Shown here: positions 1 through 64,000 of the stretch, in pieces
Position numbering within the stretch: position 1 is the stretch's first letter
Layout of the letters: each line of letters begins with the position of its first letter
Source of the DNA: Dicyema japonicum
Lineage: Eukaryota > Dicyemida > Rhombozoa > Dicyemidae
Assembly (NCBI GenBank): GCA_011109175.1
Contig: RDEW01000036.1
Span: 127,583-191,582, forward strand
DNA: 64,000 bases
Direction: 5' to 3'
Notes under the pieces: model-generated
Databases searched by the model: none
Told to the model about the DNA's origin: nothing
What the model saw: only the letters and a program-made list of their open reading frames with translations
Position numbers and translations under genes: made by a program

Positions 1-986
1 AACGTACAGGGTGAAACATAAAGCTGTATCGTTCTTTGACAATTTTTCATTCTTAAAGCTGGCATATTCCCTCTCATTCTCACTAACAGAGAATGCTATT
101 ACCTTACCAATGAATTCCAAAAATGGTTGGGCAAGATCCTGGAATAAGCCAATCTATAAAAACAGCTTTGGTGAGGTCGAATTGTCCTGATGAATTTCCA
201 TCGAGACTCTTCAACCTCATCCTTTTATTTGTATTCCTTAGCCAATCAATATTTGCTGTTTTCGAGAATGTTGTGTCATCATCTGAGTTTAGACGTTCCA
301 TTTGGTTATTAAACTCCACCACTTTATCTTCGTACAATTTTTGTTGCATAATTTTCCGCTCATTCGAAGAGGACCCATGAACGAGGTAAACTAACGAGTA
401 AGGTATTCTACCAACAGTTTTTCTTGGCTAAGACGAATGAAGAATTTTTGAGAGACGAATTCAAGGTGTCATCTATCGTCATCTCGTAAAAGAATTTAAC
501 ATTTAATTCTAAATTTTCTGCAAATAATATTTATTACAACTCAATTTATTCGATAATTCTTTTTCAACGTAAATTTTATCAGCATTCATCACAACACGTC
601 TAATTTTCCTTAAAACGATATCTGGAGAGGGATCCTCCATCCATTCCTTTAACTTTGGGAAATCTGGGTGGATTTATCAATTTACCTGCAACCGGTATGT
701 TCTTATCTTTGCTGTCCAAAATCGAGTTGACTACTTTCAGAAAATGGCCAGTTTCGTATAAACATGCCTTGGTATCGTCAATATACTCATCCTCATTTAG
801 TTTAAAGATATAAAGGTTCATTCCTGCAAATTTGTACACATTTGGTGTTTTCTTACCATCAATCTAACGTTGTCATAGCAAAGCAACTGGGATGTTTTTT
901 TCATCCAGATTATTTTTCATCAGGACTTGTTCTCTATGGCTTTCTTCCCATATGTACAACGTTAATTGGTCGTCTGTTTTTCTCAT
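1..986 (-). CDS. Unrecognised spliced gene X1 (3' end outside window)
   Basis: Reconstructed on the minus strand as six coding exons: 986-888, 863-686, 663-541, 517-416, 390-164 and 138-1. The introns are 24, 22, 23, 25 and 25 nt, all GT-AG, and removing each keeps the frame open. At least 289 residues are visible. The protein is lysine- and glutamate-rich with no domain I recognise. It is a clear paralogue of the plus-strand gene at 10283: coding exons 2 and 3 have identical lengths (178 and 123 nt) and intron phases agree. The start is the first ATG after a 27-nt intron in the 5' leader (1022-996). The intron at 391-415 has no counterpart in the paralogue. Seen: ORFs and splice signals. Inferred: that it is an expressed gene. 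Confidence 0.75.
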
Positions 987-995
987 TTTTGCTGT

Positions 996-1150
996 CTAAA
1001 ATAAAAATTAATGATTTCGAACTATCAATCCAGTCTGCCCGATAATATTTGATTTTTACTTATTTTATATGCTAACATTCAGAAATCCGAAACTCTCAAA
1101 TATTGAGATTTTATATTTCACCGGTTTGTGTTTCACTTTAGTTTATATTT
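996..1150 (-). promoter_or_regulatory. Leader intron and conserved upstream region of X1
   Basis: Read on the minus strand, a TATAAAAT-like box (about 1062-1069) is preceded by ATATTTGAGAGTTT (about 1092-1105) and by an AAACCGGTGAAATAT block. The same order and spacing occur upstream of the paralogue at 10115-10246. A 27-nt intron (996-1022) sits in the leader, also shared with the paralogue. Conservation outside the coding sequence suggests a promoter, but simple recent duplication could also explain it. Confidence 0.5.
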
Positions 1151-1892
1151 CCGTATTTTTAAATATTGCTACCTCATTTCCTAAATATATTCTAAACGGG
1201 TAGACTGTTTGTTAAAGACGTCGAGAGCTAGACAAGGAAAACAAATGGTATATCAGAGGAGGTATTCAAATGTTCAGGATGACCAAACCCCAATGTCGCG
1301 GATGATTTGGAGTCTGGGAAGATCAGTCTTGTTGAAGACAGCCTGGTAGGATGTTTGGTTTTGGAATTTCTCCATAGAATAATTCAGCTGAGAAAAGGGA
1401 AAGTAAAGTCGCCGTGATAATACATAAAGCCTAAAGGATAGTCTTCTTGATAATGACGTAATTTTAACATCTCCGATATGAAAGATTTGTAAGGGTGGAA
1501 GAATCAGCAAATTGAAGAAAATTGTGAACAAGTATAAGTAACCTACCCCCAGCCGTGCTAAAGGGAGATCTGAACAGACAGCAGATTAACTACTGAACTG
1601 TGTAGTCTTGGATGTAGGTTTCGTTTCCTTGATGAGATCAATGTCCACATACTGATTTTATATGAAGTTGATTAGTCAATTGTTGTTCAACTGGAGTATC
1701 CTTAACTGCTGAATTAACTTGAGTCCAGGCTTAAGTTTAAAGCATCAAACTCTTATTAAAGTAATTTGGGAACTGTAACTTGAGTCTCTTGACCACATGA
1801 AAGCCATGTTTTTTATTTTTAACTAATATAATGCCGATTTAAATTATCAATTTATTAACTAACAGAAAATAAACAGGAATTAAAAAATTAAG

Positions 1893-2400
1893 ATGTTAGT
1901 TTTTCAGACTCGTTGTTGGAGGAGAGAATATTATGGAAATGACCCCATTAGCGAGGAGATAACCGTAATAACTCTAGCTCCAATAAAAGTAAAACGTTTC
2001 AACGGAGATTGGATAGAAAGCGAACCGGTCCTTAATGCCGTGGCACTTCCTCAAGTCTTCAGTAGCGCTCACTGGGGTACCGGGATCACATCTGCTGTCA
2101 TGCAGACGGAGCGCCGAGAGATTCCCTTGTAACGCCAGGTTACAGATGACTGCTAAAATAGAGAACGCCGGGTTTACTTCCCTTATGGAACCCATCAGTC
2201 TTTACAAATAAGATGGCAAGAAGCAGGTTGGCGTTACGATCATGCCATGTAGCCAAGGGAGGTGTCTTATGATTTAACATGCACGATGGAGCCCATCTGT
2301 CTTGACAAAGACGATGGCAAGAAGCAGGTTGGCGTTACGATCATGCCATGGAGCCAAGGGAAGTGGCTTATGATTTAACATGCACAGACACTTTCTTTAA
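1893..2400 (+). pseudogene. Family B retroelement, C-terminal nuclease fragment
   Basis: A frame-broken remnant of the C-terminal half of family B. Recognisable pieces are RFPCNARLQM, NAGFTSLMEP and GVTIMPWSQGKW, then LTCTDTF, matching in order the better copy at 36709-37734. The segment carrying the nuclease motif is directly duplicated with a period of about 101 bp (2187-2286 and 2288-2387). The RPDG motif is lost: it reads QVG in both duplicated units. No intact protein is possible. Confidence 0.6.
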
Positions 2401-2469
2401 TGCGAATAAACTCAAATCATTATTTATTATTATAGGCAACTATCGTAGAAACATAATTGCTATATTTTC

Positions 2470-3540
2470 ACACGTTAAAGTAATTTTTCGGATCAATCTC
2501 GTCCATCTTCCCCTGTTACTGCCAAACTTCTCATAGCATCCTGATCCTCCCTACTTACGAGCCTCCGGTTAATTGCCTTGAGATCCTCATCCAGCACCCC
2601 CGGTAGCGTAGTACGCGGGCGCCCCCAATATTTTTTTCCACTTGCAGCTAAATATTCCTCCATTGCCAAATTTGCAGGTGATGTGGAGTCCATCCGTAGG
2701 ACGTATCCAAACAGTCTCCATCAGGCCTCCACCACATCCCAAGTCACAGATCGCGTTGAGCACTTTCGGTACAGTGCCTCATTGTTAATCCGTGTCGGCC
2801 ATTATACCCCGCACAGTATTCGTAATTGCCTTCGGTGGAAGGAGTTAAGATTTTTGGTTTCTGAGACCGAGGTCCCCCAGCAGGAAAAGTTATATACCAG
2901 GACCGACTTCACGAAAGCATTGTACCGGTCTTTCAGCCAACCAATCCGTCTTCATCCTGTTCAGTGCGACCGTCAATAGTACTTTTCTCCGGGTGATGTC
3001 CTCACTGTCCCCGAGGAGGGAGCAGAGATTTCTGGAACGTATCCATCCCTCTTCCAATCTTGATCCCATGCGTACGATTTCCACAATTTGAGTTTTAGTT
3101 TTATTCACGGTAAGAAACCATTTCCCAAGCTCTTTAGGGGCAACGTTAAGTAACCGCCTCAAGGATGCTTTATCTTACGATACGAAATCCACAGCGTATA
3201 TAATTTCGGTGATTTGGCCATTATAAAAACTTTAAGGCCACGTAGTGCTGCCTCCAGGTATACCACAAACAGCAAAGGGGAAAGGGAGTCCCCTGGGGGA
3301 TGCCCACAGTCGTCGAAAAATTTCTGGACGACGTACTCCCAACTCGTACCGTACAGTTCTGTGTTTGACAATAAAACTTCTATCATCCTGACAGAATCCC
3401 TATTAAGGAATCCCCGCAAAGCATCAATAAGCTTTCCTCGGCGAATTGTGTCTAAATCTTTCGACATGTCGATCCCCAAAATTGTAGTCGCACTCTCAAA
3501 TCTTTTGTAAGTGCACAACGCCACCTATGCCTCCAGACCA
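2470..3540 (-). pseudogene. Family C LINE reverse transcriptase remnant
   Basis: Minus-strand pieces align in order with the better copy at 62464-64000: fingers/palm (FESATTILGIDMSKDLDTIRR, GDSLSPLLFVVYLEAALR) at 3524-3160, thumb (LLNVAPKELGKWFLTVNKTK, LLGDSEDITRRK) at 3162-2890, and the 3' tail (NLAMEEYLAASGKKYWGRPR) at 2693-2490. The YADD catalytic stretch is destroyed at the junction near 3165, and several frameshifts separate the parts. Confidence 0.85.
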
Positions 3541-3624
3541 CATCAACGGTAGATGATCCACTATGGCTCGATGACTTTCGTATTGAGTAGGATGATTTCG
3601 CGTGGGTAATCTTGCATTTCTGAA

Positions 3625-4385
3625 GATTTGCACGATTTATTTGACACCCAAGACCACGATAAAACCAAACTAACTATCATGTGATCCCGATGCGTTTTGC
3701 CAAAATCCTCATTCTTTCCCGGTGCTCCTTCCTTGTGCCCACACAAGCTCGTACTGGGCGGCTGACTGTATTTGCAGGGCCACCTTCCCGCATATCGGAG
3801 TTTAGTTTTATGAGGGCCTCCAGAGTTATCGGTCCGGTTCTGTGTCTCCCACAAGTCCACCGCTCCGTGATTCTAAAAGCTTTCTTTTGTACGTCCTCGA
3901 TTTTCTTAGTGTTCGTCCATGATAATGAAGGTCCACACGAAGACACGCATACAAGAAGCATGGTTCAATGTATTGTTTGTAGATATACTCAGATATTTGA
4001 TATCTGTCTTCCATATTCCAGATAAACATTTCAATAAATTGATTTTCTTCTCGCACTTCAGAACAATGTTTACCACGTGTGGTGAAAACATAAGTGCGTA
4101 TCCAGTGTCACGCCAAGGATCTTCTGACATTTGCTGAAGCGGATTTCAACGTTGTCCAATTTTAAGGTGTCAGTCTTCTTCCCTAACCTTTTTTCCAAAG
4201 TAACATAGACGTGACCGACTTTCTGGAATTTATCGTGAGTCGGTTCTTCATTACCCAGGCGTTGAGTTGGTCTAGGTTAATTTGTAATTTTTCTGTAGCA
4301 TTTTGGATATCTTGATCACGCGATGCAAAAACAATGTCGTCCGCATATAAGAGTAAAACATCGTTATTGGGGGACACAGTTTGGG
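3625..4385 (-). pseudogene. CR1/jockey-type LINE reverse transcriptase fragment
   Basis: The minus strand has an intact YADDIVFASRD palm motif at 4352-4310, followed by the thumb (LNAWVMKNRLTINSRKS) and a C-terminal region (IEDVQKKAFRIT). Frames are shifted at least three times between 4377 and 3681. The YADD context differs from family C, so this is a different LINE. It ends in a tail-like block near 3625-3700 resembling the tails at 4441, 7540 and 42220. Confidence 0.75.
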
Positions 4386-4440
4386 AGAAGATGCGAGACA
4401 GATTTCAGTCCTCCGAGATGGGCTTTGTGATTCACGATTA

Positions 4441-4570
4441 TTTATTTTATTTATTATTTATTTAACACCCAAGAATACGGTAAATCCAAAACTAACTTTA
4501 AATTATAAAATAATCATTCTAATATAAATAAAATTTCAGATATTTAAATGACTTGTTTTATGTGATCCAA
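4441..4570 (-). repeat. LINE 3' tail block
   Basis: An A/T-rich simple tail (ATTT units on the plus strand) followed by AACACCCAAGA and, about 100 bp on, GTGATCC. The order matches blocks at 3625, 7540 and 42220. It is probably the 3' UTR of a minus-oriented LINE whose coding part is gone. Beyond it, 4571-5265, I see no gene or recognisable repeat. Confidence 0.4.
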
Positions 4571-5267
4571 CCACGCCAATCAACTTTAGTAAATCTTAAG
4601 CAAAATAAGGAAGCAAAAGGGTAATTCTCAATTAGAGTCCACTATTTTTCATTTGTTAGTAAATCACTTGTTTTGAGACTAACATATTTCTTACCTAAAA
4701 ATCTGGAGACGCTCTGCTCGGTACAAGCAAAGAGTCATCAAAGCTAACTTGAACTAGACTATAAAAGGGACAAGCAAAAAGTCGTCATAAATGTGAGAAG
4801 TTAACTTGCATCTTGATTTTCCGTGTTGCAAATGCTTTGTCGCGAGCTATGACATAGGGCAAGTCTTAGTAATAATAAATATCCCTTAAGATAACAGGGT
4901 ACTTACAATAATCACTCAACTTTGGAACTTTTTAAGAAATTATAAAATTTTTTCCCAGAAGTGAAACAACGAATCAAGATTAGAGCCAAGTTGACTTGTT
5001 AGAATAAGTAGAGAATTATTTTTCTAAAAACTATATAGATCTTCTCTTGAGCCAACACAAAACAGAATACAGTGATTGCGGATTCTTTGCCAAAGATCAC
5101 ATGTAGTCGTTAAGGTGTCATGTTCTAATCATGCTCTTCGATTACCACATGAATGATGGCACTAAAGGAGACCATTTTGAATTTTCTTCCAATGGTTCTT
5201 CTCAAGTGTCACGTTACTGGGACATCCAGGTCAAGTCCTACTATATTTCCAAATAGGCTCTGTGATA

Positions 5268-7310
5268 TCAATTGAGATTGACGAATACCTCATCTTCTTG
5301 TACACGATTATATTTGATAGTCTTGAAACCCCCCGGTAGGACAATGTTAACTTCATTTTCGTGCAATGGAAAGAGCCCAGTCTTTCTGAGTCTGTTTCTC
5401 AGATGTCCAGATACTCGCGTTGTATAACATAGACTTAACCATTCATTATATAGTCGGAGTCTTATTTTCTGTAAGTACTTTGTGTTGAAGTCACGTTTTC
5501 TCAAGTTTTGGCGATATTGCATTTGAAAGTGTTTCCTAGTAGGGTCACAAACTTCTGTTATTGTCCCAGAACTTGTCAGTCCTTGATTCCTCTCTCATGT
5601 GTTCGGTTCTTTCAGTTTTGTTTAAATTATGTCACAAATCATACTGAGAGGCTCTAGGGAAGGCAGAGTTTCTGCTTATACTCATAGTTGTCGCGACGAC
5701 AATTGCAGGGAGCTGAGAGATATTCCACTTCCTTAGTATATTGAAGTATGCTTAAATTTTTATGGTAAAGCTAGACTTCGTCCAATTGCTGAAATTGACA
5801 TTTAATGTTAAAAACTTTATTAAATTATTTACCTCTAACCGACATAATCGATGAATGCAAACTTTAAATTGCAAGCTACCCTCACAAGTTTTCGTCTTTG
5901 CCAAGTAGGATTGATTCGAGAGTCATAGACTCGAAATTAGTTCCTATGATCCTGCTGATGGCTTCAGGATTTTGATCAATGGTCATTGACCACGTTGCAC
6001 TGGAATAGATCAATACTTGCCGAACAAAATGTCCAAAGATAGCGGAGAAGGATCTAGCACTACTTCCAAGAGCTTTTGATACAATTTTTAAATTGTATTT
6101 TTCTTCATCACTGCTGTCAACTCAATGTTTAGTGAAAGAAAGTACTTTCGCAAACATGAATCCCAGGATGTTTGTCGTGCTATTGGGTGGAATAATCGTG
6201 TTATTAAAAATAATTTTTGGTTTGTCATTGTGGTCCCCTTTACACTGGGTAATTTGTTACGAACAACTGGTTGGGAAATCTCATCGTAGTTGAGCGAACA
6301 ATGGGGTCAATGTCAAGTATTTATTATAAGACCCCAGTTGCTGTTTGGAAATCCATCTGCATACGATAGTATTATTCAATTTTCATTATCAGGCTGTGCA
6401 AAACTATATTGGTGAAAGGGGGAGAATCTTGATATACTCCGTAAAAAAGGCGGATCTTTGATTCCATTTGACCTCGTCTTCCACTCAGGAAGTTGATTAA
6501 CCAAAGTTTAATATTGGGGTGAATATCCCCGTTCAATATTTATTTTGATATAATTTTTCTGATAATTGACTTTTTCCAATACAATCCTATAAGTAATAGC
6601 TAATTTCCTTGTTGAGGCTAGTGATTCTGGAGATGTAAGCATTGTCGGGCGAGTGCTCTTTTAGACTGTTTTTTTTCATTGTTTGTATTATTGTTGCGCA
6701 AAAATGACAGGAAGAGGAAAGGATCCTACAAAATGGGATGAATAGTTTCCTTACATCGTGAGACATTTGGCCTATAGAGGTCAGACGGTGTACTTTCATA
6801 GCCTTACATATGTATCAGCGTGTTGGCTGAAACCTTTCCAATTGGCGAGGTTACGTTGATTATAGTCAGCAGATTGATAATGTGTTTTAAACATAAATAA
6901 GATCGGGTTATGGTCGTCATATTCGACAGACCAGCTAATTATCGATGCCATAAATGGAGACGTTGCAGGAGACGACGGTTTAAATTTGTTTCGAGTGGGG
7001 GTTCCTGTATGAAGGGAGGAATTGTTTAAAATGTCAAAATTGTCCAGATCTTTAATTGTCATTTTCCCAACTGGCCCCCTATACCTAAGGTGATGTTTCG
7101 CATTAAAATTTCCACTTGGGTTGATAAGAGATGAAGTTCTGGAAAATGTTAATGAACATGAGCTTGAAGGTAAAAAGTATGCGTTAACCAGTGTGAGAGG
7201 AAATCGGAGGGGCGTAGTCAGGAGTTCAATGGTGCCATTATATGAGAGTGGTAATAATCATAGTCTGTGATATCCTCACAGGGATTTTGTTATGTATAAT
7301 AGTTATCAAG
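5268..7310 (-). pseudogene. Jockey/CR1-type LINE remnant (endonuclease and RT)
   Basis: On the minus strand, 7200-6800 reads as the C-terminal part of an APE endonuclease: VNAYFLPSSSC, a GNFNAKH motif, then SVEYDDHNPI. Around 6480-6360 an RT core remnant has ILSYADGF in place of YADD. Around 6300-5850 there is thumb-like sequence (SARSFSAIFGHFVRQVLIY). The 84-codon ORF at 5522-5268 may be its 3' end but is not recognisable. Many stops and frameshifts; clearly dead. Confidence 0.6.
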
Positions 7311-7419
7311 CCAACTCAGAAAGTTCTTTCTCTTTCACATTAATTACCGAATTGCCAAATGGATTTTAATTTTATAATTCCACTCGGGAGTTTAAACTCA
7401 TAAAAAGTTCAGTGCAATT

Positions 7420-8800
7420 TGATGTCCCACCATAAATGTAGGCAGTCCTTATTAGTCAACCCTGTTCGAAGGATTATGAGATTCCGATTCATTTCAAACA
7501 CCACCACAACGGTGAGACGCATGGCATTCAACAACGTTATTATTATTATTATTACCCCCAGGATCACTGGGTCAAAGAGAAAGAAATAAAAGTTCTCATC
7601 TAACTAAGTGATCCCAGACCGACAAAGGTGAGGACGAGTCATTTAACAACGTTGAAATTAAAAAAATAACAATTAATTTTCAAAAAAAATAAATTAAAAT
7701 ATTTGATTTTCCACTAATTTTGAAATCGCAATATATGCCGGATTTCCGCTTTTTGCCTACTACAATTTCTAGTCGTCATTGGATCCACCTAACTCATGGG
7801 TCATCCAATGCCTGCCTGGGATCAAAAACGGATTCTTCTCCTATCAACTCCAACGGAAGAATATTCATGCTATCGGATATTTAAAAGAGACAAGATGCTG
7901 GGAAAGGATAAGTCCCATTCCGACTGAGAGAACTGGATATAACCTATTTAGAATATTCCGAGGTTGTTAAAATAACCTTAAAATCTAATTTCTACAAAAT
8001 TAATGCAATTATTGTTTGTCCTTACAATGCTTCCTATAAGACTTTTTAAAGCAAAATGTACAAAATCATTGATTAATCACTTAGTTTCTTACTGTTTATT
8101 TAAAAGGGGACGAACCAACCTCACAAACATGTGAGATGCCTGTGATCTTCGAAGGTCCAGAAACTCATAAATCTTTGCAAGATATTTTCAGTCATATTTA
8201 ATGCGTTCTATAATTAGTATTTGCTAAAGTTATGAAATATTTTAATTTTTTGATATTTCATTCTTTACGCAATAATCGATTTTGCGGATATTTCGTGGTC
8301 GTCATCTGATTGAACATCATGAGGATAATTTTCCTGATCCATGCCAAATTATGACCAAAATGTTTTTATTTTCCAAAACACATAACAAAAACATAAATTT
8401 AAGTGAGGCTTACAACGCAAGACCAAAGCAGATGGCGCTCAAGTCCACTGTCAAAAATACAAATATAATTAAATCTCTAAATTATAACTTTTAAAGTGAT
8501 GTTTACGTTTTTTTAATTTTATGTCCCCGCAAAATTGTAGGCGGTCCTTATTAGTCGACCATGCGATTATTTGATTGAAGATTTCCCTTCCTTCCCTTTT
8601 GTGCCATCATCGGGTCCACCTTACTGAGGAGAGCCCTAATTCCTGGCCGGAATTCAAATTGATCCATCAATTAATTCCACCAGGAGACAATTTCGCGCCT
8701 GGCGACGAGATCTGGAATGGACCTCAGCTTTCGGACAACGTTCTCACTCTGCTTGGGTAAGGGTTCTGTTGGAACGCGTCAAGATCGAAAAATTAGTTTG
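7420..8800. repeat. Pair of related unclassified repeats
   Basis: The block GTAGGCAGTCCTTATTAGTC at 7437-7456 recurs with one mismatch at 8539-8558. Each is followed about 200 bp on (7765-7860) or 50 bp on (8600-8690) by similar sequence around GGATCCACC/GGGTCCACC. Short ORFs at 7779-7970, 8282-8494 and 8575-8760 match nothing I know. Probably two remnants of one transposon family. Confidence 0.3.
7540..7645 (-). repeat. LINE 3' tail with (ATT)n and stem-loop
   Basis: A run of ATT units (7541-7553) is followed by CCCCCAGGATCACTGGG, and about 60 bp later by GTGATCCCAGACC. Read on the minus strand this is a 3' UTR ending in GTGATCCTGGGGGTAAT repeats, with the two GTGATCC/GGATCAC segments able to pair. 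A very similar block lies at 42220-42310. The tail is typical of LINEs that end in short tandem repeats. Confidence 0.5.
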
Positions 8801-10100
8801 GTTTTATCCTGGTCTTTGGAATTTATCTATTAATGGAATTTTAGCTACATATTATATGAGAGAATATAATGAAGGCATGTAACACAATTGAATATGCCTG
8901 TCCCTCATGGAGGTTAGTGATGTCCTTCTGTCAATAAAATTAATTCAATCAGACTAAGAACTACATGTTTACATCCCAAACTACTACACCCACTCTCCTT
9001 TAAGATGAAAGGAACCATAACCGCAGTTTCCTTTGTTTCTGCAAAGAACCAACAAATCTATTAGACAATGTGATTCCTGAACAGAGGAACGTCCATCAGC
9101 CCTAAAGAAGGACTAATCGATCAAGTTCCTTTGTAGACAATCGTAAGGCTCTACCGATTACAGTTGGGACACTGGAAGACCAAGCTATGAGGGTCTGAAA
9201 ATTAAAGGAAGCTGAGATCACTTAATTAGTGATTCTAACATTTTTATTGGTGATCCTTGGGTTCTCATACATCTTTTATGGAAAACAACAAAAAAAAGAG
9301 GAAGAAATAAAGTATTTGAAAATTCTCTTGAAATAGTTCTGCCATTCGAACTCTTAGCGTTGTAGTGTTGTCATTCAATCAATTATTATGGGGGTAAATA
9401 TTTCAGAAATTCTATATTTTCTGCTCTAGGGAAGACATTTCAGTTTGTCTATTGTCTTGGAAGCTTCAGCAACTATTTTTATAGTTCTGTATTGTCCAAG
9501 AGTAAAGTCAGATATTTCTCCGGAGGCATAATCAAATTTTTAAAGTAATATTTTTATAAGAAAACGAGCGGACTATTTTATGCTAGTCTTTTCTCTACCA
9601 TACGATGTCGATACCCATAGAAGCGATTTTTGAGAGACACGTATTGTAGTCTTTTGATTACAGATGTTGACATTTCTCTTGTGTCAGCAAGTCTTCTTCC
9701 GATCCACACAGTTTTATGATGAACGGAGTTTGAAAGTTTTAGTTTGAACACTTGATAGTGTTCAAGGAAATTTTGTATTCCTAGTCTTTAGGCTTTCGTC
9801 CACTTCAAAATAGTCTTCCGAATCTTGACTGAGCTAAATGGGCACATTAGAATCCTATTCGACTTTGTCCTCATTATTAATCTGGTCTATGATCGCTTAA
9901 GATTCCTCCTCTCTAATGAGACACTGGATTCCGGAGTCTTGCATCAATTTCCTGAATGACAAACCGCACTTGGACCATAGCTACTACTTTATCGCTGTTT
10001 TTTCCATCGGGTTCATTCGTAGTCACCACTAGATATATGATAGGTCAATGAATAATTAGTCATTTAATAAGAAATTCAGAATCATACTGAGAAAAGACAT
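8801..10100. other. No identifiable feature
   Basis: AT-rich sequence with no long ORF, no repeat shared with the rest of the window and no splice pattern that opens a frame. Confidence 0.5.
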
Positions 10101-10109
10101 TTAGGAATT

Positions 10110-10273
10110 TTGCTAATATGAAATTAAAGTGTGATATAAACCGATGAAATATTGAATCGCGATATTTGAGAGTTTGAATTTCGGAATTTTAGCCGAATCT
10201 ATAAAAAAGCAAAAAATCAGATATTAACGCGCAAACTGATTTGATAGTTGGAAATAATTAATTTATATTTCAG
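10110..10273 (+). promoter_or_regulatory. TATA region and leader intron of X2
   Basis: TATAAAAA lies at 10200-10207. ATATTTGAGAGTTT (about 10160-10173) and an AAACCGATGAAATAT block upstream match the X1 upstream region in order. A 27-nt GT-AG intron at 10247-10273 lies in the leader, nine bases before the ATG, as in X1. Confidence 0.55.
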
Positions 10274-10282
10274 ACTACGAAC

Positions 10283-11424
10283 ATGGGAAAAGCAGACAAG
10301 CATATAGTGTTGGTGTGCATATGTGAAAGAAACATAAGAGAACAAGTCCTGATGAAAATGAATATGGATGTGGATAACCATCCAGTTGGTTTTATTTGAC
10401 ATTGTTAGAGTGATGACGAGAAAGTACCAAACTTGTACGAGTTTGCAGGGATGAAGTTTTTTATCTTTAATGAAAAAAAATTTAAAATTAATGGAATTAC
10501 CAAAACATGTTTCTACAAAACTGATCGTTTTTTAAAAGTAGTCAACTCGATTATTGACTGCAAAGATAAAAATATACCAATTGAAGGTAAAATAATAAAT
10601 TCACTCAGATTTTCCAATGCTAAATAAATGGATGGAAGATCCCTCTCAAGATACTAGTACAAGGAAAATTAGACGTATTGTTATAAATTCGGATGAAATT
10701 TACGTTGAAAAAAGATTATCGGATAAATTAAGTTACAGAAAATTTAATTTGCAGAAATTTTAGAAAGAAATGTTAAAAAATTTTACGACATTATGAAAGA
10801 TGATATGTTAAAAGAAGATCAAGAAAATTCGAAAGATGATATGTTAATTGAAGATCAAGAAAATTCGAAAGATGATATGCTAAAAGAAGATCAAGAAAAT
10901 TCGAAAAATGATATGTTAAATGAAGATCAAGAAAATTCGAAACATGATATGCTAAAAGAAGATCAAGAAAATTCGAAAGATGATATCTCCAAGAGAAACA
11001 GTGTGGAGAATAGTTTTAGAATAGAAAAATCGAAAAGTCATAATGAAACTTCATTAGAGCCTTTTGGTCTCAGAGAATCTGTTCTTATGGATTAATTTAT
11101 TCCAGGATCTCACTAAACCGTTTTTGGATTACATGACGGAAGATGAGACATTAAATGACCATCAAGGAAATTCTGCAATGTATAAACGAAACAAGAAAGA
11201 AGTATTTAACTTCGTTTGTAATCGTTTTTTCCAAATGTTTTCAAATCAACAAAATTATGTGCAAAACAATATAGTGCTAGAAAATATAGATTTTATTGAC
11301 AACTTTCTCTACGAGGATGAAGCCCTTAATTTTTTTACAATACCTGAAATCGATCGGCTAATGGGCGAAATGAAACTGATGAGGTCTAAAATTCTCAATA
11401 AAAACTCACCAGAGCCGTTTAGTC
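10283..11424 (+). CDS. Unrecognised spliced gene X2, acidic repeat protein (truncated by gap)
   Basis: Coding exons are 10283-10384, 10409-10586, 10609-10731, 10755-11080 and 11106 into the assembly gap. The introns are 24, 22, 23 and 25 nt and the joined frame stays open for 349 visible codons. The N-terminal ~140 residues are collinear with X1 (shared stretches include EQVLMK, FAGM, FLKVVNSI, WMEDPS, RKIRR). They are followed by five 12-residue repeats of the type KDDMLKEDQENS, absent from X1, and then a region alike in both (DLTKPFLDYM here, DLAQPFLEFI in X1). Acidic and probably soluble; I see no signal peptide or membrane segment. Function unknown. The gap removes the 3' end. Confidence 0.78.
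10796..10987 (+). repeat. 36-bp in-frame coding repeats
   Basis: Five tandem 36-bp units plus a partial sixth, each encoding a 12-residue acidic repeat inside gene X2. Units differ by one to three bases, and most changes alter residues 2 or 6 of the unit. The X1 paralogue has no such array, so it expanded after the duplication. Confidence 0.9.
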
Positions 11425-12286
11425 NNNNNNNNNNNNNNNNNNNNNNNNNNNNNNNNNNNNNNNNNNNNNNNNNNNNNNNNNNNNNNNNNNNNNNNNNNNN
11501 NNNNNNNNNNNNNNNNNNNNNNNNNNNNNNNNNNNNNNNNNNNNNNNNNNNNNNNNNNNNNNNNNNNNNNNNNNNNNNNNNNNNNNNNNNNNNNNNNNNN
11601 NNNNNNNNNNNNNNNNNNNNNNNNNNNNNNNNNNNNNNNNNNNNNNNNNNNNNNNNNNNNNNNNNNNNNNNNNNNNNNNNNNNNNNNNNNNNNNNNNNNN
11701 NNNNNNNNNNNNNNNNNNNNNNNNNNNNNNNNNNNNNNNNNNNNNNNNNNNNNNNNNNNNNNNNNNNNNNNNNNNNNNNNNNNNNNNNNNNNNNNNNNNN
11801 NNNNNNNNNNNNNNNNNNNNNNNNNNNNNNNNNNNNNNNNNNNNNNNNNNNNNNNNNNNNNNNNNNNNNNNNNNNNNNNNNNNNNNNNNNNNNNNNNNNN
11901 NNNNNNNNNNNNNNNNNNNNNNNNNNNNNNNNNNNNNNNNNNNNNNNNNNNNNNNNNNNNNNNNNNNNNNNNNNNNNNNNNNNNNNNNNNNNNNNNNNNN
12001 NNNNNNNNNNNNNNNNNNNNNNNNNNNNNNNNNNNNNNNNNNNNNNNNNNNNNNNNNNNNNNNNNNNNNNNNNNNNNNNNNNNNNNNNNNNNNNNNNNNN
12101 NNNNNNNNNNNNNNNNNNNNNNNNNNNNNNNNNNNNNNNNNNNNNNNNNNNNNNNNNNNNNNNNNNNNNNNNNNNNNNNNNNNNNNNNNNNNNNNNNNNN
12201 NNNNNNNNNNNNNNNNNNNNNNNNNNNNNNNNNNNNNNNNNNNNNNNNNNNNNNNNNNNNNNNNNNNNNNNNNNNNNNNNNNNNNN
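11425..12286. other. Assembly gap (862 Ns)
   Basis: A run of N. Long open frames that cross it are artefacts: sequence to the left belongs to gene X2, sequence to the right (from 12287) to a LINE. Confidence 0.99.
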
Positions 12287-13560
12287 CTATGACCACGAGC
12301 TTGAAGAACTATCCAAATTGCAGAGGAACCTACGTTTGCAGGGCGAAACCTGTCAGGACCAGGCAAAGGAACACACCCTAAGAGTCATGCGGAACCAAAC
12401 CCTGTATAAAATAAAGAAAATAACGAGGGAAATAAAGGAAAATAAAATTGATGGATTGGCTAAAAAAGTAGAAAGGCTCAAAAACAGAGCGCAGATGTTC
12501 AAGGCTGTTTAGCTACTACATAGAGACACGCAGTCATCAAAAATCACTATACATGATCATTTTGGAAAGACTATGTTAATCAAAAATGAAATTTTATCGG
12601 CCATATCCAGCCATTATCAGCAGGCCTTCAATCAAAACCACGGGAAAAACATCAAACAATTCGATGGTGAAGCACGAGAACTAAATATTCCGATAACGAT
12701 TTTGGAAAAAAAGCCCTGGACAAATTAAACAACAATAGAGCTGCTGGCTCTGACAACATAAATGCAGAACTTCTCAAATATGCACCGATCGAGATCTCTG
12801 AGCTATTAACTGAGATGTACAACAAAACATTCAAATACAACTCACCCCTGGATGTGGGTAATGGCACATTGTTTGCACTACAAAAACCGGGCAAAGCTAA
12901 AGGCCCCTTAACGAATTTAAGACCCATCGTACTATTGACGATTCTACGCAAGACACTATCACTTATAGTGCTGAATAAGATTGGACCTGACATCGAGAAC
13001 TTTCTCTCTCACGGTTAAAGAGGATTCAGGTCAGGGAGATCTACAGCTGATGTGGTCTGGGGACATCAATGGCTTTGTGCAACACATCAAAAGTACAAGG
13101 GGGCTACTGACATTCTTGGCATGGACATGACCAAAGCCTGTGACTTTATACACAGAGGTAGTTGATACCAAGCAACAATCGGAGTTGTCTAGTTTGTCAA
13201 TTACGGCTTGTGAGACTCCCCAGGTTGCAGCGTTGTACATTAGGACCGGTTTCATGAAGGCATTGTATAGTCTTACACGTAATTGTATGCTAATTTGTTT
13301 ACGATGATTCATTGAGTCTGGATATCCTTGAATATATTTGGTCACATCCTTCGGGTGAGCCAGATGACGCCTACTAAAATATCAATGGAGAACTATTTCT
13401 GCCCAGAAGTGAATACCTCGTCCCGTGGAAAACCTCGCATAACTTTGCCAGAGGTTCTACACAAGGACCTTACCAATGTAAGACGAAAGCTGAAAACAGG
13501 AGATGATCTGGATACGCTCAGTATAATGCCATTAACTGTGGAGCATGGAGGAAGTTAGTT
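12287..13560 (+). pseudogene. Family C LINE with internal inversion
   Basis: Plus-strand pieces in order: the basic linker before the RT (12287-12511), RT fingers (GSDNINAELLKY, LQKPGKAKGPLTNLRPIVLL) to about 13140, then the 3' tail (13336-13558: FGHILR, RGKPRITLPEVLHKDLTNVR). Between them, 13145-13345 encodes the thumb (RLYNAFMKPVLMYNAATWG) on the opposite strand. The segment sits where the thumb should be but is flipped, and the palm with YADD is missing. An in-frame stop occurs near 13016. Confidence 0.8.
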
Positions 13561-13564
13561 AAGA

Positions 13565-14740
13565 GAATTGTGGGAGAAAGAATAACCTGAAGAAAAATAC
13601 GGCACAAGCGGAACCTTAATTAAATAAATTACTTTTTTGGTTTTTCGAAAGTGCTATTAATAATAATAATTATTATAATTCTCAATTTGATTTTTGTTTA
13701 TCCCCAATTTGAACCTGACAAAATATCGTGCAGTGCTCTCAAACGCTGTACCATGTCAGGTATCAAACGATAACAAATTTTTTTTTAATTTTTTTGTATT
13801 TAAAATTTTTTATTCTATTTTCAAACAAATTACCCTATCATTTTAGTTATATTTGATTTGTTGAAACGTGGTTTCTTATGGTTGATAAAAAGTTAAAGTT
13901 TTTATTTTACGTCGATGTAAAAATTCTTATGTCTCTGAGATTTGTTGGCTTTAAAGGGACAAAGTTTTATCTCGACTGTTTGACATGAAATGTATGAATT
14001 GTTTTTATGTGAAAGATATTCCGAGTATTGCAATTTGTTAATGAATAAGTTATTTTGTTTAAAGCTATCTTATTTGTCTGATTTATTCGAAATTTTGAAT
14101 AAGTAAATACAGACATGCAAGGAAAACGCAAAAACTGACAAATTAAAGGCATTATATATGTGAACTTGGATTTTCAACATTAGAAAATATCAAAACACAT
14201 AAACGTAATTGTTTAAAAGACGTTGATTCGGAAATTCGAGTTAGCACTATCGACAATTAGACCAAACATTGATAATCTTTCTGGCAACATCAATTAAAAA
14301 ATATCGATCAATAAAGTGTATTTTAAATACTTATAATTAATTTTAGCTTCTAAAAAATAAATTTATGGTGTGCCGCATGAAAGTGTAACAACAAAAACTG
14401 AGAAGCACTGATCTAGTGTAGCCACAAACACCGTTTAAGTAGCATCTCTAATTGAAAAATTATTTCTTATTGTAGTTCAATTTAAAACAATTCGATTTAT
14501 AATGATTCTATAGCGTCGACCGTGTCAGAGTTGCATAGGTCTAAAGTCAAATCAAAAAATACTGCAACAAGCCCGACATCCACATCAGAAACATGAATCA
14601 CTCCACACCGAGTATTTTCTGGATCGCATATCACCAAGGACATCCTTTCGTTATAAATTCAATCTTTCTTATAAATCAATTTATTTTTTAATAAAACAAA
14701 TAAATATATTTTTTGAAAATTAACATAATTATAAATTCAC
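13565..14740. other. No identifiable feature
   Basis: Very AT-rich with short homopolymer runs. A 61-codon minus-strand ORF at 14152-13967 has no recognisable motif. It precedes the LRR-like gene and may hold its promoter, but I see no clear element. Confidence 0.45.
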
Positions 14741-14752
14741 GTTTTGTTAGAA

Positions 14753-15828
14753 ATGGAAGTACCTACATTATATTCGCATAGCCTTAATCATATTAGAACA
14801 AACTTTGATAGGAAAAAATATCAAAAATTAAATGAAAAAACTAAAAAAATGATTTTAAAAAGATTACATAAAGAAATGAGATATTCGAAGGATCCATTTG
14901 TAAATGATTATGATCAATATTCAAACATATACAAGATTCCAGATGTGGTACAGAAAAATGTTTTCTGTGTTGAATTTACTGATCACATTGACGTTAAGGA
15001 TGTTGTCAAGATGATTCAAGCTTATCCGAATTTATCGAATATTAAAATATGCGGAATGACTTCATTAGAAAAGAATCCTTTACTACCATTCTTACCCAAT
15101 AACGTCCAATCATTCTCACTTCTGAATTATACTAACCAAGATCTGCTGCATTCCCTATTTATGACTGGATTTAACAAAGTAACATCTCTTGAACTGAGTA
15201 ATATGTTTATGACTGAACAAATCTTTAAAAACAGCACAATTCAAATAATGGATAAACTGGAACACCTATTCTTCAAGAACGTCGTTATTATAGACTTTGA
15301 AGAATTTGCGGCAAACTTAAACAGTCCAGAGTCCCTGTGGTATAATTTATATCAATTTCAGTGATTTTTCGCATTCAAATATTAATTACTCCACTTTAGA
15401 AGTTAATTTTATTCCTCTTCTCGAAAAAACCAAGAATCTCACTTTTCTTTATATATACGGCTATATTGTAGATGTAGAAAAATTAACAGAGTTATCAATT
15501 ATAATAATCATAGCCACGTGGCCAAAATTGGATTGAAAAAAACAAGTGTTAACCATCTTATAAGTTTCAATGTGGATATAAGTGAATCGGTAAATCAGAT
15601 GATATAATATAGAATGATAAAGAATCACTTATTAATCACTTAGTCACGTTTTTCTTACCTTTAGGAGGTGAGCAATTAGTGTATGAGGAATTTTATGATA
15701 TCTGCGATGGGAACAAAAAATATATAAATGCACTATTAAGTAGATTTCTGAAGGTATTGTGAAAACATTTGTTCAGTCTTTAGACAGAAGATCTAAGCTT
15801 ACATATCCAGAACATATTATGTAAGTGA
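14753..15828 (+). CDS. LRR-like protein, five exons with tiny introns
   Basis: Exons 14753-15339, 15362-15517, 15547-15589, 15613-15753 and 15784-15828 join through introns of 22, 29, 23 and 30 nt into one 323-codon frame. The first exon alone encodes 195 residues. The region from about residue 85 shows leucine-rich repeat spacing (YPNLSNIKICGMTSL, FNKVTSLELSNM, MDKLEHLFFKNV, KTKNLTFLYIYGY), as in F-box/LRR proteins, but I see no F-box. The ATG at 14753 is the first in frame; a TTG just upstream is not needed. The 29-nt intron and the last splice are less certain. A donor-like GTAAGT overlaps the stop, so an additional 3' exon is possible. Confidence 0.65.
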
Positions 15829-16264
15829 ATTTTGTTACTCCAGCAATCTTCTAAGTTATATTACCAAAAAATTTCAAATTTCGTATTATAATCGTTGGTG
15901 TGTGTTGCCTTGATTGCTAGTTTTATCTATGATATTTTTCTTGACGCTTTTATTGGTTGCATATACAACCAATTGTACAGTGGTGAAATTGTAGTAGAAT
16001 TTTAAAATTTTAGGATGTCTTTAATTGTTCAAAGTTATTACAATTTGTAAAACAATGGAGGACATCAATCTACGTTTGCAAATCTTTATTTTAGTTGCCT
16101 TCGTTCTCATTCGTAATTAAAAAAATGTCTTTTCGCTACGACATCTAAAATGATAGCAACGACTGTTGTCGATCTATTCTGAAAAATATGAGCATAGAAT
16201 TTCTGATCTATCTTGGGAATTCCGGATATGTCAAAGTTTAAAATTAATGTCATGGTAATTGTAG

Positions 16265-17204
16265 TACTGCTTTGAATGTCTTGAAACACCCAACAAGCTG
16301 ACTATTGGGATATCCAATGTGTTGAGAAATCTTCTAGGTATTCGACATATATTCAGTTAGACGCAAATGAAAAAAATGTGGATTTGTTTGTTGATATGAA
16401 TGGAATACCTCATATTCGCAGTCTATTTAAAAGAGTTCCATTTAACTACTATGAACGTTATATTGTAATTCCACCGATTAAAGTTGCGAAAACTCTAGCT
16501 AAATTTCCAAAATCAAGAGGTTTATTTGCGAGGTGTGGAATAGTAGAAGATTTATTGTAAAATTAGTGTTTCATTAAAAGGAATACTGATTTCGATCAAC
16601 TTGATTTTAATGTGCACTAATTTATCTGGAGTTTCATGTGTTTTACATTGGGAGATCCAAAAATTATTTTACCTGCATTTGTAAATTTGGATATCGGCGA
16701 TTTGAGTCCAAATGAATTCATTCTAAATAATATTTTTCTTTTTATAGAAGAAAATCCGTATGAAGCAGATTGCGACATCCATAGTAGGTCGTTTAATTTT
16801 CAAACTCTAAGGACAATGGTGCCAACAGTAAATTTGTTAAATGTGAAAGCAGACAAAATAATTTGTCTTTGGGTTGTATGGGAATTTGCTAATTTAACCA
16901 CTAAATCTCGTTGATCTTTGTTTTAATAATAGCAAATGTATTAATGGACATGTTGAGTCCCCATAACATAATTCAGAAAATTGAGAAGATATGTGTACAA
17001 TCCAATATGAAAGAGATCCATTCCTATGTTGCGATCTTTAAAACAAATTACAATGTTGTTATTTTAATGATTTTAGAATTACATGAATGGTCACTGATGA
17101 ATTCTTCAAGTTATCTAATCTCATTATTAAAAAATTATAAACGATACGTATTCATTACTTTGTTGTCTAGAGACTTAAATGCTCACTTAGCTACAACAAA
17201 CTAA
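16265..17204 (+). CDS. Unrecognised spliced gene beside the LRR-like gene
   Basis: Exons 16265-16318, 16357-16532, 16567-16611, 16632-16909 and 16933-17204 join through introns of 38, 34, 20 and 23 nt into 256 codons plus stop. The last two exons are most convincing: two separate ORFs fuse in frame once the 23-nt intron 16910-16932 is removed. No family is recognised; the middle (CDIHSRSFNFQTL to ILELHEWSLM) might be a degenerate LRR fold. The 5' end is open: the first exon starts after an acceptor AG and no ATG is assigned. It may be a 3' continuation or a diverged neighbour of the gene at 14753. Confidence 0.55.
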
Positions 17205-17369
17205 TTTCTCTCTGATAAATCGAATTTTTTTTAAATCAAATATTGTTAAACTATAATCACGTCAGAAATCATTCAACAAGGATATGGAAATTTTCGGTTC
17301 CACATATGTGTGAACAGTTGTTTTCCTTAATGAAATTAACAAAATCGTTTTAGAGAACATGACTGATTT

Positions 17370-17528
17370 ATGAACTTGTCATCTGAACACTTTTCATTTC
17401 TGATTAAGGCTGGAACTCGACCCCAAATTAAAAAATTTACTGGCTTCCCTACACCTCTAAATGACCCAATAACATACAAAGAAGTTCTGAGCGCTATCAA
17501 CAAGAAAAAAATAACATTAGCGCATTGA
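17370..17528 (+). CDS. Possible short coding exon
   Basis: A 52-codon frame from ATG to TGA with coding-like composition (GTRPQIKKFTGFPTPLND, ITYKEVLSAINKKK). It follows an acceptor-like TTTTAG and could be one exon of a larger spliced gene. No family recognised. Confidence 0.3.
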   Translation: MNLSSEHFSFLIKAGTRPQIKKFTGFPTPLNDPITYKEVLSAINKKKITLAH

Positions 17529-17809
17529 TATATAAAATAAATCATGAAAATTATTGACAAAAAAATTGTCAACATTTTTTGAAACGCATATATTTTTATA
17601 CTTGGAGAAGGTCTTCTATCCCAGACCAAAGACTAGGGAACTAGGTGAGCACAGAATATAATTTTTTTACAATTAAGTAAATATTGAGTCTGTGTGGTCT
17701 TAAGGGACTGAATCTCCATGTTTTCATTCTCGGCAATTCAATAATTAGAGACAAGAAATCCTTCAATTGTAGCCAAATGCCATTTCTTTTATTAAATTAC
17801 TTGCAGAAT

Positions 17810-17965
17810 CCCTCAGAAAACATATAGCCGACTTTTTCTTTCACATTTTTATGGAACTGGAAGAGCATCAGTTCACTTTTGAAAATGACTGAGTATGTCC
17901 TCTCCTAAAAGTCTTTCTGTTTAAATATAACCTCTCTATTTGCATGTTTCAGGTGCTACCAAGGG
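17810..17965 (+). repeat. Repeat shared with 51090-51200
   Basis: The 17810-17884 frame ends in FTFEND and a stop. The copy at 51097 ends in FTFEHD and a stop at the same place, and both are followed by CCTCTCC and CCTCTCTATTTGCA. This could be the conserved 3' end of a duplicated gene or of an element. The acceptor TTGCAG at 17806-17811 would make it a last exon. Confidence 0.35.
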
Positions 17966-18239
17966 TCGTAGCAGTTGCCGTATTTGACGGTCAATATCAT
18001 CAAATTCAATATTAATTTGTCCTATATACAGGGTTTCAAGTATATGTGAGAGCACTATCACATCACTGTGAGATTCTGTCACATCAATTTAAAAATTTTC
18101 AACAACACTGCAAATCAATCAAATCATTCCGGAAATTTTCAAAAAACAGAAAAAAACCATAATTTTAAGAAAAAATGAATGAATTAATTTACTGAGAAAC
18201 GCCTTATCAGGACAGAAACTGAATTACGTTTTTCGAGGC

Positions 18240-19275
18240 ATTCTGCTACCTGAAAATGGAACAGCTCGATGGTATCGATTCCCTCTTCCGTACCACTATT
18301 GAACGTATCACAAATGTGAAATTTGACAACCCAGGGTGGGACCAGAAGACCCTACCTGTTAGCCTAGGCTGACTAGGAATCCCTTCACCGAAAGATCTGG
18401 CTTGTCCAGCGTATTTGTTTTCTTTGGCTCCAGCCGACTGTTGATGAAGATGATTTTCCAACTACAAACAGAATCATCTGAAATCACAGATATGGAGAAT
18501 TCGAAAGAAATAATGCATGATCAGAAAGACCGTTACAAGACCATCTGCGAGGATAAATATGAGAGGCTTCTGAATCAATAAACCAACACAGACGTGCCTG
18601 TCTAGTTACAAGAAGATGCGAATGTAGTTGCGCTTGGATCAATGCACTCCCTGTTGGTAGTATCGGGACCCACCTTGATGACGATACCGTCCGCATCGGC
18701 ATTTCCACCATACTTGAACTGGAGATTTGCCGGTGTGGCGCAACCGTCGATTGTTATGGACACCATGCCCTCTCGTGTCGAAGAAGTGCAGGACGATTCC
18801 CAAGACACGAGGCGAACAACGGAATTGTCAAGCATGCCCTGGAGTCTGTGGGATACCCCGCCATACTTGAACCTGTTGGCCTGGATAGAGAAAACTGAAA
18901 ACGTCCCGGCGGGATCACAATATTTCCATTCGAAGAGGGGAAACCTCTGGTCTGGGTCGCTACTTGTGTAGACGCACTTTGCCCGTCCAACATTGTCGGG
19001 AGCGCGGTAGACACACTGTATGCCGCGGAAAAAAATGAGGGCAAAGGAGAAGAAATACAAAGCGCTACGCAACCGATTCGAGTTCTATCCGATTTTGGTT
19101 GAGACAACCAAGGGAATAAGTGAAAAATCGCTTGCTTCCCAAAGAAACTTGGACACCTAGCTGCACTAAAAGCCACGACGCGCTTGAGACCCAGGTTGAT
19201 CTCTGTTGCAATCCTGAGAGGCAACGCAACATCGATAATGTCGGCGAGGTCCTCTTTGGATGGATGGTGTTGTTA
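18240..19275 (+). pseudogene. Family B retroelement, C-terminal domain copy
   Basis: The plus strand reads QHRRACLVTRRC, GTHLDDDTVRIGIS, then a zinc-knuckle-like CRCG..DCYGHHALSC, GRFPRHEANN, LEPVGLDREN, RPGGITIFPFEEGKPLVW and ATCVDALCPSNIVGS, ending in AILRGNATS. The order matches the copy at 36709. The nuclease motif is damaged: RPGG for RPDG and WVATC for WDATC, plus a stop in the middle. Minus-strand ORFs of 156 codons here are shadows. Confidence 0.7.
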
Positions 19276-19399
19276 ATTAATTACTTCCATGCAATATTTG
19301 AATTATATTTACTAATTTCCTTAATTATTTTCATATTAAACGATAGTTAACACTTCAAATTTCTTGGAGACCTCCAATAAAACAGTTTTTTCATTCGTA

Positions 19400-19660
19400 G
19401 GTTTTAGGTTATTACATTTTTATCTTGAAAAGATGTTTTCCATTGGGTTCAGCATGGGAAAGAATTTCAGTTGATTACCATCCTTCAAGAATCTTTCAGC
19501 AATTTTATTCGTTCTGTGAATTACTGCGTCGTCACATATGACTAATATATTAGTCAGACTTAATGAATTGGCGCTATTTTCTTTAAACCATCTAAAAAAT
19601 CTTCCTAACCTATTCCCCAAAAATTTTTCTCTCTACAACTCCCTGGCTGCTATCCTGATG
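19400..19660 (-). pseudogene. Tc1/IS630-type transposase fragment
   Basis: The minus strand reads LVICDDAVIHRTNKIAERFL, then LKFFPMLNPMENIFSR. This is the second catalytic Asp region and the LNPxEN motif with the final Glu of a DDE transposase. Only the C-terminal third is visible and no terminal repeats are seen. Confidence 0.6.
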
Positions 19661-19959
19661 GTGCTAAGCTGCTCTTACAAATCTTCATTTCTTTTTAATA
19701 ATGAGGTAGAAAACCAATGGAATGTCCAGTAAATAGAAAACTCATACTGCTTCTGACAATCCACAACTCGATTCACTTTAGAAATAACCCTGAAATTTAA
19801 AATATTCCTCTAATTGGATGTGCATTAGCTCATGTGTGGACACCAGAATCTTTCATTTTGTTTATCCATGGTGAATTAATTGTAAGTAGAGACTTCAACG
19901 CAAAAAAACTTTTTGGTTCTCCAGTGATATCGCCAATGTTCCTACTTTGAGGAAAAAGG

Positions 19960-20470
19960 TACCAGCCAAGTTAACTGAGATATGCTCTTACTGTCGGCTT
20001 GTCAGAACTCGGAAGCGTGGGATTTCCTGCTCTGCTTGTGAAGATTTCTTCCACCTCGGGTGTATCAAGCTATCCCAATCCGCAGCGAGCCTGCTTGGAG
20101 TGTGACAATGCCAATCATGCTTCGGCCTATACAGGGAGGTTCCCCGTGCCAGCGCCAATGTCAACTCTCCCGTTAATTATCCATCAACCACGGATCCTGA
20201 AAAATTCCTACGCCTCATCTCTGAATTAAGTTCTTCGTGGACTATCTCTGTGAGGATTCCTGTCGCTGCAGAGACCCTTTCCAAAACGATCGAAGATGCC
20301 TTCCGGACTAACACAGTACAAGATTGGATGGCTTATTCAGTTTTGCGCCTTCCGCACAAGGATTAGATCGAGATGGTCACGGGAAGAAGTCTCTCGCTAC
20401 CACCATGAGGACCAACATTCGTTCTTTTTTGGGAGGTATCCTCATCCCCAGTCGTTCCTTTGCTTCTAAC
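19960..20470 (+). pseudogene. Family B retroelement, N-terminal PHD-finger region
   Basis: The frame from about 19967 reads CSYCRLVRTRKRGISCSACE, DFFHLGCIKLSQSAASLLGV and QCQSC: a C4HC3-type PHD finger with the usual spacing. It is followed by a conserved linker (ISELSSSWTISVRIPVAAET). A related PHD copy lies at 38400-38823. One stop replaces the conserved Trp just before QCQSC. The tail runs into another transposon near 20500. Confidence 0.6.
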
Positions 20471-20520
20471 CGTATGATGGTGACACGTGTTCAGAACGAG
20501 GAAGTTGAAGTGCTCCGACT

Positions 20521-20620
20521 CTTCTCGAGTACCAATCAAATGACGTTCCTATTGTTTTTATGGATGAGAGAAGCTTCTCGAGTACCAATCAAATGACGTT
20601 CCTATTGTTTTTATGGATGA
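20521..20620 (+). repeat. 53-bp tandem duplication
   Basis: Bases 20521-20567 are repeated at 20574-20620 with no mismatch over 47 bp. The unit spans VPIVFMDE of the DDE transposase fragment that follows. Perfect identity suggests a recent event or an assembly artefact. Confidence 0.85.
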
Positions 20621-21020
20621 AACTAATTTTAACATAGCCGAAGAACGGGAAAATCAATATGAGGTGAACGTTGTACTACGCCTTTAGTGTACCAAAGACC
20701 AGTGGTTTTGGTAATTGACAATGCTCCCTGCCACAATGGCCTAGAAAATTATATTTTACAAGATCCAGAAATAAACAGAAATTTTGCGATTAGCACAATA
20801 TAGTTCAATGTTAAATCTGATAGAAGGTGTATGGGCAATTTTAAAATCCGAAGTTAAACGAGAATTTTCTACAAAAATGTCAAAAATTTTATCTCATGAG
20901 ACAACGTCTACGCTCACAAAAACTGAGTATCGTCTGCATGTACTGTAAAAAATTATAGAAGAATCAATGAAAAACATAAGTGCGGGACAATGCAGTAGTT
21001 GATTGCACGGATACAAGTGG
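20560..21020 (+). pseudogene. DDE transposase fragment (IS630/Tc1-like)
   Basis: Motifs in order, in shifting frames: VPIVFMDETNFN (first Asp), RPVVLVIDNAPCHN (second Asp), then LRLAQYSSMLNLIEGVWAIL (final Glu) and a basic C-terminus. All three acidic positions are visible, but stops and frameshifts break the frame. Downstream (21110-21210) are several near-copies of CCAATTTGAATTTG, perhaps a terminal repeat, also echoed near 13690. Confidence 0.65.
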
Positions 21021-21192
21021 TTTTACCCAGTGTAATTAATCTTAACAATGTTCATTTCTAACAGTCAAATAAAAATTTTCTTGTTAAAAAATTTAAATAA
21101 ATTTTTGTCAACAATTTGAATTTGCTTGCTCCATTCTGAATTTGTTTATTCCCAATTCCATTTGCATTTTCCCAATTTGATTTTGTTTATTT

Positions 21193-21598
21193 TTAATTTG
21201 AACTTGAAAAGGGATAGATTATAGTGGACGACCTGTTACTAAATGGAATAATAGTTTCGAACTTAAGACATTTAGTAGACATGAAACATATCATGTCGAG
21301 AGCACATATCGTATTTTTTAAGAATTTATATATATTTCTAATGTCTGAGTCGAGTCGCTTAAAAAGGGAAAGGATCTGTATCGACTGCGAGAAGTTGCGT
21401 ATAACAGGAGCAACAGAAGATGACTTTTTCGATATTTTCTTCATCTCTAGTCGGCGTTCCTCTAGGTATCTCACCCACTTTTTGTATTCATTTATTACAG
21501 AAAGATGTTTTTCAAACTTTAATGGAGAATTTAAACTGGAAAGAAGTAAATACGTAAAAAAGGTTAAGAGATGTCGATCAGAAAATTTTCTTGTATGA
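21193..21598 (-). CDS. Uncharacterised ORF, possible Prp18-domain exon
   Basis: The minus-strand frame is open across the whole interval (134 codons). INEYKKWVRYLEERR, then LSLFKRLDSDIRNIYKFLKN resembles the helical spacing of the splicing factor Prp18 C-terminal domain, but the strongly conserved loop of that family is not clearly present. No start codon is assigned and upstream exons are not seen. I would not rely on the name. Confidence 0.3.
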
Positions 21599-21771
21599 AT
21601 GTTAAAAATTAGTTAGTTAAGTGACTCGAACTCACTAACTTTTAGGAAACCAGCGGCTCTTTAGTAGTAAGTGGCAAATACCGTTCACTTCCATAAATAT
21701 GACTTTCTTAGCACTGTCTACTACTTCAGGATATTCAAAAAGGTAGAGAAGTACAATGAAATTAAATTTAT

Positions 21772-21862
21772 TTATAACCCCGGATACACCGAGAAAGAAG
21801 TTAAAGTAAACAACTAATTAAGTGGATTCAATTTCCACTTCTACAGAAAGAGTCCATCCGGA
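21772..21862 (+). repeat. Dispersed repeat, copy 1 (see 27718)
   Basis: About 90 bp starting TAACCCCGGATACACCGA and continuing through AAAGAAGTTAAAGTAAACAA and CCACTTCTACAGAAA is shared with 27718-27822 at roughly 90 percent identity by eye. No coding content. Confidence 0.7.
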
Positions 21863-22571
21863 ATCAGCTAAAGGGTAAAAGACGACCATAGTTGCAGTTG
21901 TGGAAACCCATCCAGTGGAGTGGGGGAGAGCAAATAATCCTTTTTCGTGCCGGCCTGGCATTGGGCGCCACCTAGACAGGTGGATCATATGATGCCACTC
22001 TAATAAGAAGAGAGAGGAGGAACAGACGAACAAAACAGAATCTTCAATCAATTAGCCACGAAGCACCACATAGTGCCACGCGGCAATGAAATTAAATGAA
22101 AATGAGAATTTTATTACTAACGAGAGTTTAGCAGTAAAGTCGATTTTTATTAGTAAATTAATAAGTAATTAAAATATTTAAAAAATAATTAAATATTTTC
22201 AAATCAAGAGAATCAGTTGCTTGTGGTGTCGTTTAGTTTATGAACAGATTTCAGAAATCAAACACAAATCTGATCCAATCTGAAAAAAATATATCTAAAT
22301 TCAAAAAAATCTCGATAAGCGATGAAAATGGCGATAATTCTGTATAAGTCCCATATAAGATTATAGTTTCACGATGTAGCTTTGATGTTAACCACACATA
22401 GAATTATCTTAATTCTCAATTCAAACGTGTCTTTTTCGTTTGGCTTGTCACTAATTAAGAAAATTGAAAATGTCCCCACACATTACAAATTACACCGAGT
22501 ATGATTTTAAATATTTATTGAATTTATTTTTTTTATGTATTCAAATTAATTTTTAAATTAATAATAATTAG

Positions 22572-23442
22572 GTAAAAATCGCCCTTCATCCGGCAAAATA
22601 TCCAAGTCCTTTCCGAAGCAACTCAGAATCCATCACTGTCGACTACAAAATGCTAGAGTTTAAGCAAATTCTTGAAAGCACTGTTGAAAGAACCCAATCA
22701 CACAACCATTCGTCATCATTTGAGTTATCCCATGTGGGTATTGGAGGGATAGAACGGGCAAAGAAGGCCCAGTTCGAGGAGGATGGTCAGACTATGAATG
22801 CTGCCTTTAGTGATCTCAAAAACCTGATGGAATTGGCTTCCACCATGACTGATCTGAGCAGATCTCTTTCTGCCAAACTGGAGGCCACGACTTTTTCCAA
22901 CGAAAAGGACTCCTCCTCAGTTGCCTTCAGATCGATGCTCCTCTCTATCGGGATTGACAATCCTGTCACACGTGGGGGTTCGAACTACCACAGTGAATTA
23001 TCCCAGCAGGTCCACGATTTTCTGCTTCCTTTGGTTGAGAAGGTTGGTGGAGTGATGTCCCTGACTGAAGCCTTTTGCTATTACAATCGGGCTCGCTCAA
23101 TGTCTCTGATTTCCCCACAAGACATGGTCCTCGCGGTTGAGAACTTTACCAGTCTTCCAAGACAGAACCTGTTTTTCAAGAAATTCTCGAGTGGGAGTTC
23201 TGTAGTCCTGTCAAATTGTCAAGATAACAAATCAGTACTCCAAAAGTTGGGGGAGGATGTCAAAAAGGCATTGAAAGTGTCTGGTTGTTGTGTTGTGGTA
23301 TGTATTAGTTGAGGTTTATGCCGGGATTACTCGAATTCCCGTGTTCCTTGCCAGAGAGAGACTGAAAGAGGCGGAGGATGAGGGTATCATATGCAGGGAC
23401 GAATCTGAGGAGGGTGTTCACTTCTATTTTAATATATTTTGA
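22572..23442 (+). CDS. VPS36: VPS36, ESCRT-II subunit (N-terminal exons missing)
   Basis: VPS36 is a subunit of ESCRT-II, which sorts ubiquitinated membrane cargo at endosomes. Exon 22572-23291 encodes the end of the GLUE domain (KIALHPAKYPSPF), the GIGGIERAKK linker, a helical region, and the winged-helix core (LLSIGIDNPVTR, GGVMSLTEAFCYYNRAR, LISPQDMVLAVENF). A 22-nt intron (23292-23313; 16 or 19 nt also keep the frame) joins exon 23314-23442, which ends in FLARERLKEAEDEG, CRDESEEGVHFYFNIF and stop, the typical VPS36 C-terminus. In total 282 residues are seen. The exon begins after acceptor TTAG at 22571 with an in-frame stop upstream. The N-terminal GLUE half is not found in 22060-22570, so it is either far upstream or lost. 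Confidence 0.9.
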
Positions 23443-24349
23443 CTTTGTTGGGAATTTATTTAACAAATTTGTGATAAGTTGGGTAAGTGGGTAATCACGA
23501 AACATCGATTGAGAATTGAGGACTTTATTTCCGACGCTCCACGATTCTGTGACTGTCCAGGAACCACCAATGATTATCCATCACGTTCAAAACACTAATT
23601 AGAGTAGGGAGAAAACCAAGGCCATGTAACCAGTTTTGAGTAATAAGTAAGGCTACAGGTCAATTGATATTAGACTCCGTTTGATTGGACAATTTAAAGT
23701 CCTAAAATATTTTTTAGTTTTTTCTGTTTTTCCCTCTTGTTCTGGCAAATAATTTTCACTTCGCCGCTTTAATTTTATTCAAAAAACCCCTAGACCATCT
23801 AGAAAAAATGGTGTCAAAACTAACTAATCAAGAGATCCCAACTTCTGGCAACTCTCTGACTCTCCTTGAGTGGTCCACCACCAATCCGATCAAAAATAAT
23901 ACAACTATGGCAATAAACTAATGATTTTAGCCATATAGGTTATCCTGCTTTGACATTAAAGTATATGTGATGGAATCAGAGCCCTCCTACCCCGGGAGGT
24001 TCTGGTTTACTCGCCTCGCTTCGATCATCATAAGGATATACAAGACTACATGAACAGAATCGGACGATCGGTTTGTCGCTATACCCTTTCTGTTTTCTAG
24101 ACGACCAGAAGACTGGACACTTCACTTGTTTTTGGTTGCTTTTGTATTCTGCGCCACACCAGATGCACCTGACGGATTTCTGGGAGCTTTTAGTGGTCAC
24201 TTTCCTGTTAGTCATCAGTTTCCTTCTCTTGAAAGGACCGGGGATAATAATTGAAGGTACCAGGGGTCCATATACACAACTTAAAGAGTTATAATCTTCT
24301 CGTCGTTTGTCAGCACTGTGAACAGATTTTCAGTGAGATGGCCCACGTT
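23443..24349. other. Mostly featureless; short minus-strand ORF
   Basis: The minus-strand ORF at 24215-23976 (79 codons) carries VRCIWCGAEYKSNQKQ and a later CSCS, a weak zinc-binding look, but no family is recognised. Nothing else is identifiable. Confidence 0.3.
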
Positions 24350-24357
24350 GCTCTAGT

Positions 24358-26137
24358 TTAGGGTTCCCAAACTTATTCAAGTCATCGCCCCTTTAACAAA
24401 CTTTTAAAAAATATCGCCCACCAGGAAAACTTATATAGTAACGAGTTGGAAATATTAATGTGAACAATGATGTTGCAAAAAGTTAGACACAAGTTTTTCA
24501 ATATTTGGGTTCATGTTTGTAAGCCTAATCCGTAGATCTTTTTTCAACAATGTCCAAGTGATTTCTCCTTTTGTAGCTGTGATACAATACTGAAGACTCT
24601 CTCAACCAAATAAGAAGTTGGGAAAGCAATAAAAAACAATATTGATTTTTTCCATAATATAGGATATTTTTCAGGATATCTTTTTTAACCAAAAATCTTG
24701 ATACGACCGGTTTTTAAAGTGGGTTTAATTTCAAAATCGTTTTTTAACATAATTATTTTTTGACAACAAGAGTCAACGTCATCTACATTCTGAAAGGGGT
24801 CTATCACCCAATCTGGAACTTTGAGTTCACATAAATCTTTGAAACGTCCCTTCATATCTTGTTCAAGAGTGATCAAATGTTCAATATAAATTTCAAAATC
24901 ATCTTCAGAAAGGAAGTCTTTAAGACGTTGAGACGTGGAAATTGGATTAATTCTTTCCTGCCAATATTCCTACAAAATAAAGGTAGTTTCGAAATAAAAG
25001 CAAAAATAAGTGACTTTGCTTAAAATAATTTAAAAAATAATTATGTTATGTTATCCAAATAAGTCGTGACCGACCCTTGGAGATCTCATGAGCAAGTTTC
25101 TCCACTCTCCCCGATCCGTTGCAATTTGGAGTAGCCTTGATATAGGCATTCCCGTGACGTCTTCCACCGTGGATAGCCACCGAGTCTTCGGTCGACCAGG
25201 TCTTCTCTTCCCAGTAATATTGCTCAGCATAATGATTTTTTCCAGGGAATCAGAGCGGACAACATGCCAAAAAAAACGCCAATCTGTGTTTTACGATTCT
25301 TTTCTAGCGAAATGTCATCTCCACTCGTTTGAGTACATTGGTGTTTGTTATTTTGGAAGTCAAGGAATTCTTAGTAACCTCCTCCAGCATAATACCTTGA
25401 TTAAATTAATATCAGCAAATTGTAATTTCACATTAAGTTTATTAAACTTAGCAAAAATATCTGCTAGTAAGCCACATCATGTTTAACGGATTCTAGTTCC
25501 GGGTCAATTTGAGACGATTTGAGAAATTCTACAACAGTGCTGAAAAGAGAGAAAATCCGCGCCAAACAGTATTATAACCACCGTACTTCAGTATGTACCA
25601 ATAGTCGTATAAAATCTTCATTTTCAATACATAGCTCTCGACAAAGACGTGAATTTAAAGAGTTGGATTTAATTTTGTTAATAGCAGAAATAACTGTGTT
25701 AAAAGAGTCATGTAGACGACCATTTGTATTTTTAGCCACCAGATGCTGTCGATGGATCACGAAATGAATAGTCATTACATTGGTACGTGTTGTTTTAAGT
25801 ATGCCACAAACCACGATAGCGACCAATCATTGAAGGTGCCTCATCAGTTGGACATGCAACTATATTTGTTAATGTTATATCTGTAAGACAAGAAATTCAT
25901 GGACTTTGTCGAACATTGTATCAGTTTCAAGCTTTCGAGCAAAAGTAATTGTTGAATAATAAATTTAAAATTACAAGTTCATCATACTGAAATTTTATTA
26001 TGTTAATTAAATGTATGATATAAATTTTACGAATAATTTATTATCGCCCTTTTGAAATTAAAAACGCCCCTCGATAAACGATTTAGTCATAAACGCCCCC
26101 GTTGAATTTCCAGATATCGCCCACTTTGGGAAACCCA
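24358..26137 (-). mobile_element. hAT transposon (ZBED/ZMYM6-like transposase), degenerate
   Basis: The ends begin TTAGGGTTCCCAAAC (24358) and, inverted, TGGGTTTCCCAAAG (26137). Flanks GCTCTAGT and GCTTTAGA agree at 6 of 8, consistent with a decayed 8-bp hAT target duplication. Minus-strand transposase pieces in order: APSMIGRYRGLWHT near 25860-25800, HFVIHRQHLVAKN and LNSRLCRELC, LLVHTEVRWL (25826-25572), then KFNKLNVKLQFADINL (near 25400), LCELKVPDWVIDPF (24876-24685) and FPTSYLVERVFS near 24620. Stops and an internal LINE insertion show it is dead. Confidence 0.8.
25060..25340 (-). pseudogene. LINE 3' end inserted within the hAT element
   Basis: The minus strand reads WHVVRSDSLEKIIMLSNITG, KRRPGRPKTRWLSTVEDVTG and DRGEWRNLLM, the common C-terminal tail of RTE/CR1-like RT proteins. 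It separates the two halves of the hAT transposase (25400 and 24960), so it was inserted after the hAT. Confidence 0.7.
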
Positions 26138-26164
26138 GCTTTAGATTCTCCACATCCAAAACGT

Positions 26165-26760
26165 TTGCAACATGTTCACTTTAATTTTCTGATTTTTCTA
26201 TTTATCCTGGTACGTTCTGACTGTAAAAAGTATTTCCTGTCTGTGTTCGTCATGTTTTCTAGCGATAGTCGAAGATCCTTCTGTTTTGCAGCTAGTGGGG
26301 AACATTGGGGTGGCCCTGCTCGGTACCTCGTGCGTATTGCGGCCGCCTCCCAATGTGTTCGTTTGCAGCCATGTGAATTCTTTCCATTGTATGCGTCCAA
26401 GTGACTCCCGGTGGAAGGCCTAATGTTCCATAGATGCTCGATATATATTTCGAGTAAGTGTGAAAAACATAATCTCTCGACTAGATATCCTCTCCGTATG
26501 ACCTGAAATGGATTTGTTTCTGAAGTGGGTGCATAGCGACTTGTAGTATTAAACAGGGCCACGACGATCTTGTGGTCGCTTTCCACAACGGCCCATCCGT
26601 ATGACCTCAAGTCCAGTATTAGTGTTCTATCTTTCTGTCGGCAAAGCATGTAATCAATTTGATTGTAAATCATCACATGGCCCCCTGATTCATTTCTTCT
26701 GCAGCACGTCCAGGTAGTCTTATGTCGTGCAGCGTGCGCAAATGCAGTGTTACACAGAAT
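26165..26760 (-). pseudogene. APE-type LINE endonuclease C-terminus and linker
   Basis: The minus strand reads TTWTCCRRNE, IYNQIDYMLC and VVESDHKIVVALF: the NQIDY and SDH signatures of an apurinic-type LINE endonuclease, including the catalytic His of SDH. The linker toward the RT (ENMTNTDRKYFLQSERTRIN) follows. The ORF is open from 26676 to 26176. No RT is found further along, so it is a fragment. Confidence 0.8.
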
Positions 26761-27317
26761 TAGAATAAGCGTGCAAAAGGTCGAAAATAAAAGAGGTCGA
26801 AGGATCGGTCCCTTGTTCCCTCAAAAAACAAAAAAATTATTTGAGTCAATAAAGCGATTAAGCGTCAAAGGGTCGAAAATAAAAGAGTCGAAGGATTGGT
26901 CTTTTGTTTCCTCAAAAACAAAAAAAATTGATTTTGAGTAATAAAGCGATTAAGCGTGCATAAGGGTCGAAAATAAAAGAGGTCGAAGGATCGTCCATTG
27001 TTCCCTCAAAACAAAAAAATTATTTTGAGTCAAAATAAAGCGATTAAGCGTGCAAAAGGTCGAAAATAAAAGAGGTCGAAGGATCGGTCCTTTGTTCCCT
27101 CAAAAAACAAAAAAATTATTTTGAGTCAATAAAGCTATTAAGCGTGCAAAGGGTCGAAAATAAAAGAGGTCGAAGGATCGGTTCTTTGTTCCCTCAAAAA
27201 ACAAAAAAATTTATTTTGAGTCAATAAAGCTATTAAGCGTGCAAAGGGTCGAAAATAAAAGAGGTCGAAACATTGGTTTTTTGTTTCCTCAAATAACAAA
27301 AAAATTATTTTGACTCA
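26755..27317. repeat. Minisatellite, six units of about 94 bp
   Basis: Units start with AAGCGTGCAAAAGGTCGAAA-like sequence at about 26765, 26860, 26950, 27046, 27140 and 27234. Each contains AAAATAAAAGAGGTCG, a TTGTTCCCTCAAA segment and an A-rich run. Units differ by a few substitutions and small indels. No coding frame crosses them. Confidence 0.92.
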
Positions 27318-27717
27318 TTTATATACTATTTCCATTTTGATGGCTCATTTTTTTCACTGAAAAAAAGAGAAAAATTAGGCTTAAGAGACAGAGAATTAAA
27401 TTTAAAAACCGATATACTATCATCAACAGGGTCCTGGGCCAATTGCTAACTGGGTATTTGTCGGCGTCTTTGAATGTATAAAAGCTTTCTAACTCTTGAG
27501 AATTTGGTTTAAAACAACCTTAAATCTCGGTTTTTTTCCTTGGGGATTTAGCATCTCTACTTTACTCAGGGATTTTACTTTTCTATTTTCCTTGGGGATT
27601 AAACTTATCTCTACTTTTTTTTTCTCTTGAGACATAACTTAGTGGTTGTTAATGTTTTCAAGTGATAAATTTGTCTTATCAACCCGGACAGTGTCAACGC
27701 TTTGGTTCATATGACAC

Positions 27718-27822
27718 GACATTTATTAACCCCGGATACACCGATAAAGAAGTTAAAGTAAACAACTGATTAAGTGTATCCAGTTTCCACTTCTACAGAA
27801 ACAGAGTCCATCCAGTAGTGTC
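27718..27822 (+). repeat. Dispersed repeat, copy 2 (see 21772)
   Basis: Same unit as at 21772. It is followed at 27829-27863 by AATTTAAAATTATAAGTTCA and CATACTGAAATTTTATTAT, which also occurs at 25962-26000, so at least two repeat families adjoin here. Confidence 0.65.
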
Positions 27823-27863
27823 AATTTAAAATTATAAGTTCACCATACTGAAATTTTATTATA

Positions 27864-28581
27864 CAGTGCGACCCCGAATTGGGGAAATTTTTCCCCAATT
27901 TTGAGGTTTCCCCCAAAAAAGAGGGTTTTCCTTAAATTTGGGTCTCCCCTGTTCAATATCCTACCTTAATAATATAATCATGACGGATAATTACAATTTT
28001 TATTTTTTAATACAAAATCTGTTAATTTTAGTCGAGTGTTTTGATTTTTTCGCATCGAACTCATAAAATTTGCTTTGAATCTGTATAGATCAAAGACATT
28101 TTCCGGAGTATCTTGCTTAATGACATTTAGCAGTATTGTGAATGCGCATTCCGCAATATTCATAACTTGTTGATCATCCAAATGTTTTAGAAATTGTTCG
28201 CTGCAGTCCTCTTCATCACTACTGTTATCATCCCAGAAACTTCCCAAAATCGCATTTTTCACAATATCCGAATCAATCAGACTTTCTCCGGTGTCCTCTT
28301 ATTCCCGACAGTCATATTCCAAAGCCTTTTCAAAGTAATGTCGTATTGAAGTTTCTGTAATCTCTCCCCATGCCAATTTCGAACATGAAATAGCATCCAA
28401 TAATGTGATTCCCTTTATTGCTTCATCTATTTGAGCTACAGGATTTTTATCATAGATAATCGTTTTCATCATCCAATTATTAAAATGATTCTTAAATGCC
28501 TGTATTATCTATTGATCACATGGCTGAATTAATAAAATTGTGTTTTTTAGAAAAAATAGGGCCTAATTCGGGGTCGCACTG
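27864..28581 (-). mobile_element. Tigger/pogo-like DNA transposon, internally deleted
   Basis: The inverted ends CAGTGCGACCCCGAATT match over 17 bp and are flanked by TA on both sides (27862-27863, 28582-28583). The 718-bp body encodes on the minus strand only the C-terminal part of a Tigger transposase: LAWGEITETSIRHYFEKALE near 28390-28310, then the acidic ORF 28262-27978. The DDE domain is absent, so the copy is non-autonomous. Its right end lies 49 bp upstream of the RING gene ATG. Confidence 0.85.
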
Positions 28582-28630
28582 TATTACCGTATCTTGCATT
28601 TTTATAAAATATTTTGAATTTTTTATAAAA

Positions 28631-29140
28631 ATGGACAAGGAAAGTTCAGATGAGGGCTCTCAACAAGGGGAAAGCGAATCCAGCGAATCATACGATTTCA
28701 ATTTGGACAGGTGACTTTTAAATGTTGTATGGCTAGTGATGTATTATCTCGGGAGTCGAATAATTGGTCTCCTTTCGATGGATATGGGAATGACGATGAG
28801 TCGGAAAGTCCAATGATAGTGACCCCGAGACTCAATTAGAATTTCCATGAAGGAGTCTATATTGAAGAAAAAACCCAACTTTGGAGTTTGCAGTTCCTGT
28901 GATCGACCTTATACCTACAGCTATTGGCAGATCCCTTATATTTTGGTTTCCTGTATTCATACAATGTGCAAGAGATGCATTTATGCTCAACTCAATAAGA
29001 CAGGGTGGACTATTGAGTGCACGTTGTGTGGTGAAGAGACAGAACTTCCTCTAAAAGAGAGATTTTCTGTACTGAGAATCAGCGAAGATGAACTGAATGT
29101 AACCAACCAAAATACAAACTCCGGACAACCCAAGAGTTGA
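28631..29140 (+). CDS. RING-finger protein, 153 residues, three exons
   Basis: Exons 28631-28710, 28737-28807 and 28830-29140 join through introns of 26 and 22 nt into 153 codons. The N-terminal 50 residues are acidic and serine-rich. Residues about 71-118 form a RING finger: CSSC, then SCIHTMCKRC and CTLC, with the expected Cys/His spacing for two zinc ions. A RING suggests an E3 ubiquitin ligase, but no substrate-binding domain follows. The second intron uses a GTCCAA donor, which is unusual; without it two frames fail to join. Confidence 0.7.
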
Positions 29141-29730
29141 TGGATATTATATTGTTCGACTATTTTATTATTTTTTATTCAGTGAGTATCCGCATGTAGT
29201 CTACTAGTAGGAAGGCCAGTAGCTTATCTCCAAAATTATCTGAGGGAAAGCCATAAAAATTTTAGAAAATGATAAAATTTATTTCAAACTCAAATTAACT
29301 TGGAACATTGGCAGTTTAGAATTTACCGAATCCTTACTGAATTTGCTCCTCCAAATGGACTCCCACAAACCCAGGACCGTTGAAGAAGACAGAGGCACTA
29401 TCATAATATAAATTTTTCGAACCATTAAACACTTATGCTATTAACGAGGGATATTTTGAGGATGAAGTCAATTGACGTATTTCTTCAACACGGAAGGACA
29501 AGTCATTCAGATTCCAAAATAGTCCTGTATCCCTTTCAAATAGTGACCAAATAGAGTGAGGGAAAGATGTCATCCTGGTTTTCTCATTTATTTATTTAAA
29601 ACCGAGAATCATGAGATAGGTAAATCACATGACATCACCCCACGAGGAACAGAAACAGAACCAATGAGGAAAACCATAGATTTAGTAGTCAGCAGGGGAT
29701 TGGACCAAGATAATTTTATTAAGCTAAAGA
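29141..29730. other. No confident feature
   Basis: The ORF at 29556-29783 runs into a family B tail and is probably chance. A weak LINE-tail-like block (ATTTATTTA then AATCATGAGATAGG) lies near 29585-29630. Confidence 0.35.
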
Positions 29731-29734
29731 ATGA

Positions 29735-29815
29735 GCTTTGCTGGTATATGAGCGAATCTCGCTGCCATTTTGAGAGGGAATAGTCACGTTGTCAGGGCGG
29801 CCGCTTTATGACATT
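29735..29815 (+). pseudogene. Family B 3' coding tail
   Basis: After a one-base shift it reads ILRGNSHVVRAAAL and stop, matching the end of the copy at 36709-37734 (ILRGNSHAVRAATT). Confidence 0.6.
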
Positions 29816-29929
29816 TTTATTTATTTTATTTTGTTTGAACAATAATAAAAATTTAAGCCAAATGATGACTATTAATTCCAAAATTACTCAAGGTTAAGTA
29901 ATTTTATAAGTCGGTACTTTAATAAATTT

Positions 29930-30300
29930 TACAAGTTAATTTTAGTGGCATTCCGATAACGTGGCGTAGCAGGAACGGGAAGTATAGTGGTCTCTCGAAC
30001 CGTGATTGGCTGTTCGATTCTCACGCAGCCTGGTCGAAGGATTCCGTTCAGCTTTGTGCTTTCTTTGGTTGATCCATTTGTCGAAGGAAACGGCCAATCC
30101 TTGACAGATGTCCAAAGGGGATTTATCTCCTTCCACTCCAGTGGAGGGGTTTCCACAGTGGCAGATATGACAGGACGCGTTCCACTCCGACTATGGGAAC
30201 TCGAGGAATGCTTTCAAAACGTTTGCTTTCACAGTTGATATCACGTTTTCGACATGCTGTGAAAAACTAAGAGAGACATCCGAGGATCCGAGTAAGTTGC
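29930..30300 (-). pseudogene. LINE fragment, thumb and Cys-rich tail
   Basis: The minus strand reads LLGSSDVSLSFSQHVENVIS, a common motif after the RT palm, then CHICHCGNP and a degenerate tail. Short and broken; assignment is by motif resemblance only. Confidence 0.4.
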
Positions 30301-30559
30301 CTGGTCGGTAACCCTGTAAATTTATTTCATTAAAAATAAATTTATATTTTTATTCTCATTTTCAAAAGGACTACAACATTTTTGGTGTCAAAAGAAAATT
30401 TTTGTTAACTGAATAGATTTTAGTCATATATGTTGTGAGGTACGATTTAAAAAACAATTAGAGTCACCCGAACTCTCAAGATCTAACTTGGAAGACTCCG
30501 GATTACAAAAATTCCCAAAACGTTCCAAATATATAGCAATCTTTTTCGGTAGTGGTCCC

Positions 30560-30910
30560 AGTTTATACTTGTCAAATCATAGCGTACTAGAGCAGGCCTG
30601 ACCTAAAGGAGTTAAGAACACTCTTGAAGAGTGGCTTGGAGCAAATCACCTATCCCTTTCTTTATCGAAATCCACCGTCACTGCATTCACGTCCAACCGC
30701 CGTCAACTAAATTTTCAACCAATTTTAACAATTCATGGACAAAAACTACCCGTTACGAAACATCCTAAAATACTTGGAGTTATTTATTTAAATATTATGA
30801 ATTGGCACAACGTTCCTCTAATACACCTGGACTGGACTGACCGATCTATGGGAGCGACCAACATCTGCTGCGTTCTATTTAATTGCTGTTGGCCTCCTAC
30901 AAGTTAGTGA
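30560..30910 (+). pseudogene. Jockey/CR1-type RT palm-thumb fragment
   Basis: The plus strand reads TLEEWLGANHLSLSLSKSTV, TAFTSNRRQ and KLPVTKHPKILGVIY, the region just after the YADD motif in many LINE reverse transcriptases. The upstream palm is missing. Confidence 0.65.
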
Positions 30911-30930
30911 GGCTGGGGTTACTTAACTAA

Positions 30931-31164
30931 CTAACGAGGATTTTCACCAGCCATCCACATGACTTCCACTTCCTTCTCGGACTGTGGGTCCACCACTTCG
31001 TTAATGTAATGAGTTGCCCGTTCTTCCAGTCGCCTCGACGCGTAAAGGATTTTGTCAATTGGTGTCTTGACTCCATGTTTGTGCTCGACATTAATACTTT
31101 CTAACGTCATATTTAAAACCACTGATTGAATATACGCTCTCATTATGGAAAAGACTGTTTTCAA
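30931..31164 (-). pseudogene. R4/Dong-like element, C-terminal fragment
   Basis: The minus strand reads AYIQSVVLNMTLESINVEHK, which corresponds to TYIQSVVLKRTLESMLIEHK at the end of the nuclease ORF at 37742-38113. The rest of the ORF is not recognised. Confidence 0.55.
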
Positions 31165-31619
31165 TTTAATTAAGAAGCTACTTTCCGTCTGATCATCAAT
31201 AGAGATTCAATTTGGACCGAATCACTAGAGATTTACAAAGATGATTTTTTTTACCTAAAGATGTCGAGGACTTTGGTAAAATGTTCCACTTACCCATAGG
31301 ACCCCTTAAAATTAATTTTATAAGTTTTAAATAGATGACTTTTACCTAAAAATGTCGTTTCGCTAAAATCCCGTGATGTTTATTGATGAACTTACCCAAA
31401 ACCTGAAAAAATTAATTGGAGATCATTTTGAAAAAGGCCATACTGAATGGACACGTAAAAAATACACCGGACACATAAAGCCTACGATTATTGTCTATTT
31501 CCTAAAACAAGTTGGTGTATGCCTGTGTGGTTCATCAGCTTTGTAGTGGTGTGATGAATAGGTGGAGTATTTATTCTAAACTATAATAGACACCAAATAG
31601 ACCAGATAAACTTAAAAAG

Positions 31620-32230
31620 GCGAATCCTTCAAGGGAAAGCATGTCTCTACTGGTTTGTGTCTCTGTTGTAGAGGCATTGATTCGATCCCTCAATGATCGG
31701 TTTAGCAAATACCAGTTCATTATGAGGGTGTTTGTTTCAATACTAATCAACTTCTTTTTATTGACGACCTGAAGATGTATGCTCGATTAGTCGAGGAGCT
31801 CTACTCATGGGGTCTGGTGCTAGGGAGTTCTTTGAGAGCATAGGATTAGATTTGAAATATTCCAAGTTTACTACTAACACAAGTATCGAGTTAGTAAAAG
31901 TCATGGAGGAACACGAAGGATGTAAGTATCTGGGTGTTACTGGAACTAAAAGTCCTTTATTATGCCTGAGACAAAGTGACAAATTAAATTTATTGACCAA
32001 GAAAAACACCGTCATTGCCAGAATGAAAAATTCAGGTGATCCCGACCACCATCAGCAGTCTTTGCTTGCTCGAACTTGAAAGAAATGCCGTCCAGGGTTA
32101 ACTCCCTTGAAATTGATGAAGGCATTCGTAGACGAGCAGCTTTATTATGTAAGATGTCTTTAAATGCAAAGAATTTGTTCTTAGCATTAATGAATATTTT
32201 TTTGATTGTCGACATGTGGAAAGGTCAGCT
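31620..32230 (+). pseudogene. R4/Dong-like RT fragment
   Basis: Plus strand: ALIRSLNDRFSKYQF, FIDDLKMYARLVEEL and then CKYLGVTGT from 31807-32079, matching in order the RT at 39200-40470 (FIDDLKL, YKYLGVLEG). This family has FIDDLK instead of YADD. RRRAALLCKMSLNAKN near 32128-32175 may belong to the same element. Confidence 0.55.
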
Positions 32231-32309
32231 TTTGTAATGACATTTTTATTGAATAGCTCTTTCGGTGACCCGCCATTGCCTGTGATCGATGTCGAAATCA
32301 AACCGACGA

Positions 32310-33940
32310 TATGGGTGGACGAGAATTATTTGATCGAATGTGAATAATGAAAATTATTGTTCGAAAGACGAGAAACATTAAATCTTTAAATTCCATTAAT
32401 AACGATACTAGTCTTTCATACTTGGGAAAATTCATTACACTATGTGCACTAACAGTACTCCTAAGGTTTTTACACGTAGAAAAATAACTAAATCTTTATT
32501 TAATAGCTGAGACTTCCATAATTTGTATTCGGCGACATTATTTCTGGTTAATTAAATATCTTTATACAAGTGGGCGTTGTCTGGCTAATAATTTTTGCTT
32601 TTTTTAAGGCATTGCATAATGAAATCACCATCGCAATATTATTTTCCAACATTGCAAGCATTCGGGTGATTTGATAGTGTGCAGTAACTGATGTAGTACT
32701 TCGATTATGTTTTTTGAGAAACGAGTATGTAACGCAGATAATTTTTTTCGCAATTCATTTGCCTTGAAACACGCATTGGACCTTTTTGGTTAATAAGCAA
32801 CTTCATACCTTCGAAATTATTGTATGATTAGATTGGTAATGCTGCTAATTAAGTTATGGGGAAGTAATATGTAACGGCAGGGCAGCCGACTTCTACCCAG
32901 ACAGTTTCCCCAAGAAATCAACAAACACATGGTCATCTTTGAAGATAATTGACAGATACTATAGAGCGTTTTTGAAACCTCGAATAAGATTTTCGATAGT
33001 TCTGCCATTTAGAATAAAGCGGTTGCCGGTCTTTAATAGTCCTGAGAACCCATTCTTCTAGTATTTTATCACAACTTTTTACATGCCACGAGAAGTACAA
33101 AAATTACTCTCCTGGTTGAAGGGAGTATTGATATTGTTTGCCTTGAGATTAACCTTTTGTTTGACGTGAAGAGGGGTATGGCTTTTTATGTGCTAGTCCG
33201 CTCACCTGTTGTCTTTTAAGCAAACGTGTTCCAATTGATGATGTAATTTCATGCGGTGGATTGGATGCCCTCCCCTCGTGTGAGAAAGGAAATAATGTAA
33301 TCTGTATGTAATGAGAATATTGTTTTTCATTCAGAAGGTATAAAGATTAACGTAAACAAGAGAAAGTTAACTTTATTCTTTATTATTGCACATTTCAATG
33401 CTTATTCTTGGAATACTTTTATATCTTTTGAAAGGAGTTTTATGGAGCACGTGGTAAACGGTTATATCTTAATTATAAACAGCTTTGTTGACAATTTTCA
33501 CTCTTTTTGTTCTTTCAATCCAACATCTTAGGAATAGTTCCCTTTCAGAGTCTGAATAAATCTTTCCATTATTCGTAGTGATTGATAACTGTAATTGTTG
33601 GATGTTGAAATCTCCGTAGAGCTTTGCATTTTTGGATTCCAGTCCGTTATCCACTGTAAATATAAGCCATTTGTAATGATAATTATGCTTTCTTATTAAA
33701 TCGATCAATCTTTAGTGCCATTGAAAATAAGTCCAAAAATAGGCACTTTTTCGATAGTGGATCTTTTTATAAAGATAGAACATAAGTTCTGAATCATCTA
33801 TAGTATTTTTTAATATTTATCACACTTATAAAGCAACATCATGCTTTATTCAAGAATAATTAATTTCCAGACGTAGTAAACATTGTTTCTGGATTTAAGG
33901 CGACGAATTCTTGTTAATAAAGTACCTTAGATATTATTTA
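32310..33940. other. No confident feature
   Basis: Short ORFs on the minus strand at 33008-32817 and 33708-33469 show no recognisable motif. AT-rich. Confidence 0.4.
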
Positions 33941-33949
33941 AGAATCTGT

Positions 33950-34250
33950 TCAATGCTCGACACTGTTTAGAAAGTCTGAGCATTATTGCAGCGAAGTATT
34001 TGGAGCAGATAGAAAGGAAATCCTTGTAACGTGAAAGAATATGTATCCAAAAAACTTTAAGACATTTGGGTTCTAGAAATCATAAAATATTTGAATAGAA
34101 GAATTCCACCGTCAGAATATGCGAATCAGTCAGTATCAGTTGAACGAACAATTTCACTTTTATCAAAAATTCTCTCTAAATCGCATTTTTAGATCAGATC
34201 ATATCACTATTTGATTTTATTCTATAATCAACAATTTATATAGGCATTTT
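33950..34250 (+). pseudogene. Possible hAT transposase C-terminal remnant
   Basis: A reading near 34090-34190 gives ILKYLNRRIPPSEYANQSVS then VERTISLLSK, similar to the hAT dimerisation motif in which a Ser/Glu-Arg pair precedes a hydrophobic strand. No other hAT domain or ends are seen. The ORF at 34414-34617 is not recognised. Confidence 0.25.
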
Positions 34251-35089
34251 TAATTCTGCTTATATTTTATAAGTTAACATAGAAATGGTATTTTTTGATA
34301 TTTTACAGAAAATATTTGATACTTTTTTTCTATTTTTCGGAAATTATTTGATAATCTTTGAAAAAGATTGCTAACAAATTCAACTTCGTTTTTTCTTACG
34401 ATTAAAGTGGACATTGAGGAAGAAAGAACCGTTATATGAAAATGTTATTAGCGGTCACAATAAGATATTCTCTGAGAACCACAAAATCATACATGCAAAC
34501 TCAATTGGCCTAGGTAATTACTTGATATCACTACTGAGTGATAAAGTAAAAAAATTAAATATTAATATTATAAAATTCATTGGTCTCTACAAAGTTCCAA
34601 TTTGGTCATCAGCTTAGGGTTTGCATGCAGGTTATCGGTTTATAATAGCAGCAGAATGAGGCTGTCATCTTTGGGATAAAATAAGTTGTCCCAGTGCAGG
34701 CCCAGTAGGAATCGTTTCAGTGTTACTGATGCTTTTCTGTACGACACGTAGACTCCTGCAATGAAGTACATCTCTTGGTAAAGAAATTACATAATTTATC
34801 TGCACCGGTCGTTTTCCAAACAGGGAGACGTTTCACTAGCTCCACAATTTCATGCTAAAATCAAAAGTTCCGCAAGATTCCGCCAAAAAAGGAGCTATGC
34901 TAAATTGGACATGGGGAACACATTTATGGATCATGCTGGAACATGTACTGTGAGCATTTTCATGTAGGCGAAGGTTAAACAATCTTCGATTAAATAAAAC
35001 AAATTATTTTTTCTACTTCTTTTAAACCGACTTTGATTAAATTAGATTAGTTAGTTAAGATGCCATGAGAATTATCTCAAATTAACTTT

Positions 35090-35185
35090 TGTAAACAGAT
35101 TATATCAAATTCCGTAATGTAAGATTATTAAATCACTAAAAATAAAACCAAAGTGAAATACAAATCACATATTTTATTATAAATA
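35090..35185 (+). promoter_or_regulatory. Conserved upstream block of tetraspanin 1
   Basis: About 100 bp including TAAGATTATTAAATCACT, GAAATACAAATCACA and TATAAATA (35178-35185) is shared with sequences upstream of the other two tetraspanins (46955-47045 and 58285-58379). The TATA start is 35 bp before the ATG, so the leader must be very short. Confidence 0.55.
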
Positions 35186-35212
35186 ATAACATTAGAAGCT
35201 AAAAATCGTCAA

Positions 35213-35992
35213 ATGTATATCAGAAAAGGATTAATTATAACAAATGTTGTAGTTTTTGCTGTAAGAGACTTTAACTCAATTCCAATAGATTTTTGGATCA
35301 ATCTCATCATATTTTGGTTCAGTGCTTATGTATTATTATCACAATGACGAAATACTCAATATTAGGACCTTCAGAATATTAGGAAGCATCCTCATCGCTA
35401 CTGGAACAGCCTCATTTTTAGGAATGATTACTGGAATTGGTGCCCTCTCCAAAAACAAGTTCGCATGTACAATAGTATGGATCGTATGTTAAGGTTTAGT
35501 ACACTATATCACTCATTTTCATTCTCGCCTGTTACATAGCTTTGACTTCAATTTTTATGATGAACAAGGATATTGTCGTAGTACGTACTAATTCTTTAAG
35601 CTTTTCACTGAAGCGAGAGAAAGATTCATATATGCAGTCTTCTATGCCAAACAATATATGGATGCGATTAGCTACTGGCAAAAAACATTGAAATGTTGTG
35701 GAAGTCGTAGTATCTTTGATGTGGAACTCCCCTTTCCCCTAAACTGCTGTTTTTCCAAATATTGTAAAAATCATTATCAGTTCTCAATTGTAATCTAAAT
35801 TTATGAAAGCAGGGTTGTCCTGATAAACTTTGTTATTTGGTCTACAAGTATGAATCATATTACTTTGTTTTCTCAGGAATCATGTTCTCGTTATTAGTTT
35901 GTCTATTATTTTATACATTTTTTAGATATTTGGACTCGTCACTGTTTTTTATTATTAATTGGATTAATAATTCTTTTTATTACTCAATATAG
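35213..35992 (+). CDS. Tetraspanin 1 (225 residues, five exons)
   Basis: Tetraspanins are four-pass membrane proteins that organise membrane microdomains. Exons 35213-35260, 35289-35474, 35500-35574, 35601-35789 and 35813-35992 are separated by introns of 28, 25, 26 and 23 nt. The protein has a short N-terminus, TM1 across exons 1-2, TM2 (IATGTASFLGMITG), TM3 (YTISLIFILACYIALTSIF), a large extracellular loop with the CCG signature (LKCCGS) and LNCC and CPDK cysteines, and TM4 (YYFVFSGIMFSLLVCLLFY). Compared with the other two copies, the loop is the most diverged and the C-terminus 14 or more residues longer. All frames are intact, which argues for function. Confidence 0.88.
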
Positions 35993-36054
35993 TCAATATA
36001 GGACATATATGTATCACATAACGTTTCTTAGGTTTTAAAGAATATCATTAGTAG

Positions 36055-36260
36055 CGTCCGAGTTACTATCAGTGCTCCTCAAAATCTAGGATCCAATATG
36101 ACGTCCGAGTTACTATCAGCGTTCCTCAAAAACTGAAAAATCTAGGATCCAAGCTGTCATCCTTCGTATCGGATCGTCGATAGATAAAAAGATGGGGACA
36201 GTGGAAAATGGGATGGCTAATTTATAAGGAAATGCACTTTCAAAAGTTTGAAGATCGGAA
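36055..36260 (+). repeat. Repeat with internal duplication, related to 60120-60240
   Basis: CGTCCGAGTTACTATCAG followed by CCTCAAAA and ATCTAGGATCCAA occurs twice (36055-36093 and 36103-36150). A diverged copy of the same order, GAGTTATTAGCAG then AGGATCCGGATC, lies at 60130-60180. Confidence 0.5.
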
Positions 36261-36357
36261 GCTTCGGGAATAAGCCATTTTTGAAAACACTCGAGGAATC
36301 ATTATTCGGTTCCATTTAACAGTGCTCATCTACCCTAGTTAGGCATCGTGATGATAA

Positions 36358-36705
36358 GGTAAACCCTCAATTAATCCGAACAAAAAAAATGGATGCCTTT
36401 CGGATTGGGAGGGGAATAATAAATTCATTGTAATTAATATTTATGTTTTCACATATAATAATAATGTCTCCATTTTCAGCATTAATAGTTTCCTTGTTGA
36501 CATTACAATCTTCACAAAGAATGACGATTTCGTTCTCGTTGAGAATTTCTGTTTGAGTTATTTCTCCTTCATTAGCAATTGAAAATGGAATTTGTTAAAT
36601 ATCTCTTTTTGTTTTTTCTTAAATAATAATACTATTATTGTTTAATGAAATGTCGAAATTAAAGTTGACAAGTCGATTTTGACAGAAACAAAATTACAAT
36701 CAATA
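36358..36705 (-). mobile_element. Truncated Tigger-like element
   Basis: The left end TAAACCCTCAATTAATCCGA matches the terminal repeat of the element at 56312. The minus strand inside reads EGEITQTEILNENEI, like NIEITQTDTLD in the 56312 element, i.e. the acidic C-terminus of the same transposase. The right end is missing where family B starts. Confidence 0.6.
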
Positions 36706-36708
36706 AAC

Positions 36709-37734
36709 CTCGACGGAGCAAATATTTAATGTCCGATTCGACGATGATACATGGATTCAGGCTACACTCCCAGTTAGATTCGGGGGTCTTGGAATCCGTC
36801 GAACTTTGGACGTCTCACTTCCCGCTCATTTATCATCACTCACGGCCTGCGAACCTTTGGTCAGGAGGATTCTACACTCCCCACCCGAATTCTCAACTGA
36901 CCAAGAGATAATCCACGCACGAGAAGCCTGGAATGCCACCAACCTCCCCCTGCCTCCTTCCCAAGATCGCCAGCGATACCTGGACAACTTATTATGCTGG
37001 AAATCATTTGGACTCCTACTGGAATCTGCCAATCAGCACCGACGCGCTTGTTTCCTTTCGGGGGCTTCCCCTGAGAGCGGAGCTTGGCTAAACGCCATCC
37101 CCAATGGAGCTTTGGGCACTTTTCTGGATGATGAATGCGTTAGAACTGGTATCTCTCTGCGGCTGGGACTAAAAGTATGTGTACCTCACCCGTGCCGATG
37201 TGGCATCCTGATAGACTGCTATGGCCTGCACCCTCTCGCCTGCAGGAGAAGCGCTGGCAGATCCCCAAGACACAAGGCTCTGAATGAAATTGTCAGGCTA
37301 GATATGGATGCTGCTGGATACTCGGCCATTCTTGAACCGGTCGGATTATGCAGAAGTGACGGGAAACGACCGGACGGGATGACCATATTTCCATTTGAGG
37401 CCGGGAAACCACTGGTTTGGTATGTGACATGTACAGACACGTTCGCCCAGAAAAATCTTCACGAGAGTGCTACAAGGGCCTGCTCTGCAGCCGTCAAGGC
37501 GGAGAAGGCCAAACTCGTTAAATACGTCGACCTTCCCGATGATGTCAAATTTGTTCCCCTTGCTATGGAGACTTCCGGATCCTACTCCCCCTCTACACTC
37601 GAGTTTTTCGGACGTCTTGGAAACCGGATCACCTCATGCACTGGAGATCTCCGTGAACGCCGCTGGCTATTTGAGCGAATTTCGCTCGCAATTTTGAGAG
37701 GGAACAGCCACGCAGTGAGGGCGGCAACTACCTG
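36709..37734 (+). CDS. Family B retroelement, C-terminal ORF (best copy)
   Basis: An uninterrupted frame of about 340 codons following a stop at 36706-36708. It begins in the post-RT region (WIQATLPVRFGGLGIRR) and passes through QHRRACFLSG and GTFLDDECVRTGISLRLG. A CCHC-like knuckle follows (CRCG then GLHPLAC), then SPRHKALNEI, LEPVGLCRSDGKRPDGMT and VTCTDTF, ending in ILRGNSHAVRAATT. RPDG plus a downstream acidic strand resembles a PD-(D/E)xK restriction-like endonuclease as found in R2/R4-type LINEs. Here the usual WDATC is WYVTC, which may abolish cleavage. The RT itself is absent, so this is a 5'-truncated copy. It abuts an R4-like fragment at 37742. Confidence 0.75.
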
Positions 37735-37741
37735 ACTTCTA

Positions 37742-38113
37742 TTGTTTAATAAAAATTTCTTTAACAAAAAAATCAATAAACTTGATATTTTTGTGTATGA
37801 CAAAACAAAGAAGGAAGTAACCTTAATCGAAGTGGGGATTACCTCACAAGACCGAATAAAGCAATTTGAAGTTGATAAACTTCACAAATATGACTTGCTT
37901 GCAAATTCACTTTCGCTGCTCTATGAATGCCAAGTGAAGATTATTCCAGTGGTTTTGACATGGGATGGAGTTGTCTCAAGATGCTTCGAGAATCATATGG
38001 ATAAATTATCTATTGAAGAACCAACGAGGACTTACATCCAATCGGTTGTGCTGAAGAGAACGCTCGAAAGTATGCTCATTGAACATAAGCATGGGATGAG
38101 GGTATACGATTAA
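37742..38113 (+). pseudogene. R4/Dong-like restriction-like endonuclease fragment
   Basis: The ORF reads LDIFVYDKTKKEVTLIEVGI, then EVDKLHKYDLLA and IIPVVLTWDGVVSR. (P)D followed by E-x-G and a later K matches the PD-(D/E)xK nuclease at the C-terminus of R4/Dong-type LINEs. It starts directly after a family B tail, forming a fusion of two elements; there is no RT upstream. A parallel copy lies at about 40130-40320 behind its RT. Confidence 0.75.
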
Positions 38114-38399
38114 GAGTACGCCTCTGCTACCTTTCAACTTGTGAAACTGGCATGCCGTGAGGACAGCCCACTGGACTCGAACGGAGATATTTTGACTGAA
38201 TCTGATGTGGAGATGGGGAGTAACAGGGATTTATGGCACACTTTTCTTCTAAGAGAAGAAGGATTACCAAAAATCTGGATCAAAATCCGCTTAATTAGTT
38301 AATTTACTCGTTTGTAAATAAAAACAACGTGGTGGTGTTATGGTGAGTAATTGTATCATCATGGAGCGTCGTTCATATAATGGAGCAACACACATTACA

Positions 38400-38823
38400 C
38401 CCAAAAGACTGGACACTGCGGTTATGCTAATGCACGCAAATATAAACTTTTCTGCTTGTCTTGCGGTGACTTTTTCTACCTTGGATGCATAAAGATGTCT
38501 CAGTGGGCTGCGTGCTCGCTCTACCTGTGGAACTGCAGTGTCTGCATGGGCACTGGCCGGAAAACCCAGAGGATCATTCCAAACGAGCACGTCAAACCAA
38601 ATGAGCCTCTAAACTTCAATGATATGGACAACCTCTTGCTCTTCTTTTCGGATCTAAGGAAAGCCAGGAAGATCCCAATCAGGATCCCAAGAGCCGTCCG
38701 GATCCCCGCGGCTACATGCATGGCTCTGCAATTGACGATGCTCTCACGTCGACGACCTGGAGGCCTGGCTAAAACTCCTCAGTTTTGCTCGAAAATACTT
38801 AAAGATCGGTTTAAAATTTTTTA
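38400..38823 (+). pseudogene. Family B N-terminal PHD-finger fragment
   Basis: The frame 38456-38823 and sequence just upstream read HCGYANARKYKLFCLSCGDF, FYLGCIKMSQWAACSLYLWN and CSVCMG, the C4HC3 spacing of a PHD finger including the conserved Trp. The linker follows (DMDNLLLFFSDLRKARKIPI, RIPRAVRI). This is the N-terminal end of the family whose C-terminus lies at 36709. The ORF ends at a stop near 38821, where a Tigger fragment begins. Confidence 0.65.
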
Positions 38824-38845
38824 GCTAATCTTCAGGTTTTCATTA

Positions 38846-39180
38846 ATGCTTTGCGCAAATATGACTGGATCTGATAAAAGAACTCCACTGATGATCGGAA
38901 AGTATAAGAAACCAAGGTGTTTCAAAAACATGAACGTTGATAAATATTTACAATACCACAATTCTTTAAAGGCTTGGATGAACATGCATATTTTAAACGA
39001 ATGGTTGTATAAATGGGAAATGAATCTCAAACAAAAACAAAGAAGGATACTTATGATTGTAGACCATTGTCTTTCTCACAAAATAACAATCGAATTAAGT
39101 ATGATAGAAGTTTTATATTTACCAAAAAACACGACGACTGTGCTTAAACCAATGGATCAAGGGATTATGATCGCGGATTC
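38846..39180 (+). pseudogene. Tigger/pogo DDE_1 transposase fragment
   Basis: The plus strand reads CANMTGSDKRTPLMIGKYKK, PRCFKNM, KAWMNMHILNEWL, ILMIVDHCLSHK and LPKNTTTVLKPMDQGIM. These are the classical Tigger/jerky motifs, with a catalytic Asp in IVDHC (normally VDNC) and MDQGI. The frame passes without a stop into the R4-like RT from about 39200, so one ORF holds pieces of two unrelated elements. Confidence 0.85.
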
Positions 39181-39199
39181 CATTCAAGAAGAGGAGTTT

Positions 39200-40470
39200 G
39201 TAGACTTTACGTACTCTGAATGGAAGTCCTTGAAAATCCGGAATCCCCGAATGGATTATAAAGTTGTGAGATTACTGATTATGCATTGGAAAGTGAAACT
39301 AATGTTGAATAATGAAAATATTCGTGATATTCAGTTTGAAAGGGGAATTTTGCAGGGGATAGTCTATCCCCCATGTTATTTGTCTCAGTGCTTGATTCAC
39401 TTAGCCGTTTATTGACATATAGGTATCCAAAAGTCTCCAGTTTACAGTCTGTCTCGTCATTCTCAACTATCATCTTATATTTATTGACGATTTAAAACTT
39501 ATTTCGACTAGTGAAGATGTTATTGTCAAGATGATGGAAGATGTTAATTTGTACTTCAGTGCTGTGGGGCTGGAAAGGAATCTAGAAAAGTCCGCTACAA
39601 ATGTCTTGTTGTTATCAGATGAAGCCAAGTTGTTAGAGGGAATGGATGGATATAAATACCTTGGTGTATTGGAAGGTCCTTCCGGACAAATTCAAAAGCC
39701 AGAAATGTTAAAAATTATTCGCAAGTAAACCAGAGAATTGAGAAACTGGTGAATACCAAACTAAATGCAGTGAATTTGTTTAAGGCTATTAACGAGCATG
39801 CTCTGTCTTTATATAACTATTATATTGGACTCATTAATGTGGAACCCTGTGAATACGATTTGATTGACTCAGCTATCCGCACCATATTGATTAAACATCG
39901 AGTCCATCTCAAACCTGCATGCAAGCAGAGGCTTTATTTAACGAGGAATTACCTTGGGAGAGGGCTACGCTCAATCTCTCTTCTAAGTGAGAAGATGTTA
40001 TATGGATTTTTTCATGATTTGAAATTCAGAAAAAAATCGAAAAGACTTCATTCAGTGCAAACAACTGTTGTGACTGAACTTGTGAAAATTCGTGTTGATC
40101 AACAATAGCTACTGATGCGAGAATAGAAAATAATAAGCCGGATATTTTCGTGTATGACAAAATCAAGAACATAATAACACTAATAGAAGTCGGAATAACC
40201 TCCCAGGATTCTTTGAAACATTTAGAAGTTGAGAAAGGCCGCAAGTACGATTTTCTCGCAAGTGAGCTGGGAATAATACACAAATCAAAAGTATACGTGG
40301 ACATAGTAGTTTTCACTTAGGATGGAAATTTTATAAACACTTTTTGAACCACTTAAATTTGGAATGCTTTGTAGGAGCCTACATGCAGACGGTAACGATC
40401 AAAAAACGATGGAAAGCGTTTTGGGCGGTCACGTTTGTATGTCGGAGTACTTGTCGAAATGAAAATGGAA
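39200..40470 (+). pseudogene. R4/Dong-like LINE: RT and nuclease
   Basis: In order: RT (YKVVRLLIMHWKVKLML), a broken LQGDSLSP region near 39355, FIDDLKL (about 39483), a thumb (YKYLGVLEG), then LSLYNYYIGLINVEPCEYDL and RLYLTRNYLGRGL (39749-40108), typical of R4/Dong elements. The nuclease PDIFVYDK, ITLIEVGITS and DFLASELGII follows at about 40135-40320, with a stop at WDG. There are at least four frame breaks. 39220-39795 is nearly identical to 49212-49800. Confidence 0.75.
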
Positions 40471-40589
40471 TTTTATGTTAACTAACTATTTTTGTTTGTT
40501 TACAAATTAACTAAATAATTGTTTAATGATTTACTATTATTATTTAAATTTAAATTAATAATTTTTTTTGATAAACGTGCATCTCTATT

Positions 40590-40651
40590 GTGGGCGTTGA
40601 TGATTAGATATCGATGATAACATGATGTATCACCAAGATCTCTGAGCCCAT
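40590..40651 (+). ncRNA. Box C/D snoRNA, U24 (SNORD24/snR24)-like, copy 1
   Basis: Box C TTGATGA (40597-40603), a C'-like ATGATGT (40622-40628) and box D CTGA (40642-40645) lie inside a six-pair terminal stem GTGGGC/GCCCAT, one of the pairs being G-T. The stretch just before box D, CACCAAGATCT (40631-40641), is complementary to AGATCTTGGTG, a highly conserved segment of eukaryotic large-subunit rRNA that U24 targets. By the box D plus five rule it would direct methylation of the C in AGATC. No clear D' box is seen. It lies between an R4-like remnant and an inverted family B copy. Box C has T at the position that is usually A or G. Confidence 0.7.
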
Positions 40652-40805
40652 CCTATACATGCTAGAATGTCTAAAACATAATAAGAGCTCCTTTCGCGAG
40701 TTCTCTTTGCAATAGAAAAAAATGGGTCACTTAAATAATCATTTTTTTTTTATTTTTATGTATTTATTCTATTTTATTAATAAAAAGAGTTCAAAATTAA
40801 GGCAT

Positions 40806-41500
40806 CTGAATGGCCATGCATTTCCCTAACATAGCCAACGAGATACGTTCTCGGAACCAACAGTCTCTCGCGGATCCTTGGTCACAGCTTGAATCATGGA
40901 GCCGATCTTACGAACCAACTCATCTGCTTGGGGGCCAAGGATTCCTGACGTTTCCACTGCGAATGGAACAAATATATACTCCTCCGAAATTCTCTGGTAC
41001 TTCCTCCTCTTTCGTTCCTCGGCCTGCTTCGAAGCATGTCCTGGTCTGAAGCAGAAGCAACCAAATTAGACGGGGAATAAGTATCAACACACGTCGCGTC
41101 CCAGATCAGGTTTCGTCCGTTGGCGAATGGAAAAGTCGTCATCCCATCAGGGCGTTTTCCATCGTTTCGAGAAAGACCAGCAGGTTCTAACAGGCAATGG
41201 TGTCCAGCAGAGGCAAGGGAATTCTTTAATGTCATGTTAAGGCAGGAGTGCCTGGGGAAACGACCCGCACTCATCTTGCATGACAAGGGATGATAACCAA
41301 AAGGATCGATCCAACGTCCACAGCGGCATTTTCTTTCGGCACACAATTTAAGACCAAGACGAAGCGAGGTAGCTATTCTCACAGCCTCATCATCCAACAG
41401 GTTTCCAATTTCGGCAGATGGAAAAGCGTTCATCCAGGCCCCCGTCGAGTGACAACTGGCTGTTTTGAGGCAAGCAAGCCTTCTTATATCTTCCGTTAAA
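40806..41500 (-). pseudogene. Family B (subfamily 1) C-terminal copy
   Basis: The minus-strand ORF 41433-40894 reads LLDDEAVRIATSLRLGLKLC, CRCGRWIDPFGYHPLSCKMS, GRFPRHSCLN, KRPDGMTTFPFANGRNLIWD and ATCVDTYSPSNL. The RPDG and WDATC nuclease residues are intact here. A frameshift near 41045 breaks the last 60 residues. It is almost identical to 52150-52764 up to a shared breakpoint at 41406/52764. Confidence 0.75.
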
Positions 41501-41579
41501 TAATCATTTTGTGGAATTAATATGTGCTGATGACATCGATTTTCGCCAAGATGTACGCTTACGCTTTCCCTCTGTCTGA

Positions 41580-41775
41580 ATAACGATTACGCACAAATTG
41601 GTGTTCAACTCAAAACCGGAGACGATCTTGAGGATATTCGAAAACGCGTGAGGAACAGAGCTAGATGGAGAGGGCTGACTGGGAAGATAGTCGAGTGTAT
41701 GGCACGAGCGAAACCCTTGGTTTTACGTGCTTATGGCAACGCGGGAGTGCTGTTAACCAACTAAATGATTTCTGG
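41580..41775 (+). pseudogene. LINE (family C-like) C-terminal tail
   Basis: The plus strand reads LKTGDDLEDIRKRVRNRARW, RGLTGKIVECM, similar to LKTGDDLDELRSLAFDRGRW at the end of the copy at 62464-64000. Confidence 0.55.
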
Positions 41776-42219
41776 TAAAATTAATTTCTTAATAGTGGTA
41801 AAACATGGTGATTTAGAATAATCTGACATTATCATTTATTACATAATATTATTATAAAGTGCGCATATTCAGAAATATATTAAGTATTAAAGCCATAGTT
41901 AACAACCTAATACGTCATAAATTATTACTCCTTAATTTATGTAGTGTGGAAGCTGGTTTGAAGCTCTTCAAAGTGGATCTTCCTTAAACATCGGAATGGT
42001 GCCATCATTCAATTAATCAAGCATATAATGATATTCAATGACTATACTTTGAAATGACAAGGTGGATATAAGATTTATAGAAAAAAGAAAGAAACAAAAA
42101 AAAATCAAAAAATTGCAATCAGGATTATCCTATTTTGTGACAATGTCAAGTATCCTTATCATTTGTAGAAAGAGTCATTAAAATTCTTAATATTGAAAAA
42201 CGATAGGAACTTTAATTAC

Positions 42220-42310
42220 ATTTGTTTTTTTACCCCAAGATCACCGGATTAGAAAAAGTTAAAAGTTAACTAATAACTATGTGATCCGGTTTTCCGGGTT
42301 CTGGCTTTCG
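42220..42310 (-). repeat. LINE 3' tail block
   Basis: TTTTTTTACCCCAAGATCAC, then AAAGTTAACTAATAACTATG and TGATCCGG: the same layout as 7540-7645. It lies directly downstream (minus strand) of the LINE RT at 43700-42310 and is probably its 3' UTR end. Confidence 0.55.
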
Positions 42311-43940
42311 TTCGGGTCCTCGAAGATCCAATAGAATTGGTAGAAACAGGGACGGTCTCATTCTCATAAATTCCCCGCATTTTCTAGATAGTCAGATATA
42401 GAGAGTGAAAGCGGACAGTCGGTTTTCATTGCCCATTGTAGAAATGACTTCACTCTCCACCTTAGGTGTTTTTTAACATTCAACACGTTATCCACAGTTT
42501 TCTTATTTATTATTTTCAAGGCAGCAAGTTGTGCGGCTTCTAATTTTTGAGACGACGATTTAGAAATCATCGAGCTCCAGGAAGTACATGCGTATTCGAT
42601 TACTGGCAGTATGTATTGTCTGTATGTTTCTGTAGTACGAAGGTGTTGCGCCCGGTTGGTATCGGGACAAAATTTTCAATATGTTGGTCTTCCTCTTGAC
42701 TTGCTAGTAACTTTATTGACGTGTTGGTCAATGTCAAGAGTATGTCCAACTTTAATCCTAGTATTGTTGGAGACTTATTCAAACAATTTGATTTTGGGAG
42801 AGTATAATGTTCTTCTATATGTTGAGAAAATTGTTATAAACGACTTTCCTGTGAAACTTCCAGTCGATTTGATATTAACCAATGTTCCAACATACCAATA
42901 TAACTTTGAAGTTTTATCCCTGCCTTCTCATAGTTAGAGTCTCTCGTCGCAAGAACAATGTCATCTGCGTATGAGAGTATCAATGTATCGGGATCGTCAT
43001 TGATGGGAAGGTCATTGGTGTACAGGTTGAAGAGCAGGGGAGAGAGAGGTGAACCTTGAGGGACACCATTCGGCAATAAACAGGATGTAGATTTTCTGTT
43101 GTCTGACATCACTTGTCCTTTCTTCCATTCAAAAAGTTCGACAGCCATCTTTTAATGTTTGGATTCATACGAGTGTTAGAAATTTTCTCTATTAGCAGCG
43201 TCCGGGACACAGATCGAATGCTTTCTTCAAGTCTATTGAAGCCATTATGTCCTTTTAAGTGGTTTTGGATAGAGAATCCATCAGATATATATTGAGTTAA
43301 TTTTGTTAAGTGAGTCGTAGTAGAATGATTTTCACGGAATCCATGCTGGAATACTCGATTTGGTACAATATCTTTGATTAGTGTTAATATTAATTTTCTA
43401 AAATTCGGGACATCGCACACAATATTGCAATTGGACAATAAAAGAGGGATCGTTTGCAGGTTTGTTTGGCTTCCGAATTGGCAGAATTATGGATTTCTTC
43501 CATATAGATGGTATCATATTATTTTCACAGATAGAGTATAAACGTATGATAGGAATTCGGTTGCTTTTTCACCAAGGTGTTTCAGTTCCATCATCGAGAC
43601 ATTGTCAGCACCTCGGGAACGGGAGTTTTTGACATCCATGATTGCGTTTCGAACTTCTTGCGGAGTAAAGACAATCAAATCATATGATGGATACAACTTC
43701 TTCTCGTAGACTCTGTGTTCCCTCGAGAAATTTTTATGGCTATTGCGACATAGTGTCTCATTAAAATATTTGGGTCGATGTTGCTACATCCCTGTCCGTG
43801 GAAGGCTTTCTCAGAGCCTTCATTGCAACGTCTCAAATATTTAATTTTCCTCCAAATCAGCGTCTCGGATGTATTTAGCGATAGAGAATCAATAAGTGAT
43901 GTCCATCGCTTCTTGATTCTAGACTGGGTAACTTATTTAA
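42311..43940 (-). pseudogene. APE LINE reverse transcriptase, degenerate
   Basis: Minus-strand order: VRNAIMDVKNSRSRGADNVS (about 43660), LILPIRKPNK, then FREN(H) and GVPQGSPLSPLLFNLYTNDL (43100-42985), YADDIVLATRD (about 42975-42940), thumb and C-terminal pieces to 42364. The palm ORF 43148-42834 is intact including YADD, but the surrounding frames are broken. Together with the endonuclease at 45897-45466 it probably formed one element, split by the Tc1 element at about 44250-45391. Confidence 0.8.
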
Positions 43941-44249
43941 TTTGTATATTTAGGGTTTCATTTTTTGGAAATCGTAATTTGATAATTCCTTTTGCTTCGT
44001 TAATTTATTTCTTTCTCTGATAAGTGTTTTTGTATGCATATTATAATATGTATTCCTTGTTTGATCCCATTGGAATAAATAGTTTTCTTGTTTGGAGAAT
44101 AATGTCCGTGAAAGTTTTGATCATGTAGTCACTTGATGAGAATACCAATGTGTAAAATACTTCCATATTGGTGTCGATGTAATTTGGACCAATCTGCGCT
44201 TTCAAAATTTAAAAAAGTGGAATTCTGCCTGATAAATTTATTTTCTAAA

Positions 44250-45391
44250 ATCTTTGAGCTCATTTTTAGTCAAAATTATTAATTTTATTTTTTAATTAAA
44301 TATTCGCTTCATTTAACGAATTTAAAGCAAAATTAAAAAATAGCATGACACAAAAAATTTTGCTCACTTTTGTCATGAATTCTAAATGGAGGTTATGTGC
44401 GGTTCCCGAAAAAAACATTTATCATATTTCGTAAAAGGGATGATTATTGGCCATTTTAATAAGGAAAAACCATCAGAGAAATTTTCCACATTCTCAATTT
44501 ATTATTTTCAACTGTTTCGTTTAACATCAGTAAATATCGTAATTTGGATCAATTTCTCGACAGCCTGGATCAGGAAGTTTGCCGAAATTAAATTTAATAC
44601 ATGCTGAATTTTTATATACTGAATCCAAAAGTCAACCGACGTTGTTGGCGCCAGAATTACTTGCAATAACTAAGGAAAAATTATGTATTACCGTTTTCCC
44701 ACGGACAATTACCAGAACATTAAATCGAAATGGATTAGACTATAGACATGCTAAAAGAAAGCCATTTATATCCCAACAAAATATTGATTTGAGCTGGACT
44801 ATTTCAAAAAAATTTATTTCCCTGTCGGGTGAGACATGGAAATCGGTAATATTTTCCGATGAATCTGTTTTCAATGTTTTATCTAACACGAAACATCAAC
44901 TTATTTATAATAAAAAATACAGCCTTTCAAACTGTCAATTTACTTTCCACTGTAAAGTTTGGAGGAGGCCGAGTTATGATTTGGGGGTGTATTCCATATA
45001 ACGGTGTCGGCAATATTGTTTTTGTATATCAAAACATGAATAGTGCATGTTATATTAATTTATTAGCCAATAATCTACAACAATCTGCATAAAAAATGGG
45101 CCTAACATCAATTATTTTGTAGCAAGACAACGCTCCATGCCATACATCTCGCATGGTCAAAAAATTTTTTGAAAGAGAAAAATATCAAATTCTTGATTGG
45201 CCGTCACCAGAACTCAACTTCATAGAGCATGTATTTTTGCTTTAAATTCGTTAATTAAAGCGAATATTTAATTTTAGAAAAATAAAAGTAATAAATTAGA
45301 CTAAAAATGATCTCAAAGATTTTAATTTTATAATTTTCAAATAAAAAGCATGAAAATATTGATGAACAAATTCATTGACCGGTACTGTACA
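44250..45391 (+). mobile_element. Tc1-like transposon with long inverted repeats
   Basis: Transposase pieces: KGMIIGHFNKEKPSEK (HTH, about 44434), TRTLNRNGLDYRHAKRKPFI (44710-44770), WKSVIFSDESVF (first Asp), GGGRVMIWGC in a shifted frame after 44950, QDNAPCHTS (second Asp, 45112-45140) and SPELNFIEH (final Glu). All three DDE residues are present but frames shift near 44600, 44950 and 45090. Inverted repeats pair 44254-44341 with 45235-45325, including TAACGAATTTAAAGCAAAA. The right end continues to CCGGTACTGTA at 45391; a matching left tip is not evident. It lies inside a minus-strand LINE. Confidence 0.8.
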
Positions 45392-45465
45392 TTGACAGTA
45401 TTTATAGTTTTCTTAAGAATTCTAATATTTATGCCAATTAGTTCCAAATCTTCTGGATAGTGTTT

Positions 45466-45897
45466 TCAAATTTTGTTTGAAATATCTTCATATTGAATTC
45501 CATTTCTTATTAGTGTCATTAGTTCTCCACCAAGCTTAATCTTTCTGACTTTACGGATAACGGAGTATCCAGGAAAGGTTGGATGGGGTTCGTATGTTTG
45601 CTTGTGCTTTGTCTCTTGGACTAGAACAATATCAATTTCATTACTATTGAGTAAGTGGCGGACTTTCAGCACCTTGTTTTGTATTCCCTTAATATTGATC
45701 TGGACCAGGTTGATTTCAGGGCCTGGGTTGAATTCGACGTCACCACACAAAATTATAGCGTACCTGGAAAACCATCCTCCTTCATGAATGGGGAAAGTGT
45801 AGTTCTTTTTTAACATCATGTGATGCATAACACCACCATACAGGTGAACCACGCGGCATTTTTTAACATAGTCATTATAATTAACATAGTCAACCAT
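45466..45897 (-). pseudogene. APE LINE N-terminus: 2A-like peptide and endonuclease start
   Basis: The 143-codon minus-strand ORF contains GDVEFNPGP followed by the start of an APE endonuclease: INLVQINIKGIQNK, DIVLVQETKHKQ (QE with the catalytic Glu) and FPGYSVIRK. Placing a 2A-like motif before the endonuclease is known from CR1/L2-type LINEs. The rest of the nuclease is missing; the Tc1 element and its flank lie next. Confidence 0.8.
45718..45741 (-). other. 2A-like ribosome-skipping motif
   Basis: DVEFNPGP on the minus strand fits the D-x-E-x-N-P-G-P consensus exactly; in such peptides the ribosome skips the last Gly-Pro bond. It is preceded by the hydrophobic stretch RYAIILCG, as in functional examples. 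Whether it is translated here is unknown. Confidence 0.75.
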
Positions 45898-45975
45898 CCA
45901 AAGTGGATCCCGCCGACATTATCGACGTTGCGTTGCCTCTCATGATTGCAACAGAGATTTATCTTGATTTGTATA
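45875..45975 (-). pseudogene. Family B 3' tail fragment
   Basis: The minus strand is nearly identical to 19199-19275 (ATCTCTGTTGCAAT, GAGAGGCAACGCAAC, GATAATGTCGGCG). It sits immediately upstream of the 2A LINE ORF, so it is a separate insertion or the site into which that LINE went. Confidence 0.75.
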
Positions 45976-46039
45976 ATCTGACAGCACTTTGGATTTGCAT
46001 TTATTATAATGGTTTGCATTAGAGATCTTCATAAGCCTG

Positions 46040-46445
46040 CTGATGTGATTACTGATTTGAGGTGAGCTCTGTGGAAAAACTCAAGACTGTCTATTTCCGA
46101 TTAGAGATTCCCCAAGTCACAGAGTTGTAGGTTAGTACCGGGATGACAAAATCTTTTATATTCTAAGCCTGGTGTTTAGTCCTATTTTCTTCTTTGTATC
46201 CATATTGACGAATATTTTTTTTCAGTGCACTCATTGCAAAAATCTTCCTACGAGTAACATCTTCAGAGTCTCCTAGAAGCGAGCCAACTTTCTTTTGCCT
46301 TCTCCGTGACTCGTCCGATCTCTGATCATTACTTGTAAGCGTTGTAAACTCAGTTTTGTCTGGATTTACGGATAAGAACTACTTTGAAAATATGTGTGGG
46401 AGTACGCTGAGCATGTTCTGAAGTGTTATAATTATACGACAATAA
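46040..46445 (-). pseudogene. Family C LINE thumb fragment
   Basis: The minus strand reads FLSVNPDKTEFTTLTSNDQR, RRRQKKVGSLLGDSEDVTRR, VIPVLTYNSVTWG, matching the thumb of the copy at 62712-63338 in order. Confidence 0.75.
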
Positions 46446-46764
46446 TTATACATCCCATTATTATGGCTAACCAGTATTTTAAATCACGCTAGTTAAATTA
46501 TCGTGGAATTATACGACCATGTAACACGGGATTCTGCAGAATAAACTTTTCAGCATAACGGTACCTCAAATATGGTTTCGACCATCGCCTAATTCTGAAA
46601 AAAAGACATTTTATTTTTATATACTCAATTTTCAAACGAGGCTATTAAACCTTTTAGATTGACTTAGTATTTATAAACGGTTCGTATATTTAAAATCGCC
46701 GATCGTACCAAAATTTTTGGTTACAAAAAGATATTTCTAAATATCCTATTTTATGCTAGCACTT

Positions 46765-46800
46765 CTGAGAGGGAATAGCCACGTAGTCAGGGCGATTTCA
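46765..46800 (+). pseudogene. Family B 3' tail, very short
   Basis: LLRGNSHVVRA is all that is left, matching the C-terminus ILRGNSHAVRA at 37695-37730. Confidence 0.45.
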
Positions 46801-46954
46801 ATATTGTCCTTGAATTGATTGTTGGACAATTTTTTCAAAATAAATTTTTTTAATGCCAAAAATATAGGAAATATTGCTTTATAGTGGCTATAGAGCAAGT
46901 TACCGTTCACAGATCTGATTAAATGTGTCTCAAATGAAGTGTCAATTTTGTAAA

Positions 46955-47045
46955 TGAATTACGTCAAATTTCGTAATATAAGATTATCAAATTGCTGAAA
47001 CTGAAAACCAACCTGAAATACAATAGGTCATAAAATTTATAAATA
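46955..47045 (+). promoter_or_regulatory. Conserved upstream block of tetraspanin 2
   Basis: TAATATAAGATTATCAAATT, CTGAAATACAA and TATAAATA (47038-47045) match the blocks before the other tetraspanins. The TATA box starts 41 bp before the ATG. Confidence 0.55.
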
Positions 47046-47078
47046 GAAAGATTTAATGCCAACTATCATTATCGTCGA

Positions 47079-47814
47079 ATGTCTCTCAGGAAAGGAATAA
47101 TTATAACCAATATCATAGTTTTGACTGTAAGATTGTAGATCACTCCCAATAGATTGGTACAGCAATGTCATTCTATGCTGGTTCGGTGCTTATGGATTAT
47201 TATCGTAATGACAAACTACTCTCTATTTGGACATTCAAAACATTTGGAATCATCCTCCTCACCACTGGAGCAGTCTCATTTTTAGGAATGGTCACCGGAA
47301 TTGGTGCCCTCTCCAAAAACAAGATCGCACGTTCATCAGTATGATTGGTATTTTGAGGTTTAGTATGCTATATCACTTGTTTTCGTTATCATTTGTGTTG
47401 TAGCTTTGACCACCATTTTTATAATATACAGAGATACTGTTTTTGTTAATGATTATTCTTTTAGCTTTTCGATGAATTAAAAGAAAGATTCGACCTTGGA
47501 GTCTACAATTTCAATGATTATAAGAACCAGATGGATTACTGGCAAAGTTCCTTTAAATGCTGTGGAAGTAGTTCTTACAAGGATTACAACATCCCTTTAC
47601 CGTCAACTTGTTGTAAGATCAGATTTTGTTCAAATCGAGAAGCGTTTAAAATGGTAATCTAAATTAATAAAAGCAGGGTTGCGCCAGTAAAATTAGTCAC
47701 GTGGTCTACAAGTATGAAGTCTATTACTTTGTTTTCTCAGGAATTATTTTCTCGATATTAGTTTGCCTATTATTTTACACGTATTTAGATTTTGGGGTTC
47801 TTCAATGTTTTTAA
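47079..47814 (+). CDS. Tetraspanin 2 (211 residues, five exons)
   Basis: Exons 47079-47126, 47153-47338, 47364-47438, 47465-47653 and 47677-47814, with introns of 26, 25, 26 and 23 nt at exactly the same positions as in the other two copies. TM2 GIILLTTGAVSFLGMVTG and TM3 YAISLVFVIICVVALTTIF are clear. The large loop has KCCGSS, PSTCC, a single Cys and GCAS, giving the six cysteines of the family. TM4 is YYFVFSGIIFSILVCLLFY. All frames are intact. It is closer to the copy at 58403 than to that at 35213. Confidence 0.9.
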
Positions 47815-47940
47815 AAATTAATCGGATTAATTATTCCTTTAATTAATAAATTTAATTTAAAAATAAACCTAAAGTCAGAATTAAACTATTTAAAATTAAT
47901 TGGCTGTATTAATTTATTCTCTTTCGTTTTGAACCATTCC

Positions 47941-48750
47941 TTATCTCTCTAACTGCAATCTTTTGGTCACCATCACCAATCTGATCTTCACTCCAGCATT
48001 TTTGCTCCATGGGCACGATTCCGTCATCCTTAACTTGTAGAGACTTTCGTTGTAAATGAATAACCTCACTATATCACTCTCTTGAAAGTTCCTCCCATGT
48101 CGGTGCTCCACCAACATGCTTTCAAGAGTTTTATTTAACTGAATATATGCACTCGGAATTATATCCACATTCAAAACATATGACTTGTAGAACTTACAAT
48201 TCCATCCCAAGTCAAAACAATATGAATAATTTTAACTTTCGCATTGTATATTTGAGACAACTCTCCAGCGAGGAAGTCATATTTGTGAAGTTTTTCTACC
48301 TCACCACCTTCAGCATCTCCTGAGAAGTGATTCCAACCTCTACTAAAGTAATCTCACTTGTCCTTTTATCAAAAACAAATATGTCCGGCTTGTTATGCTG
48401 TACTTTGACATCCGTCATTAGCGTCGTATCGACTCGGATCTCAACATTCTCAGTTGTTACTTGGACTAAGTAAATCTTCAGTCTTCAGTTTCTTTGAATA
48501 TTTGATTCCATATTTACGACACAGGTTTAAATGAATACATCTCACCACCTCATTGTGACGTCGTATGTAATCACAATTTAACATCCTATTGCATCTCGTT
48601 GGCAAATGACCGACTGTTTTGGTAGATCTACAATGATTGTAATTCGATCCTTTTTCTTCAAAGAACAAATTAAATAACACCTGGCTCCACAAAAAAGGGC
48701 CTTGACATATAACAAAAACTCGATGATACAGCTCGCTAGTGAAATCCATA
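47941..48750 (-). pseudogene. R4/Dong-like C-terminal fragment (zinc knuckle and nuclease)
   Basis: Minus-strand order from 48749: a Cys/His cluster (HCRSTKTVGHLPTRCNRML, YIRRHNEVVRCIH), then ITLVEVGITSQEM (about 48350) from the nuclease core, then AYIQLNKTLESMLVEHRHGR (about 48160-48100). The order matches R4/Dong proteins. It is inverted relative to the R4 RT that follows at 48850. Confidence 0.7.
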
Positions 48751-48849
48751 CTACTGTATAACGCTGGTATCTGGGTCTGCTCAAAAAATAAACTGAAGAG
48801 GCTTAATGCGATTCATAGAGACCAACTACGGCATATGATGTTGGAAAGA

Positions 48850-49795
48850 AGTGACACAAAAATGTCATCTAATCTTTTTTTATAAGAGGACGAATACCAA
48901 TATGAAGTATGATGATGCTTTGTGTGCTTATGCATACAAGTCAAAAAAAGGAGATCTTGATAGAGTGTTGTGTACAATTAATGAAGAGATTAGTATTGCT
49001 GAAAAAAGATTAGGATGCACAAGTCCAGATAGGAATTTCGAAGAGACAATTTATGCTTTGAGCTTAATAGAAGGCGATTTTATAGGAAAATGAGAGAAGA
49101 CCGCTGTTCAGGCACTAGTCAATAAATCACTTAATAAAGTAAATGGAGGTGGATTATATGACGCATGGATTGACGTCAAAAAAGTATTTGACTCGGTTGA
49201 CCACAACTTTTTAATGGAAGTCCTTGAATAATCCGGAATCCCCGAATGGATTATTAAAGTTGTGAGATTACTGATTATGGATTGGAAAGTGAAACTAATG
49301 TTGAATAATGAAAATATTCGTGATATTCAGATTGAAAGGGAATTTTGCAGGGGGATAGTCTATCCCCCATGTTATTTGTCTCAGTGCTTGATTCACTTAG
49401 CCGTTTATTGACATATAAGTATCCAAAAGTCTCCGTTTCACAGTCTGTCTCGTCATTTTCAACTATCATCTTTTATTTATTGACGATTTAAAACTTAATT
49501 CGACTAGTGAAGATGTTATTGTCAAGATGATGGAAGATGTTAATTTGTACTTCAGTGCTGTGTGACTGGAAAGAAATCTAGAAAAGTCCGCTACAAATGG
49601 CTTGTTGTAATCAGATGAAGCCAAGTTGTTAAAGGGAATGGATGAATATAAATACCTCGGTGTATTGGAAGGTCCTTCCGGACAAATTCAAAACCCAGAA
49701 ATGTTAAAAATAATTTATTCGCAAGTAAACCAGAGAATTTAGAAATTGGTGAATACCAAACTAAATGCAGTGAATTTGTTTAAGGCTATTAACAA
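48850..49795 (+). pseudogene. R4/Dong-like RT fragment, near-copy of 39220
   Basis: Reads QALVNKSLNKVNGGGLYDAW, VFDSVDHNFLMEVLE, GIPEWIIKVVRLL, then broken LQGDSLSP, FIDDLKL and YKYLGVLEG. 49212-49795 is nearly identical to 39220-39790 but differs by small indels and a stop. The 80-codon ORF at 48851-49093 may be the element's N-terminal region or unrelated. Confidence 0.7.
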
Positions 49796-50268
49796 AACCT
49801 TTAGTCGACTAACCATAAAAGACGAGAACGGTAAGCTGATACTGAACACCGAAGAACAACCTGAAGCTATCGCGGCTCACTTTGAGAAGCTTTCAACATC
49901 AAAACCATTGAATTCCACGAACAAAAGACACCATCACGAAGCTGCTGAGGCATATCTTGGAAAAAAGGAGAATAGTAAAATGCACCTGAAGGCTATTCAT
50001 CCTGATGTTACTGAGCTTGCGAAAAGTTTAAAAAAATAAATATGAGAAAATCAAATGTCACTGACGCTAATACAATAAAAGCCATTCATGGCGAAAGGCA
50101 ACGTGTCAGAAGAAAAATAAAAGGTCTGAACAAAAGCTTTTCCTAGAAGAAATAGCTTTTTGTATAGAAGAGGTAAACAAAGTGAAAGACAAGGCACGGG
50201 TGTACGTCGTTGCCCGTTTGCTGCGGAGAACAAAACCTTTAGTCGACTAACCATAAAAGACGAGAACG
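49795..50268 (+). pseudogene. Family C linker fragments with direct duplication
   Basis: 49795-50039 reads TIKDENGKLILNTEEQPEAI and AAHFEKLS, the linker preceding the RT in family C (compare NPKEKAELIARHFETLL near 63970). A second linker piece at 50180-50268 (VNKVKDKARVYVVARLL) ends in the same 37-bp segment, AAAACCTTTAGTCGACTAAC onward, found at 49795. The block therefore starts and ends with a repeat. Confidence 0.65.
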
Positions 50269-50395
50269 TAAACCGGATCACCTCATGCACTGGAGATCTC
50301 CGTGAACGCCGCTGGCTATTTGAGCGAATTTCGCTCGCAATTTTGAAAGGGAACAGCCACGCAGTGAGGGCGGCAACTACCTGACTTCTATTGTT
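50269..50395 (+). pseudogene. Family B 3' tail fused to family C
   Basis: AACCGGATCACCTCATGCAC through the stop codon and TTGTTTAATAAA is nearly identical to 37621-37751. It reads NRITSCTGDLRERRWLF and ILKGNSHAVRAATT. The join to the family C linker is in frame. Confidence 0.8.
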
Positions 50396-50464
50396 TAATA
50401 AATTTTGTTATTTTCAAAAAAAATTTAAAATAAAAAAATTATGTGATAAACGTGCAAGTCTATT

Positions 50465-50526
50465 GTGGGCGTTGATGATTAGATATCGATGATAACATGA
50501 TGTATCACCAAGATCTCTGAGCCCAC
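50465..50526 (+). ncRNA. Box C/D snoRNA, U24-like, copy 2
   Basis: Box C TTGATGA (50472-50478), box D CTGA (50517-50520), guide CACCAAGATCT (50506-50516) and a perfect six-pair terminal stem GTGGGC/GCCCAC. Compared with copy 1, the only difference inside the RNA is the last stem base, which restores a Watson-Crick pair. Homology between the copies covers about 118 bp (40571-40689, 50445-50563) and stops on both sides. The flanks differ, so the snoRNA unit is the conserved part. Confidence 0.7.
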
Positions 50527-51089
50527 CCTATACATGCTAGAATGTTTAAAACATAATTAAGAGATACGATTCTACTGTGTAATAATTTAACATTCCTGTT
50601 ATGGCCAAATAATATTTACACCACTAATTAGTTACTCAGAGGGTTGAGATGATGACTTTCAAATATTTTAATAATTTTTACACTTTGTGAAGGACTGAAT
50701 TCCTCTTCATTTTTATTAAACTGACGAAATGGCTGGTTTATAAATATTTTTTAATTAAACTATCTCTGGGTTAGTATTACTCAGTAATTGATCGGATTGT
50801 TACAACTACTTTTACGAGACCGATAATACTTATAGAATGTTCTCAATAAAACACAATTTTGGATATCAATCTCTTCCAACTACATCGATTGTTGGCTGGA
50901 ATTTCAATGAATCCAGGTCATTTCTCAGATTACAACCTTTTTTTAGAATCTGATCAGAAATTCTTATGTTCTTTAAAATTGTTTAAAAATTATAAAAATG
51001 TAATTTTTAATATTTTTAATCAAAAATATTGTTAAGTCAAAAGTAATAAAGTCAAAATTTAGATTTTCAGACACACATTATAATTCCAT

Positions 51090-51200
51090 TCTAAATTATG
51101 GAGGAATATGAACAACATGCATTCACTTTTGAACACGATTAAAGTGAGTCCTCTCCCAGATTTATCTTTTGGTAAATAGAGCCTCTCTATTTGCAGGCTT
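51090..51200 (+). repeat. Repeat shared with 17810-17965
   Basis: See 17810. The frame from ATG at 51097 ends FTFEHD and stop, then CCTCTCC and CCTCTCTATTTGCAGGCTT follow. Confidence 0.35.
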
Positions 51201-51239
51201 TAAGTGAAGTTTTGTCTACATACATAAATCTACGTGGTC

Positions 51240-51599
51240 GAGACACAGAACATTTTGTAAAGCAATCAATACACAAAGGAGTCAATCTCATCTATTGAAA
51301 AAAATGAGAAAATCCCATCGCACAATGACATGAACACGGTGAAGGAGCTTGCCAATAAATAAAAGACCATATGGATGCTATATTAAAATACTGACGATTC
51401 GAACGTAAAATCAAAATTGCGGATAGAAATAAAAACTATCAAAGCAAAAATATAAAAAATTATACGTCAGCATAACAGAAATAGAGCACTGGACCAGATT
51501 AAGAAGATAGAATCTCTCAAGGACAACGCTAAATTCTATGAGGCTGTTAAACAAATAAAAGGAAAGAGACCCCATCAACCGATAATGATAAGAGATGAC
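51240..51599 (+). pseudogene. Family C LINE, 5' portion split by hAT
   Basis: The plus strand contains ALDQIKKIESLKDNAKFYEA and VKQIKGKRPHQPIMIRDD, the linker before the RT. It stops at 51599 where a hAT element begins and continues at 54147. Confidence 0.75.
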
Positions 51600-54138
51600 T
51601 AGGGCAAGTTGTTTCTAGCAGTTAAAAAAATTTTTAGCGCTAAAAAATCACAAAATCTAGCAATTATAATTATAAAAATTAGCACTTAAAATGATAAAAT
51701 CTAGCATTTAAAATTGTAAAATCTATAACTTAAAATAATAAAAGATAACATTTAAATTTTATTTGTTGTAGTATAATAAAAGGTAATGCTTGATATTGTC
51801 TGGATGGAAGTTCCTATCCTTTTTTTAAATATTTTTTAGCATATTAATAGCTCTCAACAGATGCAGAGGATGCCTGACAGCGTGTAAGAGAAAAATAATC
51901 TTGCTGCTAATTTTTGGTTCAGTCATTTCAATAATAGGTTTAAATCCATTTGCCTCCATTCTTTTATTTATATAATTTTTGATATTTGCCTTGTCATTAT
52001 CAAAATGTAGTCCTTGTATATCATATTATGCCCGATTGATTGAGTAGTCACAACACTCCGAAAGTTTAAGAAGGTCTACTATTTGCGAATAATTTAATAT
52101 GATTTCCGTTAATTTTTTTTTTTAGAGAAATTTTATTATCAAATGAATAAAAATCAAATTAAGGCATCTGAATGGCCATGCTATTTCCCCTAACAATAGC
52201 CAACGAGATACATCCTCGTAACAACCAGTCTCTCGCGGATCCTTGGTCACAGCTAGAATCATGGAGCCGATCTTACGAACCAACTCATCTGCTTGGGGGC
52301 CAAGGATTCCTGACGTTTCCACCGCGAATGGAACAAAAAGATACTCCTCCGAAATTCTCTGGTACTTCCTCCTCTTTCGTTCCTCGGCCTGCTTTGAAGC
52401 ATGTCCAAGCAGAAGTAACCAAATTAGACGGGGAATAAGTATCAACACACGTCGCGTCCCAGATCAGGTCTTGTCCGTTGGCGAATGGAAAAGTCGTCAT
52501 CCCATCAGGGCGTTTTCCATCGTTTCGGGAAAGACCACCAGGTTCTAACAGGCAATGGTGTCCAGCAGAGGCAAGGGAATTCTTTAATGTCATGTTAAGA
52601 CAGGAGTGCCTGGGGAAACGACCCGCACTCATCTTGCATGACAAAGAATGATAACCAAAAGGATCGATCCAACGTCCACAGCGGCATTTTCTTTCGGCAC
52701 ACAATTTAAGACTAAGACGAAGCGAGGTAGCTATTCTCACAGCCTCATCATCCAACAGGTTTCCGTTAATTGAAACTTAATATCCGGATTGTTGACATGA
52801 TGTTTAGCATTTGATGCTAAAACTCCATCTGACTGAAATGCGTTAACAATTTCAAAAATTATTTCAAAATTCATGAAATAATATTTCACTGCTTGAAACC
52901 AACTTCCCCATCTGCATAAATTAAGCAAAAGAATACCTAGTGACTACCACATCAGGTGGGTATCCTACATCCTTGAACAAATTACGACGTTTTCGGTTTT
53001 TTACTGTAGTAGCTTTAATGCTTGCAATTAAGCCATCTATTTCCGGATATGCACACTTTATACGTAAAATCGTGTAACAAATGAGAAACACACGTCACAT
53101 GATGCATGTTGTTATGACCATTAATGTTTTACCACCTATTTATTTAAATAAATTTATATCACCAGAAATCATATAAGGAGCGGCTTGAATTAGTAGATAA
53201 AAATTGTCACGAATAATCTTCATTTCTCTAATGACGTCATCTATTAATTGGCAGATAATAGCAGCAGTGGTATGATTTTCCAGTGTTTTGCATTCAACCA
53301 AATAGGATTTTGTTGGAAAACGAATGCTCCCAATTAGAATCACTACAAAACTTTTCCTTCGGATATCTGTTTCATCAATTAGTATAAAAATCTTTTCGTT
53401 TCTAAAAGTTAAAAATAAATTTTAATACGTTAATAATTTTTTCAACTAATTTATCTTTTTTCTGCAAGAAACTTGACCGTAGTTCTGCATGAAAATTCGA
53501 ACGGAATGTTTATTTTAAATGTTTTAAACATTTTTTTGATCGAATCGTTATTTAATTTGTACAGCGGGATGTTTGCTTGTACAAAAGCTTCCGTGATCGT
53601 TTCATTAACCGAATCTACTTGGATTGATTCAGTTAATGTTGTTTGAACTGAATTACAGAATGACCTACAATTGTATTAACAAATTTATACGCATATTGTT
53701 CTGATGTTTTAAAGAAGAACAATGAGAATCAACTGAAATTTTTTTTGAACAGTTGACTTTGGATAAACAAAGAGAACAAAATAGAAGGCCATCGTCAGCA
53801 ATACAGAACCCATCTTTGAATTCCGAGACTATACGCTTAGCTTTCTTAAGCAACGAACACTTGGGTCTTGGCATCACTAATAATACTATATAGCGTGCTA
53901 AATTATTTTATTTAAATTATTTTATTATCATTTTATGGGTGATATTAAAATGATTTTTTAAATGCAATTTAAATTAGCATTTAAAAAAATTAGCATTTAA
54001 AATTAAAAAAAAACACTTATAGCATTTATAATGTATGTTCTTTTTTAACAAAATTAAAAAATAATTATTCCAAATTCAATTTTATATTAAAATAAGTATA
54101 AAAAATAAAAATAGCATTTTAGCACTTAAATTGCCCTA
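51600..54138 (-). mobile_element. hAT transposon with perfect 8-bp target duplication
   Basis: The ends TAGGGCAAGTT and, inverted, TAGGGCAATTT are flanked on both sides by GAGATGAC (51592-51599, 54139-54146). TAGCATTTA- and AGCACTTA-like motifs recur near both ends, typical of hAT subterminal repeats. Minus-strand transposase: a BED zinc finger (FCIADDGLLFCSLCLSK, then H..H) at 53877-53665, ITEAFVQANIPLYKLNNDSI (about 53600), TAAIICQLIDDVIREMK and AAPYMISG (53343-53140), then RWGSWFQAVKYYFMNFEIIF (about 52920). It is interrupted at 52764-52150 by family B. C-terminal pieces (ITKPII-type, MEANGFKPIIEMTE) lie near 51950. It is now inactive. Confidence 0.92.
52150..52764 (-). pseudogene. Family B (subfamily 1) copy nested in the hAT
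   Basis: The minus strand reads LLDDEAVRIATSLRLSLKLC (start), CRCGRWIDPFGYHSLSCKMS, KRPDGMTTFPFANGQDLIWD and ATCVDTYSPSNL, then a frameshift near 52430 and VPFAVETSGILGPQADELVR. It interrupts the hAT transposase. RPDG and WDATC are intact. Very close to 40806-41406, so the two are recent. Confidence 0.85.
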
Positions 54139-54146
54139 GAGATGAC

Positions 54147-55350
54147 AAAGGAACGCAGGGTGGACCAATGGGAAGTGGTGGAAATTATCGCTGCCCACTT
54201 TGGAAAACTTTTCAATCCAAGGAACGATCATTCTAGAACGAGGAAAATTGGACAAAGAAATCACACCAAATGAAGTTGAACTTGCGAATTCCAAGTTGAA
54301 AAACAACAGGACTCCTGGCCCCGACGGACTCGGTGGTGAATTCAATAATATGGAACCCAAAAGCTGTATGAATGCATCGTTAGGATCTTAAATGAAATGT
54401 ACTATTATGGTCACACGCTCACCCTGGGAGAGGGTATCTTGATACATTTACAGAAGGCGAATAAAGAGCTAAGGTGGAGAACCTCCGTCCAGTCATATTA
54501 ATGAATTCACTTCGGAAAATTCTGGCGAACATAACATTACAAAGGATGGAAGGACGCCTAGATACTGTTCTGTCGCTATACCACAGCGGATTCCGAAAAG
54601 GAAGATCTACTTCCGATATTTTGTGGCCCCACAAGTTTTGAACGGAGATCTGCTGCCGTTCAAAAGTTCAAAATGTCTACAACCATTTTCGGAATCGACA
54701 TTTCAAGGGCCTTCGACTCTATCGACAGACGGAGGCTAATACTGGTTCTGGGGAGTTTCCTATACGCTTCCACTGTCATAATGGCCACCACCCTTCTAGC
54801 TGATACTTGGCTCACTGTAAAAGTGGTGGATTCTTGTCTCACCGATTTGAGACGACTGTTGGCACTCTACAGGGAGACCCATTATCACCTATCCTTTTTG
54901 TCATATACCATGACACTGCTTTACGGGAGTCAAAACCGATAATGGGTGAAAAGACAAACATTATTACGTATGCTGACGACGTAGACTATATTTCAAACGA
55001 CAAAATACCGCATCTGCTTGATGGAAGAAGTGCCTGGAAGACTAGCCGAATGGTTCCTAACAGTAAATCCGGACAAAACTGAGGTAACTGAACTCAAAAA
55101 GAAAGAAACAAAAACGGAGGAGCACTGGCGAACGTAGCCATGGAGGATTACTTTATGTTGGAGGCCCCCGTTTCCGTGGTTGCCCAAGGACGACACTGCC
55201 TGTCGTTCTCGACAAGGACCTCAAAAAAATAGGACGGCATCTTGGAAATAGAGAGGATCTTGACTGGTTACACACTGCGGCTTTGAATAGGAGGAAGTGG
55301 ATGAAACTAACTAGTGATTTGCTGACTAGTGCTGCACATGCTTTGTCAAG
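54147..55350 (+). pseudogene. Family C LINE, 3' portion
   Basis: Continues the element broken at 51599: VEIIAAHFGKLFN, LANSKLKNNRTPGPDGLGGE, then FGIDISRAFDSIDRRRL (54691-54740), GDPLSPILFVIYHDTALRES, IITYADDVDYIS (about 54960-54995), GRPRTTLPVVLDKDL-like and DLKKIGRHLGNREDLDWLHT. Frames shift several times, including near 54800 and 55080. YADD is intact. Confidence 0.85.
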
Positions 55351-55899
55351 TCCTATGACATAGCTATAAGATCTAATAATAATAGTGGCATAGGTAATTA
55401 TCGATGGACTAGACTGGCTAATATGCACTGTTGGGTATTTTCCAGTTAATATTGTACTCAAAGGGTCCATCACCAAAACAAATAACTATGTAGACAAGGA
55501 GTCCACTTGCAGAATTCCTCTTGATATTTTTACTGTTCAGATTTCATGTCTATTAAAATTCAGTTTAACTCGCCATTTTGTAACCAAAGTAGGGATAAAA
55601 CTAATAATCCAACAAAGTCCACAGCACCCCAAAATATTAAATAGGAATTCATGGCTTACTGAGTCAAATGTTTTTTGGACGTCTATCCATGCTGAATATA
55701 AAGAGTTGTCAAATTCCTGGTTAATACACTGTATTTCTTTTCATAAAAATGAGATTTCTGTGTTTGTAATAATAAACAAGTGTCGAGTAAAAATTTTATT
55801 ATCAATTTTACTTAATTGTAAATAAAAATAGTTATAGAAAAATGGAAAAGGTAGAATTTAAATAAAAATAGCAGAAAATAGCATTTACATATAATATAA

Positions 55900-56240
55900 C
55901 TAATTGTTTCAGATGTTCGAACTACGGACTTCTGTTCTCATGTATTCTCTGAAAAATCGAATAAGGGAATCGTTAAGCGACAAAAAGACGCTTCTGAGAA
56001 AGTTTGCTGACAGATTGTTATCTCTGACAGGCATGTTGGACTTTTTGTGCTCAAATACTGTCTCCTATTTCACAAAATGCTTTTCAACTTCTGAAGTTCT
56101 CCATATTATTATGAAGAAAATCTCCTAACTCTCCTTGATGATGAAATTAAGTCAACCCTTGAAGCGATTTTAAATATACATTTTGATGACTATGGATGGC
56201 TTCAGACAACTTTGCCGGTTTTTTTTGGATGACTGTGAAT
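55900..56240 (+). pseudogene. Family B post-RT fragment
   Basis: The ORF 55904-56128, then LTLLDDEIKSTLEAILNIHF and YGWLQTTLPVFFG, corresponding to DDTWIQATLPVRFGGLG at 36745-36790. It lies upstream of the region conserved in the other copies, so it shows part of the protein not seen elsewhere in the window. Confidence 0.5.
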
Positions 56241-56359
56241 TATCGTACCGTCAGATGCCGCAATGACTGCATATTTGTCCTCTTATAGCTCCTAGAAGAA
56301 TTCGAAAGATACAGTAAACCCTCATTAATCCGAACAAAAAAAATTGTTGCCTTTCTGAT

Positions 56360-56600
56360 TATTATTATTAACTCCAGGCTTACCATTGTAAGCCTAGCAC
56401 AAACAGTCATAACTAACTAATCCAAGGAAGGAATCAAAGGGACAACATCTGCTTGTGCCGACCTAATCTATCTTCCAATACTTCATTACAGGCTTCCGCT
56501 TCCGTAGAGAGGTGGAGAAGTAGGTCCGCTCTCTTCCATTTTTGTCCCACCTCCTACCGTCGCAGACATCACTTTATTCTTTAGCGGAATAGTTTTCATA
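56360..56600 (-). repeat. LINE tail nested in Tigger-like element
   Basis: ATTATTATTA followed by ACTCCAGGCTTACCATTGTA and TAACTAACTAATCC has the same layout as the tails at 7540 and 42220 (simple repeat, inverted pair, TAACTAA). Confidence 0.45.
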
Positions 56601-57512
56601 ATGCAATCTTCATGAGAGGCTTTGTGATTTTGAAGGTAATATACTAATATAATTGTAATTAAAATTTAATTTTTCATATATCAGAATAAAAAATGTAACA
56701 AAATATTTAAAATAAAAAAATAATGTTTTATTTGATGAAGTCATAACTTCACAAAGGGTTACAATATTAACTACACAAAAAGTGTCGATTTAGTTCTAAT
56801 CGAGCGTATCTGTTTGAGTTATTTCTATATTAACAAGTCCTTCCAGTTCTTTTTTTGACACATTTAAAACAGGATCTCGCATAATATCTTCACTAGCAAA
56901 TTAATCAAGACATCTAATTGTCACTATCTTTTTGAAACAATTTTTATTGTGTCCTTTTTTCTTGATTCCATCTGTGAGATACCATAATGATGGTTTTCCT
57001 TTAATTCACAAAACTTTATTTTCTAAATCAAGGGCATATAATCCAAAATAAGCCCTTTTCTATATTAATGCTTAAAGTTTTTGGTTATTCTTGCATCCAT
57101 TGGTTAAAGATGTTGTGTTTTTTGGAAGGAATAAAATTTCAATGTTTTCAAAAAAATTAACATTTTAATTCATCACTAAGATGACTGGTGAAAACATTAA
57201 AAAGTTCAGTTATCAGCCCGCCGCTTTATTTGGATAGTCAATATTTTTCAAAATCAAAATCTTTAAACATCTTGGTCTTCTACTATGGCCTAATTTTAGA
57301 TCTAATATTCAAAAAATTTCATTAATTCATTTAGAGCCTTATTTCGTGAAGCATGTATTGCAAAAGTACCGTTAAATATTATTCATCCATCCTTGTTTAT
57401 TTGTGAAATCCTATAAATTCCTGCTTCAATAGAGGCCTACAAATGTGTTACTGTTACATTTTAAATTTAAAATATAAATTAATTTTTATTTAGAATAAAA
57501 CGAAATAAATTA

Positions 57513-58132
57513 CACTCAATCCCATAAATGTTGACCCAATTCCCATAAATACTGTCCAAGTTATATATATAAATAATACACAAGTAAATCTATATTTTAA
57601 AATTTTAATTTTTTAGATTTGTTATCAACTAATACAGATATGAGAAGTCGCAAGGTTTTTATGAACGAAAGTCTATTTATCACTTCGATCAGTAAAAAGA
57701 GTTTGAATAGGTGTATACAAAAGTGTTACAACATTTTATTTACCCCCTTATTCAACTGACTTGAACCCAATTGAAAACTTTTTTTCTTGTGTGAAATCTC
57801 GCCTAAATGTAATTAGACCAAGAGTAACTGTAAGAGGAGAATTGCTAACAACTATCGGATTTGTTATGAGTGGTCTCGAAACCGAGTATTTGTCCTCATA
57901 TTACAGTTTTTGGGAAAGGGTAAATGGAATTAATAACAGATTACAGATTGTAATTGAATAAAATACTTTTTTCCTAAATATTAGTATACATCATTTATGG
58001 GATTGAGTGTAATATATATAACTTGGACATCATTTATGGGAATTGGGTCATCATTTATGGGATTTGGGTCATCATTTATGGGAATTGGGTCAACGTTTAT
58101 GGGAATTGGGTCAACATTTATGGGATTGAGTG
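57513..58132 (+). mobile_element. Tc1/IS630-like element with reiterated termini
   Basis: The inverted ends CACTCAATCCCATAAATGTT are flanked by TA on both sides (57511-57512, 58133-58134). The inside encodes FMNESLF (first acidic site, Asp changed to Asn) and LPPYSTDLNPIENFFSCVKS (final Glu) in the ORF ending at 57961; the middle of the transposase is deleted. The right side carries a second internal end at about 57989-58009 and then four tandem copies of an ATTTATGGGAATTGGGTCA-type unit (58030-58120). Confidence 0.8.
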
Positions 58133-58284
58133 TAATCTAAAGTTTTTAATAAATGTCTTTCGGTTTGCGGATTATGTAATTTCGGTTTATTGAAGCCTGT
58201 TTGTGTGGAATCTTCGTAAAAGTTTGCTGACTCATTAAAAAATTCGAATTAATGGGGGTTTACTGTATATGTTTTCAATTGTTT

Positions 58285-58379
58285 TAACTAAATTCTATCA
58301 AATTTCATAATATAAGATTATCAAAATACTGAAAATGAACACCAAACTGAAATACAAATCACAAATTTCATTATAAATA
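58285..58379 (+). promoter_or_regulatory. Conserved upstream block of tetraspanin 3
   Basis: TAATATAAGATTATCAAAAT, CAAACTGAAATACAAATCAC and TATAAATA (58372-58379). The TATA box starts 31 bp before the ATG at 58403. It begins only about 20 bp after the Tigger-like element ends. Confidence 0.55.
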
Positions 58380-58402
58380 GATTTGAAGCCAATAACCGTC
58401 GA

Positions 58403-59114
58403 ATGTCTATCAGAAAAGGAATAATTATAGCCAATATAGTAGTTTTGACTGTAAGAGACTGTAGATCATTTCCAATAGATTTCAACAGCAATGTCATTCT
58501 ATGTCGGCTCGGTGCTTATGGATTATTATCTCAATGACAAACTGCTTTCTATTTCGACCTTCAAAACATTTGGAATCCTCCTCCTCACAACTGGAGTAGG
58601 CTCATTTTTAGGAATGGTCAGTGGAATTAGTGCCCTCTCCAAAAACATGTACGCTTGTGCATCAGTATGATTCGTATTCTAAGGTGTAGTTTGCTATATC
58701 ACTCGTTTTCGTTATTATATGTATCATAGCTTTGACCAGCATCTTTATAATGAACAGAGATATTGTTATCGTTAATAATTATTTTTAGCTTTTTTCTGAA
58801 TTGAAATATAAATTCAAAATTGGAGTGGACAATTACAATGTTTATTATAAACAGATGGATTACTGGCAAAGTTCCTTCATATGCTGTGGAAGTTTTTCTT
58901 ACGAAGATTACAACATCCCTTTACCGTCAAGCTGTTGTAAGACCCATGTAGTCTGTAATGATCGAGAAGCGTTTAGAATGGTAATCTAAATTCATGAAAG
59001 CAGGGTTGTGCCAGTAAAATTAGTTATGCGGTCTACAAGTTTGAATCTTTTTATTTTATGTTCTCAGGAATCTTTTTCTCGATATTAGTTTGCCTATTAT
59101 TTACACGTTTTTAG
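58403..59114 (+). CDS. Tetraspanin 3 (203 residues, five exons)
   Basis: Exons 58403-58450, 58479-58664, 58690-58764, 58789-58980 and 59004-59114. The introns are 28, 25, 24 (18 is also possible) and 23 nt. Four membrane segments: TM1 in residues about 5-25, TM2 about 42-66, TM3 about 79-100 and TM4 about 180-200. The large extracellular loop has C135, C136 (CCG), C152, C153 (PSSCC), C159 and C169: the six cysteines of a typical tetraspanin. A one-base deletion relative to the other copies shortens the C-terminal tail after TM4, which is tolerable. All else intact. A member of a small tandem family; partner proteins cannot be told from sequence. Confidence 0.9.
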
Positions 59115-59189
59115 ATGTTGGGGTTCTTTGTTGTTTTAAAAATTAATCGGATTAATGATTCCTTTAATTAATATAATTTTGTTTACTCA

Positions 59190-59380
59190 ATGGTTAAATA
59201 TTTCTGTTTGTTTTATCTGCTCTTCTACCCTTTCCTACTACAGTGACTTCATGTGATTCAACTGTCTCAAAAGGATCATTTACTCTTGGAGAGGTTTCCA
59301 AAACTGCAAGGAATGCACGTCATTTACCTTTGGATAGACTTTTGAAGGACTTTGTTTCTGTGACAGAGGAATACACTTAA
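59190..59380 (+). CDS. Possible short gene or last exon
   Basis: The frame ending at a TAA near 59380 reads SKGSFTLGEVSKTARNARHL and PLDRLLKDFVSVTEEYT, coding-like in composition. An ATG at 59190 in another frame opens a hydrophobic stretch (VKYFCLFYLLFYPFLLQ). A 38-nt intron ending CTACAG at 59244 would join the two, but this is speculative. No family recognised. Confidence 0.3.
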
Positions 59381-59399
59381 TTAGTCGTCAATTGTTAAC

Positions 59400-60570
59400 T
59401 TTGTTTTCCTTGGTTAATGACAATAATATATGACTTTTCATCCTCTTGGTATTAAAAAAAGGTAGATAACTAAGAAATCCTAATCAAGTAGGTAGAGACA
59501 TGGAAATTGAACCCACATATAATCGCGACCAGAGTAAAATCACTAACCATTGTACAACATGGACGTTAACACATACTAGCTTAGTAGAGTGAATGTCAGT
59601 CTCCAGACCTACATTTTAGTAGTAAGACCCCCAATACTGGCTACTCTTACTTTCAATTGTTCTTTCTTATCCTTCGCTCTACTATCTACTCAATAGTGTC
59701 TCAGTTGTTGCCATGATAGGGATAAACAGAAAGATCATTTGCTCTCATTAGTCCATTCCTTCTTTTATCGCACTCTATCTCTTTCCTTCCAGCTCTTGTC
59801 GCTATGAGAGCATATAGTCCTATAGCGTCAACGGTTTTCCCGCATTTGCGCCTCTGGCTCGTGTGAATATTTTGCCCGGAGATTATTCACGGTGAGTTAT
59901 TATACAGAAATGTCTAAAGCGATGTATAGGGAAGATTCTTAAACCACGAACCGCTAAATTTTGTAGATTCAAATCCGTGCATGTTTGCCGTTGTTGATTC
60001 AATACCGGTTTTATTGCCTTTATGGTATCCCAGCAGTGCTTTTTGAGTCCGGACATTCAGATGCGTCCAAGATTCTCTAGGAAGGCTTTCTTATGGTAGT
60101 TTATTAGACTAATGTAGGATCTGACGAGCGAGTTATTAGCAGCATTTCCAAAAACTCGGAGACTTTAGGATCCGGATCTTCATCATTCTTACGTACCATC
60201 GGACTGATTTGTATGGGAATGAACTTTCAATAATTAGAGCTGCTACCAGACAAATACAGTTTTTTGTTCTTTTCTTTAACAAAAATAGCGTAAATAAATC
60301 AATGATATTACTCTTCCTTGTTCATTTGTGAAATCCTATAAATTTCAGAGAGGCCTACAAATAATTTAACTGATGGCAGTATCAAGATTCTTATCTAATA
60401 GCCTAAAATGTAAAATATGGAACCAAAAGTCTTGAGTAGGTTCGACTGACGCTCATATGATTTCTGACTCATTCCTAGAAGATACTGTAAAAAATGTTTT
60501 TAATCCAGACATACCAAATAAGATCAAGTTAACTTAATCAATTTTCTTGCAGATGAATGGAAGTATTATA
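59400..60570. other. No confident feature apart from a repeat
   Basis: 60120-60240 is a diverged copy of the repeat at 36055-36260. No ORF of note. Confidence 0.4.
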
Positions 60571-60573
60571 GAC

Positions 60574-60844
60574 CAGTGGTCCCCAACTGGGAGGCCGCAG
60601 AACGGTGCCGTTCCGTAGACCAATACAGCCGCGAATGAAATACAGTTTAGAAATAGTTTGCATAAATGTGCGTAGTTTTTAAGTTCTTTATCTTAGTTTG
60701 TAAAGTTAATCATAAGATTAGTCATACGACTTATTAGCTTAGTACATAGAGTTGTGTGTTTGTTTGTATGTGATCCGTGTTGTAATTTGGTAAAATTGTC
60801 TAGCGCTTACCGGTTCGCGGTAACAAAAAAATTGGGGATTACTG
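60574..60844. mobile_element. hAT-type MITE (271 bp)
   Basis: The ends CAGTGGTCCCCAACT and, inverted, CAGTAATCCCCAATT are flanked by TTATAGAC (60566-60573) and TCATAGAC (60845-60852), an 8-bp duplication with one mismatch. No coding capacity. GGCCGCAG near the left and CCGGTTCGCGG near the right are common in hAT MITEs. Confidence 0.75.
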
Positions 60845-60852
60845 TCATAGAC

Positions 60853-61610
60853 TACTAAGTTCGTTTTAATTTTTACAGAACAACTTGTCATTAGTTACCT
60901 GATCTGCCTAATAATTCCGACAGACATAGATGATATAATCCTCGTATTGGTGTGTCCAGAGAGTATCTGAAGATCTTTATTATCTGCCTATAAATATTAC
61001 AGAGGTAAACTTATTCCTCACAAACTTAGAAAAGTCAACAAAAACAAACATAAAAATCGAAGACTTCCAATTCTTGTTACTAACTTTACACAAGTTATCA
61101 GATTCTGTGACAGATGTTCGAAAAGACTCTTACTAGCATAAGTTTGTAACGCGAGCATACGGAGAGTGTATTGAATTTCAAAAAAGAACACCAAGCCAAA
61201 ATAAGCAGGATCACCTAATAGTAACTCACATCCACAAGGCTATTAGACTATTCAAACCAAAACTGAGTTTTCCACTTTAAAATTATTGCAAATAAATGAT
61301 GGGAGATTAATGGTTAGAATCACTCTGGCATCAGAGTTTTCACTCAATTGGACTTGAGGTATACCAGACAATAAGCATTGTAAATTTGTCTAATCTGAGT
61401 AAGAAGGATTCTTTAGCTCCATGATATGCTCACCAGAGCTGATAATATGCATGTGGATCTAATAAAAGTTAACGTTGATTATATCTGTCTTCCGTAGGTT
61501 AAATTTAAGATTGAGATTGACAGAGCTGAAGTGAGTTTTTTGTTATTATGGCACTTTCACGAAAGCCATAATGTTTATAGCCCCATGTGCAACACTCAAA
61601 GAAACAATAT
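60853..61610. other. No identifiable feature
   Basis: Short ORFs only. Bases around 61540-61610 could be the continuation of the 3' UTR of the family C LINE on the other side of the Tigger insertion, but there is no direct proof. Confidence 0.35.
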
Positions 61611-61615
61611 TTATA

Positions 61616-62457
61616 CAGTCAACCCTCTCTATAGTGAACAAAATGTCCACGTAAAAACACGATGTTCACTAATCTTCAATAGTGAACAAAAAATAGAACA
61701 AGGAATCAATAATAACAATAATAAAGTAATTACAAAAATAAATTAGATGCTTTTTTCATGTAATCGGATATTTTTTGTGAATGACTAGTATGATAATTTT
61801 TTTAAATTTTTTGTATTTCGTAAACTAATTTTCTTCTTTCATAATCATTATCAAGAAACCATAGTTCGAGCGCATTGGTATATTTATTAACTTCATATAG
61901 TGTCGGAACATGAATTTTTTCATCTTTCTCTTCAACATGCTGTTTTAGTTTCTCGAAAAGTTATGTATGAAGTTTTCACCATCAATTTGATTATTTTCAT
62001 GAATCATAAAATTTTTATCATCTTTTTCTTCTATTCCTGTCAGGTTCTGTATTAACTCATTTTCAAAAGCTTTCTTGAAACAATTTGTAATTGTAAATTG
62101 TGATATTTCAAGCCAAACTTGATTTATGATTATGAAAAAATTCTGATTTCCTTCTTTTAAAAAAATAATAAACGTTTTTGATTTTGTACTATGCTAACTA
62201 TTGTAAAACGTGTAATTTATTCATTTTAAATAATTTTGTATATACATATAAAATTATTAATTTATGTTCACAAACATTTGACGTTCTATTCTTTAATACT
62301 GAACACCAAAATATTTAAATAAATGATATACATTTTTAAAAGTGGTTTTCATTTTATAATTAATATATTAATGACAATTACTAATTTTCGTTATTGTGAA
62401 TTGCATTAATATGGCATGTTCACTATAGAGAGGGTTCATTATAGAGAGGATTGACTG
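61616..62457 (-). mobile_element. Tigger-like transposon (842 bp)
   Basis: The left end CAGTCAACCCTCTCTATAG and the right end, inverted, CAGTCAATCCTCTCTATAA are flanked by TA (61614-61615, 62458-62459). Near the right end the CTATAGAGAGG motif is doubled. The minus strand encodes the transposase C-terminus: WLEISQFTITNCFKKAFENE (about 62130-62070), LFEKLKQHVEEKDEKIHVPT and LYEVNKYTNALELWFLDND. The DDE domain is missing. It lies at the 3' end of the family C LINE. Confidence 0.85.
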
Positions 62458-62463
62458 TAGTTA

Positions 62464-64000
62464 GTCTTTTCCATCTTCCTCTGTCGAATGCGAGTGATCT
62501 CAATTCGTCCAGGTCGTCTCCCGTCTTTAGATTTTTTCTCACACGATTTAAGTCTTTGTTTAGGGCTGTCGAAAGTGTCGATCTAGGTCGTCCGCGGAAA
62601 AGTTTTTCGCATCTGTCAAAGTAATCTTCCATCGCTTTGTTAGCGGGTGCGTCCGGGTTCATTCTTAGTACATGCCCAAATTGCCTCCACCGGGCATCTA
62701 TCACATCTTCGCTAAGAAAACATACAGATACCAGTGGTTGATATTCTACGTGGCCACTCCATTCCGAGTAAGCTTCTTAGTTGCCTTCTATCGAACGAAT
62801 CCAGTTTTGATAGTTCTTTGAAGGAACTTCCCCATGTCCCAGCGTTATACAGTAGGATCGGTTTCACAAACGCGTTGTAAAGCCTGCATCTGATGTCAAC
62901 TCCAAGTCCTTTGGCCCTTAGCCATCCTTTCTTCAGTTTAGCCATTGCTGCATTTGCCAGTGTTTTCCTCCTTAGTACATCTTCAGCGTCTCCTAGTAGA
63001 GAGCCGAGCTTATTAGTACGTCTCCATCTTTCATGAGTAATATCGTCTTCTCTTTTGATTTCCGTAATTTCAGTTTTGTTAACATTTACGCTGAGAAACC
63101 ATTTTTCAAGCTCCGCAGGTGCATTTTCTAGCAGGTGTTGGAGTGCGGTCACATCCCGTGATACAAAATCCACATCATCCGCATAAGATGTCTCTTCTAT
63201 GTCTCCTATATAGCATTTACGGAGGTCGCGGAGTGCAGATTCAAGGTATATGGTGAATAGTAAAGGGGAGAGGGAATCACCCTGGGGTGTCCCAATCGTT
63301 GTTTTGAAACTGCGGGAAGTTGCTCCTTCTGTCCTCACAGATAGTCTTGTGTTCGCAAGTAGTGATCTGATTATCCTAACCGACGCACATTAATCAGTTT
63401 CTGTCTGTTTATTGAGTCGAAAGCTCTGGAGAGATCTATTCCCAACACGGTTGTTGCGCTCTTGAATCTTTGGTGCGTTGCGCAGCGCCATCTGTGGCTC
63501 CATACAATGTCTGCCGTAGACCTCCCTTCTCGGAACCCACTTTGACTTGCTGGTAGGTATAGATCCGCCACACCCTTTATCCGGCTTAGTGCAATGTTTG
63601 CCAGCACCTTGCGTATCGAATTCAGAAGTATTATCGGGCGGAGATTTTCTACTGGTCCTTTTGATTTGTTCGGTTTTTGTATGGGTATTAATAATCCATT
63701 TCCAAGTCCTAGATCGGTATTAGTTTCACAGACGTCATTTAGGGTTTTTGCAATTGTGTCGCTAAGTTTTTTTGGCCCATATTTTAGGAGCTCAGGGCTT
63801 ATGTTGTCCGGCCCAGCACTCTTGTTGTTCTTCAGTTTATTTATCGCTAATTCCACCTCTTCCACTGTGATTGGGATTTTTAGCCCCTTTGCTTCTCCTT
63901 GGAAAGGGGGAAAGTCATTATTTTCTTTATTCAACAGTGTTTCGAAGTGTCGTGCAATCAATTCTGCTTTTTCTTTCGGGTTACCCACGAATTTTCCATC
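62464..64000 (-). pseudogene. Family C LINE reverse transcriptase (best copy)
   Basis: On the minus strand, 63988-63371 holds the linker (KEKAELIARHFETLL), fingers (NNKSAGPDNISPELLKYGPK, PIQKPNKSKGPVENLRPIIL, SGFREGRSTADIVW) and the first palm Asp (LGIDLSRAFDSINR). After a frameshift near 63385, 63338-62712 holds GTPQGDSLSPLLFTIYLESA, SYADDVDFVSRD (catalytic YADD), the thumb and RLYNAFVKPILLYNAGTWG. A second shift near 62710 leads to the tail (FGHVLRMNPDAPANKAMEDY). Only two or three frame breaks in 1.5 kb make it the youngest copy. The 5' part lies outside the window, so no endonuclease can be assigned to this copy. Confidence 0.92.

Follow-up and report, generated by a model that had tools for sequence, protein, structure and literature searches.

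The very short introns described here would, with a probability that we put at about 0.9, be U2-type spliceosomal introns of the ordinary kind, belonging to a dicyemid (a minute parasitic animal) and squeezed into a narrow length range around 23 nt. As far as can be judged from the DNA, this reading is founded on their GT-AG ends, their weak 5' splice site and an A enriched at position -7, after which too few bases would remain to hold a normal-sized pyrimidine tract, and also on canonical U1, U2 and U6 contact sequences and on genes for Prp8, U2AF2, RED, SLU7 and PRP18. The tiny size itself is an already known dicyemid trait, introns of 25-27 nt having been published. What is added is a larger set of guided introns, a branch-site-like signal and tested splicing parts; neither a new species nor record-short animal introns are claimed. 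The preliminary description of this DNA, which had reported tiny introns in all the genes it reconstructed, is partly confirmed and was borne out wherever it could be tested.

Short introns in the window and elsewhere in the genome

The window, i.e. the whole stretch of 64,000 nucleotides that was analysed, covers bases 127583-191582 of one contig in a genome of 64.67 Mb and 191 contigs. Its features are collected in Table 1. When the X2 gene was aligned with its spliced paralogue X1, 90 of 155 residues were identical, and the three extra segments occurred with the lengths given in Table 1 at matching positions, both in splice-site-blind runs and in runs that take GT-AG ends into account (GT-AG mode). 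The intron phases of the two genes agree in GT-AG mode, and the first and last introns have GT..AG ends even in the splice-blind alignment. X1 gave no Pfam match at an E value of 0.01. Because of the run of N, the first gene is not traceable beyond position 11424.

Table 1. Features of the window, with intron positions and, in brackets, intron lengths in nt
Feature	Positions	Strand	Introns or remark
X1	10283-10810	+	10385-10408 (24, phase 0), 10587-10608 (22, phase 1), 10732-10754 (23, phase 1)
X2, paralogue of X1	462-986	-	887-864 (24), 685-664 (22), 540-518 (23)
Run of 862 N	11425-12286		cuts the first gene
VPS36 homologue	22572-23439	+	23284-23308 (25)
Tetraspanin 3	35213-35929	+	35261-35288 (28), 35475-35499 (25), 35578-35600 (23), 35790-35812 (23)
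Tetraspanin A	47079-47811	+	47127-47152 (26), 47339-47363 (25), 47439-47464 (26; or 47445-47464, 20), 47654-47676 (23)
Tetraspanin B	58403-59137	+	58451-58478 (28), 58665-58689 (25), 58765-58788 (24; or 58771-58788, 18), 58981-59003 (23)

Regarding the tetraspanins, tetraspanin A was spliced by reading the three frames and was then used as guide for tetraspanins B and 3. Splicing increased its Pfam Tetraspanin score to 86.7 bits (Pfam positions 3-221 of 225), compared to 38.2 bits for the unspliced sequence; a search of a protein database returned no relative of tetraspanin A at an E value of 0.001. Tetraspanin B shares 157 of 213 residues with tetraspanin A and has its introns at common positions, and tetraspanin 3 shares 110 of 206 residues and four intron positions with spliced tetraspanin A in GT-AG mode, its own spliced product scoring 51.9 bits. 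In all three paralogues the introns lie at residues 16, 78, 104 and 167, always in phase 0. The frame of tetraspanin B is broken near 59101, probably by an assembly indel, and the part before the break reached 60.7 bits. The gaps of this gene measured 28, 25, 21 and 23 nt in the blind run and 28, 25, 24 and 23 nt in GT-AG mode. It should be noted that the length of the third intron is ambiguous by 6 nt in tetraspanins A and B (Table 1), since a second GT lies in frame and frame restoration is therefore unable to fix the intron length. The VPS36 homologue is identical to human VPS36 at 114 of 305 positions, and its spliced product from 22650 on matched the Pfam family EAP30/Vps36 with 136.2 bits. 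Alignment with a paralogue or homologue thus backs the tiny GT-AG introns described in the X pair, the three tetraspanins and VPS36, as well as the conservation of their positions in paralogues (three in the X pair, four in the tetraspanins). By eye, retrotransposon-like open frames were also noticed at 12671-13018, 36707-38113 and 62423-63389.

Outside the window, introns were collected from 17 alignments made with 15 human guides, which covered PRPF8, U2AF2, HSP60, eight CCT subunits, SLU7, PRP18, three PAX genes and VPS36. The human PRPF8 guide matched a PDB chain from end to end. Aligned with the genome without regard to splice sites, it was identical at 1934 of 2308 aligned positions (84%), and all 35 introns of this locus measured 20-26 nt; of two frame skips, one was read by the gene finder as a further intron of 23 nt. 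GT-AG was found among the equally scoring placements for 27 of these 35 introns, a number that rises to 31 if placements differing by up to 4 score units are admitted. In GT-AG mode, the 17 alignments yielded 117 introns that passed the flank filter, 18 being dropped. As is characteristic of U2-type introns, 113 of the 117 have GT-AG ends and one has GC-AG ends; the three others are gaps of 17, 54 and 14 nt and are probably misalignments. The GT/GC-AG set comprises one intron of 68 nt and 113 that measure 20-29 nt, with a mean of 23.55 nt (sd 1.48) and a median of 23 nt; these 113 come from 15 of the 17 alignments, and no VPS36 intron passed the flank filter. In blind mode, 112 of 135 kept gaps were 20-29 nt long and 19 exceeded 40 nt. 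Among the 115 blind gaps of 15-40 nt, GT..AG lay within 3 bases in 102, compared to 19 for the first pair differing from it by more than one base. The RED alignment (128 of 396 residues identical; blind gaps of 12, 12, 34, 32, 235 and 244 nt, none within the 20-29 nt band) was excluded from the set because it was too weak to map introns. The intron sizes previously given as 20-38 nt therefore stand from 20 to 29 nt in the set of 17 alignments, whereas introns of 30-38 nt were confirmed nowhere in the window.

Several features of these loci deserve mention. The intron of 68 nt is located in U2AF2, and all others retained in the GT/GC-AG set measure at most 29 nt. Small frame breaks, probably assembly indels, are present in U2AF2, HSPD1, CCT2, CCT5, CCT6, CCT7, Pax6 and PAXb and at one place in PRPF8. 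The introns of PRPF8 and CCT4 are almost pure A/T (GC 0.05 and 0.07), with a low exon GC3 (0.19 and 0.18, respectively), and intron GC is 0.22-0.38 in the other nine genes measured.

The preliminary description had found its introns through the restoration of an open frame. This criterion proved weak when used alone and held where a homologue or paralogue served as guide. With a short-intron prior, an unguided gene finder run on the window predicted 170 introns with GT-AG ends and a length of 20-29 nt, and four of seven decoy dinucleotide pairs outnumbered them (CA-AG 237, TG-GA 265, GA-TG 306 and GT-CA 315), three giving fewer (CT-AG 110, GT-AC 116 and AG-GT 133); with a looser length prior, almost no introns were found. 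For this reason, the unguided predictions for the window were discarded as evidence, and the accepted introns all rest on a homologue or paralogue. The decoy counts are what would be expected if, in A/T-rich DNA full of stops, the removal of 20-30 nt mended frames by chance and the introns were unreal. We consider such an artefact very improbable in view of the blind protein alignments, in which gaps of 20-29 nt prevail and GT-AG lies nearby, of the intron positions common to paralogues, and of the Dicyema acuticephalum gene structures that, according to the published account, were derived from genomic and cDNA clones (PMC2222250). It is refuted for the homology-guided genes. The LRR-like gene, its neighbour and the RING-like stretch at 28889, which were obtained by frame restoration, are candidates only, and the LRR-like prediction gave no Pfam match at an E value of 0.01.

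Intron signals and spliceosomal components

The 5' splice site is weak, positions 3-6 carrying together about 1.5 bits in 101 introns and G being present at +5 in just 16%. Near the 3' end, 62 of the 113 introns have an A at -7, where 34.0 were expected from within-intron shuffles (none of 2000 as high), and this is the sole clear peak among the 13 positions scanned. Likewise, in 53 of the 113 introns the A that pairs best with U2 is located 6-8 nt upstream of the last base, compared to 28.3 expected (none of 300 as high). The median distance between this A and the 5' site is 16 nt. The real U2 template ranked 4th of 90 permuted templates, so that the branch signal appears positional more than sequence-specific. 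In the PRPF8 introns alone this signal is weak, being matched in 34 of 500 and in 32 of 300 shuffles.

Matches to spliceosomal RNAs were found at 25 places for U2, 11 for U1 and 10 for U6. In the eight best loci of each family, the contact sequence was GTAGTA in 8/8 for U2, ACTTACCTG in 7/8 for U1 and ACAGAG in 8/8 for U6. U2 is multicopy, 22 of its 25 listed matches being over threshold and several of them lying on one contig. By contrast with its canonical 5' end, the body of U1 looks divergent, none of the 11 places reaching the Rfam threshold of 69.5: the best scored 69.0 and the others between 61.1 and 45.7. Among the protein genes, RED, SLU7 and PRP18 are above their family cut-offs in the genome, and spliced alignments gave 241 of 551 identical residues for SLU7, 147 of 340 for PRP18 and 230 of 471 for U2AF2. 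In the genome profile search no single exon match of U2AF2 came up to the family cut-off; given the spliced alignment, a loss of U2AF2 was not found. From work in yeast, a loss of SLU7 or PRP18 would be expected where branch site and AG lie close together, and no such loss was found here, both genes being present.

Dicyemids eliminate DNA in their somatic cells. Together with the circular contigs reported in a Dicyema assembly, this might suggest that the short segments are removed by other means than splicing, either through elimination of the DNA or through bypass during translation. It is highly unlikely, more so than the artefact discussed above, given the GT-AG ends, the positioned branch-like A and the canonical snRNA contacts, to which are added Pax introns with positions and phases as published for Dicyema and the genomic and cDNA clones of the published account (PMC2222250).

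An in-frame stop is present in 31 of the 33 introns with a length divisible by three, compared to 16/33 and 18/33 (34/66) for the other two frames (Fisher p 1.3e-5, the frames of one intron not being independent). When the intron ends were held fixed, the excess became smaller, 31 observed comparing with 27.6 expected (sd 1.6; a value as high in 63 of 2000). Even if the terminal TAG is disregarded, 24 of the 33 contain a stop. This excess fits a surveillance of unspliced mRNA, short of proof. Cryptic GT..AG pairs in exons are depleted most strongly at 20-29 nt (49 compared to 79.4), and selection against cryptic exon introns was dropped as unspecific, a control pattern being depleted too.

Probable dicyemid origin of the DNA

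The dicyemid origin suggested in the preliminary description is supported by the sequence of one gene, Pax6. The search matched 7066 proteins in a database of about 5.8 billion, and the best of the 120 matches listed, with an E value of 3e-103, was the Pax6 protein from Dicyema acuticephalum, which is 64% identical across 99% of the query. The matches listed after it had E values of 1e-85 and weaker; identity was 46-56% where almost the whole query was covered, and a few further down the list showed 64-71% identity over less than half of it. The last 30 or so residues of the query are a wrong join derived from the human PAX6 guide, by which Dicyema is not favoured. Aligned end to end in blind mode, the Pax6 locus and the Dicyema protein share 240 of 413 residues. 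In GT-AG mode, the sites of the paired domain and the homeodomain are occupied by introns of 24, 23 and 25 nt, whose phases (0, 1 and 0) are those published for Dicyema; further introns of 21, 24 and 31 nt and two frame skips were also seen, as was one gap of 15 nt in the blind run. In a tree of 20 rows, 18 of which were chosen by hand among the 120 listed proteins, the Pax6 of this genome and that of D. acuticephalum group together with 93/95 support, below the tool's own bootstrap mark of 95 and with long branches flagged. PAX matches were obtained at four places, including a divergent copy that stands apart from Pax6 in the tree. The guided introns are also near 25 nt, as expected of Dicyemida.

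Tiny introns are known in ciliates and in one nucleomorph, and a ciliate, algal nucleomorph or orthonectid source is nonetheless scarcely credible given the PAX matches, a Prp8 so close to the human protein, a Pax6 that among the listed matches is closest to that of Dicyema and groups with it, and the median intron of 57 bp published for the orthonectid Intoshia linei.

Spliceosome assembly and comparison with known systems

The phenomenon is known; for the mechanism by which an animal spliceosome handles introns of about 23 letters, a proposal can be made. For the U2-type introns of a dicyemid proposed here, the weak 5' site would first be paired by U1 and then handed to U6, and the branch site about 16 nt downstream would be taken by U2, with U2AF held beside the AG. 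The 5' site and the branch site would probably be bound in turn or across the exon and be brought together later, and introns retained by mistake would be destroyed by nonsense-mediated decay. In the human B complex, the distance from 5' splice site to branch site is about 52 nt by a modelled estimate. A linker of 16 nt is too short for a B complex arranged in the human way, which makes stepwise or cross-exon binding probable; with a nearly human Prp8 this is the likeliest route, the order of U1 and U2 binding being one that we infer. A stricter proposal, to which we give rather less than even weight, is that nearly all introns are too short for both a cross-intron pre-spliceosome and a human-type B complex, so that U1 and U2 would necessarily bind in turn or across exons and an almost human Prp8 would work on a different assembly route.

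The distance between 5' site and branch site is about one third of the modelled human minimum, yet Prp8 has kept 84% identity with its human counterpart. Since a near-human Prp8 copes with so short a distance, dicyemids may offer a natural means of testing which steps of assembly are truly required, and the branch-site-like A at -7 supplies concrete positions that can be tested.

Ogino reportedly studied 40 genes of D. japonicum in 2010, as related in a paper citing that work. The published assembly of this species has a low GC content and 65-67.5 Mb (PMC6736024), in agreement with the genome used here. Its mean intron is given as 38 bp over all gene models (PMC6736024), compared to 23.6 nt for the guided introns. 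In the accounts of D. acuticephalum and Dicyema sp. (PMC2222250, PMC2483917, PMC6543705), as here, GT-AG introns form a narrow band near 25 nt, genes have many introns, the 5' splice site is weak, and Pax intron positions and phases are the same. For different genes, these accounts give means of 26.2 (n=16) and 24.9 (n=41) and a median of 27, compared to our mean of 23.6 (113 guided introns below 40 nt), which is slightly below that of D. acuticephalum (24.93; Welch p 0.002, our mean being taken from other genes and with introns above 40 nt left out). By contrast, the branch-site-like A present here has no counterpart in the report on D. acuticephalum, as the 2008 study saw no branch-point signature in its 41 introns.

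Human splicing is estimated to require some 50 nt from 5' site to branch site (PMC6692369, PMC8363638), compared to about 16 nt here, and the human short introns described as needing Smu1/RED (PMC6692369) or SPF45 (PMC8363638) pose the same structural problem; the gene for RED, tied to those human introns (PMC6692369), is also present in the dicyemid genome. In the ciliate Stentor coeruleus, as here, canonical snRNA contacts accompany tiny introns, which measure 15-16 nt and in most of which the branch A occupies position 10 or 11 (PMC9505925). The suggestion that the present introns bear on the lower size limit of splicing is thus only partly right: those of Stentor undercut the 20-29 nt found here, which is not the eukaryotic limit.
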